DNA from: a virus
Reading direction: 5' to 3' (one strand)
Virus record (IMG/VR): IMGVR_UViG_3300035564_000046
Coordinates: 1-49,964 of that record
DNA: 49,964 nucleotides
In this document: positions 1 to 49,964 of the stretch, in pieces
Position numbering within the stretch: position 1 is the stretch's first letter
Layout: every line of letters starts with the position of its first letter
Made by a program: the position numbers and the translations under genes
The notes under the pieces: generated by a model
What the model saw: only the letters and a program-made list of their open reading frames with translations
The model's database searches: none
Told to the model about the DNA's origin: nothing

Positions 1-188
1 AAATCTGTGGTATTCACCGTACCAACGTCAACCGGCTCACAGACACCAATCGTCCACCGCCACGGAGCGGCCATCCAAATGATATTCGAGACCTCTTCGA
101 GAGCAGGCACTAGCACCTGCTCAAGGGGCATCCGCTTCAGGTACTCCTTGGCGGTATCGAACGCTTCGGATGGACGCTTTGTGGCCAT
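1..188 (-). CDS. Hypothetical late protein, C-terminus beyond left edge
   Basis: An open frame starts at an ATG (188-186) and runs off the left edge, giving 62 residues. A GAAGAG-type ribosome site lies just upstream and the frame begins 30 bases after the stop of the next gene in the same leftward series. The visible part begins MATKRPSEAF and holds a Trp-rich stretch (WMAAPWRWT). I do not recognise the family. Its position at the end of the structural arm suggests a virion or host-interaction protein. An ATG at 193 in another frame soon hits a stop. Confidence 0.7.
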   Translation of the reverse strand, partial: MATKRPSEAFDTAKEYLKRMPLEQVLVPALEEVSNIIWMAAPWRWTIGVCEPVDVGTVNTTD

Positions 189-217
189 GGCATACTCTTC
201 TCTTTCAGGTTACCGCA

Positions 218-631
218 TCAGGCAGGCCCGCCAATCGGGGGCATGTTCACCCGCATGTAGGGCGGCAAGGTGCGGTCGTCCCAGGCTTTGTTGCAGTTGA
301 GGCACAGATACACGGTGCCCTTGGACGTTCGGATCCCGCCCAATGCGGGCGTGTTGTTGGGCTTGGTGTGCGTGCAGCCCTCCTGGCGGGCTTCCACGAT
401 GTCGATCAGCTCTTGAACGGCCAGAAGGCGCTGTTCCTGCTCACGCAGGCGTTCCTGGCGCTGTTCCTCTTCCGCCCGCAGGGCTTTCAAACCCTGAACA
501 GCTTGGAGCAACTGCACGGCTTCTACCGTCTTACCGGAGGTAATGAGGGACTGGATGTAGTCCACATTAGGGTCAAGTTGATTCGGCGCCGCCTTTGGGG
601 GCTGCACTGGGGATTTCACTGGTTCAGGCAT
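218..631 (-). CDS. Coiled-coil protein with C-terminal zinc-binding motif
   Basis: A 137-residue protein. The N-terminus is Pro-rich, residues about 35-80 are Glu/Gln/Leu/Arg-rich and predicted to form a long helix or coiled coil, and residues about 85-115 contain CTHT followed by CLNC, a likely one-zinc site. A GAGGAAAG ribosome site precedes the ATG. It sits 21 bases downstream of the 222-aa gene in the late arm. No family recognised. A role in virion assembly or regulation is only inferred from position. Confidence 0.7.
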   Translation of the reverse strand: MPEPVKSPVQPPKAAPNQLDPNVDYIQSLITSGKTVEAVQLLQAVQGLKALRAEEEQRQERLREQEQRLLAVQELIDIVEARQEGCTHTKPNNTPALGGIRTSKGTVYLCLNCNKAWDDRTLPPYMRVNMPPIGGPA

Positions 632-652
632 AACTTTCCTCGTTTCTTCAGA

Positions 653-1321
653 TTAGAACGGATCGGCAGTTGGGGCAATCCGCCCGGTGGCTGCCGCCCA
701 TCCCTTTCGGTCACTCGTACCGAACACCCTCTCCGCTGCTTCTGGTGAGAACAGCCCGGCGCTGACACACTGCGCCAGAATCGTTCGCCAGCCTCGAATA
801 ACCTCGTGCCAGGGAACAAGGGTGCGAACCAGCCCCGGCTGCGACGTCGCTTCGAAAACGTAGCCCTCCCCACGAACATCATGGATGTCGGGGTCGTACT
901 CCAACCCGGCCCAGCGATGCTTGGGGAGGTCTTTGCGATCCAGCAACCCGATATTCGGGTCGGGGATCTCCTCGACCTTTGCGTCGAAGATGGAAAACTC
1001 AGGCATAGGGAAGTTGTGGTAGAGGCAGATTTTCTCCCTGCCCTCTGGGGTCAGCCGCCAGAGGTACTTCATCAGGGGCTTTCCAGGGATGACCTCAAAC
1101 CTCAAGTTGGGGTTGATCTTGATGAGCCGCGATTCAAGTTGCTCGGGGGTCAGTTTTACCCCTGCCTGCCGCTCGGCGTTGGTTGGGCTCTCCCCCGGCT
1201 TCATCACAACTTTCGCGCGGGCGAATTGCTCCTTGGCCCACGCTACTTGACGCGCCCTCTCGGCCACCGCTGGGTCCAGCGTGGCATGGCGGTCTTGCAC
1301 CGCCCCGTCTCGAATCAGCAT
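653..1321 (-). CDS. Conserved-looking hypothetical late protein (222 aa)
   Basis: A soluble 222-residue protein with no membrane segment or signal peptide, mixed charge and no repeats. The ATG at 1321 follows an AGGAG-rich leader and lies three bases after the stop of the small membrane protein gene, so the two are probably co-translated. The middle region (KYLWRLTPEGREKICLYHNF) is aromatic and looks globular. I cannot assign a function. Its location beyond the capsid genes suggests a minor virion or late accessory protein. Confidence 0.75.
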   Translation of the reverse strand: MLIRDGAVQDRHATLDPAVAERARQVAWAKEQFARAKVVMKPGESPTNAERQAGVKLTPEQLESRLIKINPNLRFEVIPGKPLMKYLWRLTPEGREKICLYHNFPMPEFSIFDAKVEEIPDPNIGLLDRKDLPKHRWAGLEYDPDIHDVRGEGYVFEATSQPGLVRTLVPWHEVIRGWRTILAQCVSAGLFSPEAAERVFGTSDRKGWAAATGRIAPTADPF

Positions 1322-1324
1322 ATA

Positions 1325-1597
1325 CTATTTCCTCACTCCTGCTAGGTATTTCAACTCAACCCGCATCTCCGCTGTCTCGACGCGGAGCTTTACGAGTTCC
1401 TCTCTCGTCTTCACCAACTCGCCCGTCAGCTCCTTGATGTTCTGCTCCCAGGTAGTGACGGACCTCTCGATTGAGTAGATCCTTGCTTCCTGCCGCGCGT
1501 AGATCACGCCCGCCAGGACAAGAATCGTAATCAGTTTGACCACTGCGCTCCAGCCACCGTTGCTCAACCACTTGAACACGTTCGTCTCCCGGCTCAT
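1325..1597 (-). CDS. Single-pass membrane protein with coiled-coil tail
   Basis: A 90-residue protein. Residues about 14-32 (WSAVVKLITILVLAGVIYA) are a clear transmembrane helix. The remaining 55 residues are a heptad-like coiled coil (ELTGELVKTREELVKLRVET). A longer frame exists upstream, but the ATG at 1597 overlaps the stop of the preceding gene as ATGA, so I chose it. One TM helix plus coiled coil is typical of small phage lysis or holin-accessory proteins (i-spanin-like, or XhlA-like with reversed order). That assignment is inference; no endolysin is visible next to it. Confidence 0.7.
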   Translation of the reverse strand: MSRETNVFKWLSNGGWSAVVKLITILVLAGVIYARQEARIYSIERSVTTWEQNIKELTGELVKTREELVKLRVETAEMRVELKYLAGVRK

Positions 1598-2007
1598 GGT
1601 GTCAACGGCTCCGTCGTTGGTGTGATCGGTGTAGGCAGTGTCGGAATGACCAGTGTCGTCGGGTCCACCGTGACCGCGAACAGATCGGTCGGCCCGGCCA
1701 CCTGTCTTCCAGTCGCGTCGTAGAACCATGTGCAGTACCTCGTGTTCGGAGGAGTCAAATCCGCGTTGTAGAACAACTTCGTGTCGGTTACAAACGCCCC
1801 GTCGATGATCGGTACTTTGGTGCGCTGAGGAACCCGTTGCTGCGGGAAATCGTCCCCCAGATACATGGAAGCGTAGACCTCCGAGTTCGTGGCCGTCGAA
1901 TAGCTGGGCATAACGGTAACGATGAGAGCGAACCCGTTAAAGTTGCTCCCGTTGTCCCACTGCACCACCCCTGCCAACGAGGCCCTACGCGGATCTGTCA
2001 CTGACAT
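1594..2007 (-). CDS. Beta-rich structural protein (137 aa)
   Basis: A Thr/Val/Pro-rich 137-residue protein ending in a Pro-Thr tail. The pattern NADLTPPNTRYCTWFYDATG resembles fibronectin-III-like domains seen in phage fibres, where a PxNTxY segment precedes the last strands. A GGAG ribosome site and a TACAAT hexamer 6 nt above it precede the ATG. The stop overlaps the start of the next gene (ATGA). Probably a virion surface or baseplate-fibre component; moderate confidence for 'structural', low for the domain. Confidence 0.7.
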   Translation of the reverse strand: MSVTDPRRASLAGVVQWDNGSNFNGFALIVTVMPSYSTATNSEVYASMYLGDDFPQQRVPQRTKVPIIDGAFVTDTKLFYNADLTPPNTRYCTWFYDATGRQVAGPTDLFAVTVDPTTLVIPTLPTPITPTTEPLTP

Positions 2008-2013
2008 TGGTTA

Positions 2014-2029
2014 CTCCACCTTCATTGTA
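2014..2029 (-). promoter_or_regulatory. Late promoter/RBS module
   Basis: On the minus strand TACAAT (2029-2024) is followed after exactly 6 nt by GGAG and then the ATG at 2007. Same layout as seven other leftward genes. No -35 hexamer is seen. Confidence 0.5.
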
Positions 2030-2065
2030 CCCCATGGTAGAGGGGGTTGATTTTGAGGGGGAGAC

Positions 2066-2121
2066 GAGGGCAGGTGTCGGTGGGTGACGAGACGAGGCGA
2101 GTGAGGAGAGTGCCTGCCCTC
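2066..2121. repeat. Inverted repeat in late-arm gap
   Basis: GAGGGCAGG (2066-2074) is repeated as its complement CCTGCCCTC (2113-2121), flanking a 38-nt purine-rich stretch with repeated GACGAG/GCGAG/GTGAG units. A TATACT hexamer (minus strand, 2133-2128) lies just upstream of it in the transcription direction. It could be a leader hairpin of the downstream late transcript or a weak terminator; no T tract follows. Confidence 0.4.
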
Positions 2122-2141
2122 AAGACTAGTATACCATCTGA

Positions 2142-3740
2142 CTATTTGAACTGGACGCCAAGGCTCTTTAGGGCGTCTTCGAGTACTCCCGGTTTCAGTG
2201 AGGGAGAGGCCAGTCCCTTACCGTACCCCTTCATTTTCAAGGCCGCGTTCAGAGCGTTGATTCCCTGTTCAGGAGGAATGCCTAGGCTGTTGAGCGCCTG
2301 GGAGATCATGTTCTTCCCGACCACGGAGTCTGGCTGACCCCAACCAGGAGTTGTAGGATTCTTGAACAAAGCCTGTCCCTGTTTGAGAGTATCTATGACT
2401 GCGTTGAGAGGAGGCGCGGCCTTGGCCTTGATCCCCAGCCCATTCAAGGCCGTGGCTAGTTTGTTGGGTTCGAGGTCTTTGGAGAAGATTCCTTTCTCCC
2501 AGCCCCACTTTTTCAGGTTTTCGGAAAGCTTGCTGTAAACCTCCATTGGATTTCCATGTGCGTCCAGAACGTCAAGTACGTCACCCATCGGGGTCTCGGT
2601 TTTGCTCTTTGCGACGTTCAATAGCTGCTCGGCAAGTAGTTGGTGCGGCGTCTTCGTTGCAGGTTGTCCACTAAACCCACCGCTCGCCCAGAACTCGCTT
2701 ACAGCTTGAGCGTCCTTCGCCGCTTGGGCTTTCTTCGCCGCCAGGTATGGTGAAGAGGCCAACTTCTTATAGGCCGACCCAGAGGGAACCGGGGGCAGTC
2801 CTGGAGACTTGGTATTCACAACCCCAGCCGTAGTTTGCGGCGTGATAATCCCCTTGTCGAGCATCACGGACTTCCCAAGCTTCCTCAGGTTCCTGTCAAG
2901 CAGCACGGCCTGGGTTGGAGCGAGTTTGCCCGTGCGATCCCTACCTAACGCGACAATCGAGTCGTACCCGGAGCGTTCAGCCAGGGTGCTTGCGAGTGCT
3001 TCCTGTACAACAGTGAGAGGAGAATGCGATTGTGCCGCCGCTTTAATCTCTTTGGGCGAGAGATACTTGCGGATGGTTGGGTGGGACATCCATTGGTCAA
3101 TTCTTTCCCCCGGATTGTTCATGATTTTAAGGTTGCGCAGCGAGTTCACCAGATCCCGCCCACCAAGCGCCTGTAGCGCATCGTTTGCGATGTACTCAGA
3201 CCCGCGCGTAAGCCGCAGCGTTGTCTCTGGCTTCCACCCCAATCGTGCTGGATACGCGCCTCCCTCAATATGCCAATTTGGATTCCATGCTGATGGTTCT
3301 GAGTGGTAATACCCCTTGTACTCCTCCTCCCCTGGCCGATTGACCGAGGCAAACAACCCCTTCCGCCCACCACGAGTGACCGGAACGGGAGTATCTTCGG
3401 CCTGAAACCGGGTGACATTCAGGTTCCGCTCCAGCCCCAGAAGGTCCTTCATTTTCGCCTGGAGTCTCGGCGACATCTTCGACCAGCGCATTGGGGAGGA
3501 TTCAAGAACAGGCCCCAGCTCAGGGTCGTCTTCCCTGGGACCGAACGCCTGCGTCTTGGCGGACTCATATGCTCCGATCAGTCCTCCGGGGATTGCCCCG
3601 ACGGGACCCGACATCACCCCACCAGTCGCGGCGCCAGCCATGGCGTCTCGAATCAGATCCTCAAGCCGAATCCACTGAGACCGCGAACGGGTATCGGGGA
3701 GAATTTGGGCCTCGGGTGAAATGTACTGGGGCTCGGGCAT
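2142..3740 (-). CDS. Large virion-associated protein, possible polyvalent-protein domain
   Basis: A 532-residue protein starting right after the stop of the 61-aa gene. Residues about 33-55 are Gly/Ala-rich (AGAATGGVMSGPVGAIPGG), like N-termini of internal head or ejection proteins. Residues about 120-290 include an ETTLRLTRG strand and a later GYDSIV/AVLLD pair, which resembles the layout of ADP-ribosyltransferase-like domains in phage polyvalent proteins, but no HGT motif is visible. Residues 310-530 are helical, with short repeats around LNALG/LNGLG and a 'KSLGVQF' end. Probably packaged or ejected with DNA; enzymatic activity is speculative. Confidence 0.7.
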   Translation of the reverse strand: MPEPQYISPEAQILPDTRSRSQWIRLEDLIRDAMAGAATGGVMSGPVGAIPGGLIGAYESAKTQAFGPREDDPELGPVLESSPMRWSKMSPRLQAKMKDLLGLERNLNVTRFQAEDTPVPVTRGGRKGLFASVNRPGEEEYKGYYHSEPSAWNPNWHIEGGAYPARLGWKPETTLRLTRGSEYIANDALQALGGRDLVNSLRNLKIMNNPGERIDQWMSHPTIRKYLSPKEIKAAAQSHSPLTVVQEALASTLAERSGYDSIVALGRDRTGKLAPTQAVLLDRNLRKLGKSVMLDKGIITPQTTAGVVNTKSPGLPPVPSGSAYKKLASSPYLAAKKAQAAKDAQAVSEFWASGGFSGQPATKTPHQLLAEQLLNVAKSKTETPMGDVLDVLDAHGNPMEVYSKLSENLKKWGWEKGIFSKDLEPNKLATALNGLGIKAKAAPPLNAVIDTLKQGQALFKNPTTPGWGQPDSVVGKNMISQALNSLGIPPEQGINALNAALKMKGYGKGLASPSLKPGVLEDALKSLGVQFK

Positions 3741-3926
3741 CTACTTTCCTTTCGGCGCCCGCCCCAGCTTGTTAATCACTGAGTTGGCGATCCGAATCGC
3801 GCTCGCGTCACTCTTGCCCGAGGCGAGGGTCTTATTGGCAACCTCGCTCCACACGCGAATCCCTTCCTTGCTCCCAGCGGCCTTCTTGTTGTGCCGTCCA
3901 ACGTCGGACTTCCCTGCCCAGGGCAT
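3741..3926 (-). CDS. Small basic phage protein of the 'SAIRxAN' type
   Basis: A 61-residue basic protein, MPWAGKSDVGRHNKKA at the start and ASAIRIANSVINK near the end. This pattern (rHxKkA, then VAN and AIRxAN) recurs in short proteins next to phage head genes; no function is established as far as I know. An AATAGGAGGG ribosome site precedes the ATG. Its stop TAG is immediately followed by the ATG of the 532-aa gene. It lies just beyond the terminator after the decoration-like gene. Confidence 0.75.
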   Translation of the reverse strand: MPWAGKSDVGRHNKKAAGSKEGIRVWSEVANKTLASGKSDASAIRIANSVINKLGRAPKGK

Positions 3927-3983
3927 AGGACCCTCCTATTCACAGAATGTCTACTTCCATGATACTATCCGCAAACCAGACGC

Positions 3984-4014
3984 AAAAAGGGCTCCCAGGT
4001 TGCCCCAGGAGCCC
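3984..4014 (-). terminator. Rho-independent terminator after decoration gene
   Basis: On the minus strand GGGCTCC and GGAGCCC form a 7-bp stem (4014-4008 with 3995-3989) followed directly by five T residues (3988-3984). It lies 26 bases past the stop of the 4040-4519 gene and ends the capsid transcript. Confidence 0.8.
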
Positions 4015-4039
4015 AGTTGCTACCGACCCAACAACCGCG

Positions 4040-4519
4040 TTACGCGGTGGCGGTTGTCCAAGCGTAAGGCTTGAAGTGGACCTGCACCGCAGCGTCGGTT
4101 CCAACGGTGCCGTTGGAGCCCGCGATTGCCAGGGCGCAGACCACGAGGTTGCCCTTTGCCAGCACGCAGGAGCCGTCCGTCTTCAGCACGGCCTGGGTGA
4201 TCCCAGTGCCCGTGTTGTAGGTAGAAGGCGCCCCGGCACCCGTCGCCGTGGAGATGAACGACGGATTGGTTGTGCAGAGCGCGGTTGCCGTCCCTGCCGC
4301 CACGACCTTGCTCACGGTTGCAGTCAAGGTGCGGTCAGTCGAGGTTGTCATCGTGCGGGTGGCCAGGAAGACCCCGGTGACCTCGCCCGCCTCAGGGGCG
4401 ACAAACACAGTCACGTTGGTTGCCGTGGTGTGGTTGCCGTTCTGAGCGTAGACGAAGACCCGTTCGGCGTCTGTGTTACCGATGGCGTCGTTGCTAAGGA
4501 AGAGTCTCTTGCTTGCCAT
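4040..4519 (-). CDS. Head decoration-like protein
   Basis: A 159-residue Thr/Ala/Val-rich, beta-rich protein without signal peptide (begins MASKRLFLSNDA). It sits 15 bases after the major capsid gene with its own AAGGAG site and is closed by a strong terminator, so it is co-transcribed with the capsid protein. Abundant Thr and Ala and lack of long helices fit a capsid decoration or stabilising protein, but this is inferred from position and composition; no specific family recognised. Confidence 0.65.
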   Translation of the reverse strand: MASKRLFLSNDAIGNTDAERVFVYAQNGNHTTATNVTVFVAPEAGEVTGVFLATRTMTTSTDRTLTATVSKVVAAGTATALCTTNPSFISTATGAGAPSTYNTGTGITQAVLKTDGSCVLAKGNLVVCALAIAGSNGTVGTDAAVQVHFKPYAWTTATA

Positions 4520-4534
4520 TGTCTTGCTCCTTTC

Positions 4535-5533
4535 CTACGCCACGACCGAGCTTGGCGCGTCGATGGTCTTGTAGCGGTAGGTCCCACCGATCCCAGTCGG
4601 GCCTTCCAGCACGACGGTTGTGAAGACGTAGTTGTAGGAGACGGCCCCACCAATCACACCTTCGGGATCGACGATGCTCTTTCCGCCACGGATTGTGGTG
4701 ATGTTGAACCGCTGCGACTTCGGATCAGTGATCCGCTGCGGTCCCTTGCCCGACAGATCGACCGAGCCGACGCCGCCCTTGCCGAAGATGTAGCAGCGCC
4801 ACTTGTTCGGCGAACCAGCGGTCAGACAGACGTTCGTGGATTCGATGATCTTGCATCCGCCGACCTCGGCCAGTTGGCCGCGATCTTCCGGCTTGATCGC
4901 CTCGGATGGGACCCGCGTGTACTTCTGAAGGTCCATCAGGCCATTCGCCGATGGGTCGTTCAGCAGATCGAAGGCCACGTAGGGGTGAATCACGGCCAGG
5001 AAGTAGCCGTCGTCCATGGGCTCCACGTCCAGGCCAGTCAGCCGGGCGCGGGCGTTGCGGAAGTCGGCTGCCTTGAGGTAGGATCCTGTCAGAGCGAGAT
5101 CGGTGGAGGCGTACTCCGCGTCGATCACAGTCCGAACCAGGGTGTCCACGCTCAGACCGGCCTGATAGCCCAGAAGCTCTGCCGCGTTCTGCAGGATCGG
5201 ATCCAGCGCGGTGTCGAGCAGGAAGTCGGAGACGTTGATGAAGTTGGTGTACTGTCCCACCGTCGCGGAGACTGTCCGAGACGAGATGGAAACAGGTGTG
5301 CCCACGCCACCTTCCGGCGCCTTCTGCGTTGTCATTTCCGACAGGTTGTTGTAGCGGTAGAACTGGACTGTGCGGCCAGATTGACGCTCCAGCATGTCGG
5401 GGGTCGTTGCCTTATGGAAGTGGAATTTCTTCATAAGGCGGTCAAGCCCTTTCTTGCGGTACACAACCGCCGCCAAGTGCGGCAGGTTGGACGCCGATGT
5501 TCGCATCCCCTCGGGGACGGGAGAATAGGCCAT
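4535..5533 (-). CDS. Major capsid protein, N4-gp56 type
   Basis: A 332-residue protein. The order of features fits the N4 gp56 capsid family: an N-terminal helix with basic residues (KKGLDRLMKKFHFHK), GRTVQFYRYNNLSE, a PEGGVGTP segment, QYTNFINVSDF, then a mid-chain helix, a 'VIHPYVAFDL' strand, GGCKIIEST and a C-terminal beta region. The gene has its own promoter (5626-5596) placed after a strong terminator and a leader of about 55 nt with AAGGAGGG before the ATG. This allows high independent expression, as expected for the main shell protein. Confidence 0.88.
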   Translation of the reverse strand: MAYSPVPEGMRTSASNLPHLAAVVYRKKGLDRLMKKFHFHKATTPDMLERQSGRTVQFYRYNNLSEMTTQKAPEGGVGTPVSISSRTVSATVGQYTNFINVSDFLLDTALDPILQNAAELLGYQAGLSVDTLVRTVIDAEYASTDLALTGSYLKAADFRNARARLTGLDVEPMDDGYFLAVIHPYVAFDLLNDPSANGLMDLQKYTRVPSEAIKPEDRGQLAEVGGCKIIESTNVCLTAGSPNKWRCYIFGKGGVGSVDLSGKGPQRITDPKSQRFNITTIRGGKSIVDPEGVIGGAVSYNYVFTTVVLEGPTGIGGTYRYKTIDAPSSVVA

Positions 5534-5595
5534 GATCCCTCCTTGCGTTCAATTGTTCGTCAACGGGGACCAGTACTCCAGTACCCGTCACCCTC

Positions 5596-5626
5596 AGCGT
5601 ACCACAAATGTCGTAGCTCGTGTCAA
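5596..5626 (-). promoter_or_regulatory. Major capsid gene promoter
   Basis: Minus strand TTGACA (5626-5621) and TACGCT (5601-5596) with a 19-bp spacer. It starts 4 bases after the T tract of the upstream terminator and drives the capsid gene alone. The spacer is longer than ideal, so activator help is possible. Confidence 0.6.
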
Positions 5627-5629
5627 GAC

Positions 5630-5662
5630 AAAAAAGAGGGAGGGACAATCCTGGTCCCTCCC
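5630..5662 (-). terminator. Strong rho-independent terminator after scaffold gene
   Basis: Minus-strand stem GGGAGGGAC / GTCCCTCCC (9 bp, 7-nt loop) followed by CT and six T (5635-5630). It separates the terminase-portal-scaffold transcript from the capsid transcript. Confidence 0.9.
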
Positions 5663-5682
5663 GGCTTCAATGAAGGCGGCGG

Positions 5683-6474
5683 TCAGTAGATGTTCACACC
5701 CTGAGCTTCGGCCTTGCGGATGATTGCTTCGAGCTGCTCCACGGGGAGGCTCTCGGCAATCTCCATGATGTCCGGGCCGGGGCTCTGTGTGCGGCCACTG
5801 ACGCGAGGTGGGGCTAATGGAGGGGCGTAAGGCGAGGTATCCCGGTAGGCGCCGCCCTCCTCGGGCTGGGCCAGTTCCAGCATGTTGCGGTGCTTGGCGA
5901 CGGCGAATGCGTTCTCCAGCCCATCAGAGTCCAACCTTAGGTTCATCCCCTGCATCACGGCCATGATCGCCTGGCGGTTCTGGTCGGTGCCGAGGAATTC
6001 GGGGTGCTGCATGTTGAACTCGCGTACTGCCATTTGGGCCTCCAACTGCTGTTGTTTCAGCGCCATGGCGTTGAGCGCTGCAGGCAGGTTGTCCACCCCG
6101 TAGCGAGCCTTTTCCACCAGGGCCATCGCCTCGGCGGGGTTCTTCTGCATCTTGGCGATGAACTCGTTGAGGTCCACTTTGGGCGCCTCGTTCATCTGCT
6201 GAGCAGTAACCTGTTGGCCGGGCCGCTGGGCAGCCTGCGCGAGAAGCTCCTCGCGCTGCCGCGCTTGGATTGCTTCGTACTCCGATAGAGCCGCCTGCAG
6301 CTCCTCAACGGTCTTGAAAGCCCGGTCCTGGCCCCCAATCTTGAGTGTCACCGTTGCCTCGGGTTGAGCCGCTTGAGTGCCCGCTTGCGCGGCGGCGGCG
6401 TCGATGATTTGCTGTTCCACGCTCCGGGTGTCGGCGGCTGGCGCCTGCCCCGGCGTAACTGCTGCTGTTGCCAT
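5683..6474 (-). CDS. Head scaffolding-like protein
   Basis: A 263-residue acidic, Ala/Gln/Glu-rich protein between portal and capsid genes. An N-terminal disordered Ala-rich stretch is followed by 'TLKIGGQDRAFKTVEEL' and helices with long Q/E runs (about 60-165), then a Pro-rich linker and a short C-terminal helix. This composition and the position directly before the capsid gene are typical for scaffold proteins that guide procapsid assembly. No protease domain is visible, so the scaffold would be released intact or cut by another enzyme. Confidence 0.75.
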   Translation of the reverse strand: MATAAVTPGQAPAADTRSVEQQIIDAAAAQAGTQAAQPEATVTLKIGGQDRAFKTVEELQAALSEYEAIQARQREELLAQAAQRPGQQVTAQQMNEAPKVDLNEFIAKMQKNPAEAMALVEKARYGVDNLPAALNAMALKQQQLEAQMAVREFNMQHPEFLGTDQNRQAIMAVMQGMNLRLDSDGLENAFAVAKHRNMLELAQPEEGGAYRDTSPYAPPLAPPRVSGRTQSPGPDIMEIAESLPVEQLEAIIRKAEAQGVNIY

Positions 6475-6477
6475 TGG

Positions 6478-6771
6478 TTATCCTCTCTCCATTAGCGGAT
6501 TTGCGTAGGTTCCGCCATGCAGGACGTCCGTCTCAAGGACCTCCCGCTCCTCATCAAGTCCAATGCGTTCGATGTCGTCTGTAAGAAGCCGTCGTACTCG
6601 CATGAGTACCGCCCGAGCGCGGGCGAGATTTTCCAGGGAGCTGTCGGGGAGAGCGTCCATCATTTTGAGGTCCAGGCGCTCGTTCCAGGAGTCAATCCGC
6701 TTGAGCACCAGTTGAAACCCAACGTGGTCACGCAGCGCGAGCAACGCTCGCTTTCTCTCCGTCTCACTCAT
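6478..6771 (-). CDS. Small helical protein between portal and scaffold
   Basis: A 97-residue charged helical protein (MSETERKRALLALRDH at the start). The ATG lies 13 bases after the portal stop and the stop is 3 bases before the scaffold start, so it belongs to the same transcript. No good Shine-Dalgarno is seen, suggesting coupling to portal translation. No family recognised; head assembly role inferred from position only. Confidence 0.7.
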   Translation of the reverse strand: MSETERKRALLALRDHVGFQLVLKRIDSWNERLDLKMMDALPDSSLENLARARAVLMRVRRLLTDDIERIGLDEEREVLETDVLHGGTYANPLMERG

Positions 6772-6783
6772 GATTCTAGTCTA

Positions 6784-9147
6784 TCATGCCTTACCCCGCA
6801 TCTTTGCCCTGGCCGTCCGGGCGCCGGTATCACGGGGGGTTTTCCCGCCACCGAGCTTGGCTAGAGCTTTCTTCTGCTCCAGCATCAGTTGATTCTGGGA
6901 TTCCTTGTGCTGCAGGTTTTGCGCGCTGCTGGCGCCCGAGAACATGAGGTCCTGGCGCCGCTGGGCGTCTGCAATCTCCATTTCAGACTGCGCCCGCTGG
7001 CTGTTGACGGCCATGTCCATATCAGCCCGGCGCTGCTCGTTCGCCGCGTCCATTTGAACCCGCTGCCCCTCCAGCGCCATCTGCATCTGGGCCTTCTGGC
7101 CCTCGTGTTGCATGGACTGCTCGTGGGTGCGCTGTTTCATGAACATATCCATGCCGTGCTGTTGCTGCTTCATGTTCATTTCCTGAACCTTGGCGGCGAG
7201 TTCGGCCTGGATCTTCTCCCGCGTGTTGTCATTCTGATTGGCGATGATCTCCAGCAGGAACTTCAGCAGTTCGCGGGAATCCTTGGCGTCGGTTTCCTCG
7301 GACCTGGCTTGGTACTCAAGCTGAACCTTCTGCTTCTCGGTCTCAGACTTCATCTGACCCATCTGCATGCGGGTCTGCTGATCCATCTGAGCCTTCTGCA
7401 TCATGGCCTGGGTTTGTGGATCAGGCTGTTGTGTGGCCTGCTTCTCTTCCTCGGACATCTCCCGGACGAGCGTGTAGCGAGTTCTGACGCCAGTGGCGTC
7501 CTGGAGCATGTTGAGCAGTTCTTCCCAGTCCACGGTCTTACCTGTGGACTGCAACGCTTGCAACAACGGCCCCTGCGATAGGTACTGCGTCACCATGGGT
7601 AGAATCTGCCCCAACTGCCCACGGGACATCATTTTGCTCGCGGCATTGACAGTGAAGCGCACAGGAGCGGCGAAGCTCTCTTGAGGAACCGATTGTCCCT
7701 CCCCAACCGGGAGTTGCTGCTCGGGCTCCTCCGTACCGTGGATCTGAATCATTCTGTACATCTTCATCAACATCGGCTTGATGATGAAGTCCTCGACGTG
7801 CCTAACAATCGGTGACAGCCGTGAGGAGCTACCTTGGGTCTGCATCTGCATACCACCCAACGTCCGGTTGGCGTTGGATGGCGTAGGGATACCAGACGAC
7901 ATGGCGTTGACGCCGGTACGCTTCTCGGCGTCGAGCACGATCTGAGCGATTTCGTCCGAGACGCCAGCCGACGCCCCGTTGGGCAGATGGACGGTCATGT
8001 CCTTCGGCGGATCGTCGAACTCGGCCAACATTCCAGGACGCCACCGCAAATCGGCGACTCTAATATCGCTGCCGCGCTGGCGCACGCGGGGAGGGTTGAC
8101 GGCGAGGGAAAGCTCGTCCAACCGCAGGTTGCGGAGCGATTGGGCGTAGAGCTGCTGATCCCCCATGACATCGGGGTAGCCCATGGCGTACATCCGGCCC
8201 GTGACAGTGAAGCACGGCGCCGTGCAGTATGGGATGAACCCGTAGGCGTTCTTCTCGTTGTAGGCGACCCACTGGCGGTTCAGAACCCAGATCACGCGGG
8301 ACTTGGACCAATACTGCAGGACCTCGATTTGCTGGTCCGTGGGAAGGGGCAACAGATCGGTGTAGCCCGGCATGTACTGAATCCGGCGCAGGGACTCGGC
8401 GGTCTGCAGCGCCACGTCTGACGCGCTGACAACGCGGTTCTCGGCAAGGTATCGAAGGATAGCCTTCGCGGGGATGTTCATTCCTGGCGCGGTGCGGAGT
8501 GCATAAAGATCGTCAACTGTCAACAGTTTCCGATGAATCAAACACTTCGCTGCTTCCATGCAGGGCGTTGGGGCGCCGGGGTCGAAGTAGATGTTTCGAA
8601 GGTCTACCCAACAGGGAACGGGGCGCTTGGCGTCGAAGTCGTACTCTAGGCTGACCACACCGTTGCCATAGGTGAGCATGTTCTTGATGACATACTCGAA
8701 CTGCGCCAGGGGAGACACGTCGAAGTCGTCCGGGGCGTTCTCGCAGATGTACTTCAAATGCGCCTTAATGTCCCGGACTTTCTTCACTACCTCGGGGTCC
8801 TCCGTGTCCACAGCCTCCACGTCGAACCAGTCCACGTCCCCAAAGAGCGCCTGCATGATGAGCGGGGTTGCAGCCTCCACTTGGTCGAAGACCAACGGCA
8901 TCGCCATGGAGGCGCGCGGAACATCAGTGCCTTCCCAGAGCTTCTTCTCGACATTGCCGAAGTACATCATCTCGGCGGTCTGCCAGCGCGTGTCGTGGTT
9001 GTTGCGCCGGAAGGCCTCAATCTGGTCGAATGTCTTGGTGACCAGGGATAGAGCGTACTGTTCGTCCATCGCCTCCGTGGGGAGGATCAGTGGAGCGTTT
9101 TGGATGTCGATTGTCTGGATGACTGGAGGAGCCTGTGTTTCAGCCAT
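6784..9147 (-). CDS. Portal protein
   Basis: A 787-residue portal, longer than most siphovirus portals and within the podovirus-like range. The first 110 residues hold the typical helical start with WQTAEMMYFGN and RASMAMPLVFDQVEA; residues about 130-400 form the wing and stem core (YVIKNMLTYGNGVVSLEYD, 'FDPGAPTPCMEAA', 'FIPYCTAPCF'). Residues about 560-750 are an uninterrupted Gln/Met/Glu-rich coiled coil (barrel-like), ending in a basic tail. The start follows the stop of the 269-aa gene by 2 bases. It forms the dodecameric DNA channel at one capsid vertex and docks the terminase. Confidence 0.9.
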   Translation of the reverse strand: MAETQAPPVIQTIDIQNAPLILPTEAMDEQYALSLVTKTFDQIEAFRRNNHDTRWQTAEMMYFGNVEKKLWEGTDVPRASMAMPLVFDQVEAATPLIMQALFGDVDWFDVEAVDTEDPEVVKKVRDIKAHLKYICENAPDDFDVSPLAQFEYVIKNMLTYGNGVVSLEYDFDAKRPVPCWVDLRNIYFDPGAPTPCMEAAKCLIHRKLLTVDDLYALRTAPGMNIPAKAILRYLAENRVVSASDVALQTAESLRRIQYMPGYTDLLPLPTDQQIEVLQYWSKSRVIWVLNRQWVAYNEKNAYGFIPYCTAPCFTVTGRMYAMGYPDVMGDQQLYAQSLRNLRLDELSLAVNPPRVRQRGSDIRVADLRWRPGMLAEFDDPPKDMTVHLPNGASAGVSDEIAQIVLDAEKRTGVNAMSSGIPTPSNANRTLGGMQMQTQGSSSRLSPIVRHVEDFIIKPMLMKMYRMIQIHGTEEPEQQLPVGEGQSVPQESFAAPVRFTVNAASKMMSRGQLGQILPMVTQYLSQGPLLQALQSTGKTVDWEELLNMLQDATGVRTRYTLVREMSEEEKQATQQPDPQTQAMMQKAQMDQQTRMQMGQMKSETEKQKVQLEYQARSEETDAKDSRELLKFLLEIIANQNDNTREKIQAELAAKVQEMNMKQQQHGMDMFMKQRTHEQSMQHEGQKAQMQMALEGQRVQMDAANEQRRADMDMAVNSQRAQSEMEIADAQRRQDLMFSGASSAQNLQHKESQNQLMLEQKKALAKLGGGKTPRDTGARTARAKMRGKA

Positions 9148-9149
9148 GA

Positions 9150-9959
9150 TTAGTCCTCTCTGATTCCCAAGCTCTTGAGAAAGTCCGAGTCCCCCTGCCT
9201 GATCTTTGAGCGTCGTTGGTTAACGTACTCTTGTGCGCGTTTGGCCGTGTTCTCTGCAATACGCTCGGCTTTCATGATAGGGGCGGTAAGTTCAGGGTTT
9301 GCCAAACCGAAGCGTTGAGCAAGCTCAGGATTTGCTCGATAATAGCGCCGAGTAGAAACAGTGTGCCCCAGATCAAAGAGCGGGTCTGTGTAGTGGGAGG
9401 CATACTCCATTCCCGGCCCGGCTTCCCGGAACACTCTCGGCGCCCTGGCGCCAAGGTATGCGGTTTGATCCAGGAAGTCGTCGGAGACCCGGCGCTTGGT
9501 CTTCTGCCCCCAATCCTGCATGGTCTTTCGCAGGCTGTCAAAGCGCTCATCAAATGGGGGCCGTGGGGCTGGGGGAGTAGCAGCAGGAGACACCCCCAAG
9601 CGGGACAGAATCGCTTCGTCCGTGTCCACCTTACCAACGACTTTACCCCAGTCATCCGCAAGGCGCTTTGCGGCCTTCTCGGTGCTCTTGCCCTGCATCC
9701 TGCCCATCGTCTTGAGCACGGTACTGAACGCCTCATTCATGGGCATGTTCTTGAACTCAGGCGATGATACCCAACTTCCCCCTTGATTGCCAAAGAATAC
9801 TGGGTTCTCTGTACTCATGAGCTTGGGATACCGGGCGTAGAGATACGCCTGTGCCTCACCCAAAGGCGCCTTCCCCGCCGTGCCCAGCAAACTCCGCATC
9901 CACTCCAGCTTCTCCGCGAACTTGGCCATGGCTTCTGGGTTGGAGAGGGGATTAGGCAT
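9150..9959 (-). CDS. Hypothetical protein between terminase and portal
   Basis: A 269-residue basic, largely helical protein. Residues about 125-135 are a Pro-rich linker (AATPPAPRPPF). The N-terminal part holds a GNQGGSWVSS segment and the C-terminal part is Arg/Glu-rich. Position between terminase large subunit and portal suggests a head-completion, packaging or ejected protein. No family recognised. Its start has a near-perfect TATAAT hexamer and AGGAG site immediately upstream, so it can begin its own transcript. Confidence 0.7.
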   Translation of the reverse strand: MPNPLSNPEAMAKFAEKLEWMRSLLGTAGKAPLGEAQAYLYARYPKLMSTENPVFFGNQGGSWVSSPEFKNMPMNEAFSTVLKTMGRMQGKSTEKAAKRLADDWGKVVGKVDTDEAILSRLGVSPAATPPAPRPPFDERFDSLRKTMQDWGQKTKRRVSDDFLDQTAYLGARAPRVFREAGPGMEYASHYTDPLFDLGHTVSTRRYYRANPELAQRFGLANPELTAPIMKAERIAENTAKRAQEYVNQRRSKIRQGDSDFLKSLGIRED

Positions 9960-9964
9960 AGATG

Positions 9965-9981
9965 CTCCTGTTCAAATTATA
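9965..9981 (-). promoter_or_regulatory. Late promoter/RBS module with TATAAT
   Basis: Minus-strand TATAAT (9981-9976), then 6 nt, then AGGAG (9969-9965) and the ATG at 9959. The hexamer matches the -10 consensus exactly, but the GC-rich sequence 15-19 bp upstream has no TTGACA-like box. Confidence 0.6.
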
Positions 9982-9990
9982 CCCCGCGCC

Positions 9991-11805
9991 CTAAACCCCG
10001 GTTCTCCAGGCGGTTGAGTTGGCCGGGATGTGCGGGATGTTGTACTTCACCCCGGTTCCAAAGTCCACCGGATCCACCTGCAGGTACTTCTCCATCGCCG
10101 CTGTCTTCGCCTGCTCCAGCATGTGCGCCTTGAGCAGCGGGTTGTCGGCCCTGGGAACCAGGCGCCCGAAGTGCTGGCGCTCCTGGAACTGATCGGCGAG
10201 CGTGTCAAGGAAATCGTCGTCCCACGACCCAAAGCGGTCGAACTCGCGGATAATGTGGTCCTTGACGTGTTCCTCCAGGTCCTCCAGGAAGATGATCTCG
10301 CCCGCCTTGAACCAAGGCTGGACGGTGTTTTGGATCCGTTCCAGCTTAGACGCGGTGTTCTCGCGCTTGATGAAGTCAAATACGGGCCGAATCCCGGACA
10401 GCTCCATTTTGCGCTTGATCGTCGGCATGAGGCCGCGAACGTAGGCCGTTTCCTCGACTAGAATACGCGCGGGCTTGAAACGGGCGTAAGCGGCGAAGAT
10501 TGCCGTGATGAGGGCATCAGGAAGCATTTTGGACAGCTTCACGTCCACGACGTAACACCGCCCAAACCGATCCCAGGCGCAGGTGGTGATGCACGAGTTG
10601 TTCGACCTCGGGCCGACCGTATCCGCCGTGTCCACGGTGGTTGAAAAGTGGCTCAGTGGCACCCTGGCGAAGTCGTCCTTGCTGATCCAACGGATCTGCT
10701 TCACCGGGAAGGGCCGCGTGTCATCATCCCCAGCAACCGGGTCGTTGAGGCGCTGCGTGGCGAAAACGTAGGTATCTGTGGCCTTTTGGGCCTCCAGGGC
10801 TGCGAGAGGAAAGCGGCTCGGCCACCAGGAGATGTACTTGTTGTTGCTGTCCTTGAGGAACTCCAGCTTGAGGCTGTCGGGGGTGTAGTATGGCGCCCGC
10901 CCGCCGAAGTCGCGCAGGAAGCACGACCGGACGTGGATCTTCCAGGCGTCCCGGACCTTCTCGGATTTCTCCCAGTCTTCAATGAGCTTTCCGTACAAAT
11001 CGGTATAGGCATACCGCGTGCCTTCGACGTCAATCCAGCCGTCCAGCTTGACTAGCAGGTTCTCCATCATGTTGAACGTGTAGACGACCTGCTGAATCTG
11101 GTCTGCAGTACGGGTGTTGTTCTCCTCGACAATATCGGAGAATTTCATCACGTCCCAGTGATACCCCGCCGTCCCCTTGTCAATCGAGGACGTCATGACG
11201 GTGTGCTCTTTACGAGACCCCGTGGAGCCCAGGTTGAGGTCCTTCAATCGAGCAATCATCCGGTTCCGGCCCTCTTCGTCGGGCACGTCGAATTCTTGGC
11301 GGTTGCCCCAATCCGACACCCGGCGTTGGGGGCAGTAATCGGGGTAGATGTCCCGAAACGTGTTGTTGTACTGAAAGATCTGCTTGACGTCTCTAAGGGT
11401 GTCTTCGGCCTTCTTGGCGTTGGCTTGAACGATGAGGTAGGCCAAGTGGGGGAAGTTCAGGATCCACTGAATGATGTGCGCCACACAATTGATGCTGGTC
11501 TTGAGTCCGCCACGTGGATCAAGGAGGAGCATGCGGCGCTTGCCTGCGAGACTGACATAGGGATTCGACCAGGGAGTGTAGAGAAGATTCCCCGGCTCTA
11601 CCCTATCAGCGCTTGCAAGCCGCTCCTTGGGCGGCAGAGGAAACCGCTGCATCAGATCGACAATCGGGCCGTGAACTTCCCGGCTGACATCAGGAAACCC
11701 GAGAACCTCGTTGCAGAGCCAGAGAATATCCGTCCTACCACGCCAACGCGCCCGGCGCAGGCGCAGGAGTTCGTCCGGCGAGATGTTGCGCGAGATCAGG
11801 CTCAT
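9991..11805 (-). CDS. terL: Terminase large subunit
   Basis: A 604-residue packaging motor. The ATPase half has a phage-type Walker A LLLDPRGGLKTSI near residues 93-105 and a Walker B-like 'KFSDIVEE' near 222-229. The nuclease half has TTVDTADTV, ILVEETAYVRGL and 'SWDDDFLDTLADQF', which supply the acidic residues of the RNase H-like fold. The ATG directly follows the TAG of the 102-aa gene. It cuts concatemeric DNA and pumps it through the portal. No small subunit is found beside it on the same strand; see 34791-35333. Confidence 0.93.
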   Translation of the reverse strand: MSLISRNISPDELLRLRRARWRGRTDILWLCNEVLGFPDVSREVHGPIVDLMQRFPLPPKERLASADRVEPGNLLYTPWSNPYVSLAGKRRMLLLDPRGGLKTSINCVAHIIQWILNFPHLAYLIVQANAKKAEDTLRDVKQIFQYNNTFRDIYPDYCPQRRVSDWGNRQEFDVPDEEGRNRMIARLKDLNLGSTGSRKEHTVMTSSIDKGTAGYHWDVMKFSDIVEENNTRTADQIQQVVYTFNMMENLLVKLDGWIDVEGTRYAYTDLYGKLIEDWEKSEKVRDAWKIHVRSCFLRDFGGRAPYYTPDSLKLEFLKDSNNKYISWWPSRFPLAALEAQKATDTYVFATQRLNDPVAGDDDTRPFPVKQIRWISKDDFARVPLSHFSTTVDTADTVGPRSNNSCITTCAWDRFGRCYVVDVKLSKMLPDALITAIFAAYARFKPARILVEETAYVRGLMPTIKRKMELSGIRPVFDFIKRENTASKLERIQNTVQPWFKAGEIIFLEDLEEHVKDHIIREFDRFGSWDDDFLDTLADQFQERQHFGRLVPRADNPLLKAHMLEQAKTAAMEKYLQVDPVDFGTGVKYNIPHIPANSTAWRTGV

Positions 11806-12114
11806 CTATCTCCTCTTGTCGCGGCGCTGCAGCCAGCGTAGAAGATCGGAGAGTTTGACGGAGCGGGTTTCGATGATGTTTACCTTGGGAATAGCCATTG
11901 ACATCCTGACCGTCCGATGCCGGTCCTGCGGAACGTCCGCATCGTCCGAAAACTGCTCCTGCTCAATCGACAAGACAAGCTTCTCCTCGTCTTCTGTGAT
12001 AAGAAACCCGATTTCATGCAGGTTCACAAGGTCGATGTCGTCAACTGGTTTCTCATCAGCATGATAGCTAGCGTCCCGCCACAAAACGTATGTGATTGTC
12101 TGTTCTTCGGGCAT
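11806..12114 (-). CDS. Small acidic protein upstream of terminase
   Basis: A 102-residue protein with an acidic N-terminal two thirds and a basic end (LLRWLQRRDKRR). It begins 1 base after the stop of the repeat protein and ends adjacent to the terminase ATG, so it is translationally linked to both. It occupies the slot where a small terminase is often found, but no helix-turn-helix or coiled-coil pattern supports that. Function unknown. Confidence 0.7.
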   Translation of the reverse strand: MPEEQTITYVLWRDASYHADEKPVDDIDLVNLHEIGFLITEDEEKLVLSIEQEQFSDDADVPQDRHRTVRMSMAIPKVNIIETRSVKLSDLLRWLQRRDKRR

Positions 12115-12115
12115 G

Positions 12116-13138
12116 TTAGCAGTCCTCTACCGCCGCCGAGTACGGGAATTCCAAGACGATGAACCCCACCGGCATTGGTCCGGGCGACAAGACCCCAATA
12201 GGGTTCAACTCAATAACCTCTGCTGCCCAAGAATCCTCGCTGACACTGGCAGTATAGATCTCCTCCTCTCCCATTTCCAGTGTAACGCACGCCAACAAGG
12301 ACGCAAACGCGCCCAGCGTCTGCAATCCTAGTTCTTGAACCGCCCTTAGATAGACCTCTACCGTAAAGTTCGTCCTGGAATCGTTCGCTGCCTCCGTGAT
12401 AACGGAAAGATGCTTCTCCGCCGTCATGTTGGGGATGGAATCAACGACAGCGCCGGTCGAAATGGCGGCGAGATACCGCTCAGCGGTGAAATTGGCCATC
12501 GAATCGACCGCAACCTGCGTCACGGCGGTCAAATTGTTGTCCCGGAGCAGCCCGGCGAGGCTTTCGGCCACCGTTTCCGTGATTGCAGAGATCGGAATGA
12601 CCCGAACCAGCCATGCTTCTGACGCGGCGAGGCCCTCCGAAACCGCTTCGAGGTACTTTTCGACCGTAATCGACGCTCTTGACTCGGAAACGCCCTCTGA
12701 GACCGCACTGAGGGGCTTTTCGACGGTCCACGCGCCCGTAGACGCGGCCACGGCCTCAAGAATGGAGGCCAAATTGCGGTCGATGCTCAGTGTCGCCAGT
12801 GATTCAACTACGACGTTTGTAGTAGAGAAGACGGAATTCTCGCGGAAGAGGGCGCCCGAGAGGTCAATGAGAGCGGTTGTAAGGGCTCCCAGGTTGATGT
12901 CCACCGCCCCTGCGGTATTGTTCAGATCGGCCACGCCCTCTGAGCAGGCGCAAGTCACCGCATTCAGGTGGATGACGCTGTTGGTCGAGCCAACAAGCTC
13001 GATTGCGACCTGGGAAATGCGGATCGCCCCGATGTCATCGACACCGACAACCTCAATCGGCACCTGGGAGACGCGGATCTGCCCCGCATCGTCGATGCCT
13101 GCGACCTCGAAGGGGGCTTGGGAGACGCGAACAGCCAT
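12116..13138 (-). CDS. Tandem-repeat fibre-like protein
   Basis: A 340-residue protein built of two repeat types. Residues 4-50 hold three copies of an 18-residue unit (RVSQxPxEVxGxDDxGxI), similar to RVxQ..VEV repeats I know from N-termini of phage structural proteins. Residues about 82-282 hold ten copies of a 20-residue unit of the form NLxAVxExVxxSxAxxxxEK. The end (VGFIVLEFPYSAAVEDC) is a compact beta tail. A GGGAGG ribosome site precedes the ATG. Likely a shaft or adaptor protein of the adsorption apparatus; exact role not known. Confidence 0.75.
   Translation of the reverse strand: MAVRVSQAPFEVAGIDDAGQIRVSQVPIEVVGVDDIGAIRISQVAIELVGSTNSVIHLNAVTCACSEGVADLNNTAGAVDINLGALTTALIDLSGALFRENSVFSTTNVVVESLATLSIDRNLASILEAVAASTGAWTVEKPLSAVSEGVSESRASITVEKYLEAVSEGLAASEAWLVRVIPISAITETVAESLAGLLRDNNLTAVTQVAVDSMANFTAERYLAAISTGAVVDSIPNMTAEKHLSVITEAANDSRTNFTVEVYLRAVQELGLQTLGAFASLLACVTLEMGEEEIYTASVSEDSWAAEVIELNPIGVLSPGPMPVGFIVLEFPYSAAVEDC
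12293..12895 (-). repeat. Ten tandem 60-bp units (20-aa repeat)
   Basis: The coding sequence repeats every 60 bp, one unit has 63 bp. Protein units include NLASILEAVAASTGAWTVEK, PLSAVSEGVSESRASITVEK and NLTAVTQVAVDSMANFTAER. DNA identity between units is imperfect, so the repeats are old or under recombination-limiting drift. Confidence 0.75.
12977..13129 (-). repeat. Three 54-bp units (18-aa repeat)
   Basis: Three imperfect copies encode RVSQAPFEVAGIDDAGQI, RVSQVPIEVVGVDDIGAI and RISQVAIELVG plus a degenerate end. Confidence 0.75.
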
Positions 13139-13150
13139 GGTTGCGCCTCC

Positions 13151-14152
13151 CTATGTGACGTGCTTCACACCAAATTCAGCATTGTCCACGCCGGATTCGG
13201 TCCAGGCCGAAGAGGTTGCCGGGTCTTGGTCACGGATCCACTGAGAATCGACGTAACTCGCGGCGGGCGCGACGGTGGTCGCGTTGGCATAGTTGGTCGA
13301 ACCGCTTCGAGTAAGCTCAGCAATCGTGTAGGCCGAGGCGTCGTCCTTCTCCTGCACCAGGTTGATCGCCACCGCCCTAACCGTGGCCATGTCGCAGGCG
13401 CCCTTAGTGAACGTCTGAATGTTCCCAGCAGTGGTGCTGGAGATGTAGTCCGTGTCAGACGTCTGGGTTTCGTCCACGCAGGCGTACTTGGAGCTGCCGG
13501 TGGAGGCCGTCCAAGCGTTGTTCGTGCCCGAGTCGCCACTGGGGTAGAGCGTGACGACCTTCGTGTCGCCCATGAAGTTTGTAGGGGCATTGCCGGAAGT
13601 GTTCCAAATGACCAGGTGGTCGTAGTCGAAGTACGATGAAGACCCTGGGGCAAGGTTGATCGTGTTGACCGAGGCATTCCCTGCGTTTCGCGTGTCCTGG
13701 CTGGTGAGATTGAGCCAGCCCGAGTTGGTCCCGTTGATTCTAACCTCCACTGTCCCGGCGCTGTCGTCGATGAGGGTCTTGATCTCAACGTGATACCACG
13801 TATTCAGACTCAGCGCGTTGGTTGACGCCGAGCCCAATGTCGTTCCGTTTCTCGTGGCGTAGAGTTTGTAGTTCGCGTCAATGCGGACATCGACGTGCGT
13901 CGTGGACGTGTCCTTGAAGATGCAAATTGCTGTCGCGGCTGCCGACGCCTGGAAGATGCGAAGGTAGAACGAAACACCGATTGTCGCGGCGGCAGTGAAG
14001 GCTTTGGAGATGTTGTTGTTCGTCCCGTTGAAGCGGACGCAGTTTCCAGCATACACTCCGGTCTGCATGCTGGACGCAGCGCCCGCCGTCCACTTCCGGG
14101 TGATGTTGGCGATGGGGTAGTAGTCGAAGCCGTCCACAAAGACGATAGCCAT
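13151..14152 (-). CDS. Concanavalin/LamG-like fibre protein
   Basis: A 333-residue beta-rich protein. It opens with VFVDGFDYYP, the DGFD.Y start common in phage proteins with a LamG/concanavalin-like jelly roll, followed by alternating strands (VSFYLRIFQ, 'TWYHVEIKTLIDD', 'VEVRINGTNSGWLNL'). Residues about 200-333 form a second beta domain. AGGGGG precedes the ATG and the gene is 10 bases after the previous stop. Likely part of the receptor-binding or baseplate-decorating apparatus that contacts glycans; glycan binding is inferred from fold. Confidence 0.75.
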   Translation of the reverse strand: MAIVFVDGFDYYPIANITRKWTAGAASSMQTGVYAGNCVRFNGTNNNISKAFTAAATIGVSFYLRIFQASAAATAICIFKDTSTTHVDVRIDANYKLYATRNGTTLGSASTNALSLNTWYHVEIKTLIDDSAGTVEVRINGTNSGWLNLTSQDTRNAGNASVNTINLAPGSSSYFDYDHLVIWNTSGNAPTNFMGDTKVVTLYPSGDSGTNNAWTASTGSSKYACVDETQTSDTDYISSTTAGNIQTFTKGACDMATVRAVAINLVQEKDDASAYTIAELTRSGSTNYANATTVAPAASYVDSQWIRDQDPATSSAWTESGVDNAEFGVKHVT

Positions 14153-14162
14153 AGACTACCCC

Positions 14163-14816
14163 CTAGTACATCTTGATTTGCAGCGTGCCCGCGAGGAACT
14201 TGGCTGTGTTTTCGTTGTCAACCGTCTGGGCGGCGACCTTGGCCACGAGGCCGCAACCGTTGCCGATGTCGATGGCGGCGCCGCCCGAGGTCAGAGAGAG
14301 CTTGAACGTGTCGGTTGACGCATCCCGCACGAAGTACTTCGTGTAGTTGTTCAGGCCGCTGGGAAGCGCCGCAGGCACGCTGGCCTCGACAAACACGGTG
14401 TTCGTGTCCGAGTACCCGTGGGCGTAGCAGGTGATGACGTCGGATGACCCAAGAGCGGTGAATCCCTTGCTTGCGGCTGTCAATGGGCCAGCGAACAACA
14501 AGTTCCCCGCTGAGCTGGAGTCGTAGAGGCCGTAGCCCTGGATCTCGCCCCAGGACGCGGTTGCCTGGGTGAAGGCGAAGTCTGTTTTGTTGGACTTGAC
14601 TCCTGCGGCATAATCGTTCCAGTTGGACGTGTTGTTGGTGACGGCCACCCGCGCGTAGGAGCCCCCCGTGGCCTCGGTTCCGCCAGTCCCGGCCTTTGCG
14701 GTCGGCAGTGCGGTGAATAGAGCAACGTAAACCGTTGCCGGGGCGGCAAATGCGGCACCCCCAAGAACTTCGTCGGCAATCTTCCCTTGAAGGTATGTGG
14801 ACATCCAACCGGCCAT
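14163..14816 (-). CDS. Tail fibre protein (217 aa)
   Basis: A 217-residue protein. Residues 1-120 match a widespread phage fibre pattern: MSTYLQGKIADEVLGG, 'VYVALFTALP', 'GGSYARVAV', then 'WGEIQGYGLYD' and a GNLLFAGPL strand. Residues about 120-180 form an inserted module with 'SGLNNYTKYFVRDASTDTFK', a domain that is reused in many phage fibres. The short 136-aa protein at 18042-18452 appears related to the first part. A TATACT-N6-AGGAGG module precedes it. Confidence 0.8.
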   Translation of the reverse strand: MAGWMSTYLQGKIADEVLGGAAFAAPATVYVALFTALPTAKAGTGGTEATGGSYARVAVTNNTSNWNDYAAGVKSNKTDFAFTQATASWGEIQGYGLYDSSSAGNLLFAGPLTAASKGFTALGSSDVITCYAHGYSDTNTVFVEASVPAALPSGLNNYTKYFVRDASTDTFKLSLTSGGAAIDIGNGCGLVAKVAAQTVDNENTAKFLAGTLQIKMY

Positions 14817-14824
14817 AAGAGAGC

Positions 14825-14842
14825 CCTCCTATGTCTAGTATA
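14825..14842 (-). promoter_or_regulatory. Late promoter/RBS module
   Basis: Minus-strand TATACT (14842-14837), 6 nt, AGGAGG (14830-14825), then the ATG at 14816. No -35-like box upstream. Confidence 0.55.
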
Positions 14843-14863
14843 CCTTGTGGCGAGCTGGGGGCC

Positions 14864-15418
14864 TTATTCGGCCCAGACGATCTGAATGATGTCGCCAGTG
14901 ACTCCCTGGACAGTGAGAAGGATTCCCCCCGGCGTGACGAAGTAGTTCTCCGGGCTGTAGAGAAGCTCCCCGTTCTTGAACACCATGAACACGACTCCAG
15001 TGCAAGGGATGGTGTCCTCGGGGGAATCTATCCGGTACACCGTGCGGTGGAGGACGGAGACTTTTGGCGGGGCGTTTTCGACCGTAAACGGGCGCGTGGT
15101 TTCTGAGTACGTTCCCGACGACCACGCGACGACTCGAAGGGTGTGGGCGCCGTTTGGGATTCGTGTGGTGTCAAGGGAGTACGCCCACCCCACGTTTGGG
15201 CAATCTGGTGAACCAGGATAGATCTCGCATACCCCTTGTCGCGGGCTACCATAAACCGCGTTGGCAACAAAATTGCCGTCAACGAAGATTTCGACCCGGT
15301 TGATGTACTGAGTGGTCTCCAGAGCCCAGCCCTCTACGACCACCGTCCCTGTGAGTGTCGCCTCGGGCGCCGGGGCGTCGAGGCACAACAAGGGCAAGAT
15401 GAACAAGAGGGTCAACAT
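14864..15418 (-). CDS. Secreted Ig-like domain protein
   Basis: A 184-residue protein with an N-terminal hydrophobic leader (MLTLLFILPLLCLDAPAP), probably a signal peptide. Residues 22-115 fit an Ig-like repeat with GWALE, VEIFVDG, 'VYGSPRQ', 'CPNVGWAYSLDTT' and NGAHTLRVVA, a pattern I recall from Acidobacteriota surface proteins. The remainder is a small beta domain. It starts 3 bases after the previous stop. A signal peptide on a phage late gene suggests export of the product to the envelope or surface of the infected cell, or a fibre acquired from host sequence. Confidence 0.65.
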   Translation of the reverse strand: MLTLLFILPLLCLDAPAPEATLTGTVVVEGWALETTQYINRVEIFVDGNFVANAVYGSPRQGVCEIYPGSPDCPNVGWAYSLDTTRIPNGAHTLRVVAWSSGTYSETTRPFTVENAPPKVSVLHRTVYRIDSPEDTIPCTGVVFMVFKNGELLYSPENYFVTPGGILLTVQGVTGDIIQIVWAE

Positions 15419-15421
15419 GAG

Positions 15422-15736
15422 CTACTTCTTCTCGGGAGTTGGTTTGGGTGCCGAAGGCTTTGGGGCTGGTTTGGCACACTCCAGCTTCTCGGTGACTTCG
15501 CCCTTACAGACGTCCTGCGCCACCTTGAGCGCGGCCTGGAGCTTGGCGTGGGCCTCCTTGAGCTTCGCGTCAATGTCAGCGTTCACCTTGGCGATGACGT
15601 CGATGCGGGCCTGTTGGAGAGACAGAACCTCAACTTGCGCTTGGCTGATAGCCAACCGCTGCGTGTCGGTCAGGGTTGGGGTTTTCGCCTCCTCGGCGGG
15701 GGGCGCGAAAAGCAGAAACAGAACGGGTAGAATCAT
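15422..15736 (-). CDS. Exported coiled-coil protein with Pro-rich tail
   Basis: A 104-residue protein: hydrophobic leader (MILPVLFLLFAPP), helical coiled-coil region about 20-80 (AQVEVLSLQQARIDVIAKVN), then a single Cys and a Lys/Pro-rich tail. I chose the ATG at 15736 over the GTG at 15742 because GAGGAG is 8 nt from the ATG but only 2 nt from the GTG. Leader plus coiled coil is compatible with an o-spanin-like or periplasmic protein; the lipobox is not convincing, so the role is unknown. Confidence 0.65.
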   Translation of the reverse strand: MILPVLFLLFAPPAEEAKTPTLTDTQRLAISQAQVEVLSLQQARIDVIAKVNADIDAKLKEAHAKLQAALKVAQDVCKGEVTEKLECAKPAPKPSAPKPTPEKK

Positions 15737-15744
15737 GGTCACTC

Positions 15745-15762
15745 ACTCCTCGTTTTTAGTAT
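15745..15762 (-). promoter_or_regulatory. Late promoter/RBS module
   Basis: Minus-strand CATACT (15762-15757), 6 nt, GAGGAG (15750-15745), ATG at 15736. Confidence 0.5.
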
Positions 15763-15782
15763 GACACAGGTTTACGGGAAGT

Positions 15783-17978
15783 TCAAGGCGCCGGACAGAC
15801 CTTTACTGTTGCGGAGTCATTCCAGAGAGTGCCTTCGGGCTTTCCACTACAGGACGTGGGGAGGACGGCGCGGATGCCCCCGTTGACCTGCAACTTGTTG
15901 CTGCCGTCGTTTGAGTCAGTACCAATGAGGACATTTCCGCCACTCAGAATGGTCATCGCCCCGCCAGTGATGGCTCCACTGGCAGATGAAATCCCCGTTC
16001 CACCCAGAGCTAGATCGTTATTGTGATTCACTTTGATGTTGATTGTGTCCGTGAAATCGTGGTAGAACGAGAACTCATGCCCTGACGACGTTCCGGCGTC
16101 GGCGTAGTATCCCTGTGTATAAAAACTGAAAAACGTTTTCTTCGGAGTTGCCGCAGACGGGTTGTGCAACTTTAACGCGAATGCCCCATAGCCGTATTTC
16201 CCGACATTAACGTCGCTTGTCACCGCAAGACTAGGAGAGTCTGCCTCTACCTCCACTTGTTCCGATGGAGCCAGTGTCCCGAAACCAATGTTCCCGTTAT
16301 CCGCCACCACCACCTTCGCCGCCCCACTCGCATCGTCCAGCCTGAAGATAGACGACTTGCGGTTGATGGTCTGCGAACTGCCGTCGCCCAGGGCCGCTGA
16401 AACGGTCATTGATGTATCGGAGGCGATGGCGGTAATGGTCGCGTACGTGCCCGCCGCGCTCGACAGGCTGATGCGGTCGCCAATGCCATACTGTGAGAGG
16501 AACGCCGTCCCGCTGCCCGTGATGGTGGTGCTCGCGTTCGCGGTCGTCGTTCCTCCGACGTTGGATGCGTCGGCTGGGGGCTTGACCGTGAGCGTGGAGA
16601 GCTTCGTGTTCTCGCCGATGCCGAGGGAGCCGCCAAAGTAGTTCTTGGCGACGGTATCCGCGACGTACACGCCCCAGGAGTTTGTGATGGGGCCGGTGCG
16701 GTCCATGCTGCGCACGTATACTCCATAGGCGTTAGTAATCGTCCCTCCCGCATTCGCGTTGGAAATCGTGACATCAAGGCCCGTAGCAGCGGTTGTCGTG
16801 CCACTGCCTTCCATGTACACTTCTGCCTGCTTGGCGACAACAGACGCAAGGTTTCTTGCGTTGGCGCTCACGCTCCCGATGCCCCCGTAAGCGGCAACAT
16901 AGCCAGCAGACGTGACATCTCCGGGGTTAATTGCCAGCCACGTGTCCTGCCCAAACGACACGCCACTGGCCGTGCGGGTGCTCGTTTTTGCCACCGACAT
17001 CATGCTGTCATCGGTACTCGCCCCATTGTTCGTGACGATTAGCTGCCCGCCAAAGTATGACCGCGCCGCCCCGGCTCCGTAGTACGCCCAGTTCGTCGCG
17101 CCTGCCGTTTGCTTCGTGTGGATGGCGTAGTTCGTGACGCCTACGGTTTGGTCATACACTCTGAGCCCATAGGTGTTGGTAACGGTGCCCCCTCCCGAGT
17201 TCGCCGCAGACCATGCGGACAGAGCCTCAATGCTGGTCACTGTACCCGATCCCTGATTCAGGCCCTGCCCGGAGACACCAATAACTTCGGGAACCGTCCC
17301 GCTAGAAAGTGCGTAACCGAACCCCTCTATGGCGTAGGCGCTTCCCGTGCCTAGTGTATAAGCCACGGCACTCAAACTGCTAGCATCACTAGTGCCGGTT
17401 TCCTGCGACAAAAACATTCCACCGAACACATTACCGTTGTTGATCGCAAAAAAGTTATTACGCCCAACATACCCGTCCCATTCCGACTGAACACCAGCAG
17501 CAAAGTCAGTAAGCAATGGTCCACTCTGAAGCAGTTGCGCTGCCCCCTGCCCCGCCCCCGGCGTCAACGTGAGCCCGGTCACGCCCGTATCAGCAGTCGG
17601 ATCTCGCAGCGTGTACTTCCCCGCGCCCGTGCGCAGGAACCCCACATCCACGCCCGCAACCCCAGCACTGGCGTCATACACCACCCCACTAGTCCCCGCA
17701 AACGACGCCGACCCGCCGACCTCTCCACCACCCCCCGCACTCGCCGCCACCTGCGTCCAGGTATTCGTCGCCGAGCAGAAGTATAGATTCCTTCCCGCCG
17801 TCGCGTTCGAGGCGAAGTAAACCTCCCCAACCCGACACGTCGCGGGCAACTGCGCAAACGTCCCCAACTTCGCCGGGATCGTATACCTCGCATTCCTTGA
17901 GTCAACGGCTGAAATCGAGTACTGGGACAGCACAACGGGGGAGCCCAGCAAGAGCCCCAGGACAAGGCGAGCGAGCAT
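15783..17978 (-). CDS. Large tail fibre / surface protein with signal-like leader
   Basis: A 731-residue Gly/Ser/Thr-rich protein. It begins with a hydrophobic leader (MLARLVLGLLLGSPVVLSQ) followed by a Cys-containing module (ATCRVGEVYFASNATAGRNL). The middle holds fibre repeats of the type TNxYGxYV (TVTNTYGLRVYD, TITNAYGVYVRS, PITNSWGVYVAD) each leading to 'YFGG.L'. The C-terminal third has GNIGFGT and GNVLIGT strand repeats typical for trimeric fibres, ending with a Cys pair. No Peptidase S74 chaperone end is obvious. Likely a receptor-binding fibre; the leader is unexpected for a virion protein. Confidence 0.75.
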   Translation of the reverse strand: MLARLVLGLLLGSPVVLSQYSISAVDSRNARYTIPAKLGTFAQLPATCRVGEVYFASNATAGRNLYFCSATNTWTQVAASAGGGGEVGGSASFAGTSGVVYDASAGVAGVDVGFLRTGAGKYTLRDPTADTGVTGLTLTPGAGQGAAQLLQSGPLLTDFAAGVQSEWDGYVGRNNFFAINNGNVFGGMFLSQETGTSDASSLSAVAYTLGTGSAYAIEGFGYALSSGTVPEVIGVSGQGLNQGSGTVTSIEALSAWSAANSGGGTVTNTYGLRVYDQTVGVTNYAIHTKQTAGATNWAYYGAGAARSYFGGQLIVTNNGASTDDSMMSVAKTSTRTASGVSFGQDTWLAINPGDVTSAGYVAAYGGIGSVSANARNLASVVAKQAEVYMEGSGTTTAATGLDVTISNANAGGTITNAYGVYVRSMDRTGPITNSWGVYVADTVAKNYFGGSLGIGENTKLSTLTVKPPADASNVGGTTTANASTTITGSGTAFLSQYGIGDRISLSSAAGTYATITAIASDTSMTVSAALGDGSSQTINRKSSIFRLDDASGAAKVVVADNGNIGFGTLAPSEQVEVEADSPSLAVTSDVNVGKYGYGAFALKLHNPSAATPKKTFFSFYTQGYYADAGTSSGHEFSFYHDFTDTINIKVNHNNDLALGGTGISSASGAITGGAMTILSGGNVLIGTDSNDGSNKLQVNGGIRAVLPTSCSGKPEGTLWNDSATVKVCPAP

Positions 17979-17984
17979 AAGTAT

Positions 17985-18022
17985 GCCCTCCTAGATCCAG
18001 TATAACCCGGACCCAGGAGGGC
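17985..18022. promoter_or_regulatory. Late promoter/RBS module inside an inverted repeat
   Basis: Minus-strand TATACT (18004-17999), 6 nt, AGGAGG (17992-17987), ATG at 17978. The ribosome site is part of an inverted repeat GCCCTCCT (17985-17992) / AGGAGGGC (18015-18022), so a transcript started upstream could hide the site in a hairpin, while one started at the local promoter could not. Confidence 0.55.
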
Positions 18023-18041
18023 GGCTGTGCTTGCGGCAGTA

Positions 18042-18452
18042 CTACGCGAACGTGATCGTCGGGGTCACCTTGTAGGTATCCCCCTCGTTGATCGTGTACG
18101 GGGCGCCCGCGTCGATCTCGTAGAACACCAGCCGGGGCGTCCCGCCAGCGGACTGGGTGAAGATGTAGTACCCGTAGATCGCGCCGGACCAGCCACCGGC
18201 CCCGCCAGTGAACGTCTGTTCGGCGTAAGCTTTGGTGTTCGTCGAGCCTGTCCAGGAGGCGTCCGTCAGGGTCTTGGCCCCGTAGCCCGTCCCAGTCGGC
18301 ACGGTGATGTCACCAAGAACACTCGCCGCACTCAGGCCGGAGCTATTTGTGAACAGGCCCATCTTCAGATCAGCATCCCGGTCGGTCACGTCCTTCTTGC
18401 ACAGAAGTTGCCCGACCAGATTCTTTCCAGCAGTTGTCAGCACTCCAGCCAT
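18042..18452 (-). CDS. Fibre-family protein (136 aa)
   Basis: A 136-residue protein (MAGVLTTAGKNLVGQLLCKK, 'LKMGLFTNSSG', 'GYYIFTQSAGG', 'TYKVTPTITFA'). It appears to be a short relative of the fibre protein at 14163-14816, with the same 'small domain, Lfxn, YG-y' order. It carries the TATACT-N6-AGGAGG module. Likely a fibre or adhesin subunit. Confidence 0.7.
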   Translation of the reverse strand: MAGVLTTAGKNLVGQLLCKKDVTDRDADLKMGLFTNSSGLSAASVLGDITVPTGTGYGAKTLTDASWTGSTNTKAYAEQTFTGGAGGWSGAIYGYYIFTQSAGGTPRLVFYEIDAGAPYTINEGDTYKVTPTITFA

Positions 18453-18460
18453 GGTTTTGG

Positions 18461-18478
18461 CCTCCTATGTTCAGTATA
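18461..18478 (-). promoter_or_regulatory. Late promoter/RBS module
   Basis: Minus-strand TATACT (18478-18473), 6 nt, AGGAGG (18466-18461), ATG at 18452. A TTGACG lies 22 bp upstream, too far for a normal -35. Confidence 0.55.
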
Positions 18479-18485
18479 CAGCAGA

Positions 18486-18845
18486 CTATTGGAAGTACAG
18501 CGTCAAGGTTCTCTCTCCGACCTGATTCACGGCCCCATCACTGACACTCCCGGAACGAATCTTCACCACGCCCTGCATGATGTTGTGGGATCGGTCAACG
18601 ACCACGTTCCAGCCCACGGCTCCAATTGGAACGTTCACTGGATAGATGATCTCTCCATCCTGCGTCGAGGCGCCCGCCCCGATCACCGGACCAAACGTCG
18701 CGCCGCCGTCCACTGAGAGTAGGAATGAGATGTCGGCGGGCGTCCAGGTGTTCGGCCCCGAGATCATGAACAACTTCTGGTATCCGGGAATACGCGCCGA
18801 AGTCGAGATCGACTCGCCCGCCCCGATGGTAACGGTGACTGACAT
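18486..18845 (-). CDS. Phage surface protein, 'DGGATF' family (short paralogue)
   Basis: A 119-residue beta protein. Motifs 'WTPADISFLLSVDGGATF', 'VNVPIGAVGW', 'VVKIRSGS' and 'RTLTLYFQ' match a phage family with the order WTxAxLxFxxSxDG...KxRSG...R.L.L. Its ATG overlaps the TAA of the 178-aa gene (TAATG), so translation is coupled. The C-terminal domain of that upstream gene is a paralogue. Function probably as a virion surface or fibre-associated protein. Confidence 0.7.
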   Translation of the reverse strand: MSVTVTIGAGESISTSARIPGYQKLFMISGPNTWTPADISFLLSVDGGATFGPVIGAGASTQDGEIIYPVNVPIGAVGWNVVVDRSHNIMQGVVKIRSGSVSDGAVNQVGERTLTLYFQ

Positions 18846-19381
18846 TAGTTGATCCCCTCGAAGTAGGCTTTGAACCGGGTCACCTGGCCCTGCGCCGACT
18901 GGGTGACCAGCTTGAGTACACCCGTAATTGGCTTGTGCGCGTCGAAGGTGATGACCGCATCGGCCACGACTGGGGCGGTTAGAGGGCCGTCCTCGTCGTA
19001 GACCGTCTGAAACGTCGCGCCGCCGTCAAGAGAGCTTTCCAGCCAGAACCAGTTTCCTGTAACAGTCGATGGCGCTTGGATGAAAGCCAAGCGCATGCCA
19101 GCCGGGCACCGCACCGAGTTCCACGAGGTTGTCGCCCCGGTAACCACGGTGAAGTACCGCTCTGAGTTCGAGTCGTAGTTCGCGTTGGCTGCGTAGGCCA
19201 TCACTCCCGTAAGGGTCGAAGTGATTGTCAACCCCCCGGCCTCAGTGCCGGTGAACACCAATGTCGCCGCCAACGAAGACGTGATTGTCAACGCGCCAGC
19301 CTTTGCCTTGGCTCGCTGGAGGGTAGACGAGAGGGTAGACGTGATCGTCAGGTTACCGGCAAGTGGTCCGTAGTCGGCCAT
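18845..19381 (-). CDS. Repeat plus 'DGGATF' domain surface protein
   Basis: A 178-residue protein. Residues 5-65 contain three copies of a 20-21-residue unit with AGxLTITSTLxxTL. Residues about 75-178 form a beta domain with 'LESSLDGGATFQTVYDEDG' and 'GVLKLVTQS', paralogous to the protein encoded next. The repeat part may form a short shaft and the beta part a head. A GGGGGG-rich ribosome site precedes the ATG. Confidence 0.7.
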   Translation of the reverse strand: MADYGPLAGNLTITSTLSSTLQRAKAKAGALTITSSLAATLVFTGTEAGGLTITSTLTGVMAYAANANYDSNSERYFTVVTGATTSWNSVRCPAGMRLAFIQAPSTVTGNWFWLESSLDGGATFQTVYDEDGPLTAPVVADAVITFDAHKPITGVLKLVTQSAQGQVTRFKAYFEGIN

Positions 19382-19394
19382 GAGGCCCCCCTAT

Positions 19395-19700
19395 TTAGAG
19401 GAAGAAGACCTTGTAGGACTTCTCGCCCGTGTTCACGTCCCCGCCAGTCGGATTGATGATCTGCACGGAGATCGTGTCCTTCGCCGAGACGTAGGCGCCG
19501 CCGAGGGCCACGCCGGTTGCCATGGCTTCCAAGGGGGTGACGTGGACGAGCTGGCCCTTCTCGCACTTGATCGTTGTGATCGTCCCCACGGTCACCGCCG
19601 CCGAACTCGCGGTCCCAAAGTCCTTGGCCACGGTTGCGTATGTCCAGGGTCCAATATGCGCCGGTTTGATAACCGTGGATGCTGCCAATGTGTCGGACAT
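19395..19700 (-). CDS. Small structural protein (101 aa)
   Basis: A 101-residue Thr/Val/Ala-rich protein beginning MSDTLAASTVIKP. A much longer open frame extends upstream (to 20123) but runs antisense-free only over another gene, and the ATG at 19700 is preceded by AAGGAGG and a TACACT hexamer, so I use it. Beta-rich with no membrane segment. Unknown family, likely virion component. Confidence 0.7.
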   Translation of the reverse strand: MSDTLAASTVIKPAHIGPWTYATVAKDFGTASSAAVTVGTITTIKCEKGQLVHVTPLEAMATGVALGGAYVSAKDTISVQIINPTGGDVNTGEKSYKVFFL

Positions 19701-19708
19701 GAAAAAGC

Positions 19709-19726
19709 CCTCCTTCTCTAAGTGTA
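19709..19726 (-). promoter_or_regulatory. Late promoter/RBS module
   Basis: Minus-strand TACACT (19726-19721), 6 nt, AGGAGG (19714-19709), ATG at 19700. Confidence 0.5.
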
Positions 19727-20356
19727 CTACGTCGCTTCCACGACGCTTGGGTTGACTGTAAGTTTGCCCCGCAGGACCGTATAGATCTCGCTGGCGGCGG
19801 TTTTCATCTGAAGGTCGTAAACCAGGACGATCTGCCGGTCGGGCAGGTCCACGGTGTCGGCTGGCTGCAGGGCGACTTGGAGCGTGCCCGTCAGCGGGGC
19901 GGTCTTTGTGATCCCCGTGCCGACCGTCTTGACGAACACGGCGTCCCCGTCCAAATCCGTGAACGCGCGCTTTGCCATGAACTTGAACGAGCAGTCGGTG
20001 ATGTTGACGGGGGTGCCGTTGTTTAGCACCTGGGCGGTGAACGCGAACGAGTTGGCGCGAACCATGACGAGATTCATAGAGTAGTACTCCCTGCTGTAAA
20101 GTAGCCCAGTTGGAAACGGCCAAACAATCCCCACTGGCGGGGTGGGTGACACGATAGCTGGAACCTGGAAAAGGAACGCCATGCCCGCCAGAGAGTAGCC
20201 GAAGTTGACCCCGTGCCCACCGAAGCTGATTGGGGCGATGTCATACCCGGTCATCGGCCAGAGGGCGTCGGCTGTATCGGCTGGCCAGGAACTCGTGGTT
20301 CCTTGGGCCACATCCTCCGAGAACGGCGCCCACTGGATGTTTTCGGTGACGAACAT
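19727..20356 (-). CDS. Baseplate/fibre adaptor with BppU-like domain
   Basis: A 209-residue protein. Residues about 95-205 show the pattern of the BppU N-terminal fold: a beta start (SFAFTAQVLNNGTPVNITD), 'FKFMAKRAF', 'TGTLQVALQPADTVDLPD', 'VLVYDLQMKT' and 'VLRGKLTVNPSV'. In lactococcal phages this domain attaches receptor-binding proteins to the baseplate. The first 90 residues are aromatic-rich and unassigned. The assignment is by pattern memory and is moderate. It begins 9 bases after the stop of the 497-aa gene. Confidence 0.65.
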   Translation of the reverse strand: MFVTENIQWAPFSEDVAQGTTSSWPADTADALWPMTGYDIAPISFGGHGVNFGYSLAGMAFLFQVPAIVSPTPPVGIVWPFPTGLLYSREYYSMNLVMVRANSFAFTAQVLNNGTPVNITDCSFKFMAKRAFTDLDGDAVFVKTVGTGITKTAPLTGTLQVALQPADTVDLPDRQIVLVYDLQMKTAASEIYTVLRGKLTVNPSVVEAT

Positions 20357-20365
20357 GGGGCGTCC

Positions 20366-21859
20366 TTATGGCACGAGCACCAGGGCGCTGGCTGCCCAGG
20401 GGGAGGACATATTGTTGGTCACGTTGAGCCAGTTGTAGCTCAAGAAGCTTCCGGTATTGTACTGGGTGTCCTGCTTCCTTGCAATCGTCATGTCCCAGAG
20501 CTGCCCCACAACCCGGCCAGCAGATTCGTAGGCAGAGTAGATCTGCAGGATCGGGTCGCAGGCGACAAAGGCGCCGCCGAACCAAGTGAGGTTGGTGGTT
20601 AGGGTCGAGGAGAACGTCGGCAGCACGATCCCCGTGTTGGAGGAGTAAGTGCTCCCCTCGTCGGAGTTGGTGGTTCCGTTGAAGAGAACCTGCGTGCCCC
20701 CGCCCGAGCCGTCCATGTCGCCTTCGAAGAGACATTGAGTATTCGCCGCTGTGGGGCTCCCGGAGCAGATTCCCAGCTCAGCGATCTGGGTTGTGGAGTT
20801 GCCGACCCGCCCACCCGATGTATAGGTTCCGCTTCCAGTGGTCCCGTCTAGCGAGTAGTGGTTGGCGTCAACGTAGGTGATCGTGTGGAGGCCGTTCGCC
20901 GCCGTGTTGCCCGCAGCTCCGCGAATCACAACCTCATCGCTGGTTGAGCGGCCATGGCTGGCCTCTTCGATCACAATGGGCGTGGCGTTGGTAGCCCCGG
21001 TAATCGTACCGGGCGCCAGGAAGTCGGGGATCCAGGGGCAGGAGACAAAGACCCAGTGGCTCCGGTAGTTGGTGAAGTCCGTGTTGATGACGAAGAACTG
21101 GTGCTTGTTGGCGATGACCCTGTGGTGGGTGCTGGTCGAGGCCACCCATTTGATCGACCGGGCGTAACCATTTGACGTGTTCGTCGCGGTGTCGTAGGCT
21201 TCCAGGTAGTTTCCCCCCGCCCAAGTCGCAAGGTTCCAGCCGTCCGGTACGGTCTCCTGGCCCGAGGAGGCCACGAGGAAGTAGATCGCGTTGGCCGTGG
21301 AGCCGTGTCCAACCTGCAGGCGGCATTGGATCTGCAACCCCTGCGGGGTGATCCCGGACTTGAACGTGTATCCGCCTAGACCGATAGATGCGGCGCCGCC
21401 AAGGGAGCCGAACTTGAAGTTTGTCAGACCCTCACCAACCGTTTCTGACCAGTCGGCAAATGTGGCTGCCTTCTGTTGCAGGAACAGATACCCGGCCATG
21501 GGGATCGACGCAGTTAGGTGCGCACTCGCTGTCGTCCCGGCGTAGTACTCCACGCCTGGAGTCCCAGTGCCGTTGAAGGCCGCGACGAGATTCGCGTAGG
21601 ACGTGGCGGCATCGGCGCCGATCTTGACGTCATTGGCCGCAAGCATCGTGTTCTTGAACCGATAGGTGTGGCTTTTGAACGTGAGCGAATCGCCATCCCC
21701 CGGCTGCCCGGTGTAGTAACCGCGTGCAACAAGCGGGTCGGATGAGACCAACGTCCAGCCCGCCGCCAGGAGGGTGGTCTTGATGTTCTCCAGTAGATTG
21801 AGGATGTCAGTGGAGTCGTAGGTATCACTGCGCTTTGTTCCTGCGGCGATTTGGATCAT
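20366..21859 (-). CDS. Large structural protein (497 aa)
   Basis: A 497-residue protein. Residues 1-40 are helical (DILNLLENIKTTLLAAGW), then beta-rich with many aromatic and Gly residues. Residues about 290-350 contain a reused phage module ('IRGAAGNTAANGLHTITYVD', 'SGTYTSGGRVG'). The start of the protein ('LL.AAGW.l') is common in phage proteins that bind near the baseplate. Likely a fibre or adsorption protein. The ribosome site before the ATG (AGGTAATCCT) is weak. Confidence 0.7.
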   Translation of the reverse strand: MIQIAAGTKRSDTYDSTDILNLLENIKTTLLAAGWTLVSSDPLVARGYYTGQPGDGDSLTFKSHTYRFKNTMLAANDVKIGADAATSYANLVAAFNGTGTPGVEYYAGTTASAHLTASIPMAGYLFLQQKAATFADWSETVGEGLTNFKFGSLGGAASIGLGGYTFKSGITPQGLQIQCRLQVGHGSTANAIYFLVASSGQETVPDGWNLATWAGGNYLEAYDTATNTSNGYARSIKWVASTSTHHRVIANKHQFFVINTDFTNYRSHWVFVSCPWIPDFLAPGTITGATNATPIVIEEASHGRSTSDEVVIRGAAGNTAANGLHTITYVDANHYSLDGTTGSGTYTSGGRVGNSTTQIAELGICSGSPTAANTQCLFEGDMDGSGGGTQVLFNGTTNSDEGSTYSSNTGIVLPTFSSTLTTNLTWFGGAFVACDPILQIYSAYESAGRVVGQLWDMTIARKQDTQYNTGSFLSYNWLNVTNNMSSPWAASALVLVP

Positions 21860-21948
21860 AGGATTACCTGACTCCAGTTTCTCACATGATTACGAAGCGG
21901 AGAGAAGGCACGCCCCTCCTCCCCGCCCCGGTTGATGCCCAGGCCGCG

Positions 21949-22143
21949 CTAGTTGTGGCCGTTGGTGCTGACGTGGTTCTTCAGGGCCTCGACAGCCTTC
22001 ATCAGAGCCGTTGCCAAAGCACCCGCAGTCGTCGCGCCGTTTGCTTGAGCCGACCCGCCTGATGCCAGGGTGGGCGCCAGAAGCAGGGAAACCGTCCAGG
22101 TGTCGTTGGTCGCATCGGTCACGTTGATCGCATAGTTTGCCAT
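21949..22143 (-). CDS. Small late protein (64 aa), first gene of the late arm
   Basis: A 64-residue protein starting MANYAINVTDATNDTW and ending in a helix (ALATALMKAVEALKNHVST). The longer upstream frame crosses the divergent promoter region, while the ATG at 22143 has AGGAGG and TACACT directly above, so it is the likely start. First leftward gene after the divergent control region. Function unknown. Confidence 0.7.
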   Translation of the reverse strand: MANYAINVTDATNDTWTVSLLLAPTLASGGSAQANGATTAGALATALMKAVEALKNHVSTNGHN

Positions 22144-22152
22144 GTGGGTGAA

Positions 22153-22170
22153 CCTCCTACGACAAGTGTA
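22153..22170 (-). promoter_or_regulatory. Late promoter/RBS module at head of late arm
   Basis: Minus-strand TACACT (22170-22165), 6 nt, AGGAGG (22158-22153), ATG at 22143. It lies back to back with the first rightward promoter. Confidence 0.55.
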
Positions 22171-22215
22171 GCATGGTGGCCATGAGCCGCCGTTTGGGGT
22201 GGATAACAAAAACTC

Positions 22216-22245
22216 TTGACGAAAATATCGCCACCGTGTTATGGT
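22216..22245 (+). promoter_or_regulatory. First rightward promoter
   Basis: TTGACG (22216-22221), 18-bp spacer, TATGGT (22240-22245), then a short leader with GAGGAG at 22252-22257. It shares the TCTTGACG start and the TACTGAGGAGA leader with the promoter at 34010. Confidence 0.6.
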
Positions 22246-22264
22246 TGTACTGAGGAGAAACGAA

Positions 22265-22594
22265 GTGCCTATCCCTGGTTCGGTGGTGTACATGGTCAAG
22301 AACCTCCGCACGGGCCTGTACTCCCAAGGGGGAGTACCGCCCAAGTGGGGGGATTTCAAGTCGAGCATGATCTGGCGCAGTCTGGGCGGGCTCAAGCGCC
22401 ACCTACTACAGGTTCATCGGGCGCTCGAAGAGGCCGGGGAAGCAACCGTCCCCCCGGATCAAATCGAGATCCGCGAGTACATGGTGCTCTCTGCAATCAA
22501 TCGCACGCTGCTGTGTGACTTCAACGTTGGCACGGAGGGGCGGGCAAAAGCCTGCGTCTCCCGGTACGGAAAGGCCGTGCAGGAGGAGGGGTAG
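22265..22594 (+). CDS. Hypothetical early protein, GTG start
   Basis: A 109-residue basic protein (MPIPGSVVYMVKNLRTGLYS). An in-frame ATG at 22241 lies inside the promoter -10 region and above the Shine-Dalgarno, so the GTG at 22265, 7 nt after AGGAG, is the likely start. The sequence has a central helical region (GGLKRHLLQVHRALEEAGEA) and no recognised motif. First gene of the rightward arm, so probably an immediate-early product. Confidence 0.7.
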   Translation: MPIPGSVVYMVKNLRTGLYSQGGVPPKWGDFKSSMIWRSLGGLKRHLLQVHRALEEAGEATVPPDQIEIREYMVLSAINRTLLCDFNVGTEGRAKACVSRYGKAVQEEG

Positions 22595-22595
22595 C

Positions 22596-23111
22596 ATGCG
22601 TGGTTCGTACTTGCATATTCCGGTGGGCAGTATCGCCGCCGACATCAACATCAAGTGGCGGCTAGTGACTCGCTGGCGCCGCTGGTTCAAGCGGGAGAGG
22701 GTATGGGAGGTTGAGCAGGTGGCGTTCATCTTTCCTTACGGGACGATGCTCTACGCCGATCCCGAGACAGATGAGATCAAGTTGGGAAGTTCCGACAGGG
22801 GGCTGGTGCTGACAGTCTACGGGAGCGGGTCAGCAGACGACGATCCCACTGTCTACTACGAGAACATCTCGTTCAGCATCCCCCGGTCCCTGCAGACGCC
22901 GCTGTACCTGATGTTCGATCAGGCGCGGCGAATCCTGAATCAAGGCTGGGTGCGGGAGAACAACGGCCAGCGAGTTGTGGCGGCGCTGATCTGCTCGATT
23001 CTTTCCGGCCTCCGTGGATCCAACACGCCCCCGAAATACATTGGCCGGTGGAACAACTTCACTCTCGACCAGTTCGTTGGGTTTGCTAGAAGCCTGGCAC
23101 AGCGGGGGTAG
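22596..23111 (+). CDS. Hypothetical early protein (171 aa)
   Basis: A 171-residue protein with a strong AGGAGGAGGGG site before the ATG. The frame is also open further upstream, overlapping the previous gene, but the ribosome site fixes the start. N-terminal basic segment (WRLVTRWRRWFKRER) followed by a mixed alpha/beta region and a C-terminal helix. I do not recognise it. Confidence 0.7.
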   Translation: MRGSYLHIPVGSIAADINIKWRLVTRWRRWFKRERVWEVEQVAFIFPYGTMLYADPETDEIKLGSSDRGLVLTVYGSGSADDDPTVYYENISFSIPRSLQTPLYLMFDQARRILNQGWVRENNGQRVVAALICSILSGLRGSNTPPKYIGRWNNFTLDQFVGFARSLAQRG

Positions 23112-23112
23112 C

Positions 23113-23241
23113 ATGATTCCCAGGCCAGCGCGGTTCTTTGCCGAGGCTTTGGTTCTGCTCGTCGTCCTCGTGGTCATTGGGTTGGCTGCGGGGCACGGGC
23201 TCATTGTCTTGACCAAAATGTACATAAGGCTGGCCCGATGA
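23113..23241 (+). CDS. Small single-pass membrane protein (42 aa)
   Basis: MIPRPARFFAEAL is followed by a long hydrophobic helix (LVLLVVLVVIGLAAGHGLIV) and a short basic end. ATG one base after the previous stop, with GGGGG ribosome-site sequence inside the upstream gene end. The stop overlaps the start of the next membrane protein gene (ATGA). Possibly a holin-like or superinfection-exclusion peptide; no direct evidence. Confidence 0.6.
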   Translation: MIPRPARFFAEALVLLVVLVVIGLAAGHGLIVLTKMYIRLAR

Positions 23242-23486
23242 GAGACTTCCTCCGCTTCTTCGCCATTCAGTTCGTCAACTACGGCGTGCTGTGCTGGAAC
23301 TACCGGGCAGTCGCCGGGGTTCACTACGCACACATCGCGGCGTCCGATGTCGCTGCTGCGGCGTTGGGGTTCACGATCATCCGGCACGTCGCCAAGACCG
23401 ACACCAAGGGAGCCATGCTTGGTTATGTCGCGGGCGGCGTGTGCGGGAGTCTGGTGTTCACATGGCTGACGACTAAGGTGTTTTGA
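23238..23486 (+). CDS. Small multi-pass membrane protein
   Basis: An 82-residue protein with three hydrophobic stretches (about 5-20, 30-48, 60-78) and motifs 'VNYGVLCWNYRAVAG' and 'GYVAGGVCGSLVFTWLT'. A small phage membrane protein family with an N.RAVA segment followed by a GG.xGS helix is familiar to me, without known function. Overlaps the previous stop by ATGA. Membrane topology and small size would allow a holin or envelope-modifying role. Confidence 0.65.
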   Translation: MRDFLRFFAIQFVNYGVLCWNYRAVAGVHYAHIAASDVAAAALGFTIIRHVAKTDTKGAMLGYVAGGVCGSLVFTWLTTKVF

Positions 23487-23495
23487 GGAGAGAGT

Positions 23496-23732
23496 ATGAT
23501 CAATATCCACCAGTGCAACCCCCACGTTCACGCCCTGGCCCTGTCCAGCACGGAGACCATGGCGATTCGCAACGCGCTTGATCTGGCCTTGCGTGACGAA
23601 GTGACCAAGGTGCGGGTCAACCCCGAGATCCTGCGTCTCTACCGCTCGCTTTATAAGCAGTTCGACTTGCTCTGCGGGGATGAGGCGCGGGACAAGCTTC
23701 TTGAGGAGAACGAGGAGGACTCTTTACCATGA
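23496..23732 (+). CDS. Hypothetical protein (78 aa)
   Basis: A 78-residue acidic helical protein (LSSTETMAIRNALDLALRDE). GAGGAGAG lies upstream of the ATG. The stop overlaps the start of the next small membrane protein. No motif recognised. Confidence 0.65.
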   Translation: MINIHQCNPHVHALALSSTETMAIRNALDLALRDEVTKVRVNPEILRLYRSLYKQFDLLCGDEARDKLLEENEEDSLP

Positions 23733-23848
23733 CACTTGATCTCGCATCCGCCGCTCTTGCCGTCGTATTCATCCTCGTCATGCTGCTCATGATCTGGGCC
23801 TCACACCCGCCCAACGACGACCAGCCACCCGCGCCGGGAGACGAGTAG
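23729..23848 (+). CDS. Very small membrane peptide (39 aa)
   Basis: Starts ATGA across the previous stop. Residues 5-24 (LASAALAVVFILVMLLMIWA) form one transmembrane helix followed by a Pro/Asp-rich cytoplasmic or periplasmic tail. Third small membrane protein within 700 bp, which points to an early membrane-remodelling or exclusion cluster. Confidence 0.6.
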   Translation: MTLDLASAALAVVFILVMLLMIWASHPPNDDQPPAPGDE

Positions 23849-23855
23849 GCGCCCT

Positions 23856-24038
23856 ATGACCTTCAATAACGACAAGATCAAGATCTTCCGCATTCGCCCC
23901 GGCGCCTGGTTGGTCTACACCCCGGCAACCCTTTGCTCGGGCGTCGTCACATTCCGTGCGGCAACCTGGGAGCAGGCCCTCGACTTCGCGCTAAGAGCCA
24001 TTCAGGCGCATCGGCGCCGCCAGCCCTGGTCATTATGA
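23856..24038 (+). CDS. Hypothetical protein (60 aa)
   Basis: A 60-residue protein (MTFNNDKIKIFRIRPGAWLV) that looks like a compact beta-alpha domain with a basic end. It lies 7 bases after the previous stop. Its last bases overlap a possible further frame (24035-24265). Function unknown. Confidence 0.55.
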   Translation: MTFNNDKIKIFRIRPGAWLVYTPATLCSGVVTFRAATWEQALDFALRAIQAHRRRQPWSL

Positions 24039-24265
24039 CACTCTCGTCAAGTATCGCGGCCACGTTAGTTACCACGGCCATGTTATCCCCACCTATTCCC
24101 TCCCCGAGAATTTTCTCCCCAATTTTTTCCAGCCTCTCAAACTCTGCACGAAGCAGCGGCGGGGCCGCTGCTTGGGGAAATTGGTACCAAAGTACTAGTA
24201 CCAAGGGTCTGGTACCCCCGTACCAGTACCAAGGAACCTTCTGGGCCAGTACTACGGGTACGTGA
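24035..24265 (+). CDS. Doubtful Ser/Pro/Tyr-rich reading frame
   Basis: ATGA overlap with the previous stop and 76 codons, but the product is low-complexity (Ser/Pro at the start, Tyr/Gln/Thr/Gly at the end) and its last third runs through the GTAC-rich repeat region. Base use differs from neighbouring genes. It may be a real terminal gene of the membrane cluster, or just open sequence over a control region. Confidence 0.3.
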   Translation: MTLSSSIAATLVTTAMLSPPIPSPRIFSPIFSSLSNSARSSGGAAAWGNWYQSTSTKGLVPPYQYQGTFWASTTGT

Positions 24266-24270
24266 GTACT
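24181..24270. repeat. Cluster of GTAC palindromes
   Basis: Nine GTAC tetramers in about 86 bp, many within larger palindromes: TTGGTACCAA (24181-24190), AGTACT (24191-24196), GGTACC (24211-24216), AGTACT (24248-24253; 24265-24270). AGTACCAAGG is directly repeated at 24197 and 24225. It looks like a multi-site protein-binding region or a set of alternative hairpins. Confidence 0.6.
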
Positions 24271-24621
24271 ATTTCGGATAAACAGGTATTAACCTAATGA
24301 ACTGCACTACACCACATCTAGCATTGCAGACAATCGTATCTGAATGTAATAGACAATGCAATAGCAGAGCATTACGTCTTAATAGCCAACATAGACGCAC
24401 AGAATAGACGGCTTTGTAATGCAAAGCGCTTTACCCTACAAACCGCGCTATCACACTACGCTCTACTAGTCAACCCGTATTACCTATCTAAAGAGATGTT
24501 AAATGTTGGGGAGAGAGAGGGTAGCACCGCGCTAGCCTCTTGTTATCCTACCCCATAAGCGCATAGGATAGATATAGCGGGCGGATGCCTGCTAGAGACG
24601 ATTGAACGCTTGAAAGGATGA
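24271..24621. other. AT-richer gene-free control region
   Basis: About 350 bp without a convincing gene and clearly richer in A and T than the rest. It contains the palindrome AAAGCGCTTT (24423-24432), repeated ATAGACG/AATAGAC motifs (about 24390-24412), and the inverted repeat TATCCTA (24544-24550) / TAGGATA (24564-24570) close to the first gene of the amidoligase island. Together with the GTAC cluster it is a candidate replication origin or control region for the island. Confidence 0.5.
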
Positions 24622-24630
24622 GTGTATTGT

Positions 24631-24819
24631 ATGACGTACAGACTTGACTGTCTCCTCCGTGAATGGGGGGTCGACTGGATTAACGTGGCGGTCCATGCTA
24701 CGGCCGCCGAGTGTTTTGAGGACTGGCGAAGTAATCACTTGGATCAGTCCGCAAGAATCACGGGCGTGGGAATAGCGAAGACGCTATACCTTGTAGCTTG
24801 GTGCGATGAAAGGAGCTAG
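24631..24819 (+). CDS. Small protein at head of amidoligase island (62 aa)
   Basis: A 62-residue soluble protein (MTYRLDCLLREWGVDWINVA) with two Cys. The start is uncertain: AAAGGA is 12 nt before the ATG at 24631 and 3 nt before an in-frame GTG at 24622. The stop is 4 bases before the amidoligase start, so it is probably in the same operon. It contains more low-GC and CTA-type codons than phage genes to the left. Function unknown; a regulator or substrate carrier of the island is conceivable. Confidence 0.55.
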   Translation: MTYRLDCLLREWGVDWINVAVHATAAECFEDWRSNHLDQSARITGVGIAKTLYLVAWCDERS

Positions 24820-24823
24820 ACCC

Positions 24824-26086
24824 ATGCCACAAAACGAGACTACCCCTGCACCGTTCTACCGTGTGGAGCAGCGCACGGGGGCGCGCCCGGATAACTGGAG
24901 AATCCTGGAGCACTACGAGCATCTAGAATCGTGGGAGGACGCGGAAGATGCATTTAGGCGCTCGACATGGTACGGTGCGCTCAACCTGCGTCTCGCCTAC
25001 TCGGAGGATGATAGTGTGTGGCGCCCGTGCTGTGCCTGTGGTGCGGAATGGGTCCAGGTTCGCACAGCCTCCGGTTTGCCCGCAACGTATGATTACGAAC
25101 AGCCGTCCTCACGCCACGTTGTCTGTGAGGATTGTTCCGGGTGTGTTGAGTATTGCTCCTTCTGTGGGGTGCTATTCAACACGAATGACCATACGGAATG
25201 CCCTGAATGCTCGGAGCACGAATGCGCGGACTGCGGCTGCTCCTACTCCCGCTTGGAGCATGGCTGCTGCCCAACGTGCGCCGAAAGGGAGGAGGAGGAG
25301 AGAGCGGAGGAGGAGGACCGCTCACACCGCTTGATTGGAGGCTATCACGATACTCGGCCACCATGGCGTGCGGTTGGCAAGGGCCCCATGTTTTTCGGGC
25401 TGGAAGTAGAGACAGAGTCAGACGACCGGCAAGCACTAGCCCAGCTAGTGCTAGATTATGTCGGCTCGGAACGTGTGATCCTGGAGCGCGACGGTTCGCT
25501 TAGGGACGGGGAAGGGCTAGAGATTATCTCTCACCCCCATAGCTGGGAAAGGGCAGGGGATTACGTTCATCGGCTCTGCTGTGCTCTCACTGAAGGAAAG
25601 GCCCGGAGTTATGACACGGAGGGGCGCGCGGGGATTCATGTCCATGTCACGCGTAATCAGATCTCTCAGCTTACCATCGGTAAGCTCTTGGTGCATGTGC
25701 ATGACCCGGCTAACGCGAGCCTGATTGATTGCATAGCGCAACGTCCGGCTAACGGCTACTGTGATCGGCCGCCAAAAAAGATCACAGACGCACGGAGGAC
25801 GTGCTATGCGCGTGAGGCTATCAATCTGTCTGAATACCAGACGATTGAATTCAGACTCTACCGTGGTAACACGCGTGAGGCGCGCATCATGAAGTGCCTG
25901 GAGCACGTCAAGAGCCTGCTAGACTGGCTTCCTACAGCGTCCATGCGGCAATTGGACGCGCCCAGCTATCTAGCATGGATTGACAAGCGGCGTTCTCAGT
26001 ATCCGCACTTGGCACAATTCCTAGTTGCGCGTGGAAGACTCCAGCAGCTTTCAACCCGCACGGCAGACAGCACGGGGGACAATTAA
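24824..26086 (+). CDS. Zinc-finger amidoligase (GCS-like ligase)
   Basis: A 420-residue protein. An in-frame ATG at 24806 exists, but it forms part of the AAAGGAG ribosome site, so I start at 24824. Residues 69-152 hold 16 Cys in CxxC-type groups (CEDC, CSFC, CPEC, CADC, CPTC), likely several zinc knuckles. The catalytic part shows FGLEVETE (191-198), RDGSL (222-226), GLEIISHP (231-238), GRAGIHVHVTR (267-277) and TIEFRLYRG (340-348), matching the Amidoligase_2 / gamma-glutamylcysteine-synthetase-like fold that joins a carboxylate to an amine with ATP. It is followed by a class II amidotransferase. The substrate is unknown. Confidence 0.8.
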   Translation: MPQNETTPAPFYRVEQRTGARPDNWRILEHYEHLESWEDAEDAFRRSTWYGALNLRLAYSEDDSVWRPCCACGAEWVQVRTASGLPATYDYEQPSSRHVVCEDCSGCVEYCSFCGVLFNTNDHTECPECSEHECADCGCSYSRLEHGCCPTCAEREEEERAEEEDRSHRLIGGYHDTRPPWRAVGKGPMFFGLEVETESDDRQALAQLVLDYVGSERVILERDGSLRDGEGLEIISHPHSWERAGDYVHRLCCALTEGKARSYDTEGRAGIHVHVTRNQISQLTIGKLLVHVHDPANASLIDCIAQRPANGYCDRPPKKITDARRTCYAREAINLSEYQTIEFRLYRGNTREARIMKCLEHVKSLLDWLPTASMRQLDAPSYLAWIDKRRSQYPHLAQFLVARGRLQQLSTRTADSTGDN

Positions 26087-26088
26087 CC

Positions 26089-26907
26089 ATGTGCTTACTA
26101 CTTGTCTCGACAAACGGCGCGCGCCTGGAGCGTTTTGAAGTGGAAACGGCGTTTCAGGCTAACCCGCACGGATGGGGTGTGGTGATGCAGGGTGGGGAGT
26201 GTCGCAAGGGGTTTAAGCTCGACGCTCTACACCGTGCGCTAGACGCGGCGGAAGGAAAGCCCTACATGGCGCACTGGCGCTACGCTACACACGGAGAGCT
26301 CACGGTTGGCAATTGCCACCCGTTCCGCGTGGCTGACAATCTGTGGCTTGCCCACAATGGCATTATCGATGGGGCCAAGTGCGAGATTCAACCTGGTATG
26401 AGTGACTCGCGTAGCTTGGCTCTAATGATGCGCGGCCTAGGCTACCTCGTGCTGTGGCAAGTGGAACTTGCCGCATGGGAATCTTACATCGGCTCATCTA
26501 ACAAGGTGGCTTGGTTCGACTCCGAAACGGGTGAGGCTCGGATAGCTCATGAGACGCAGGGCCATTGGGTCAAGCCCGGCTTGTGGGCGTCCAATCACGG
26601 CTATATGGGCTATGTTTCCTCATCGGATGACCTAGAACCGTGGCCTAGCGAATTTTGGCGCGCTAGACAATACGCCAGCAAGTACAGGCCCGCGTCTTCG
26701 CCTGTTAGCTACAGTTGGGATTCTTACGACGGTGAAGACAGCGCCATGGGGGACGACTTGGAAAGATGGGCAGCTAAGCGCGCCGCTCAGGATCAAACCG
26801 CTAGCTGCCAGTGTTGCCTACTGCCCGTACCAGTGCCGGAGTTAACGATGCTCGACGGACAATCGGTCTGCCGTGATTGTCGGGAGTACTTCGGCGCGGT
26901 CTGCTAG
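26089..26907 (+). CDS. Class II glutamine amidotransferase-like protein
   Basis: A 272-residue protein beginning Met-Cys, so Cys2 would become the N-terminal nucleophile after Met removal. It has the Ntn glutaminase pattern 'HGWGVVM', 'HWRYATHG' (62-69), 'NCHPF' (75-79) and 'LAHNGII' (88-93). The C-terminus ends in a zinc-ribbon-like CQCC...CRDC segment, echoing the Cys-rich part of the ligase. It starts two bases after the ligase stop. It could release ammonia from glutamine or cleave gamma-glutamyl bonds in concert with the ligase; the pairing of these two families is a known association in phages and bacteria. Confidence 0.82.
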   Translation: MCLLLVSTNGARLERFEVETAFQANPHGWGVVMQGGECRKGFKLDALHRALDAAEGKPYMAHWRYATHGELTVGNCHPFRVADNLWLAHNGIIDGAKCEIQPGMSDSRSLALMMRGLGYLVLWQVELAAWESYIGSSNKVAWFDSETGEARIAHETQGHWVKPGLWASNHGYMGYVSSSDDLEPWPSEFWRARQYASKYRPASSPVSYSWDSYDGEDSAMGDDLERWAAKRAAQDQTASCQCCLLPVPVPELTMLDGQSVCRDCREYFGAVC

Positions 26908-26921
26908 CTGTCACGGTGTTG

Positions 26922-26931
26922 TCACGCGTGA
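26922..26931. promoter_or_regulatory. Perfect 10-bp palindrome, possible operator
   Basis: TCACGCGTGA in the 71-base gap between the amidotransferase and the next gene. A direct repeat TGTCACG also occurs here (about 26909 and 26920). Could be a regulator site for the downstream gene. Confidence 0.35.
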
Positions 26932-26978
26932 TGCGGTACAGTTGGGTAGTTCAATTTGATAGACGAAAGGATAGGAGA

Positions 26979-27287
26979 ATGGCTGAGAGAACGATGATGG
27001 AAAACGGCGTAGAGTATCGCTATTACTTCGCGCCACCCAAAACCCGCACGGATGAGCGCTTGTTTCTGGCTCACCGTGCAATCACTGATGTAGTCGAGCA
27101 TCTTCGTGCGATTGCCACGGAGTCTGAGATCGTCCTGGACGCGCCGAAGGTCGCTCAGCGAGCATTGGCGGCGGTAGGTGTGGCTGAACTGGAGACGCTG
27201 CAACGGCGCATCTACGATTGCTATACAGACTTCGGGCTGACGGAATGGCCGCGCGTCTGTGGGATGGATGGCTACTGTCCGGGCTAA
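26979..27287 (+). CDS. Hypothetical island protein (102 aa)
   Basis: A 102-residue helical protein (HRAITDVVEHLRAIATESEI; VAELETLQRRIYDCYTDFGL). The longer open frame reaches upstream to 26877, but AAAGGA sits 7 nt before the ATG at 26979. It is followed by a terminator, so it ends the amidoligase operon. No family recognised. Confidence 0.6.
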   Translation: MAERTMMENGVEYRYYFAPPKTRTDERLFLAHRAITDVVEHLRAIATESEIVLDAPKVAQRALAAVGVAELETLQRRIYDCYTDFGLTEWPRVCGMDGYCPG

Positions 27288-27300
27288 GCGGCCGCCCTGC

Positions 27301-27394
27301 TGCCGTCTGACGGCACGCCACTAACAACTAGGCTCACGCGCCTACAGTCTTGTCTTAGTGCCTAGCATTAGGACTGGATTGTAGGCGCTTTTTT
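27301..27394 (+). terminator. Rho-independent terminator of amidoligase operon
   Basis: GCGCCTACA (27338-27346) pairs with TGTAGGCGC (27380-27388), followed by six T (27389-27394). A small perfect hairpin TGCCGTC/GACGGCA (27301-27315) lies just upstream after the stop. The loop of the main stem is 33 nt and contains inner complementary bits (CAGTC/GACTG). Confidence 0.75.
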
Positions 27395-27516
27395 ATGTCT
27401 GCCCTTTCCAGCGCGGGGTGGTGCGCGCCAGCACCCGCACGCTAGGGATACGCGCGTCGTCGGCTTACGGGCCGGGCGCCTGGAAGCAAGACATACATGG
27501 ATGGTATGAGCTATCG

Positions 27517-27594
27517 ACTGGTGGCTAACTGGTGGCGTGCTGCTGGTGGCGGCACGACTGGTGGTAGAGATTTGGGATAGGTTCAACTGGTGGT
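27517..27594 (+). repeat. Five direct ACTGGTGG repeats
   Basis: ACTGGTGGC at 27517 and 27528, GCTGGTGGC at about 27542, ACTGGTGGT at 27557 and 27586. Spacings of 11, 14, 15 and 29 bp are near one to three helical turns, as in iterons or repressor arrays. They lie in the gap upstream of the 27629 gene. Confidence 0.5.
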
Positions 27595-27628
27595 GAAAGA
27601 ATGGAGACAGTATGAAAGGAGCAATAGT

Positions 27629-27967
27629 ATGGGGAAGCTGAGCGCAAGCTCTCAAGCGAGAATCCAGCGGTTTGTGGACTGGTTCATTAGGACTGAATAC
27701 GCCGCAAACTGGGCGGCTGAGAAAGACAGCGACTTTATCAACGAGCGCGCGCGCGCCGAGCGGTGCTATGCTGCGGCTGAGCATGGCGGGTGTGGCCGGA
27801 CGCACGCGGAGGTTATCGAGGACTGGAGGGAGGCGTTTCATGCTTGGATGAGCGATAGAGGCTGTTTCGTGTGGCCCGAGCGATTTGAGGCCGCAGTATG
27901 CGCCCACTTTGATGGGGTAGAAGCCTGGCACGAGCGGCACGGTTCGCTTGATTGTGAGCTTGGATAG
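27629..27967 (+). CDS. Hypothetical protein (112 aa) after iteron-like repeats
   Basis: A 112-residue helical protein rich in Trp and His (WLEAF-type segments such as 'VIEDWREAFHAWMSDRGCFV'). The ATG at 27629 has AAAGGAG seven nt upstream; an earlier in-frame start lies before this site. It has the same base and codon bias as the island genes. No motif recognised; its position just after direct repeats makes a DNA-linked role possible. Confidence 0.6.
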   Translation: MGKLSASSQARIQRFVDWFIRTEYAANWAAEKDSDFINERARAERCYAAAEHGGCGRTHAEVIEDWREAFHAWMSDRGCFVWPERFEAAVCAHFDGVEAWHERHGSLDCELG

Positions 27968-28031
27968 GGTCAATGTGGGGTCCGTCTGGTGGCTGTTAAG
28001 AAGGCTATCTAAAGATAGGTAGAGAATTCAG

Positions 28032-28060
28032 TTGACAGCGCCAACGATAGGCCCCATACT
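28032..28060 (+). promoter_or_regulatory. Rightward promoter
   Basis: TTGACA (28032-28037), exactly 17 bp, CATACT (28055-28060). It follows a short palindrome CTATCTAAAGATAG (about 28005-28018) and starts the long series of small coupled genes. Confidence 0.7.
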
Positions 28061-28113
28061 GATCTTGTCCGAGTGAGAAGAGATCTAAAGAATTCAAAGG
28101 AAAGGTGACGAGA

Positions 28114-28452
28114 ATGGTGACTTTGACTGTTGGTTTGGCGCAGATGCGCATGTTGTTCGGCGCGGTCCGCACAACGCAAGACCACATCTTTCGGGAGACG
28201 CTTACGAGCGCCCTCAAGCTCACGCTTAAGGGTGGTGACCTGGATGTCGTTGATTCGGCCCTATCGGGGGTGCAGGAGTTGGGCGACATCGCGGACGCCA
28301 TCAGCGCGGCAATCCGGGCGGGCGAGGCTGAGGCCGAGGCGGCGGGCAACTGCACCCTTTGTGGTGAGAAGCACGACGAGGCTTTGAGGGGCGCGTCGGG
28401 AGCGGCGCGGCTCATCCACACCGCCTTGAAGAAGTTCGATGGGGAGAAATAG
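28114..28452 (+). CDS. Hypothetical protein (112 aa) with CxxC
   Basis: A 112-residue helical protein with a C-terminal CTLCGEKH motif that could bind a metal. I chose ATG 28114 over GTG 28105 because AAGG lies 8 nt before the ATG. First gene after the promoter at 28032. No family recognised. Confidence 0.65.
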   Translation: MVTLTVGLAQMRMLFGAVRTTQDHIFRETLTSALKLTLKGGDLDVVDSALSGVQELGDIADAISAAIRAGEAEAEAAGNCTLCGEKHDEALRGASGAARLIHTALKKFDGEK

Positions 28453-28472
28453 CCTCCCCCTGGTGGTGGGTC

Positions 28473-28748
28473 ATGACAAAGAAACACTTCATCGACTTGG
28501 CGAACAGGATGCGGGAGCTTGAAGACCAGTATGCCTTGTACGCCGAGGACATCGCCAACGAGGAAGGGGGCGAGTGCAATATTCGCTACCTGCCTCTGGT
28601 GGAAGTACGGCGCATGCTGACGGCGTTCTGTAAGGCGCACAATCCGGCGTTTAAGCGGACCCTCTGGCTGGAGTACCTGTCTGGTCGGTGCGGGCCGAGT
28701 GGAGGCAGAATCAGGGGGTTTGGGGGGTGTGGGGGGAAGCTCAAATGA
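28473..28748 (+). CDS. Small phage protein of the 'MTKKHF' type
   Basis: A 91-residue protein beginning MTKKHFIDLANRMRE and containing 'VRRMLTAFCKAHNPAFKRTLW'. Short proteins with an MTKKHF start and a 'NPxFxxxxF' segment are frequent in phages and mobile elements; function unknown. The end is Gly-rich and overlaps the next ATG as ATGA. Confidence 0.7.
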   Translation: MTKKHFIDLANRMRELEDQYALYAEDIANEEGGECNIRYLPLVEVRRMLTAFCKAHNPAFKRTLWLEYLSGRCGPSGGRIRGFGGCGGKLK

Positions 28749-29056
28749 GCAGCGAAAAGCCACTAAAGGGCGGGTGGATTGACCTGGACACGGGGGAGCT
28801 TACCCGCCCGCTCCCCAAGGATTGCGTCAAAGACTGTTCGGCGAGTGGTTCGGTAGATGAAGCGGTGGCTTATTGGCGGAAGAAACTGAACTTCACTGTT
28901 CCTGGCGCGCGGGCAGTGCGATACCTGCGCCAATTCGGCGCTTGGCGACCGGAAGAACTGAATGCTCTCCCGCTCAACGAGCTTGCTGAGAAAGTGCTCT
29001 GGTTGGCCTGCTGTGAGATCAACGAAGAAGGCGAGTGGTTCGGGTTGAGATTCTAG
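28745..29056 (+). CDS. Hypothetical protein (103 aa)
   Basis: A 103-residue protein with an ATGA start overlap that decides against a longer upstream frame. N-terminal 'GGWIDLDTGELTRPLP' followed by helices, and a short end 'CEINEEGEWFGLRF'. Small acidic cytosolic protein, unknown. Confidence 0.65.
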   Translation: MSSEKPLKGGWIDLDTGELTRPLPKDCVKDCSASGSVDEAVAYWRKKLNFTVPGARAVRYLRQFGAWRPEELNALPLNELAEKVLWLACCEINEEGEWFGLRF

Positions 29057-29066
29057 GGGGGGCGTG

Positions 29067-29288
29067 ATGATAGACAGCAATAGTGCCGCGATGGGGCGCC
29101 TACGCGCGCTGGCTCAGGTTGCCGACTTCCTGGACGGGAAGATAGAGTTTGACGACCTGCCCGAGGCCACCATTCAGCATCTCTACGAGCACTACCTGCC
29201 CGAGATGCCCTACGGGGTGGCGAAGGCGCGCACTGGTGACCCGTACCAGTGGATTCAGGACAGGCTGGAGAGGGACGCGAATGTCTGA
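29067..29288 (+). CDS. Hypothetical protein (73 aa)
   Basis: A 73-residue protein. AGGGGGG precedes both a GTG (29064) and the ATG used here. Mostly helical and acidic ('FDDLPEATIQHLYEHYLPEM'). Its end overlaps the next start by eight bases. Confidence 0.6.
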   Translation: MIDSNSAAMGRLRALAQVADFLDGKIEFDDLPEATIQHLYEHYLPEMPYGVAKARTGDPYQWIQDRLERDANV

Positions 29289-29619
29289 CGATGAGGCCCT
29301 AACCCTGCGGCTGGTGGCCGTAGTGAGAACCGGGCGGCGGCTGGTACGCTGTTGGGAGTGCGAGAAGGAACTGAAGCATGGGAGTACCTACTGGGAGGAT
29401 GCTGGTGGCAAGATGTTCTGCGGGCCGGGGTGTGCCAGGAAGTATCACGGTATCGTCTGGTCGCCGGTAGTTGAGCCGGTGGTTGTGCCAGTTGAACCAG
29501 TAAGTCCTGCGGTGGAGTTGATACGCCCGCCCAAGCCTTTGGATGTCCCTCAGGGAAAGGCTTCTTATGCCAAGGTACAGAAGGTACAGAGGAAAGTGAG
29601 AAGGAAAGGTGTAAGATGA
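29281..29619 (+). CDS. Zinc-binding protein with basic tail (112 aa)
   Basis: A 112-residue protein. Residues about 22-55 contain CWEC and FCGPGC, a treble-clef-like four-Cys site. A Val/Pro linker leads to a basic end (KVQRKVRRKGVR) that could contact nucleic acid. The ATG overlaps the previous stop region. Possible transcription or nucleic-acid-binding factor, inferred only. Confidence 0.65.
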   Translation: MSDDEALTLRLVAVVRTGRRLVRCWECEKELKHGSTYWEDAGGKMFCGPGCARKYHGIVWSPVVEPVVVPVEPVSPAVELIRPPKPLDVPQGKASYAKVQKVQRKVRRKGVR

Positions 29620-30122
29620 CTATCAAAGAGTGGAAGGAAAAGTATTACCCGCTAGAAGCCAAGAGCTTCAGCAGGGCGACGTGGCTTGAGGCGGCGCGCG
29701 CTTCGTTGAAGAAGTACGAGGGCCTGCTGGTAGTGGAGCAGAGTGGTAACGACTGGTTGGCGAAGGAGCTGAGTCTGCTTCACTACAGTCCATCTTGCTC
29801 TCTCTGCTGGCGCAGTAGCGGGGGGCGGGAGGACCCCACTATCTCAGGGTCGAGCTTGGTCTCAGGCCCCTTCCCTCAAGTCCGGTGTGGGCGCTGCCCG
29901 TTGCTGAAGGTCACGGGGGTATCGTGCGAGGACTTCTCTTCTCCGTGGAGCAAGATGATCGTGTCAAAACGGCCCCTTAGTGGTTCCAGCAGCCTGGGTA
30001 GCTATCAAGGCATGGACGATGCTTTGCGGCAGACGGTCGAGTACCTGGAGCAGAAGGACGCCTACCTGAAGCGGAAGCGGGAGAGACGGGGAAAGGAGAA
30101 ACGCCATGGTGTTGTCGCCTGA
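29616..30122 (+). CDS. Cys-motif protein (168 aa)
   Basis: A 168-residue protein overlapping the previous gene by ATGA. Residues about 60-110 contain CSLCW, CGRCPL and a further Cys, suggesting a zinc or iron-sulfur site. The end is strongly basic (YLKRKRERRGKEKR). Unknown family; a nucleic-acid role is plausible. Confidence 0.65.
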   Translation: MTIKEWKEKYYPLEAKSFSRATWLEAARASLKKYEGLLVVEQSGNDWLAKELSLLHYSPSCSLCWRSSGGREDPTISGSSLVSGPFPQVRCGRCPLLKVTGVSCEDFSSPWSKMIVSKRPLSGSSSLGSYQGMDDALRQTVEYLEQKDAYLKRKRERRGKEKRHGVVA

Positions 30123-30339
30123 ACCGCATGGGCTGTGCATCGTCAACGCTGGCGACAGGGTGATTCTGCACGCCATTCTGCAGGGAGCCCTGGAGGACAA
30201 AGAGCGCGTAATTGAGTACTGCGCCAGCCCGCGACTTGGGGACTTCCTTACTCCGGCCCAACTCAACAAAGCCAGGATCAAGTGCGAGGCTCTGCGTGAA
30301 GAGTGCCGGGCGCTTCGGCGCATGCTGCAGAAGCCGTAG
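30106..30339 (+). CDS. Hypothetical protein (77 aa)
   Basis: A 77-residue protein with an AAAGGAG site and ATG inside the end of the previous gene. N-terminal hydrophobic strand followed by helices rich in Arg/Glu ('KARIKCEALREECRALRRM'). Unknown. Confidence 0.65.
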   Translation: MVLSPEPHGLCIVNAGDRVILHAILQGALEDKERVIEYCASPRLGDFLTPAQLNKARIKCEALREECRALRRMLQKP

Positions 30340-30342
30340 AGC

Positions 30343-30371
30343 TTGCATTTGCTGGGCTTTTGACGTACCAT
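30343..30371 (+). promoter_or_regulatory. Candidate rightward promoter
   Basis: TTGCAT (30343-30348), 17 bp, TACCAT (30366-30371), then a GAGAGACGAG leader and the ATG at 30384. Same leader style as the promoters at 35655 and 37751. Confidence 0.5.
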
Positions 30372-30383
30372 GGGAGAGACGAG

Positions 30384-30569
30384 ATGACTTTTGAGAGCGC
30401 GCTACACTCCGCAACGAATGCTCTGTTTGGGCTGATTCGCATCGCGGCGTGGTTAGGCTGGGTGTTTGCTGGGTGCTGGCTGATTCGCCGGGCCTATCGC
30501 AAGGTATCAACCGAGATGAGAGCCGCACGGCGCCGCGTCCTCGCGGGCTGGTGGCAGAAGGTTCACTGA
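30384..30569 (+). CDS. Single-pass membrane protein (61 aa)
   Basis: A 61-residue protein with one hydrophobic helix (LIRIAAWLGWVFAGCWLI) and a basic C-terminal tail (MRAARRRVLAGWW). I use the ATG at 30384 after GAGACGAG instead of an upstream frame that overlaps the previous gene. Unknown role at the membrane. Confidence 0.6.
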   Translation: MTFESALHSATNALFGLIRIAAWLGWVFAGCWLIRRAYRKVSTEMRAARRRVLAGWWQKVH

Positions 30570-30587
30570 GAAAGAGAGGGTAGGTTC

Positions 30588-31220
30588 ATGTTGAAGTTGC
30601 ATTACACCACGCGGGATGGAGCCAAAGGAACAGTCTTTGTCCGCTTCGTCCACGCGACAATTGGCGAGGGGAAGCACGAGCGGCGCATCTGCCGAACGGA
30701 GTTGCTCGACGGCCCGTGGTATGAGGACGCCCTAGTCCTCGCCAGCGGTTTGGCCATCCGCCGCCCCAAGACCAGCGATCCCAAGAGCCTGGGCCGGTTC
30801 GTGTCCCTGAGCCGGGCGCTCATGGACTTTGAGGGGCGAAACCCGGAGATTTCCCCTGGGCAGCGCGACCTGATGTTGAGCCAATATGAGATCTGGCTGG
30901 AGAACGAGCGCCTGAAGGGGATTCACTCGGTGGTGAAGGAGTCCATCGCCAAGTTCGATGAAGAAGAACGGCGCCGGGCGAGGCTTACCGATGAAGAGAG
31001 ACGCCGGACGCACACCACGCGCGGGAGCATGCCGAAGCCGGGCTGCTTGAGGGGGTGCGTCTCGGTGAACACTGTGACCGAGGCGGAAGATCAGGTCAAC
31101 CTGCCGGGCCTCAAGGCTGAGCTTGACCAGCTTGTGCGGATGCTGGCTGAGGGTGGGTGGAAGGAAGCGTACCCCAAACCCGTGTCGGCTACCTTCATCG
31201 GCGGGATGAGGAAGGGGTAG
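30588..31220 (+). CDS. Hypothetical protein (210 aa)
   Basis: A 210-residue protein with GAGAGGG before its ATG. N-terminal beta part (LHYTTRDGAKGTVFVRFVHA) followed by a long charged helical region (about 110-150, many Glu and Arg) and a C-terminal alpha segment. No known motif. It is well isolated and clearly coding. Confidence 0.7.
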   Translation: MLKLHYTTRDGAKGTVFVRFVHATIGEGKHERRICRTELLDGPWYEDALVLASGLAIRRPKTSDPKSLGRFVSLSRALMDFEGRNPEISPGQRDLMLSQYEIWLENERLKGIHSVVKESIAKFDEEERRRARLTDEERRRTHTTRGSMPKPGCLRGCVSVNTVTEAEDQVNLPGLKAELDQLVRMLAEGGWKEAYPKPVSATFIGGMRKG

Positions 31221-31242
31221 TTGAAGCAAGGGATCAAAGTCT

Positions 31243-31581
31243 ATGAGTAACCCCACCAGCGACAGAACAGAGAAAGTCGAGGGAGTATTTGGCAGGGTGT
31301 CCATGCCCGTCGTCCTCAACTTCACGGTGGATCTATCGGGCCTGCCCGATGTCAAGAAGAAGGCCGTCGAACAGCGCATCCGCCGCCGTCTGATCGAGAT
31401 GACAGACATCGACGGGAAGATCAAGCTGGACAAGCCCGTGGAGCCCGAGACCGCCTATGCGGCCCTGGCCGTTCCGGTGATGTCCGAAACAGACAGCGAG
31501 GGCAACCCGCTGTTCCCGCTCAGGGGATACAAGCTCTTGGATGTCTTCCCTGGGACAGTGGAAGAGAAAGACTGGAGATAG
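31243..31581 (+). CDS. Hypothetical protein (112 aa)
   Basis: A 112-residue protein. Central segment 'VKKKAVEQRIRRRLIEMTD' is a basic helix, followed by beta elements ('YAALAVPVMSETDSEG'). It lies 9 bases before the next gene. Unknown, possibly paired with it. Confidence 0.65.
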   Translation: MSNPTSDRTEKVEGVFGRVSMPVVLNFTVDLSGLPDVKKKAVEQRIRRRLIEMTDIDGKIKLDKPVEPETAYAALAVPVMSETDSEGNPLFPLRGYKLLDVFPGTVEEKDWR

Positions 31582-31590
31582 GAGAACATC

Positions 31591-32280
31591 ATGCCACCAA
31601 TTTTCATCAAGCTTCAACGCGAGGGGAAGCCCCCTCTCCTGGTGAACTTGGAGTTCATCGAAAGCGTCGAGTTCGACAAGCCTCACCGGGATCTCGCTGG
31701 CAGGCCGACAGGCAACTACATGACTCTGCTGCACACCAACCGTACGCGGCGCAACGAGGGCGCCAGCGGGGAGATCATGGACAACACAATCTCCCACGGG
31801 TTCCTGTCGGACAGCGACACCAAGACACAAATCGAGGACTTCTTCATGGGCAAGCTTCCAATCCACGCCGGGGTCATCAACAACATGCCCCTGGTGTTGG
31901 ACCTCAACCTCATGGCCGAGGCTGCTCGGCTGGTGGCCGCAGATGGAGGGACAGTGGTTCGCGGGATCGCCATACCGCCCAATGGCGGGCAGGCTGCGCA
32001 ACAGGCCTCACGGGAGGAGTTCCCACAGGCCCACGTTGACCAGCCGACCAATCAACCGGCGCCTCCCGCACCCTCTGCCCCTCCGTACCATCCCCCTCTG
32101 TGGGATGAGGAGCCCCGCCCCATGCCGGGGCTGCCGAGCGCTCCGTTGGCGGGCGATGACCTGTCGATGGAGCGCGCGGCCATGGGCTTGCAACAGACTC
32201 CGCGCCTGAAGCCGCCCGGCGACAATACGCCGGTCGTCCGCACGCCGCGTCTGAACGTCAACCGAATTCGGAATTCGTAG
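31591..32280 (+). CDS. Hypothetical protein with long Pro-rich tail (229 aa)
   Basis: A 229-residue protein. Residues 1-125 look folded (beta start MPPIFIKLQREGKPPLLVNL, then mixed). Residues 130-229 are Pro/Gln-rich and probably disordered. A GGAG site precedes the ATG. Unknown; the disordered tail suggests a partner-binding role. Confidence 0.65.
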   Translation: MPPIFIKLQREGKPPLLVNLEFIESVEFDKPHRDLAGRPTGNYMTLLHTNRTRRNEGASGEIMDNTISHGFLSDSDTKTQIEDFFMGKLPIHAGVINNMPLVLDLNLMAEAARLVAADGGTVVRGIAIPPNGGQAAQQASREEFPQAHVDQPTNQPAPPAPSAPPYHPPLWDEEPRPMPGLPSAPLAGDDLSMERAAMGLQQTPRLKPPGDNTPVVRTPRLNVNRIRNS

Positions 32281-32296
32281 AGAAAGCGAGATAACC

Positions 32297-33127
32297 GTGC
32301 TCATGCTGTTCAAGAGAATGGACAACGAAACCCTGCGCTTTGTTATGGCGCGGGTTCCACGGATCATCCGTGACGTCATGCTTGAAGTCGCGGGTGCGTC
32401 CGATCCCAAGTTGCCCCAAGCCGTGTTCCTGGCTGGTGGGGCAATTCGCGCAATCATTGCTGGGGAGAAGGTCAATGATTACGACCTCTTCGTCTCCAGC
32501 CCGTCTCTGGCCCGCAGTGTTGCGGACAGACTGATTACCCGTATCCCTGGTGGCGCCCGTCTAACCGAGACAGCCAACGCCATCACAATCACGGCGCCGG
32601 GGCGCACGCCAATTCAGTGCGTGACCAACTGGACGTACACGGACATCATCCCGCTGCTCAACGCCTTCGACTTCACCATCGCTCAGGCGGCGGTTGGTGT
32701 GCATCCCCCCGACGGCACCTGGGAGGGCTGGCACTCGGAGAGCTTCTACCAGGACCTTGCCGCCAAGCGCCTGCGGTATCTCTCCCCCGAGCGCCTGGAG
32801 CACCCTGGCGGTAGCCTGTTGCGCATGCGCAAGTTCCTGCGGCAGGGCTACAGCATCCAGGTGGAGAGCCTTGCGGCACTCTTGGCCCGGCTTATCAAGC
32901 GTGGGCTGTTTGAGGGCTACACGAAGGTCGGTGGCGGGTATCTCTTGCCAAATGGCCCGTTCGACATCACTAACGAGAAAGACATTGCTCACCTACTCAA
33001 GGCCCTGCTCGTGGAGATTGACCCTCTAATCATGATTGACGGGCTGGAGGTCGTGGAGGATGAGCATCAGGAGCGGCTGACCGAGAGGCCGTTCGATCAC
33101 GCGGCTCTGACGCCAAACGAGAACTGA
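32297..33127 (+). CDS. Nucleotidyltransferase-fold protein
   Basis: A 276-residue protein. Residues 42-66 hold 'FLAGGAIRAIIAGEKVNDYD', the GG...DxD pattern of the polymerase-beta/CCA-adding nucleotidyltransferase superfamily, followed by 'LFV' and a helical C-terminal half. The second catalytic acid is less clear. The start is uncertain: GTG 32297, ATG 32303 or ATG 32318. Could add nucleotides to RNA, modify a small molecule, or be an antitoxin-like NTase; no partner gene supports one choice. Confidence 0.7.
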   Translation: MLMLFKRMDNETLRFVMARVPRIIRDVMLEVAGASDPKLPQAVFLAGGAIRAIIAGEKVNDYDLFVSSPSLARSVADRLITRIPGGARLTETANAITITAPGRTPIQCVTNWTYTDIIPLLNAFDFTIAQAAVGVHPPDGTWEGWHSESFYQDLAAKRLRYLSPERLEHPGGSLLRMRKFLRQGYSIQVESLAALLARLIKRGLFEGYTKVGGGYLLPNGPFDITNEKDIAHLLKALLVEIDPLIMIDGLEVVEDEHQERLTERPFDHAALTPNEN

Positions 33128-33159
33128 GTAGTACCATAGAACTAGAGGAGAGTATCACC

Positions 33160-33531
33160 ATGAACAAGATCTGGAAAGTCCAGGTTCAATTCAGCGTGGA
33201 GATTCCCGCGGAGACGTACAAACGAGCCAAGGAGATTGCCACAGCCGATGTCCTTCCAAAGGTCATGGGGTGTGTAGGCAACTTCATCCCTGGCTCCTTC
33301 CGGGCAACCAAGGCCACCAGTAGCGGTGCCCCGCCTGTCACGGCGGCAGCCATTGCTGGGATGCCCGCTATTGCCTCACAATCGCCCGTAGCGCCATCGG
33401 AGGGGGGTTGGGGGTATGGAGGCGTACCCGCCACCGCGCAGACGCTCAAAACGGGCTCCACAACAATCTACCCTGCCCTCCCCGGTGAGATCTTCTACGC
33501 GGAGGACGACATCCCCGTGTCCCCAGTCTAA
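33160..33531 (+). CDS. Hypothetical protein (123 aa)
   Basis: A 123-residue protein: a folded N-terminus (MNKIWKVQVQFSVEIPAETY) and a long Ala/Pro/Gly/Ser-rich C-terminal half. GAGGAG precedes the ATG. Unknown. Confidence 0.65.
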   Translation: MNKIWKVQVQFSVEIPAETYKRAKEIATADVLPKVMGCVGNFIPGSFRATKATSSGAPPVTAAAIAGMPAIASQSPVAPSEGGWGYGGVPATAQTLKTGSTTIYPALPGEIFYAEDDIPVSPV

Positions 33532-33561
33532 CCCTACAACCAGGTCAAGAAAGGAACTACC

Positions 33562-33798
33562 ATGACCAAATTCTTCCAAATCATCCAGCTCATCCGCTAC
33601 ATCGGTGAGCTTGTCAAGACTGTCGAGCAACAGATCCCTCTCCCTGGCAAGGGCAAGGAGAAGCTCGAATTTGTCCTCAGCGTCGTCGATGCCGCTGCCG
33701 TTCAGGCGGGCGAGTCCGTAGCCCAGGTCGCCGATATTGTCGGCAAGTGGGTCGGCCTGTTTAACAAGACGGGCGTCTTCAAGACGACTCCGAAGTAG
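33562..33798 (+). CDS. Small phage protein, 'FNKTGVFK' type
   Basis: A 78-residue helical protein ending 'VGKWVGLFNKTGVFKTTPK'. Short phage proteins with 'GKEKLxxVLxxV' in the middle and 'xFNxTGxF' at the end recur in many phages; function unknown. AAAGGA precedes the ATG. Confidence 0.7.
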   Translation: MTKFFQIIQLIRYIGELVKTVEQQIPLPGKGKEKLEFVLSVVDAAAVQAGESVAQVADIVGKWVGLFNKTGVFKTTPK

Positions 33799-33877
33799 GC
33801 GCCTGCAAGGGGGGTCGAGGGGGTTCAGGTGGATCAGCTTAGTCAAGGCCGGAACGGGAGTGGAGGCGGTAGCTGTC

Positions 33878-33963
33878 GCAGCGAAAGCTGCACCGCTATT
33901 CCCCCAGCTTACCTAATGGTAAGCTTACCCAACCTGAGCTGACCTGACCCACCTGAGCTTACC
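33878..33963. repeat. AGCTTACC repeats and hairpins in gene-free gap
   Basis: The 260-bp gap 33799-34058 has no gene. AGCTTACC occurs at 33906, 33922 and 33956, with AGCTGACC at 33937. The first copy forms a perfect hairpin with GGTAAGCT (33918-33925) over a TAAT loop. A GCAGC-GAAA-GCTGC tetraloop hairpin lies at 33878-33891. Together they look like an operator array or leader structures ahead of the 34010 promoter. Confidence 0.5.
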
Positions 33964-34009
33964 CAACTCACGGGGTTTCAAGTAACTCACAGATTTTGCC
34001 AAAAGTTTC

Positions 34010-34038
34010 TTGACGCGCTTTCAACTTCGTGGTAGGAT
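34010..34038 (+). promoter_or_regulatory. Rightward promoter
   Basis: TTGACG (34010-34015), 17 bp, TAGGAT (34033-34038), then TACTGAGGAGA and the ATG at 34059. Closely similar to the promoter at 22216. Confidence 0.7.
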
Positions 34039-34058
34039 GTTTACTGAGGAGAGACAAA

Positions 34059-34427
34059 ATGCCTGAAACTCAAGAAGCAGTGTCGGTCTTTACGGTGTCG
34101 GTCGGTTCCCCCAAGGTGCTAGAGATGGGAACCGGGATTCCGTTCATCAAGTTCGACGTGACGTTCTACCTACGAGACGAGCCCCTCTGCACAATCTTGG
34201 GCTGGAAGATCATGCACGGTGAGGTAGATCCACCGGCAGCACGCGCGGGTCGTGGTTGGTTCAAGACCACCAAGATCCACAACCCGAGGCTCCTGGACAT
34301 CGTTTTGGAGCTAGCGAAGAATGCGTGGGAGGGACAGCCAGATGTACCTGCCTCCGTGTGGCAGACGCGAGAGAAGGTGGTGCTAGACGGGATTAACATT
34401 CCTCCGTCTCAGAGGGGCGGAATGTGA
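34059..34427 (+). CDS. Hypothetical protein (122 aa)
   Basis: A 122-residue alpha/beta protein ('GIPFIKFDVTFYLRDEPLCT'). The upstream in-frame start at 34029 lies in the promoter, so ATG 34059 after GAGGAG is used. The end overlaps the next GTG start. First gene of the unit that leads to the putative small terminase and nuclease genes. Confidence 0.65.
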   Translation: MPETQEAVSVFTVSVGSPKVLEMGTGIPFIKFDVTFYLRDEPLCTILGWKIMHGEVDPPAARAGRGWFKTTKIHNPRLLDIVLELAKNAWEGQPDVPASVWQTREKVVLDGINIPPSQRGGM

Positions 34428-34807
34428 CCGGCGACTTCAAGATCAGCCTGGAGGACTTTCGTCTGGTCAACGGCAACCGTGCCAAGCTCCTGCGGTTCAG
34501 TCTGGTGTGGTGCTTTGATACCGGCGCCCAGCAGTACGGGATCAAGACCGAGGGCTGCCTCGCTGGCCGTAGTGGGGAGGGCAAGCTGAGCATCAGCCTC
34601 CCCAAGCACACCATGTCCAACCGTGGTCAGCGGCGCGTACAGATCATGACGCCGGATCTTCATGATGCCTGCGTTCGGCTCATCGAAAACAGCGCCTTTG
34701 CGGACTTCATTGGGCGCACGAAGCTGAGCAGGAGTCTGGACTTCGACCCCGATGCACCAAACCTGGAGGGGTTGCCGAAGGAGTTGACAGATGACAGAGA
34801 CACTTAG
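34424..34807 (+). CDS. Hypothetical protein (127 aa), GTG start
   Basis: A 127-residue protein starting at a GTG that overlaps the previous stop (GTGA). Mixed alpha/beta, 'LLRFSLVWCFDTGAQQYGIK' in the core, acidic C-terminus. Overlaps the next gene by 17 bases. Unknown. Confidence 0.65.
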   Translation: MTGDFKISLEDFRLVNGNRAKLLRFSLVWCFDTGAQQYGIKTEGCLAGRSGEGKLSISLPKHTMSNRGQRRVQIMTPDLHDACVRLIENSAFADFIGRTKLSRSLDFDPDAPNLEGLPKELTDDRDT

Positions 34808-35333
34808 CGAAAGGATGACATTCCATGAGCCCGAGTCAGAACCCACTGTTCCCCAGGACTTCATGGCGCCTGAGCCACTTACTCCTTCCGCCGATGCAGT
34901 GGCCGTTCTTGACGGCCCGGCTACCGGGGTCATTGCTGCCGCCCCATCTGTTACAGAGAGCCGGGTGGAGGTCATTCGTGCTGCGGCGTTCATCGAAAGC
35001 GTCAAGGACGGAGCAAGCGCAACGGAAGCGGCAAGATTGGCTGGCACGACTCTCGCGGAGATCGAGCACGACCCAGTAATCATGGCCGCTGTAAGGCATC
35101 TGGTGAAGGAGTACAGCCTAGACAGCGCCACGCGCAAGCGCACGCTGCGGGCGAAGCTCAACAAAATTCTCCTGGAGGGCGATGACAAAGACGCCCTGCA
35201 GGCGGCGAAGCAGATCGCTGACGACCCCGAGATGGGGATGGGCTCCGGGCCTACTGTGGCCGTGCAGATGAACTTCAACGACACGACCAGGAGAGTGCTC
35301 GACAGCGTGGGGGAGGTTCCTGGGGTGGACTAG
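34791..35333 (+). CDS. HTH protein, possible small terminase subunit
   Basis: A 180-residue protein. The first 60 residues are acidic and disordered. Residues about 63-95 look like a helix-turn-helix (FIESVKDGASATEAARLAGT). Residues about 110-145 are helical with 'LNKILLEGDDKDALQAAKQI', similar to the oligomerisation region in some small terminases. A good AAGGAG site precedes the ATG. No other small terminase is visible near the large subunit, so this is the best candidate; it could also be a transcription regulator. Confidence 0.55.
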   Translation: MTETLSERMTFHEPESEPTVPQDFMAPEPLTPSADAVAVLDGPATGVIAAAPSVTESRVEVIRAAAFIESVKDGASATEAARLAGTTLAEIEHDPVIMAAVRHLVKEYSLDSATRKRTLRAKLNKILLEGDDKDALQAAKQIADDPEMGMGSGPTVAVQMNFNDTTRRVLDSVGEVPGVD

Positions 35334-35342
35334 GAATGCTCT

Positions 35343-35762
35343 ATGTTTCCGAAGCTTAGGCATGGAATTACCGATGATAAGCTGTTCCTTTCAGTCCTGG
35401 ATCGTGTGGACAGGTATAGACGGGAGTACATTCGCCCTCTTCCATGGAAGGTAATGCAGCGGAGAGCGATCTATTGCGCCGACTTCGACTTGTTGATGGG
35501 GTGTATTCCCGAGTTCTTCGTACCTGCGGCGAGGCGGAAAGCGGGATGTACGGAGCCCCGGCGAAAGTGCGGGCGGCTGTTAAAGGTAGCGGGAGTTGCT
35601 GATTGGGGATTCCGGGTGATGCGGCCAGAGATGCAGCCAACCAAACTTCAGCGCTTGCTTTTGAAGAGGAAACAGGCGTACAATACTCAGAGACGAGATG
35701 AGCAACCCGAGAGACGGCCAATTCGCCCACCAATCATCGCTCAGCATCACCGACCAGATTGA
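35343..35762 (+). CDS. Hypothetical basic protein (139 aa)
   Basis: A 139-residue basic protein (MFPKLRHGITDDKLFLSVLD) with an AGGA site 7 nt before the ATG. The central part contains 'CADFDLLMGCIPEFFVP' and Cys near 69 and 76. The last 22 codons overlap the next gene and look like random sequence, so the tail may not be conserved. Moderate confidence. Confidence 0.5.
   Translation: MFPKLRHGITDDKLFLSVLDRVDRYRREYIRPLPWKVMQRRAIYCADFDLLMGCIPEFFVPAARRKAGCTEPRRKCGRLLKVAGVADWGFRVMRPEMQPTKLQRLLLKRKQAYNTQRRDEQPERRPIRPPIIAQHHRPD
35655..35684 (+). promoter_or_regulatory. Candidate rightward promoter inside previous gene
   Basis: TTGCTT (35655-35660), 18 bp, TACAAT (35679-35684), then ACTCAGAGACGAG and the ATG at 35698. 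Confidence 0.5.
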
Positions 35763-35892
35763 CGGGGACCTGAGGCACAAATGGGTGTTCCTGTTTATTG
35801 AGCCGCTGATGCTGACGATTGAGGGCCTGATGCTGAGTGACGGGCTGAGGTTGAACGTGGTGAAAGACGAGGAGAGTGATGAGTCTAACTGA
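35698..35892 (+). CDS. Hypothetical protein (64 aa)
   Basis: A 64-residue acidic protein with one moderately hydrophobic stretch (WVFLFIEPLMLTIEGLML). GACGAG precedes the ATG. Overlaps the previous gene by 65 bases and the nuclease gene by 14. Could be a small regulator or inhibitor of the nuclease encoded next; no direct evidence. Confidence 0.55.
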   Translation: MSNPRDGQFAHQSSLSITDQIDGDLRHKWVFLFIEPLMLTIEGLMLSDGLRLNVVKDEESDESN

Positions 35893-36724
35893 GAATCCGC
35901 TGTGGGCCAAGCTTGACATGGCCAAGGTCACTGCCGCTGCGGCGAACTACCGGCACGTCATCCCCGCCGACTGGGACATGATCGTCGTCGGCGAGATGAT
36001 CGAAGCGGCAATGGGCAAGTGGCTGATGCGGGACTGCACCTGGATGGAGTTGAGCAGCCTGGAAGAGATGTACGATGACGCTGACGGGGAGAAGGGCGTC
36101 ACCGACATGCGGGGGGTGTTCACTAGCGAGGCTCCCGAGAAGCTGCGGGGCAAGACGTTTGTCCGCGACTGGAAGACCGCCAGCGGGAAGTTGGATCTCT
36201 TGTGGGAGAGCCGGTTGAAGGACAGCTTGCAGTGGAAGTTCTATCTCGCTCACACCGGGGCCGAGATTTTTATCTTCAGCGGGGTGAACTACAAGGGCGA
36301 GATGCGGGAAGCGCTTTTCGACCGCCCGGAGTTCGTCCAGCAGTACGTCCGGTCGCAGTTGATGGGCGTGGATCTAGCAGTCGAGGCGTGGAATGACGCG
36401 GGATTACTGGTGTGGCCACGGGCGACGGGATCGTGCCTCGCCTATGGCCGGACGTGCGACTACCTGCAGGACTGCCGCAACTACACGATGCCGCAAGTCA
36501 AACCACTACCCTTCAACTGGTCGCCGTCAAGTGTGAGCAGCCTCATGCTCTGCCCGGAGAGATGGCGCCGGAACATCCTGGCGAAGCAGGCCGGGGCGCC
36601 GCCGTTGGTGAGCTACTCGACTGAGGTTGGGAAGGCGTTTCACCGGGGGATGGAAGAGGTCTATCGGCAGGCGTTTGGGATGCCTGAGAAAGAGCGGGAA
36701 CTGGCCGCGTTCAAGGAGACATAG
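35879..36724 (+). CDS. R-type (RecB/Cas4-like) nuclease with permuted motif order
   Basis: A 281-residue protein with PD-(D/E)XK signatures. In order: GVTDMRG near residue 73, 'FVRDWKTASG' near 94-103 (D-x-K), the RecB-type QxxxY as QWKFY near 117, then CLAYGRTCDYLQDC (Cys cluster), and only afterwards 'SSVSSLMLCPERWRR' and 'GKAFHRGMEEVY', which normally open this nuclease domain. I use ATG 35879 rather than GTG 35876. It probably processes DNA ends for the Sak4-like recombinase downstream. Either a circular permutation or a fused, truncated second copy; both readings leave a complete catalytic set if the parts fold together. Confidence 0.72.
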   Translation: MSLTENPLWAKLDMAKVTAAAANYRHVIPADWDMIVVGEMIEAAMGKWLMRDCTWMELSSLEEMYDDADGEKGVTDMRGVFTSEAPEKLRGKTFVRDWKTASGKLDLLWESRLKDSLQWKFYLAHTGAEIFIFSGVNYKGEMREALFDRPEFVQQYVRSQLMGVDLAVEAWNDAGLLVWPRATGSCLAYGRTCDYLQDCRNYTMPQVKPLPFNWSPSSVSSLMLCPERWRRNILAKQAGAPPLVSYSTEVGKAFHRGMEEVYRQAFGMPEKERELAAFKET

Positions 36725-36726
36725 AG

Positions 36727-37005
36727 ATGAGTTGGAAGACATGCAAAGCGTTCAGTTCCATTGTGGCTCCAGACGGTGAAACTCTTGGTGTTACCGTGAG
36801 GAGAATCGCGGGAAAGGCCCACGACCTCGGCATCGTGCGCGGGCTGCAACTGGCGGCGCGGCTGGATGATGATTTCCGTTCCACTACGGAGATGGTAAGA
36901 AAAAGTGAAGTGAAGTATGACCAAGGTTGGAATGCCGGGTTTGACTGGCACGTCGATGCCTGCCGCGCTGAGGCCAATCGGCGGCTGAAGAGGTTGAAGA
37001 AATGA
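36727..37005 (+). CDS. Hypothetical protein (92 aa)
   Basis: A 92-residue basic helical protein (MSWKTCKAFSSIVAPDGET) two bases after the nuclease stop. No motif. It might assist the nuclease but does not complete its domain. Confidence 0.6.
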   Translation: MSWKTCKAFSSIVAPDGETLGVTVRRIAGKAHDLGIVRGLQLAARLDDDFRSTTEMVRKSEVKYDQGWNAGFDWHVDACRAEANRRLKRLKK

Positions 37006-37328
37006 GTCTTGATATTTCACTGGTCTGCCCTTGTTGCGAAGAGACCATTTATGCTTGCAACATCACTCACAACCTGGGCGAGATGGCCGTTGTTGCGGGG
37101 CTGTACGCGCCTCTCTGGCGCCCGGCAGAGAACAACATCGTGTATGCGTGGCAACTGCTCGAACCGATTCGGGCGGGGCTCAAGGAACTGAGCAATAACC
37201 CAGAGAAGTACGACAAACTCAACCCCCCGAACAAGTGGGGGTCGAGGGTTGGGTTCATTGAGGCCTTGGAGGATCTGGGGAAAATGTGCGCCCGGCACTC
37301 CACGGCCAGGGTTCGCTCTTACCAGTGA
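37002..37328 (+). CDS. Conserved phage protein of the 'WRPxE/NGWGS' type
   Basis: A 108-residue protein. 'MSLDISLVCPCCEETIYACN' leads into 'ITHNLGEMAVVAGLYAPLWR' and later 'NPPNKWGSRVGFIEALEDL'. Proteins with NITHNLxxMAxxAGxY..xWRP and NxxNGWG are widespread in phages and prophages; function not established. A CPCC site may bind zinc. Starts ATGA over the previous stop. Confidence 0.75.
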   Translation: MSLDISLVCPCCEETIYACNITHNLGEMAVVAGLYAPLWRPAENNIVYAWQLLEPIRAGLKELSNNPEKYDKLNPPNKWGSRVGFIEALEDLGKMCARHSTARVRSYQ

Positions 37329-37343
37329 TGAGGAGGGGTGACT

Positions 37344-37544
37344 ATGATGACAGCAAGAGACGCCGCGAAAATGGCACGGGAGATTGCTACCCGAGCCGAG
37401 GAAGAGAAAACGAGAAGGTATCACGCCTGGAAGCTTCAGATTGCGGAGGAGCAGGCCAAGTTCAGCAAGTCCGGTGGGATGGAGCGGGCTTTCCGCGAGA
37501 TTGAGGGTTGGATTACGGACACCCTTAGCAACGATTGGTCGTAG
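37344..37544 (+). CDS. Hypothetical basic helical protein (66 aa)
   Basis: A 66-residue highly helical protein ('EEEKTRRYHAWKLQIAEEQA'). AGGAGGGG is 6 nt upstream of the ATG at 37344, so this is preferred over the GTG at 37338. Unknown. Confidence 0.6.
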   Translation: MMTARDAAKMAREIATRAEEEKTRRYHAWKLQIAEEQAKFSKSGGMERAFREIEGWITDTLSNDWS

Positions 37545-37595
37545 ACCGACTTTTCCTATGCATGCGGCACGGGAATCAAAGGAGAGGCTGTTGCT

Positions 37596-37754
37596 ATGCT
37601 CCTGGCCGACAAACTGCGAGAGCTTGGGTACTTGGTTTCCGTGTGCGGTTTGGAGGATGGGGCAAGTCGGCGAATCGGTCTCTCTTGGATGTCCATCCGG
37701 GATCTGGTCAACCTCGAAGAAAAAGAGCGCACCCAGACCGAAGAAAAAGCTTGA
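37596..37754 (+). CDS. Small protein (52 aa) not in usual gene calls
   Basis: A 52-residue frame starting MLLADKLRELGYLVSVCGLE and ending in a Glu/Lys-rich helix. AAAGGAGAGG lies upstream of the ATG. Its TGA overlaps the TTGACA of the next promoter. Codon use matches neighbours. Unknown function. Confidence 0.6.
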   Translation: MLLADKLRELGYLVSVCGLEDGASRRIGLSWMSIRDLVNLEEKERTQTEEKA

Positions 37755-37779
37755 CAGCTATTCGAATTCATTGTACTGT
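37751..37779 (+). promoter_or_regulatory. Promoter of the recombinase gene
   Basis: TTGACA (37751-37756), 17 bp, TACTGT (37774-37779), then a GAGAGGAGACGAG leader and ATG at 37797. The -35 box overlaps the stop of the 52-aa gene. Confidence 0.75.
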
Positions 37780-37796
37780 ATGAGAGGAGACGAGAG

Positions 37797-38792
37797 ATGG
37801 TAGTTGTAATTAACAAGAGCGGCGCCGCAGGTTCCGCTCAACCCGAGAAGACCTTTCCATCCGTTCTCGCCGGGACGACGACGAAGGGGCTGAAAGAGAA
37901 ACCCCTGATTGTTCGTGGCCGTGGCGCCGGGCGGTATGTCAAGATCCTGATGTACTCCAACACGGGCGCGGGCAAGACCCTGGCGATTGCGGGGTTCCTG
38001 AGGGCGGGGTTGAAGGTTGTCTGCTGCTCGACCGACTTGGGTGGCAGTGGTCTCTCCACGGTATACAACTACCTGGATTCCATTGGACAGCCGCACCTGG
38101 CCGACAACCTGATCGACATCACGTTCCAGACCTATGACCAGTTCGCAGCGTTCCTGAACAACCCGGAGAGCATCCTACCGGAGATCTACGAGTGGGACCC
38201 CGACATGCTGGCCATCGATGGGTTCACCGGGTTCCAGCAGATTCAGATTCAGGAGAAGATCCTGGAACTCAACCCGCTGTCTGACAAGAAGGCCAGCGAA
38301 GGCCGCATGGAGGGCCTGTGGGCTGACCAGGAAGCCTGGGGCATGATCCGCAACGCCACAACCAGGGCGTTGGGCCGGTTCCTCATGCTGCACAACTGGA
38401 AGACGGGCAAGCCATGGCACAAGTACGTCACCTGCCTGGAGAACAAACCGCAGAGCGACAAGCTAACCGGCGAGGTCCTGCGGGGGCCGTACATTCAGGG
38501 GTCGGCTGCCGCCCTGATGGGGCCGAGCTTTGATGTCATCATTGAGGCCAAGGTCGTGTCCAAGGATGGCAGTGACAAGGGTAAGCGCGAGTACGTGTAC
38601 AACTGCGTGGGGCACGACAAGCTCCTAGCGAAGTCACGCGGCTACTCCCTGAGCCCCACCGAGCCAGCGGATATGTACAAGATCTGGACGGAGAAGATCG
38701 CGCCCCTTGTGAAGGGGGGCGTCATGGAGGGATTGACGCCACCTGAAGGTGAGGAAGAAGCCAGCGACAGGCTAGGGGAGAAGGGGGAATGA
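37797..38792 (+). CDS. Sak4-like RecA-fold ATPase (recombinase)
   Basis: A 331-residue protein with Walker A 'YSNTGAGKTLAI' near residues 53-64 and Walker B 'DMLAIDGFTGFQ' near 136-147. Length and the 'ID' Walker B with a long C-terminal region fit the phage Sak4/AAA_24 group of single-strand annealing-type recombinases. The gene is followed by two genes that may be its partners, including a possible single-strand binding protein. It likely anneals or pairs DNA during replication of concatemers. Confidence 0.78.
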   Translation: MVVVINKSGAAGSAQPEKTFPSVLAGTTTKGLKEKPLIVRGRGAGRYVKILMYSNTGAGKTLAIAGFLRAGLKVVCCSTDLGGSGLSTVYNYLDSIGQPHLADNLIDITFQTYDQFAAFLNNPESILPEIYEWDPDMLAIDGFTGFQQIQIQEKILELNPLSDKKASEGRMEGLWADQEAWGMIRNATTRALGRFLMLHNWKTGKPWHKYVTCLENKPQSDKLTGEVLRGPYIQGSAAALMGPSFDVIIEAKVVSKDGSDKGKREYVYNCVGHDKLLAKSRGYSLSPTEPADMYKIWTEKIAPLVKGGVMEGLTPPEGEEEASDRLGEKGE

Positions 38793-39196
38793 TGGCAACT
38801 GGAGATCAAGAGTTGATTGGGAAGCCTCCCTACGAGCTTCCGGCATCAGCGGCAGCGCGTGAGCGGGACTTCATCAACCACGTCCTCGCGTACTACGCCG
38901 CACGCGTCAACGACTTTGTGGCCGGGCTCTCCCCTCTTCACTTGAACATCCTGCTGGCGTTCGTCTCCGGGGCGTCAGCGGCGCAACTTGGGAGTGACTG
39001 GCTTGAAACTCTGACGCACGGGATGACGAAGTTTACGCAGGAGTGCGGCAGGATCAAGGAGAACGCCGTTCAGTCCGGGGTCTGTTCAGCGAATGATTTC
39101 GTCCTGCTGATCCCAGAGCCCCCCAACATGAAATTCTTGGGTCCGCCAGATCCGCGAGTGTATCTGGGTGAACCCGACACAAGGCTCGTGCAATAA
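38789..39196 (+). CDS. Hypothetical protein (135 aa) in recombination block
   Basis: A 135-residue helical protein starting by ATGA overlap with the recombinase gene (ATG 38789 or 38792). 'DFVAGLSPLHLNILLAFVSG' is hydrophobic but short. No known motif. Tight coupling suggests a function with the recombinase. Confidence 0.65.
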   Translation: MMATGDQELIGKPPYELPASAAARERDFINHVLAYYAARVNDFVAGLSPLHLNILLAFVSGASAAQLGSDWLETLTHGMTKFTQECGRIKENAVQSGVCSANDFVLLIPEPPNMKFLGPPDPRVYLGEPDTRLVQ

Positions 39197-39242
39197 CGAG
39201 AATCACAAACAACGACTGATAACCAAGGAAAGGACAAGCAAC

Positions 39243-39926
39243 ATGAGTGAAGCAGGGTTTGGAGTTGGAATCGCCCGCATCATGCCACCACTGGCCTGCA
39301 TCGGGCAGATCCCCTACGACCAGATTGGCGCCGCCAAGCTGAGCGAGAAGGGGCTGTACACGAATCTGCGGTTCCGCATTGAGGGTGTTAGCGGAGTCAG
39401 CCGGGGGCTGGTGACGAACTTCCTCTACCTGCCGGAATGGTTCGAGCCGAACTTCAACGCCGAGACCATCGGTGGTGTGGAAGTCAAGGGCAAGACCGGC
39501 GAGGAATTGGAGCGCACCCGGCGTGGGATGACGATGACTCACCGCCGCATGTTTGGAACGAGGTCTGGGATTGGCCAACTGCAGGGCATGTGCGGCAGTC
39601 CCGAGGGCGTGGAGAAGATGGTCGCCATCCGCAACAAGATGTGGGCTGCGAACGCCGGTAAGTCGTTCTCTGGCGAGGACATCGAAATCATGCTCAAGGA
39701 GTTCATCGCCGCCGAGAACCCGGTCGTCGGCTACATTCTGACCCAAGAGCGCGAGGCAACCGGCATGTTCGACGAGGCGGGCAAGGAGATCTACGAGCCC
39801 GTCGAGCGCTACGGTGTGGATCGCTGGTTCTACCCGACTGACGACGAATGCAAGCGGCTGGTGCAATCGGCTGAGAAGCGGAAGCACCTGCCGAACGCGA
39901 TGCGGATTGCGTTCGAGGTCAGCTAG
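39243..39926 (+). CDS. Possible single-strand DNA-binding or recombination partner
   Basis: A 227-residue protein; an AAGGA site fixes the ATG at 39243. Begins MSEAGFGVGIARIMPPLACI and has a beta-rich first half ('GLYTNLRFRIEGVSGVSRGL') and a helical second half. Genes next to Sak4-like recombinases often encode single-strand binding proteins, and the beta-rich half would suit an OB fold, but no specific motif confirms it. No acidic tail. Confidence 0.55.
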   Translation: MSEAGFGVGIARIMPPLACIGQIPYDQIGAAKLSEKGLYTNLRFRIEGVSGVSRGLVTNFLYLPEWFEPNFNAETIGGVEVKGKTGEELERTRRGMTMTHRRMFGTRSGIGQLQGMCGSPEGVEKMVAIRNKMWAANAGKSFSGEDIEIMLKEFIAAENPVVGYILTQEREATGMFDEAGKEIYEPVERYGVDRWFYPTDDECKRLVQSAEKRKHLPNAMRIAFEVS

Positions 39927-39935
39927 GGCCGGTCT

Positions 39936-39971
39936 TCCCTGGTGTCATCTACGGTAGGAGAGTGCCAGGGA
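39936..39971 (+). terminator. Hairpin after recombination block
   Basis: TCCCTGG (39936-39942) pairs with CCAGGGA (39965-39971), loop 22 nt, 9 bases after the stop. No T tract, so it may be a weak terminator or RNA-processing hairpin ahead of the RNA region. Confidence 0.4.
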
Positions 39972-39976
39972 GCTGA

Positions 39977-40075
39977 GTTGGGGGTTAGGGATCAAGGCAT
40001 CCTCTAACATCTAAAGACGGGGGACGTATGAGCCCCTGAATGAGGGCGGAAATCCCTCTGCCTCCCACCCCCAAC
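39977..40075 (+). ncRNA. Candidate structured RNA with multi-helix junction
   Basis: A 99-nt segment closed by GTTGGGGG (39977-39984) / CCCCCAAC (40068-40075). Inside are three hairpins: TTAG-GGAT (39985-39992) with ATCC-T-CTAA (39999-40007); GGGG (40020-40023) with CCCC (40033-40036); GAGGG (40042-40046) with CCCTC (40054-40058). It is not a standard tRNA: no TTCRANY loop. It lies upstream of the 21-aa leader frame and the methyltransferase, so it may be a small stable RNA or a cis-acting leader. Confidence 0.5.
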
Positions 40076-40095
40076 ATTTGATTGTGAGGAGTTGT

Positions 40096-40161
40096 ATGAG
40101 CCACGGGAGGTTCCTTCAGCAAATGCTGAAAATGGCTGATTCAGTGATGAGGGTCCCATGA
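40096..40161 (+). CDS. Possible 21-aa leader peptide
   Basis: ATG with an ideal AGGAG site 7 nt upstream and a 21-codon frame whose TGA overlaps the methyltransferase ATG (ATGA). Within it TCAGCA-AA-TGCTGA (40116-40129) is a perfect hairpin. It could control translation of the methyltransferase by coupling or be a short chance frame. Confidence 0.4.
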   Translation: MSHGRFLQQMLKMADSVMRVP

Positions 40162-40820
40162 GCTACGACCTTGAAGCGAATTTGAAGGTCCCCGGTTGGA
40201 TGAGCGAGGCCGAGTTGCGCTGGCTCTATGAGCAGGCGACGAGAATGAAATCGATTGTCGAGATTGGGTCGTGGAAGGGTCGGAGCACGTTCGCCCTGGC
40301 AAGTGGATTGCTTGACGGGGACTACGAGAATCCAGTCCTGTTTCCAGTTGACACCTGGGCGGGCAGCTTCGTCAATGGGCGCCGGTTGGCGGCGTTTGAA
40401 GATCTTGAGGGTGGAAGAGATGTCTACGGGCAGGACTTCCTACCCAACGTCGGGCACTTCCCGTGCTTGGACCTGAAGTATGCCGGGCTGTCCAGTATGG
40501 CGGCGGCGAACAAGCGCCAAGGGCTGCCGAAAGTAGGCATGGTGTTCATCGACGGCGGGCATGAGTACCCCGAGGTCATGAAGGACCTGGAAGCCTGGGA
40601 GCCGCTGGCGTGCAGGCTGCTCTGCGGCCACGACTACCACACCAATTGGCCGGGCGTCATCCTGGCGGTGGAGAAGTTTTTCAAGGGCAAAGTTTCTGTT
40701 GCGCCGGGAACGTCAATATGGTATGTTGATCTTGACGGGTTGATGATGGAGCCCCCGAGAGTGGGGCCACTGGCGCCGACTTCGATAGCTCGGTTGGATC
40801 TGGCAAAGTTTGAAAACTGA
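40158..40820 (+). CDS. Class I methyltransferase-like protein (Methyltransf_24 type)
   Basis: A 220-residue protein. 'SIVEIGSWKGRSTFALASG' near residues 32-50 is motif I of the Rossmann SAM-binding fold; 'VGMVFIDGGHEYPEVMKDLE' near 126-145 is the typical motif IV region of Methyltransf_24-like enzymes, followed by a 'CGHDYHTNWPGV' loop. The substrate is not visible. It sits directly before the tRNA array, so an RNA, protein or sugar target cannot be separated. Confidence 0.75.
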   Translation: MSYDLEANLKVPGWMSEAELRWLYEQATRMKSIVEIGSWKGRSTFALASGLLDGDYENPVLFPVDTWAGSFVNGRRLAAFEDLEGGRDVYGQDFLPNVGHFPCLDLKYAGLSSMAAANKRQGLPKVGMVFIDGGHEYPEVMKDLEAWEPLACRLLCGHDYHTNWPGVILAVEKFFKGKVSVAPGTSIWYVDLDGLMMEPPRVGPLAPTSIARLDLAKFEN

Positions 40821-40841
40821 ATACCTGTTAGTACACCTTGA

Positions 40842-40918
40842 AGCGGGGTGGAGCAGTCCGGTAGCTCGTCTGCCTCATAAGCAGAAGGTCGTCGGTTCAA
40901 ATCCGACCCCCGCCACCA
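40842..40918 (+). tRNA. tRNA-Met (CAT), initiator-like
   Basis: 77 nt including CCA; anticodon CAT at 40876-40878. Body very close to bacterial initiator tRNA: first base A cannot pair with C72 (1:72 mismatch), A11-U24 in the D stem, and a GGTAGCTCGTC D region. The anticodon stem lacks the GGG/CCC triple. Confidence 0.9.
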
Positions 40919-40923
40919 AGTTT

Positions 40924-41000
40924 GGCCTCGTAGCAGAATGGCATATGCGGCTGGCTCAAAACCAGTAATCCTGTAGGTTCGACTCCTACCGAGGCCACCA
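40924..41000 (+). tRNA. tRNA-Leu (CAA) with short variable loop
   Basis: 77 nt with CCA; anticodon CAA at 40957-40959 in loop CTCAAAA. Variable loop has only about 6 nt, unlike the long arm of bacterial tRNA-Leu. A73 discriminator is kept. Confidence 0.8.
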
Positions 41001-41003
41001 AAG

Positions 41004-41080
41004 ATTGACCGATGCCCGAAAGGGTCTCCTATGAAGATCGCGCGTGGAGGGCCAGGGAATCAACTGCGCTATCGGTCAAT
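41004..41080 (+). ncRNA. tRNA-sized structured RNA between tRNAs
   Basis: 77 nt closed by a perfect 10-bp stem ATTGACCGAT (41004-41013) / ATCGGTCAAT (41071-41080). Inside: CCC-GAAA-GGG tetraloop hairpin (41015-41024) and CTCC (41026-41029) / GGAG (41046-41049). No T-loop or anticodon arm. GGTTTTT follows directly, as in a terminator. Confidence 0.5.
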
Positions 41081-41087
41081 GGTTTTT

Positions 41088-41171
41088 GCCGGGCTGGTGA
41101 AATGGCAGACACGGTAGTCTTAGGAACTACTGTCGAAAGGCGTGGGGGTTCAAGTCCCTCGCCCGGCACCA
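41088..41171 (+). tRNA. tRNA-Leu (TAG)
   Basis: 84 nt with CCA and a long variable arm; anticodon TAG at 41121-41123 in loop CTTAGGA; GGTTCAAGTCC T arm. Confidence 0.9.
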
Positions 41172-41174
41172 CAT

Positions 41175-41250
41175 TCCCAGGTAGCTCAACTGGTAGAGCG
41201 CTTGACTGTTAATCAAGTCGTTGCTGGTTCGAGTCCAGCCTTGGGAGCCA
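41175..41250 (+). tRNA. tRNA-Asn (GTT)
   Basis: 76 nt with GCCA end; anticodon GTT at 41208-41210 in loop CTGTTAA; acceptor TCCCAGG / CTTGGGA. Confidence 0.92.
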
Positions 41251-41251
41251 C

Positions 41252-41325
41252 GGGGGTCTAGTTCAGTGGGAGAACGGCGGTCTCCAAAACCGCTCGCGGA
41301 GGTTCGATTCCTTCGGCCCTTGCCA
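41252..41325 (+). tRNA. tRNA-Trp (CCA)
   Basis: 74 nt; anticodon CCA at 41284-41286 in loop CTCCAAA; G73. The first two acceptor pairs are G-U wobbles. Confidence 0.9.
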
Positions 41326-41366
41326 CGGGGGTGAAAACGCAGCGCAGTGTGAGTAGCCTCCACCAC

Positions 41367-41441
41367 TTCCCGGTCGTTCAATTGGTAGGACACTGGGCTT
41401 TGATCCCAGGAATCTTGGTTCGAGTCCAGGCTGGGGAGCCA
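41367..41441 (+). tRNA. tRNA-Gln (TTG)
   Basis: 75 nt; acceptor TTCCCGG / CTGGGGA with G-U pairs, anticodon TTG at 41400-41402 in loop CTTTGAT, G73. The 41-nt spacer before it (41326-41366) holds no feature I can name. Confidence 0.88.
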
Positions 41442-41450
41442 AATAGAATT

Positions 41451-41536
41451 GGAAGGTACGGGCTGAATGGTCGGCCACCAGTCTTGAAAACTGGCGCTCC
41501 GTAAGGATGGGGGTTCGATTCCTCTGCCTTCCTCCA
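41451..41536 (+). tRNA. tRNA-Ser (TGA)
   Basis: 86 nt with long variable arm; anticodon TGA at 41485-41487 in loop CTTGAAA; acceptor GGAAGG / CCTTCC. Confidence 0.9.
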
Positions 41537-41556
41537 AGAAACGGTTGTAGAAGTTT

Positions 41557-41631
41557 GGGGTCGTAGCTCAATGGGAGAGCGGTTGCCCTGCAAGCAACGG
41601 GTTGAGAGTTCAAGTCTCTCCGATTCCACCA
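41557..41631 (+). tRNA. tRNA-Ala (TGC) with C33
   Basis: 75 nt; anticodon TGC at 41589-41591 in loop CCTGCAA, so position 33 is C instead of the near-universal U. The alanine identity pair G3-U70 is present. Confidence 0.85.
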
Positions 41632-41635
41632 AATT

Positions 41636-41711
41636 GGTGATGTAGCTTAACTGATAGAGCACCTGACTGTCGCTCAGGGTAGTGTGGGTTTGACTCCCAT
41701 CGTCACCGCCA
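41636..41711 (+). tRNA. tRNA-Asp (GTC) with altered elbow
   Basis: 76 nt; anticodon GTC at 41669-41671 in loop CTGTCGC. D loop ACTGATA has A at position 19 and the T loop TTTGACT has U at 56, a paired change of the G19-C56 elbow contact. G73. Confidence 0.88.
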
Positions 41712-41718
41712 AGTTCGT

Positions 41719-41795
41719 CTGGGTGTAGCGCAGTCTGGTAGCGCACCTGCCTTGGGAGCAGGGGGCCGCTGGTTCGAATCCAGCCGCCCAGACCA
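41719..41795 (+). tRNA. tRNA-Pro (TGG)
   Basis: 77 nt; acceptor CTGGGTG / CGCCCAG, anticodon TGG at 41753-41755 in loop CTTGGGA, A73. Confidence 0.9.
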
Positions 41796-41801
41796 AAGTT
41801 C

Positions 41802-41877
41802 GCCGCAGTAGCTCAGTTGGCAGAGCGGCAGTTTTGTAAACTGCATGTCGAGGGTTCGATGCCTTCCTGCGGCTCCA
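41802..41877 (+). tRNA. tRNA-Thr (TGT)
   Basis: 76 nt; anticodon TGT at 41835-41837 in loop TTTGTAA; acceptor GCCGCAG / CTGCGGC. Confidence 0.92.
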
Positions 41878-41880
41878 TTT

Positions 41881-41977
41881 GTGGTCCCGTAGCATACGCC
41901 ACAGAGGTTCGGGCCAAGGACGGGATAGAGCCCGGCGCCGTGAGGGCGGTTCAACGCGGGATGAGTCGCCCTCACCA
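41881..41977 (+). ncRNA. Possible structured RNA between tRNA-Thr and tRNA-Gly
   Basis: A 105-nt spacer that lacks a normal tRNA but holds a 9-bp hairpin GTGAGGGCG (41940-41948) / CGCCCTCAC (41967-41975) and smaller pairings (TCCCG with CGGGA; CGGGC with GCCCG). It ends in CACCA, like a tRNA 3' end, but no acceptor partner exists. Could be a degenerate tRNA or a small RNA. Confidence 0.3.
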
Positions 41978-41982
41978 ATTTT

Positions 41983-42056
41983 GCGAGAGTAGCTCAACGG
42001 CAGAGCCCTGGTCTTCCAAACCAGCCATGAGGGTTCGATTCCCTCCTTTCGCTCCA
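41983..42056 (+). tRNA. tRNA-Gly (TCC)
   Basis: 74 nt; anticodon TCC at 42015-42017 in loop CTTCCAA; acceptor GCGAGAG / CTTTCGC with wobble; U73. Confidence 0.9.
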
Positions 42057-42060
42057 AGAT

Positions 42061-42153
42061 CGGACTGTAGCTCAGACGCCAGAGAGTGCCCGGTATGGTC
42101 CGGGGGGTCGCTTGGTGGGCCGTAAGGCAGCCGCATCCAAGCCAGTCCGACCA
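42061..42153 (+). ncRNA. tRNA-like RNA with rebuilt T arm
   Basis: 93 nt with a perfect acceptor CGGACTG (42061-42067) / CAGTCCG (42143-42149) and ACCA. A CTC/GAG D-like arm and a CCCGG-TATGGT-CCGGG hairpin (6-nt loop) follow. The T-arm position has GCTTGG / CCAAGC, but its loop is 21 nt and lacks TTCRA; the D loop lacks GG. No anticodon can be assigned safely. Confidence 0.55.
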
Positions 42154-42155
42154 GT

Positions 42156-42331
42156 TTCCTTGTCCGAAGTGGTGAGACACTTGAATCGAGGTATGGAGAG
42201 CCCGTAGAGCGGACATCTCGGGAGCGAAGCATACGATCCGTTTCGACCATGACCCGGTGGGACGGCTATAAAACGAGGCGTTGTTGCACGCCTATCCATA
42301 CTGGAGTAGGTTCAAATCCTGCGACAAGGAA
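42156..42331 (+). ncRNA. Large tRNA-like RNA with insertion in anticodon arm
   Basis: 176 nt. Acceptor TTCCTTGTC (42156-42164) / GACAAGGAA (42323-42331); D-like hairpin AAGTG / CACTT (42167-42182); anticodon-like stem GTATGGA (42191-42197) / TCCATAC (42295-42301) that encloses 97 nt; T arm GTAGG-TTCAAAT-CCTGC (42306-42322). The insert holds a hairpin AGGCGT / ACGCCT (42276-42293). CCA is not encoded. The layout resembles tmRNA or an interrupted tRNA. Confidence 0.6.
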
Positions 42332-42338
42332 TAGTTCT

Positions 42339-42412
42339 AGCACGATGGCCGAGCGGCGAGGCGTGGGTCTGCAAAACCTACCACAAGGGTTCAACTCCCT
42401 TTCGTGCTTCCA
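42339..42412 (+). tRNA. tRNA-Cys (GCA)
   Basis: 74 nt; acceptor AGCACGA / TCGTGCT, anticodon GCA at 42371-42373 in loop CTGCAAA, U73 (a cysteine identity base) and CCA. Confidence 0.9.
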
Positions 42413-42418
42413 GTTTAT

Positions 42419-42560
42419 GCCAGCAGGACCATGGACGGTGACGTGGAGAGCGTATGTGGTGCGGGTAGAGGGGCGCGGAGCACTCGACGCAGAGCCGCGC
42501 AAACCAGGGATGTTCCTGGCTTCCCCGAGCACTCAGCGGGTTCGACTCCCGCCTGCTGGC
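42419..42560 (+). ncRNA. Large tRNA-like RNA with expanded body
   Basis: 142 nt. Acceptor GCCAGCAG (42419-42426) / CTGCTGGC (42553-42560); D-like CCA/TGG arm with GG in the loop; hairpin GCGCGG / CCGCGC (42473-42500); hairpin CCAGG / CCTGG (42504-42519); perfect T arm GCGGG-TTCGACT-CCCGC (42536-42552). CCA not encoded. Likely an interrupted class II tRNA or a novel small RNA. Confidence 0.6.
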
Positions 42561-42569
42561 TTCGAGTTC

Positions 42570-42662
42570 GGGCGAGTGTAGTCGAGTGGCGAAGACCACG
42601 GCCTGTAAAGCCGTCACCCCCTGTGGGAAACAACGGAGGTTCAAATCCTTCCTCGCCCACCA
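42570..42662 (+). tRNA. tRNA-Tyr (GTA)
   Basis: 93 nt with long variable arm; anticodon GTA at 42605-42607 in loop CTGTAAA; acceptor GGGCGAG / CTCGCCC; ACCA. Last tRNA of the array. Confidence 0.92.
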
Positions 42663-42739
42663 GCGCCAGATGTAATGGCAATTCAACAGAAGAAAGGAAT
42701 GCCTCCGAGAAGTTGGAAAGCTGAAGACCTACAAGGTGA

Positions 42740-42771
42740 GGGGGCCGCGGATCGGGGGATTTGCGGCCCCC
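42740..42771 (+). terminator. Strong GC hairpin closing the RNA array
   Basis: GGGGGCCGC (42740-42748) / GCGGCCCCC (42763-42771), 9 bp with a 14-nt loop. No T tract follows. It may be a processing or stabilising 3' hairpin of the tRNA transcript. Confidence 0.5.
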
Positions 42772-42792
42772 ATGAATCGAGAGGAGAGAATC

Positions 42793-43017
42793 ATGCCTAA
42801 AAGCCCAGAGTTTGAGAGTGACACAGCCATCCTGAACTACATCATCGACTTCGGCCTACACGACGACCTACGCGAGGACGCCGCCAACATGGCCGATGAC
42901 AATGTTGGAGACGGGAACGACATCTATTGGGGGCGCGAGTACCAAGCCTGCATCCGGCTGCTCGTGTCCAGCGAGATTCGGCGCCAGAAGGCCAAGCTGG
43001 CTAAGAAGAAATCCTGA
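42793..43017 (+). CDS. Hypothetical acidic protein (74 aa)
   Basis: A 74-residue protein with an acidic middle and basic end (RRQKAKLAKKKS). GAGGAGAG precedes the ATG at 42793; earlier in-frame codons overlap the hairpin. First protein gene after the tRNA array. Unknown function. Confidence 0.65.
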   Translation: MPKSPEFESDTAILNYIIDFGLHDDLREDAANMADDNVGDGNDIYWGREYQACIRLLVSSEIRRQKAKLAKKKS

Positions 43018-43026
43018 AGATTTCTC

Positions 43027-43055
43027 TTGACAACGAAATCATTTCGGTGTACTCT
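43027..43055 (+). promoter_or_regulatory. Rightward promoter before uracil-DNA glycosylase
   Basis: TTGACA (43027-43032), 17 bp, TACTCT (43050-43055), then 6 nt and GACGAG, ATG at 43072. Confidence 0.75.
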
Positions 43056-43071
43056 GTTATTGACGAGACTG

Positions 43072-43776
43072 ATGAGAATCGTTATCAACCGACTGCCGAA
43101 TATAGTCACCGCCCCGCGACCATTGGCCCTTTACGACAGGCCAAAAGTGGAGCCGGTGGTGAGGGAGTACAAAGCTTTCGTGCCGGTTGTGAGGAAGGGC
43201 GAGGGTTGCTCAGGGTGCCCCTACAAGGGAATCGGCGTGGGCAACTGCCTGGACTGGGTTGGATCTGATCCCAAGATCGCCGTGATGCTTGAGGCGCCGG
43301 GAGAGACTGAGATCGAAGAGGGGGTTCCTCTGTCTGGTAAGGCTGGGCAGTTGTGGTGTCACTGGTTGTTGGAGAGCAACGGGTACACGCGGGAGAACTG
43401 TGTCGTCTGCAATACCCTAAGGTGCCGCCCCAAGGGAGTAGGGAAGGCGAAGGACAAGTGGAATCAGTACCCGACTGGTAAGCTTCGGGCGCAAGCAGAG
43501 GCGTACTGTAGGCAGTACGACGACAAGCTGATCGCCTGGGGGCCGGATGTGTTTGTCGCCACGATGCACCCTGCGGCGTTGCTAAGGACACCGGCCTTCG
43601 TCGGGTTGGTACAGGCCGACATGGCAAAAGCCTTCCGTCTGGCCGAGCGTGGGTACAAGCCGCTCGTGTTGATGGGGGACAAGGCGATGGGATTGTGCGC
43701 CCCCTGGCTGGTGGGAGGGGTGAAGGCGTGGCGGGGGCATTGGTGGTTTGGGAGTTTGTTTAGGAGATACTCATGA
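43072..43776 (+). CDS. Uracil-DNA glycosylase-like protein (family 4/5 type)
   Basis: A 234-residue protein. CSGC at 46-49 and further Cys (59, 110, 113, 118, 146) suit an iron-sulfur site. 'LEAPGETEIEEGVPLSGKAG' (73-92) is the family-4 motif with the water-activating region, 'VCNTLRCRP' follows, and 'TMHPAALLRTP' (164-174) is the second active-site motif. The strand 'PLVLMGDKAM' (197-206) and the 'WRGHW' segment, which normally come before the HP motif, appear after it. I use ATG 43072 below the promoter. It could remove uracil from phage DNA or act as a modified-base enzyme. Confidence 0.78.
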   Translation: MRIVINRLPNIVTAPRPLALYDRPKVEPVVREYKAFVPVVRKGEGCSGCPYKGIGVGNCLDWVGSDPKIAVMLEAPGETEIEEGVPLSGKAGQLWCHWLLESNGYTRENCVVCNTLRCRPKGVGKAKDKWNQYPTGKLRAQAEAYCRQYDDKLIAWGPDVFVATMHPAALLRTPAFVGLVQADMAKAFRLAERGYKPLVLMGDKAMGLCAPWLVGGVKAWRGHWWFGSLFRRYS

Positions 43777-43994
43777 GCAGAGTCATTGACACAAAAGTCC
43801 GGGTCTTGATCCACGAGGAGAACGGCGAGGACTACAAGAAGAAGTTCGCACCTGATGGCCGTCGTTTAGTGGTTAAGAGTCACTGGAACGACCCCGACAT
43901 GGTTGTCATTTCACTGGACGGTCTTAATGACAACGGCAGCATCACGGTGATGACCGATGACCTTGTGCGGGCCTTGAACAAGGTGCAGCGGTAA
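43773..43994 (+). CDS. Hypothetical protein (73 aa)
   Basis: A 73-residue alpha/beta protein (MSRVIDTKVRVLIHEENGED) that overlaps the glycosylase stop by ATGA. Beta strand 'DMVVISLDGLNDNGSITVM' is clear. Unknown. Confidence 0.65.
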   Translation: MSRVIDTKVRVLIHEENGEDYKKKFAPDGRRLVVKSHWNDPDMVVISLDGLNDNGSITVMTDDLVRALNKVQR

Positions 43995-44036
43995 GACCCC
44001 GAACATCGACTTTTGTAGTAGGGAGGATTCTGGGTT

Positions 44037-44324
44037 ATGATTCGAATACCGTGGGTGTCATGCGATGGCACGAAGGGTACAGAAATCATGATTCGGGCAT
44101 TCCGTTGTTCAGATTGCGGCCAGATGTATGAGGCCGACGTTAAGAGTAAGGAAGACGAGAGGGCCATGTTGGCTTCCACATGCCTCACTGCCGGGTGTCG
44201 AGGGGAGATTCTAACTCCCGAGGAAGCCAGAAAGAGATTCCAACATGGCAACAAACCTGTCTGTCCTATTGGGTGGTCGTGGAAAAGGGTCTACAACACC
44301 ACCGCGACCGCTGCCGCAGCCTAA
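44037..44324 (+). CDS. Zinc-ribbon-like protein (95 aa)
   Basis: A 95-residue protein with GGGAGGA before the ATG. 'FRCSDCGQMYEAD' and 'STCLTAGCRGEI' give a four-Cys ribbon. The last 27 codons overlap the next gene. Possibly a small nucleic-acid-binding or regulatory protein. Confidence 0.6.
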   Translation: MIRIPWVSCDGTKGTEIMIRAFRCSDCGQMYEADVKSKEDERAMLASTCLTAGCRGEILTPEEARKRFQHGNKPVCPIGWSWKRVYNTTATAAAA

Positions 44325-44655
44325 GATGGAGGCTCCTGAAGGCCTGGAGGAGATGAAGGAGTACGAGGACCCCGAAGAGGCCCCCGATCCAATCCACTGC
44401 GTTGACTGCCGACACTACGGATCCCTACGTAACTCTGGTGGTTTCGGCGCCTGCCTGCGGATCACGGTCGAGCCCGAGGACGCTGACGAGCAGCCAGCCT
44501 TCATTGCTGGTGGAGATGGGGCTCTGCTGGTGACGCCGGGATTCGGATGCCTTGCAGGAGAACCAGTGAGCGAAGACGACGCGGCGGAATCACCGGAGGA
44601 CCAGGAAGAGGCTCCTCTCCCGGAAGGTGGTCCAGACTTTGCAGAAGCGGCGTAG
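44245..44655 (+). CDS. Acidic Cys-motif protein (136 aa)
   Basis: A 136-residue acidic protein. 'HCVDCRHYG' and two more Cys ('FGACLRI', 'FGCLAGE') could hold a metal ion; both ends are Pro/Glu-rich. ATG 44245 follows AAGAG; an alternative ATG at 44326 just after the previous stop would avoid the 80-base overlap. It overlaps the polymerase start by 29 bases. Confidence 0.6.
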   Translation: MATNLSVLLGGRGKGSTTPPRPLPQPKMEAPEGLEEMKEYEDPEEAPDPIHCVDCRHYGSLRNSGGFGACLRITVEPEDADEQPAFIAGGDGALLVTPGFGCLAGEPVSEDDAAESPEDQEEAPLPEGGPDFAEAA

Positions 44656-46762
44656 GAACCTACCCTCACACGAGACGTTCGGGCTGCCAAGGCATATCGA
44701 GAAGTACAGTACACGTTACGACCCGTTCCCGGCGTACATCCAAGATTCTCCTGAAGGGCTGACGGCTGTTGTTGAGGCGTGCCGAGTTGCCGGGTCGCCA
44801 GTTGGGTTGGATCTTGAGTTCAACCCGAGTACAGGTAAGCCTCATATCCTTGGCCTCGCCTCACCGTACCTGTGCGCTGCGGCGGCGTTCAACAAAGGCG
44901 ACACCGAACGGTTGGTGAAGGACATTCTTGACCACAATCTGAAGATGGTTGGGCACGCTGTCATGGATGCCGACCGGCCTATTCTGCAGAACGTGGACAT
45001 TGAGACTCCCCTTGAAGCGTGGATCGACTCCATGCTGGAGTTCTACATTCTGAACTCTCACTACTGTTCGGCGCCGGGTAAAGAGGACAATGAAGATGAC
45101 CCTGGGGCTTTGGGGTTGATGAATCTGTGGACATGCGCCAGTCAGTACACCGACCTGCCGCAGTGGAAGATCTGCCGGGGTGCTGGTTGCTTTGGCCCCT
45201 GCCCGGAGCACGAGGAGAAGTGGTACTGCGCGGTAGACGCTTGGGCCGGGCTACAATCCCACACCGCCATGGCGCCGGTCATTGCACAGCACGCTCAGGG
45301 AAAGCTCCTGGAGAACCTGCAGAAGGTCGCTGTCTACTGCGGCTTGATGACAAAGCAGGGAATCAAGATCGACCGTGATGTCATCGCCCGCCTGGAGGAA
45401 CAGATCCAAGGCCGGAAGGCATTGCTGTTCCCTAGCGAGATGCGCTTGAGAACAGAGCGATGTAAGAAGGAAACAAAGGTCTGGTTGACGCCGTTCAACC
45501 CGAACGCCCCGACTCAAGTTGCCCAATACTTCAAGGACCACGGGGTAAATCTGGGCGCCAAGGGGACGACGGATCGCAACGTCATCCGCAAGGCTTTGGA
45601 GCGGGAGCTGAAGAAGCTGCACGTCGATTACACCGTGGACAAGGCCGGTGGGATTGAGTTGATCGAGCCCGAGTTGGTGACGCTGCCAGAGCCGATTGAG
45701 ATGCTCTACAACGTGGACCAGTACAAGCGCGCGGGGAAGGGCCTGCAATCCTGGTTCGACGATTCCTACTTCCACGAGGACGGGCTGTTGCACCCGAGGT
45801 TCATTGTGCCTGGGACGATTACAGGCAGGCTGGCAAGCTCGAATCCCAACTTCCAATCGATTCCTCGGGTGGGCTTTGGCGCGCTGGTCCGGGCGGCGGT
45901 CGTTCCTAGGTCAGATAAGCTGAGGCTGGCCAAGATGGACAAGAGTCAACTTGAGTTGCGCGTGTGCCTGTACTACGCTGGCGTCCAGGAGGATCTTGGT
46001 GCGGATGCGTTCGCTTGGCTGGTACGTCAGTCTGGTGGCAGATTCAAGGCGCCCGCCGATAGGTTGTTCAACGGCAAGGAACGCGACGTAGCGAAGTCGG
46101 TTAGCCATGCGTTCGACTACCTTGAGGGTCTTGATCTGGTGGACCCAAGGGATCTCGCCAAGGACCGCTACAAGAAAGAGATTGCTTACGGTGCCCGCAA
46201 GGTCTTTGACGGCTGTCAAGGCCGCGAGGAGTGGACGTTTCGAGGACAGGTGGTGACGTTCACTGGGGCGAATCTGGCCGAGAGACTCTTTGGAGACAAG
46301 GGCCTGGGGTTTCGCAAGCAGGCGTTGGAAATCCAGGAAATCTACGCCGAACGCTTCCCCTCGATTCGTGGCTGGCACAAAAGCCTCTCCACAGCAATCG
46401 AACGTGATGGTTGCGTTCAGTCAATCACCGGGCGTAGAATTGAACTGAAGGGACGGCCAGCAGACGACCTGAAGCTTGCGGCAGCCTTCCTGGGACAGGG
46501 GGGCGGGGCGGATGAGGTTCAGGAGCATATGCGGTACGCCTTCGATGAAGGGAAGATTGCTCTTGCCCAAATCCACGACGAACTGGTCATGGAGATCGAC
46601 AAATCCTGGTCGGTCGAACAGGCATACAAACACTTTGACTTCTTCGTTTGTCCATCTGTCACCTTTGGCGGGATCGTGTTTCCTGGAAAACTGTCCCTGG
46701 GTGACAATTGGGCAAAGTATCACCCCGAGCTTAATCCGCAAGGACTGGTGGAACTTCAATGA
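44627..46762 (+). CDS. DNA polymerase, family A with 3'-5' exonuclease
   Basis: A 711-residue polymerase. Exonuclease motifs: 'VGLDLEFN' (D62, E64), 'VGHAVMDAD' near 108-116, and YCAVD (Y200, D204). Polymerase motif A is 'MDKSQLELRV' near 436-446 (usual DYSQIELR, Tyr replaced by Lys), motif B 'RDVAKSVSHAFDYLEG' near 486-501 (R, K and Y kept), motif C 'QIHDELVMEI' near 648. No 5'-3' exonuclease domain. A CxxxxC...CPxH insert lies at about 183-195. The start is uncertain: GTG 44627, or TTG 44639. It replicates the phage genome. Confidence 0.93.
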   Translation: MVQTLQKRRRNLPSHETFGLPRHIEKYSTRYDPFPAYIQDSPEGLTAVVEACRVAGSPVGLDLEFNPSTGKPHILGLASPYLCAAAAFNKGDTERLVKDILDHNLKMVGHAVMDADRPILQNVDIETPLEAWIDSMLEFYILNSHYCSAPGKEDNEDDPGALGLMNLWTCASQYTDLPQWKICRGAGCFGPCPEHEEKWYCAVDAWAGLQSHTAMAPVIAQHAQGKLLENLQKVAVYCGLMTKQGIKIDRDVIARLEEQIQGRKALLFPSEMRLRTERCKKETKVWLTPFNPNAPTQVAQYFKDHGVNLGAKGTTDRNVIRKALERELKKLHVDYTVDKAGGIELIEPELVTLPEPIEMLYNVDQYKRAGKGLQSWFDDSYFHEDGLLHPRFIVPGTITGRLASSNPNFQSIPRVGFGALVRAAVVPRSDKLRLAKMDKSQLELRVCLYYAGVQEDLGADAFAWLVRQSGGRFKAPADRLFNGKERDVAKSVSHAFDYLEGLDLVDPRDLAKDRYKKEIAYGARKVFDGCQGREEWTFRGQVVTFTGANLAERLFGDKGLGFRKQALEIQEIYAERFPSIRGWHKSLSTAIERDGCVQSITGRRIELKGRPADDLKLAAAFLGQGGGADEVQEHMRYAFDEGKIALAQIHDELVMEIDKSWSVEQAYKHFDFFVCPSVTFGGIVFPGKLSLGDNWAKYHPELNPQGLVELQ

Positions 46763-47301
46763 TCTCGCCTGAAGCCCGTAGCTTTGACCGCATTCTCACC
46801 GAAGGTGTTGAGGCAAGCCTGCGCCAACTCGGCGTGGCCAGCCCCATGCGGCTGGCACAACTGCGGTCCTATGCGGGGGCGATTGGCGAGAGCCTGTTCT
46901 ACCACGTCTTCGCCGGGGCGCTGACGGGGCAGGAATTGATGTGCGCAATGATGGGAGCCACAAGGTATGTTCGAGAGAAAATCCGAGTCGCTGAGCGAGA
47001 GATTGCTAAGATTAAAGCTTCCGAGGATAAAGCCATCCAAGAAGCAGGTGGAGGAGATCGCCCGGTGGGAGAAGCGGTGGAGGGAGTTGGGGTACGAGAA
47101 CCAGGAGAGGGAGTACTACGACAATGCCCAGTTCCGAATGGCCCTCCCCCCGACAACAGCGCAGGTGACGGAGAAGTACGGAGAGACGGGGGTAAGCAAC
47201 GCCGGGCTGGTAATTCTGACGTCGGGGGACGGAGAGAAGTTCGGCGACGGCGGGTTCCGAAAGTTCAAAGACCGAAAGTTTCGGGCAAGGAGACCAAATG
47301 A
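46759..47301 (+). CDS. Hypothetical protein with dual-frame C-terminal region (180 aa)
   Basis: Starts ATGA over the polymerase stop. Residues 1-95 look like a normal helical protein (SLRQLGVASPMRLAQLRSYA), while residues about 98-180 are low-complexity Gly/Arg/Glu and look like a shifted frame. The stop overlaps the phosphoesterase start (ATGA), which supports this end. Within the second half another frame looks better (see 46967-47300). Confidence 0.55.
   Translation: MISPEARSFDRILTEGVEASLRQLGVASPMRLAQLRSYAGAIGESLFYHVFAGALTGQELMCAMMGATRYVREKIRVAEREIAKIKASEDKAIQEAGGGDRPVGEAVEGVGVREPGEGVLRQCPVPNGPPPDNSAGDGEVRRDGGKQRRAGNSDVGGRREVRRRRVPKVQRPKVSGKETK
46967..47300 (+). other. Overlapping reading frame with protein-like content
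   Basis: In frame +2 relative to the gene at 46759, ATG 46967 opens a stretch with clear coding bias (KKQVEEIARWEKRWRELGYE, 'FRMALPPTTAQVTEKYGETG'). It has no stop until 47503, inside the phosphoesterase gene, where its sequence turns random. Either a nested gene with an unusual end, a programmed frameshift from the 46759 frame, or a sequence error. Confidence 0.45.
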
Positions 47302-48074
47302 GAATCAGCCTTCCCCACACGGGGATCTCACAGGTAGTCGTGCTGCCGGATGTTCACATTCCAGTCCACGACAAGAGGTCGGTGGACGCGGTGATGACGT
47401 ATGTCAAGAGGCAGAGGGGGCTACTGGCAGTTGTGATCCTGGGGGATCTCCTGGACCTGAACTGCATCTCGGCGCACAACAAGAACAACCTGCGGGCGCT
47501 TGAGCGGGAGCGGATAACGGCTGACTATGCAGCGGCAAGAGAGTTCTTGACTGACTTGCGAAAAGCTGTTGGGCCTCGTACCCATATCGTCTGGTTGCAG
47601 GGCAATCATGAGGAGCGCGTGGAGCGGTTCATCAACGCTTGCCCGAGCCTGGAGGGCGCCCTGGAGATCGAGCGGAATTTGGGGTTGGAGCGGTTGAAGG
47701 TGGTTTGGGTTCCGTTCCAATCGACCGGCGAGAGCGTGGATCTTGGCAAGGCCACGTTCATCCACGGGCTCTATGTCAACGAGATGCACGCGAAGAAGCA
47801 TGTCCTGGCGTGGCAGAAGAACGTCTTCTACGGCCACACCCATGACGTACAGTGCTATCCCCTGGTGTCCAGGGGCGACAACCACACGAAAGTCGGGCAG
47901 AGTTTGGGATGTCTCTGTGCGTACAACCAGTCGTACATGAAGGGCAAGCCGACGAAATGGCAGCAGGCTTTCGGGGTGTTCTACTTCCAGCCGAGCGGCC
48001 AGTTCAACTACTACATCCCGCAGATTTTCAACCATCGGTTCATTGGGCCGGATGGGAGGGAGTATCAAGGATGA
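47298..48074 (+). CDS. Metallophosphoesterase (calcineurin-like)
   Basis: A 258-residue protein with the full dimetal set: 'LPDVHIPVHD' (DxH) near 17-26, 'ILGDLLDL' (GDxxD), 'GNHEERV' (GNHE), FIHG and 'FYGHTHDV' (GHxH). Ser/Thr phosphatase-fold enzymes of this type act as nucleases or phosphatases; phage versions often sit near replication genes. It overlaps both neighbours by ATGA-type contacts. The substrate is unknown. Confidence 0.88.
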   Translation: MRISLPHTGISQVVVLPDVHIPVHDKRSVDAVMTYVKRQRGLLAVVILGDLLDLNCISAHNKNNLRALERERITADYAAAREFLTDLRKAVGPRTHIVWLQGNHEERVERFINACPSLEGALEIERNLGLERLKVVWVPFQSTGESVDLGKATFIHGLYVNEMHAKKHVLAWQKNVFYGHTHDVQCYPLVSRGDNHTKVGQSLGCLCAYNQSYMKGKPTKWQQAFGVFYFQPSGQFNYYIPQIFNHRFIGPDGREYQG

Positions 48075-48280
48075 ATGATCTCTACGGAACACTCCCCAAT
48101 GTCATCAAAGGTTGGGGGATTATCAACAGGAACCGCACGCATTTCCGGGTGCAGGACCACGATGGCACACCGAGGGTATTCCCGACAAGGAAGGAAGCCT
48201 CTGGGTATGTCTGGGACCGCGACGTGATTGTGCGCGTGAAGGTGACAACGGAAGTTGTGGAGAAGAAACATGCTAAGTGA
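48071..48280 (+). CDS. Hypothetical protein (69 aa)
   Basis: A 69-residue basic alpha/beta protein (MNDLYGTLPNVIKGWGIINR) that begins in the phosphoesterase stop (ATGA) and ends in the next gene's start region. Beta strands 'THFRVQDHDGTPRVF' dominate. Unknown. Confidence 0.65.
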   Translation: MNDLYGTLPNVIKGWGIINRNRTHFRVQDHDGTPRVFPTRKEASGYVWDRDVIVRVKVTTEVVEKKHAK

Positions 48281-48818
48281 AACAAGTCAAGGAATCCTCG
48301 GGCATATCGGCGTCGATGATCTGGACATGGTGTCGGCGGTGAGATGCGTGGTCTGTGGGGCATGGAAGCAACGGGGGAGTCTTTGTCCGGGCTGTCTTGA
48401 AAAGCAGCAGCAAGCCGCCCAACAGCTTGAGCAGAAGTTGCGTTGGGACTCCTGCCCCGGCACCAAGACCATCGACCTCCGCGATCTCGACCCGAACACG
48501 CGGGCGGGTACGAAGGCGCTCCCCGTGGTCAAGCGGGAGAGCCTCGCCAGGGCGTTGGAAGATGTCGTCAACCACCCTTCGCACTACATCAGCGAGTCCG
48601 GTTTGGAAGTCATCGACGTCTGCCGGGCGTTTGGACTCATCAAAGACGCCTATCTGTTCAACGTCGTCAAGTACATCCTGCGGAACGGGCGCAAGAACAT
48701 TGTGCCTGGGCAGCAGTTAGAGGACCTCAAGAAGGCCCACAAGTACCTTGATTGGAAGATTGAAGAACTGGAGAAAGAGGAGAAGCCATGCCCGCTGCCG
48801 AGCCTACAAAGCCGCTGA
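48270..48818 (+). CDS. DUF3310 protein with N-terminal zinc finger
   Basis: A 182-residue protein. Residues about 25-45 contain CVVCGAWKQRGSLCPGC, a four-Cys zinc site. Residues about 105-165 match DUF3310: 'NHPSHYISESGLEVIDVCRA' followed by 'NVVKYILRNGRKN' and 'LEDLKKAHKYLDWKIEELE'. The family is common in phages, sometimes annotated as a nucleotide-kinase-like protein, but activity is not established. ATG 48270 has GTGGAGAAG upstream. Confidence 0.85.
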   Translation: MLSETSQGILGHIGVDDLDMVSAVRCVVCGAWKQRGSLCPGCLEKQQQAAQQLEQKLRWDSCPGTKTIDLRDLDPNTRAGTKALPVVKRESLARALEDVVNHPSHYISESGLEVIDVCRAFGLIKDAYLFNVVKYILRNGRKNIVPGQQLEDLKKAHKYLDWKIEELEKEEKPCPLPSLQSR

Positions 48819-49642
48819 ACATCTTCATCGCCAGCCCGGCTGCCTGGGGGCTGACTCATGTCAAGTTCGCCCAGTGCGTATCAGTTATGGCTTACGCCAT
48901 CGCCAAGGCCGAGTGGGACATGACGGTTTGGATGGAGGAGTCTACTTCCATCGTCAAGTTTCGCAACGCCGCCGTGGCGAACTTCCTTCGGTCGGACGCT
49001 ACGCACCTGCTGTTCCTCGACGTGGACATGGCCTGGGGAGACCCGAGCTTCATTGTCAGACTGGTGAAGCACGACAAGGACATCGTGTGTGCTGCATACT
49101 GCACGCGCGGGCCGAAGGCATCCTGGTGCTTCCGGCATGACGATCTGGCCGAGGGTGGGAACCAGAAGAACCTGTTCGTCAATGGCGAGGGGCTGGTTGA
49201 ACTCTCTCACGCGCCTACTGGAACGATGCTCATCAAGCGCGGGGTGCTGGAGCGGCTCATCGCCGCCCGCCCGGACCTGAAGATCAATCTCAACGGCGAT
49301 CCGCAGTTCGTTGGCAATGAAGGGACCTACCTGCTGTTCGACGAGCGCCCGACGCTAGGATGGCCCAAGATCCCCGGCATGCGGATGTCGGACGACTACG
49401 GCTTCTGCGAGACGTTGAAACTAACGCTCCCGGATGTTAAGATTTACTGTGACCCCAACATCACCGTCTCGCATATGTACTGGACAGCCAACACGGTGAA
49501 TCTGCAGCACGCCATCAACACGGGGACCTACGGGTTCCAGACCCAGGAAGAAATCGAAGCCTACCGCAGGAAGGTTCAAGCGGAGGCTTTGGAGGCCAGG
49601 AAAGATGATCTTGCCGGGGACGGCAGCGTTCAAAGCGGTTGA
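48788..49642 (+). CDS. GT-A-like glycosyltransferase
   Basis: A 284-residue protein. 'IVKFRNAAVANFLRSDATHL' then LFLDVDMAW supplies the DxD-type metal/sugar-nucleotide site near 75-83. 'SDDYGFCE' follows in the acceptor half, and 'HAPTGTMLIKRGVLERL' is a typical core segment of phage Anp1-like glycosyltransferases. It begins in the end of the DUF3310 gene after GAGGAG. It could glycosylate phage DNA, virion protein or host surface; no donor-synthesis genes are visible. Confidence 0.72.
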   Translation: MPAAEPTKPLNIFIASPAAWGLTHVKFAQCVSVMAYAIAKAEWDMTVWMEESTSIVKFRNAAVANFLRSDATHLLFLDVDMAWGDPSFIVRLVKHDKDIVCAAYCTRGPKASWCFRHDDLAEGGNQKNLFVNGEGLVELSHAPTGTMLIKRGVLERLIAARPDLKINLNGDPQFVGNEGTYLLFDERPTLGWPKIPGMRMSDDYGFCETLKLTLPDVKIYCDPNITVSHMYWTANTVNLQHAINTGTYGFQTQEEIEAYRRKVQAEALEARKDDLAGDGSVQSG

Positions 49643-49964
49643 GCCATGGAACGTCGTTGACCTAATTTCAAGGCCGCTGCCAAAGTCCCCATGTTGGATT
49701 GAGCCGTCTGTGCTTCCAAAAGGAGCGAAGATGCTCTTTGGTGGATGCGCCAAAGTCGGAAAGTCGATGTTACTCCTGGAAATGGCGCGTGCCCTCGCAA
49801 CGGGGTCCAAACCATTCGCGGCGCCAGCTTTGTCCGTTCCCGTGCCGACGAAGATTCTGCTCCTGGAGCAGGAAATCGGCCCCTGGGGACTGCAGAAGCG
49901 CGCCCAGACGATTCTCGCCGGGGAGAGCGCGGACATGCTGCGGGAGAATTTCCACGGGATCTCT
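49605..49964 (+). CDS. RepA/DnaB-like RecA-fold ATPase, C-terminus beyond right edge
   Basis: The first 120 residues of a protein cut by the window edge. Walker A is 'FGGCAKVGKSMLLLEMARAL' near 48-67, in the arrangement of AAA_25/RepA-like hexameric helicases ('LPKGAKMLFGGCAKVGKS'), and 'TKILLLEQEIGPWGLQKR' follows like the next strand and helix. AGGAAAG precedes the ATG inside the end of the glycosyltransferase gene. Likely a replicative helicase or loader; the remainder should lie to the right. Confidence 0.8.
   Translation, partial: MILPGTAAFKAVEPWNVVDLISRPLPKSPCWIEPSVLPKGAKMLFGGCAKVGKSMLLLEMARALATGSKPFAAPALSVPVPTKILLLEQEIGPWGLQKRAQTILAGESADMLRENFHGIS

Follow-up and report, generated by a model that had tools for sequence, protein, structure and literature searches.

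A divergent phage amidoligase and class II amidotransferase gene pair as a candidate glutamine-dependent amide-forming system

The tailed phage recorded as IMG/VR virus IMGVR_UViG_3300035564_000046 carries an amidoligase gene followed immediately by the gene of a class II glutamine amidotransferase. That the two enzymes act together is supported by their sequences, their predicted structures and the strictness with which the genes are paired. With somewhat more confidence than doubt, we interpret them as two halves of one system of the phage Amidoligase_2/GAT-II kind, which would form an amide at the expense of glutamine. The pair is a divergent member of this known, widespread and biochemically uncharacterised two-gene kind. 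New here are a count of how often the two genes are paired, the sets of catalytic residues that do not vary, the zinc-type modules that recur in variable form on each partner, and the occurrence of the pair on plasmids and in integrase-linked elements.

The window, meaning the whole stretch of 49,964 nt that was analysed, has genes for a terminase and connector/portal proteins on the minus strand; DNA polymerase I, a Sak4-like protein and a metallophosphoesterase are encoded in its rightward arm. The island containing the pair lies in the same arm (Table 1). A search of the annotated phage collection, including one at the DNA level, yielded no close relative of the phage, and single-protein scans of viral contigs found none either. 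The rightward arm also holds 14 tRNA genes at 40842-42662 (Met, Leu x2, Asn, Trp, Gln, Ser, Ala, Asp, Pro, Thr, Gly, Cys and Tyr), which were the only Rfam matches in the window. Two long open reading frames on opposite strands, at 2142-3740 (minus) and 3947-5689 (plus), had no PHROG match. When the five island proteins were submitted to PADLOC, no defence model was matched, and a known anti-phage defence system was thereby ruled out.

Table 1. Coordinates of the features in and around the amidoligase-amidotransferase island (window numbering).
Feature	Position	Strand	Details
Non-coding gap 5' of the island	24040-24620		No ORF of note; GTAC-rich direct and inverted repeats
Small ORF, 62 aa	24631-24819	+	GAAAGGA ribosome site; low GC3; no family match
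Amidoligase, 420 aa	24824-26086	+	Cys array at about 69-152; predicted glutamine-synthetase-fold catalytic domain at about 185-410
Class II (Ntn) glutamine amidotransferase, 272 aa	26089-26907	+	Cys2 nucleophile; C-terminal C4 motif
Small ORF, 102 aa	26979-27287	+	GAAAGGA ribosome site; no convincing family match
Intrinsic terminator	27338-27394	+	51-nt hairpin at 27338-27388, then T6
Orphan ORF, 112 aa, 3' of the terminator	27629-27967	+	GC3 0.664; GAAAGGA at 27614

The architecture of the island largely agreed with an earlier note made from the letters alone. The note had placed the amidotransferase, with its N-terminal Cys, two bases after the amidoligase, between two small unknown proteins. 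The open reading frames have this arrangement, and neither flanking frame showed a convincing family match or a homologue in about 247 related loci. The terminator said to close the unit was recovered by direct folding (-37.7 kcal/mol, z -7.1, with 0 of 200 shuffles as low). A terminator scanner had overlooked it because its loop rule misfits the long imperfect stem. A base use unlike that of the neighbours was likewise confirmed, since GC3 was 0.62-0.66 in five genes (24631-27967) and 0.69-0.83 in the 23 other genes measured; the stretch of odd composition thus extends past the terminator to include one gene more. The repeated AAAGGAG-type ribosome site held for four of these five genes in the form GAAAGGA and failed for the amidotransferase, which has GGGGGA. 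Given a gap of 2 nt between the ligase stop and its ATG, with no strong ribosome site of its own, the amidotransferase is probably translated by coupling to the ligase. The gap upstream of the island contains GTAC-rich direct repeats at 24182-24271, in three copies 14 nt apart, together with inverted repeats; its DNA fold has a z of -2.5, and it may be an operator or regulatory region.

Identification of the ligase drew on several profiles. The Pfam model Amidoligase_2 (PF12224) scored 18.0 bits (E 0.0028) on the window protein, below the curated cut-off of 22, and matched 60 of 64 ligase relatives at E<=0.01 (best 3.2e-34). PHROG amidoligase families also matched, with E-values down to 1.6e-9, and a leave-one-out profile built from 63 relatives, from which the window protein was excluded, detected it at E 1.5e-42. 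Across 64 amidoligases nine residues (E194, E196, D223, E233, G270, H272, R307, E342 and R344) never vary, and the window protein has them all; the catalytic residues of the glutamine-synthetase-like fold, in the motifs GxExE, D..E, GxHxH and ExR, are constant throughout these sequences and present in the window protein. In their pattern the invariant residues resemble those that serve metal, ATP and glutamate in glutamine synthetase. The AlphaFold2 model had a mean pLDDT of 79.6, with most blocks of the catalytic domain above 90. Foldseek searches matched it to glutamine synthetase, YbdK (1tt4), PafA and Dop in the PDB, with E-values down to 8.5e-5, and to phage amidoligases in a viral library, with E-values down to 1.5e-19. 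Whole-chain TM to the PDB structures was about 0.3, a figure that includes the poorly modelled N-terminus. A glutamine-synthetase-like fold is thus predicted for the ligase, which forms a long, poorly supported branch in the tree of amidoligases. Its predicted fold and its acidic, His and Arg catalytic pattern are common to PafA/Dop and glutamine synthetase, whereas identity to those enzymes is about 12-14%; membership of a pupylation system is not claimed.

The amidotransferase was assigned in the same way. GATase_6 scored 23.4 bits, below its cut-off of 27, and a leave-one-out profile of relatives detected the window protein at E 2.1e-34. For the family profile, the hit to the glutaminase domain of GlmS had an E-value of 2.6e-10, and that to EgtC was weak. 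In structure comparison the predicted model found GlmS first and EgtC second, with whole-chain TM values to the PDB of 0.4-0.5. The window protein has the class II hallmarks, namely Cys after Met, an Arg/Asp glutamine pocket and a His-Asn-Gly oxyanion motif, and C2, R64, T67, G69, N75, H77, N90, G91 and D106 are among the residues invariant in 69 amidotransferases. It shares the N-terminal Cys, Arg, His-Asn-Gly, Asp and fold with GlmS and EgtC. Unlike GlmS it is a stand-alone domain that lacks the sugar isomerase domain and ends in a C4 motif. Loss of the catalytic residues in relatives had been named beforehand as a result that would speak against a functional system; the opposite was seen, in 64 ligases as in 69 amidotransferases.

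The likeness to EgtC makes a hydrolytic role for the amidotransferase possible. The ligase might then add a gamma-glutamyl group, or an amine to glutamate, which the EgtC-like Ntn hydrolase would later cleave, giving a reversible or protecting modification. Besides the structural match, this scheme is consistent with phage C75C1, whose amidotransferase (L008 4001-4897, annotated as a cyclotransferase only) is fused to a gamma-glutamyl cyclotransferase (GGCT) domain (PF06094, 2.7e-21) and so links the wider family to gamma-glutamyl amides, and with the GGCT proteins found near an amidoligase in LUZ24-like and Arthrobacter phages. However, GlmS-type transferases match better than EgtC, C75C1 was the only one of the related loci compared to have a GGCT homologue, and a remover would be dispensable in some copies, yet the pairing is complete. 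We therefore regard such a make-and-remove cycle as unlikely. The claim of an amidoligase/amidotransferase system is supported as to the identity of the enzymes and their joint action, while its alternative, removal of a modification, fits less well than ammonia supply.

Further evidence for joint action came from genome context, examined together with profile searches as the earlier note had suggested. Viral contigs were scanned by DNA pattern for the amidotransferase motif alone (THG-x5-NCHPF), which returned at least 120 loci. A ligase lay 5' on the same strand in 111 of these with a first profile and in 115 with a better one. Wherever a listed viral locus extends more than 121 nt beyond the 5' end of the amidotransferase gene, as 115 do, a ligase gene comes first on that strand; in the other five the sequence ends 0-121 nt 5' of the amidotransferase, so that none is a true exception. 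Among bacterial-genome loci with the same motif, a ligase was found in 23 of 119, and several of these 23 are from Nocardia. The paired loci formed at least 80 clusters at 80% identity; among the matches listed, 71 of 80 clusters have the two frames touching, overlapping or separated by no more than 50 nt. Judged from the sequences of these relatives, chance is excluded as the source of the pairing.

Both genes also travel together outside phages. Two mycobacterial plasmids carry the pair (L249 4911-6609 and L250 4854-6526), and an integrase gene is nearby in two loci whose neighbours were profiled, one from Nocardia (L134) and one from Spirochaetia (L230). The plasmid amidotransferases are labelled 'glucosamine 6-phosphate synthetase', which is probably a misannotation. 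Tandem double amidoligase-amidotransferase pairs occur in six Nocardia genome loci (L134, L155, L160, L179, L217 and L232). Such movement among elements, and an island with a base composition of its own, could be read as mere descent of a gene cassette, in which two functionally unrelated enzymes have stayed neighbours. Against this, the roughly 80 clusters listed share complete pairing and a fixed order at roughly 20-30% identity to the window, and phage genomes shuffle quickly, which makes cassette descent as the sole cause very improbable.

Both proteins carry Cys motifs, as had been noticed in the description of a Cys-rich ligase and a zinc-ribbon-like amidotransferase end. Twelve Cys in the ligase N-terminus (69, 72, 101, 104, 111, 114, 126, 129, 134, 137, 149 and 152), enough for three C4 sites, and four in the amidotransferase C-terminus (240, 243, 261 and 264, kept in relatives that have this tail) align with Cys in most relatives. 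The window ligase had no Pfam zinc-domain match; LIM matched 2 of 64 ligase relatives (best 3.8e-7). The N-terminal region of the window ligase was missed by a profile built from the corresponding regions of its relatives, so that only pattern and position point to homologous arrays. Cys-rich N-termini were present in 41 of 64 ligases, with about six changes on the tree, and since the arrays are absent from many paired relatives they are dispensable for the basic reaction. Their distribution in the sequences marks them as a common but variable add-on outside the core. Linked occurrence of zinc motifs in both proteins (Fisher p 0.019 across clusters) was set aside, as the phylogeny leaves too few independent contrasts. 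A speculative extension, unlikely to hold in full, is that the zinc arrays on both proteins might aim the pair at one host protein or nucleic acid. This would make it a phage-encoded, glutamine-fed machine that amidates macromolecules, PafA/Dop-like in fold and not in substrate, and spread through phages, plasmids and integrase-linked elements.

Phage pairs of this kind have been described from Iyer et al. 2009 onwards. The closest known pairs are those of phiEco32, mycobacteriophage Marvin and the Methylophilales phages MEP401 and MEP402, in which the same two families are adjacent with the ligase first; the ligases of Marvin, MEP402 and MW202733 have N-terminal Cys motifs as well. The window pair differs from this kind in its identity of about 18-33%, its deep branch and the length and spacing of its Cys array. 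In the LUZ24-like phages UFV-P2 and tf, Amidoligase_2 and the amidotransferase belong to an early operon and are separated there by an HNH gene; the operon also encodes a COOH-NH2 ligase, an ATP-grasp enzyme and a GGCT protein (PMC3890496). The window island was found to have none of these four. Passages in PMC10580990 and PMC11318856 describe the phage genes and cite two predictions: in one, credited to Iyer et al. 2009, the phiEco32 genes would act on the cell wall and exclude superinfecting phages; in the other, credited to the Marvin paper, the role would concern a metabolite. The available passages on these genes contain no experiment on the substrate of a phage pair, in line with the earlier note, which treated the pairing as known but the substrates as not.

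Neighbouring genes were compared for hints of the acceptor. Among the matches listed, 27 of 80 clusters have a WhiB-type gene close by in the same orientation, which points to actinobacterial hosts for many relatives and not necessarily for the window phage; a simple pattern search gave no convincing WhiB-type gene in the window. In 17 of the 80 clusters listed, a terminase-like ORF is found in the opposite orientation no more than 5 kb away, as is expected close to where late and early arms diverge. Profiles of ten neighbour clusters showed no other amide-chemistry enzyme that recurs.

The ligase and amidotransferase families of MurT/GatD are unrelated to those of the window pair. The system itself works like the proposed one, two genes providing glutamine-dependent amidation of a glutamate carboxylate, and it amidates peptidoglycan glutamate (PMC3267633). 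This precedent, the prediction of Iyer et al. and the WhiB genes beside many relatives are compatible with a pair that amidates or aminoacylates a peptidoglycan or envelope precursor for superinfection exclusion, as proposed for phiEco32. This reading concerns the choice of acceptor, and it can be reconciled with the amide-forming explanation. It is nonetheless somewhat unlikely in our estimate, as the citing passages (PMC10580990, PMC11318856) offer a prediction in place of experimental results, no enzyme of membrane, transport or cell-wall function recurs among the neighbours compared, and phages of very different hosts have the pair. We consider it distinctly unlikely that the product of the pair is an amidated metabolite, or an amidated form of a modified nucleotide, that serves the phage. 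Enzymes of the glutamine synthetase fold do often use small molecules, as does gamma-glutamylmethylamide synthetase, and in MEP402 the genes for DNA primase, helicase and polymerase follow the pair after a short run of other genes; but except for one weak DUF1599 match no nucleotide-modification gene recurs among the neighbours compared, and the window island closes with its own terminator.

In the favoured glutamine-dependent amide-forming system, Cys2 of the amidotransferase would hydrolyse glutamine and release ammonia, while the ligase would use Mg-ATP to convert a glutamate-like carboxylate into an acyl phosphate. We infer that the ammonia would pass between the enzymes and that the reaction would run towards the amide, through attack of ammonia on the acyl phosphate. 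The genes would be expressed early, and the acceptor is probably a protein, peptide or cell-wall precursor of the host that is modified at an early stage of infection. As for the zinc modules, their likely role would be to join the two enzymes or to bind that acceptor. Ligases without the amidotransferase are found in a Microcoleus phage and a C. difficile phage, so another amine donor is possible there. With its catalytic residues kept, the pair is widespread in environmental phages, in at least 80 distinct clusters, and because complete pairing was measured from the motif of one partner, a two-component system is a firm prediction for this family.
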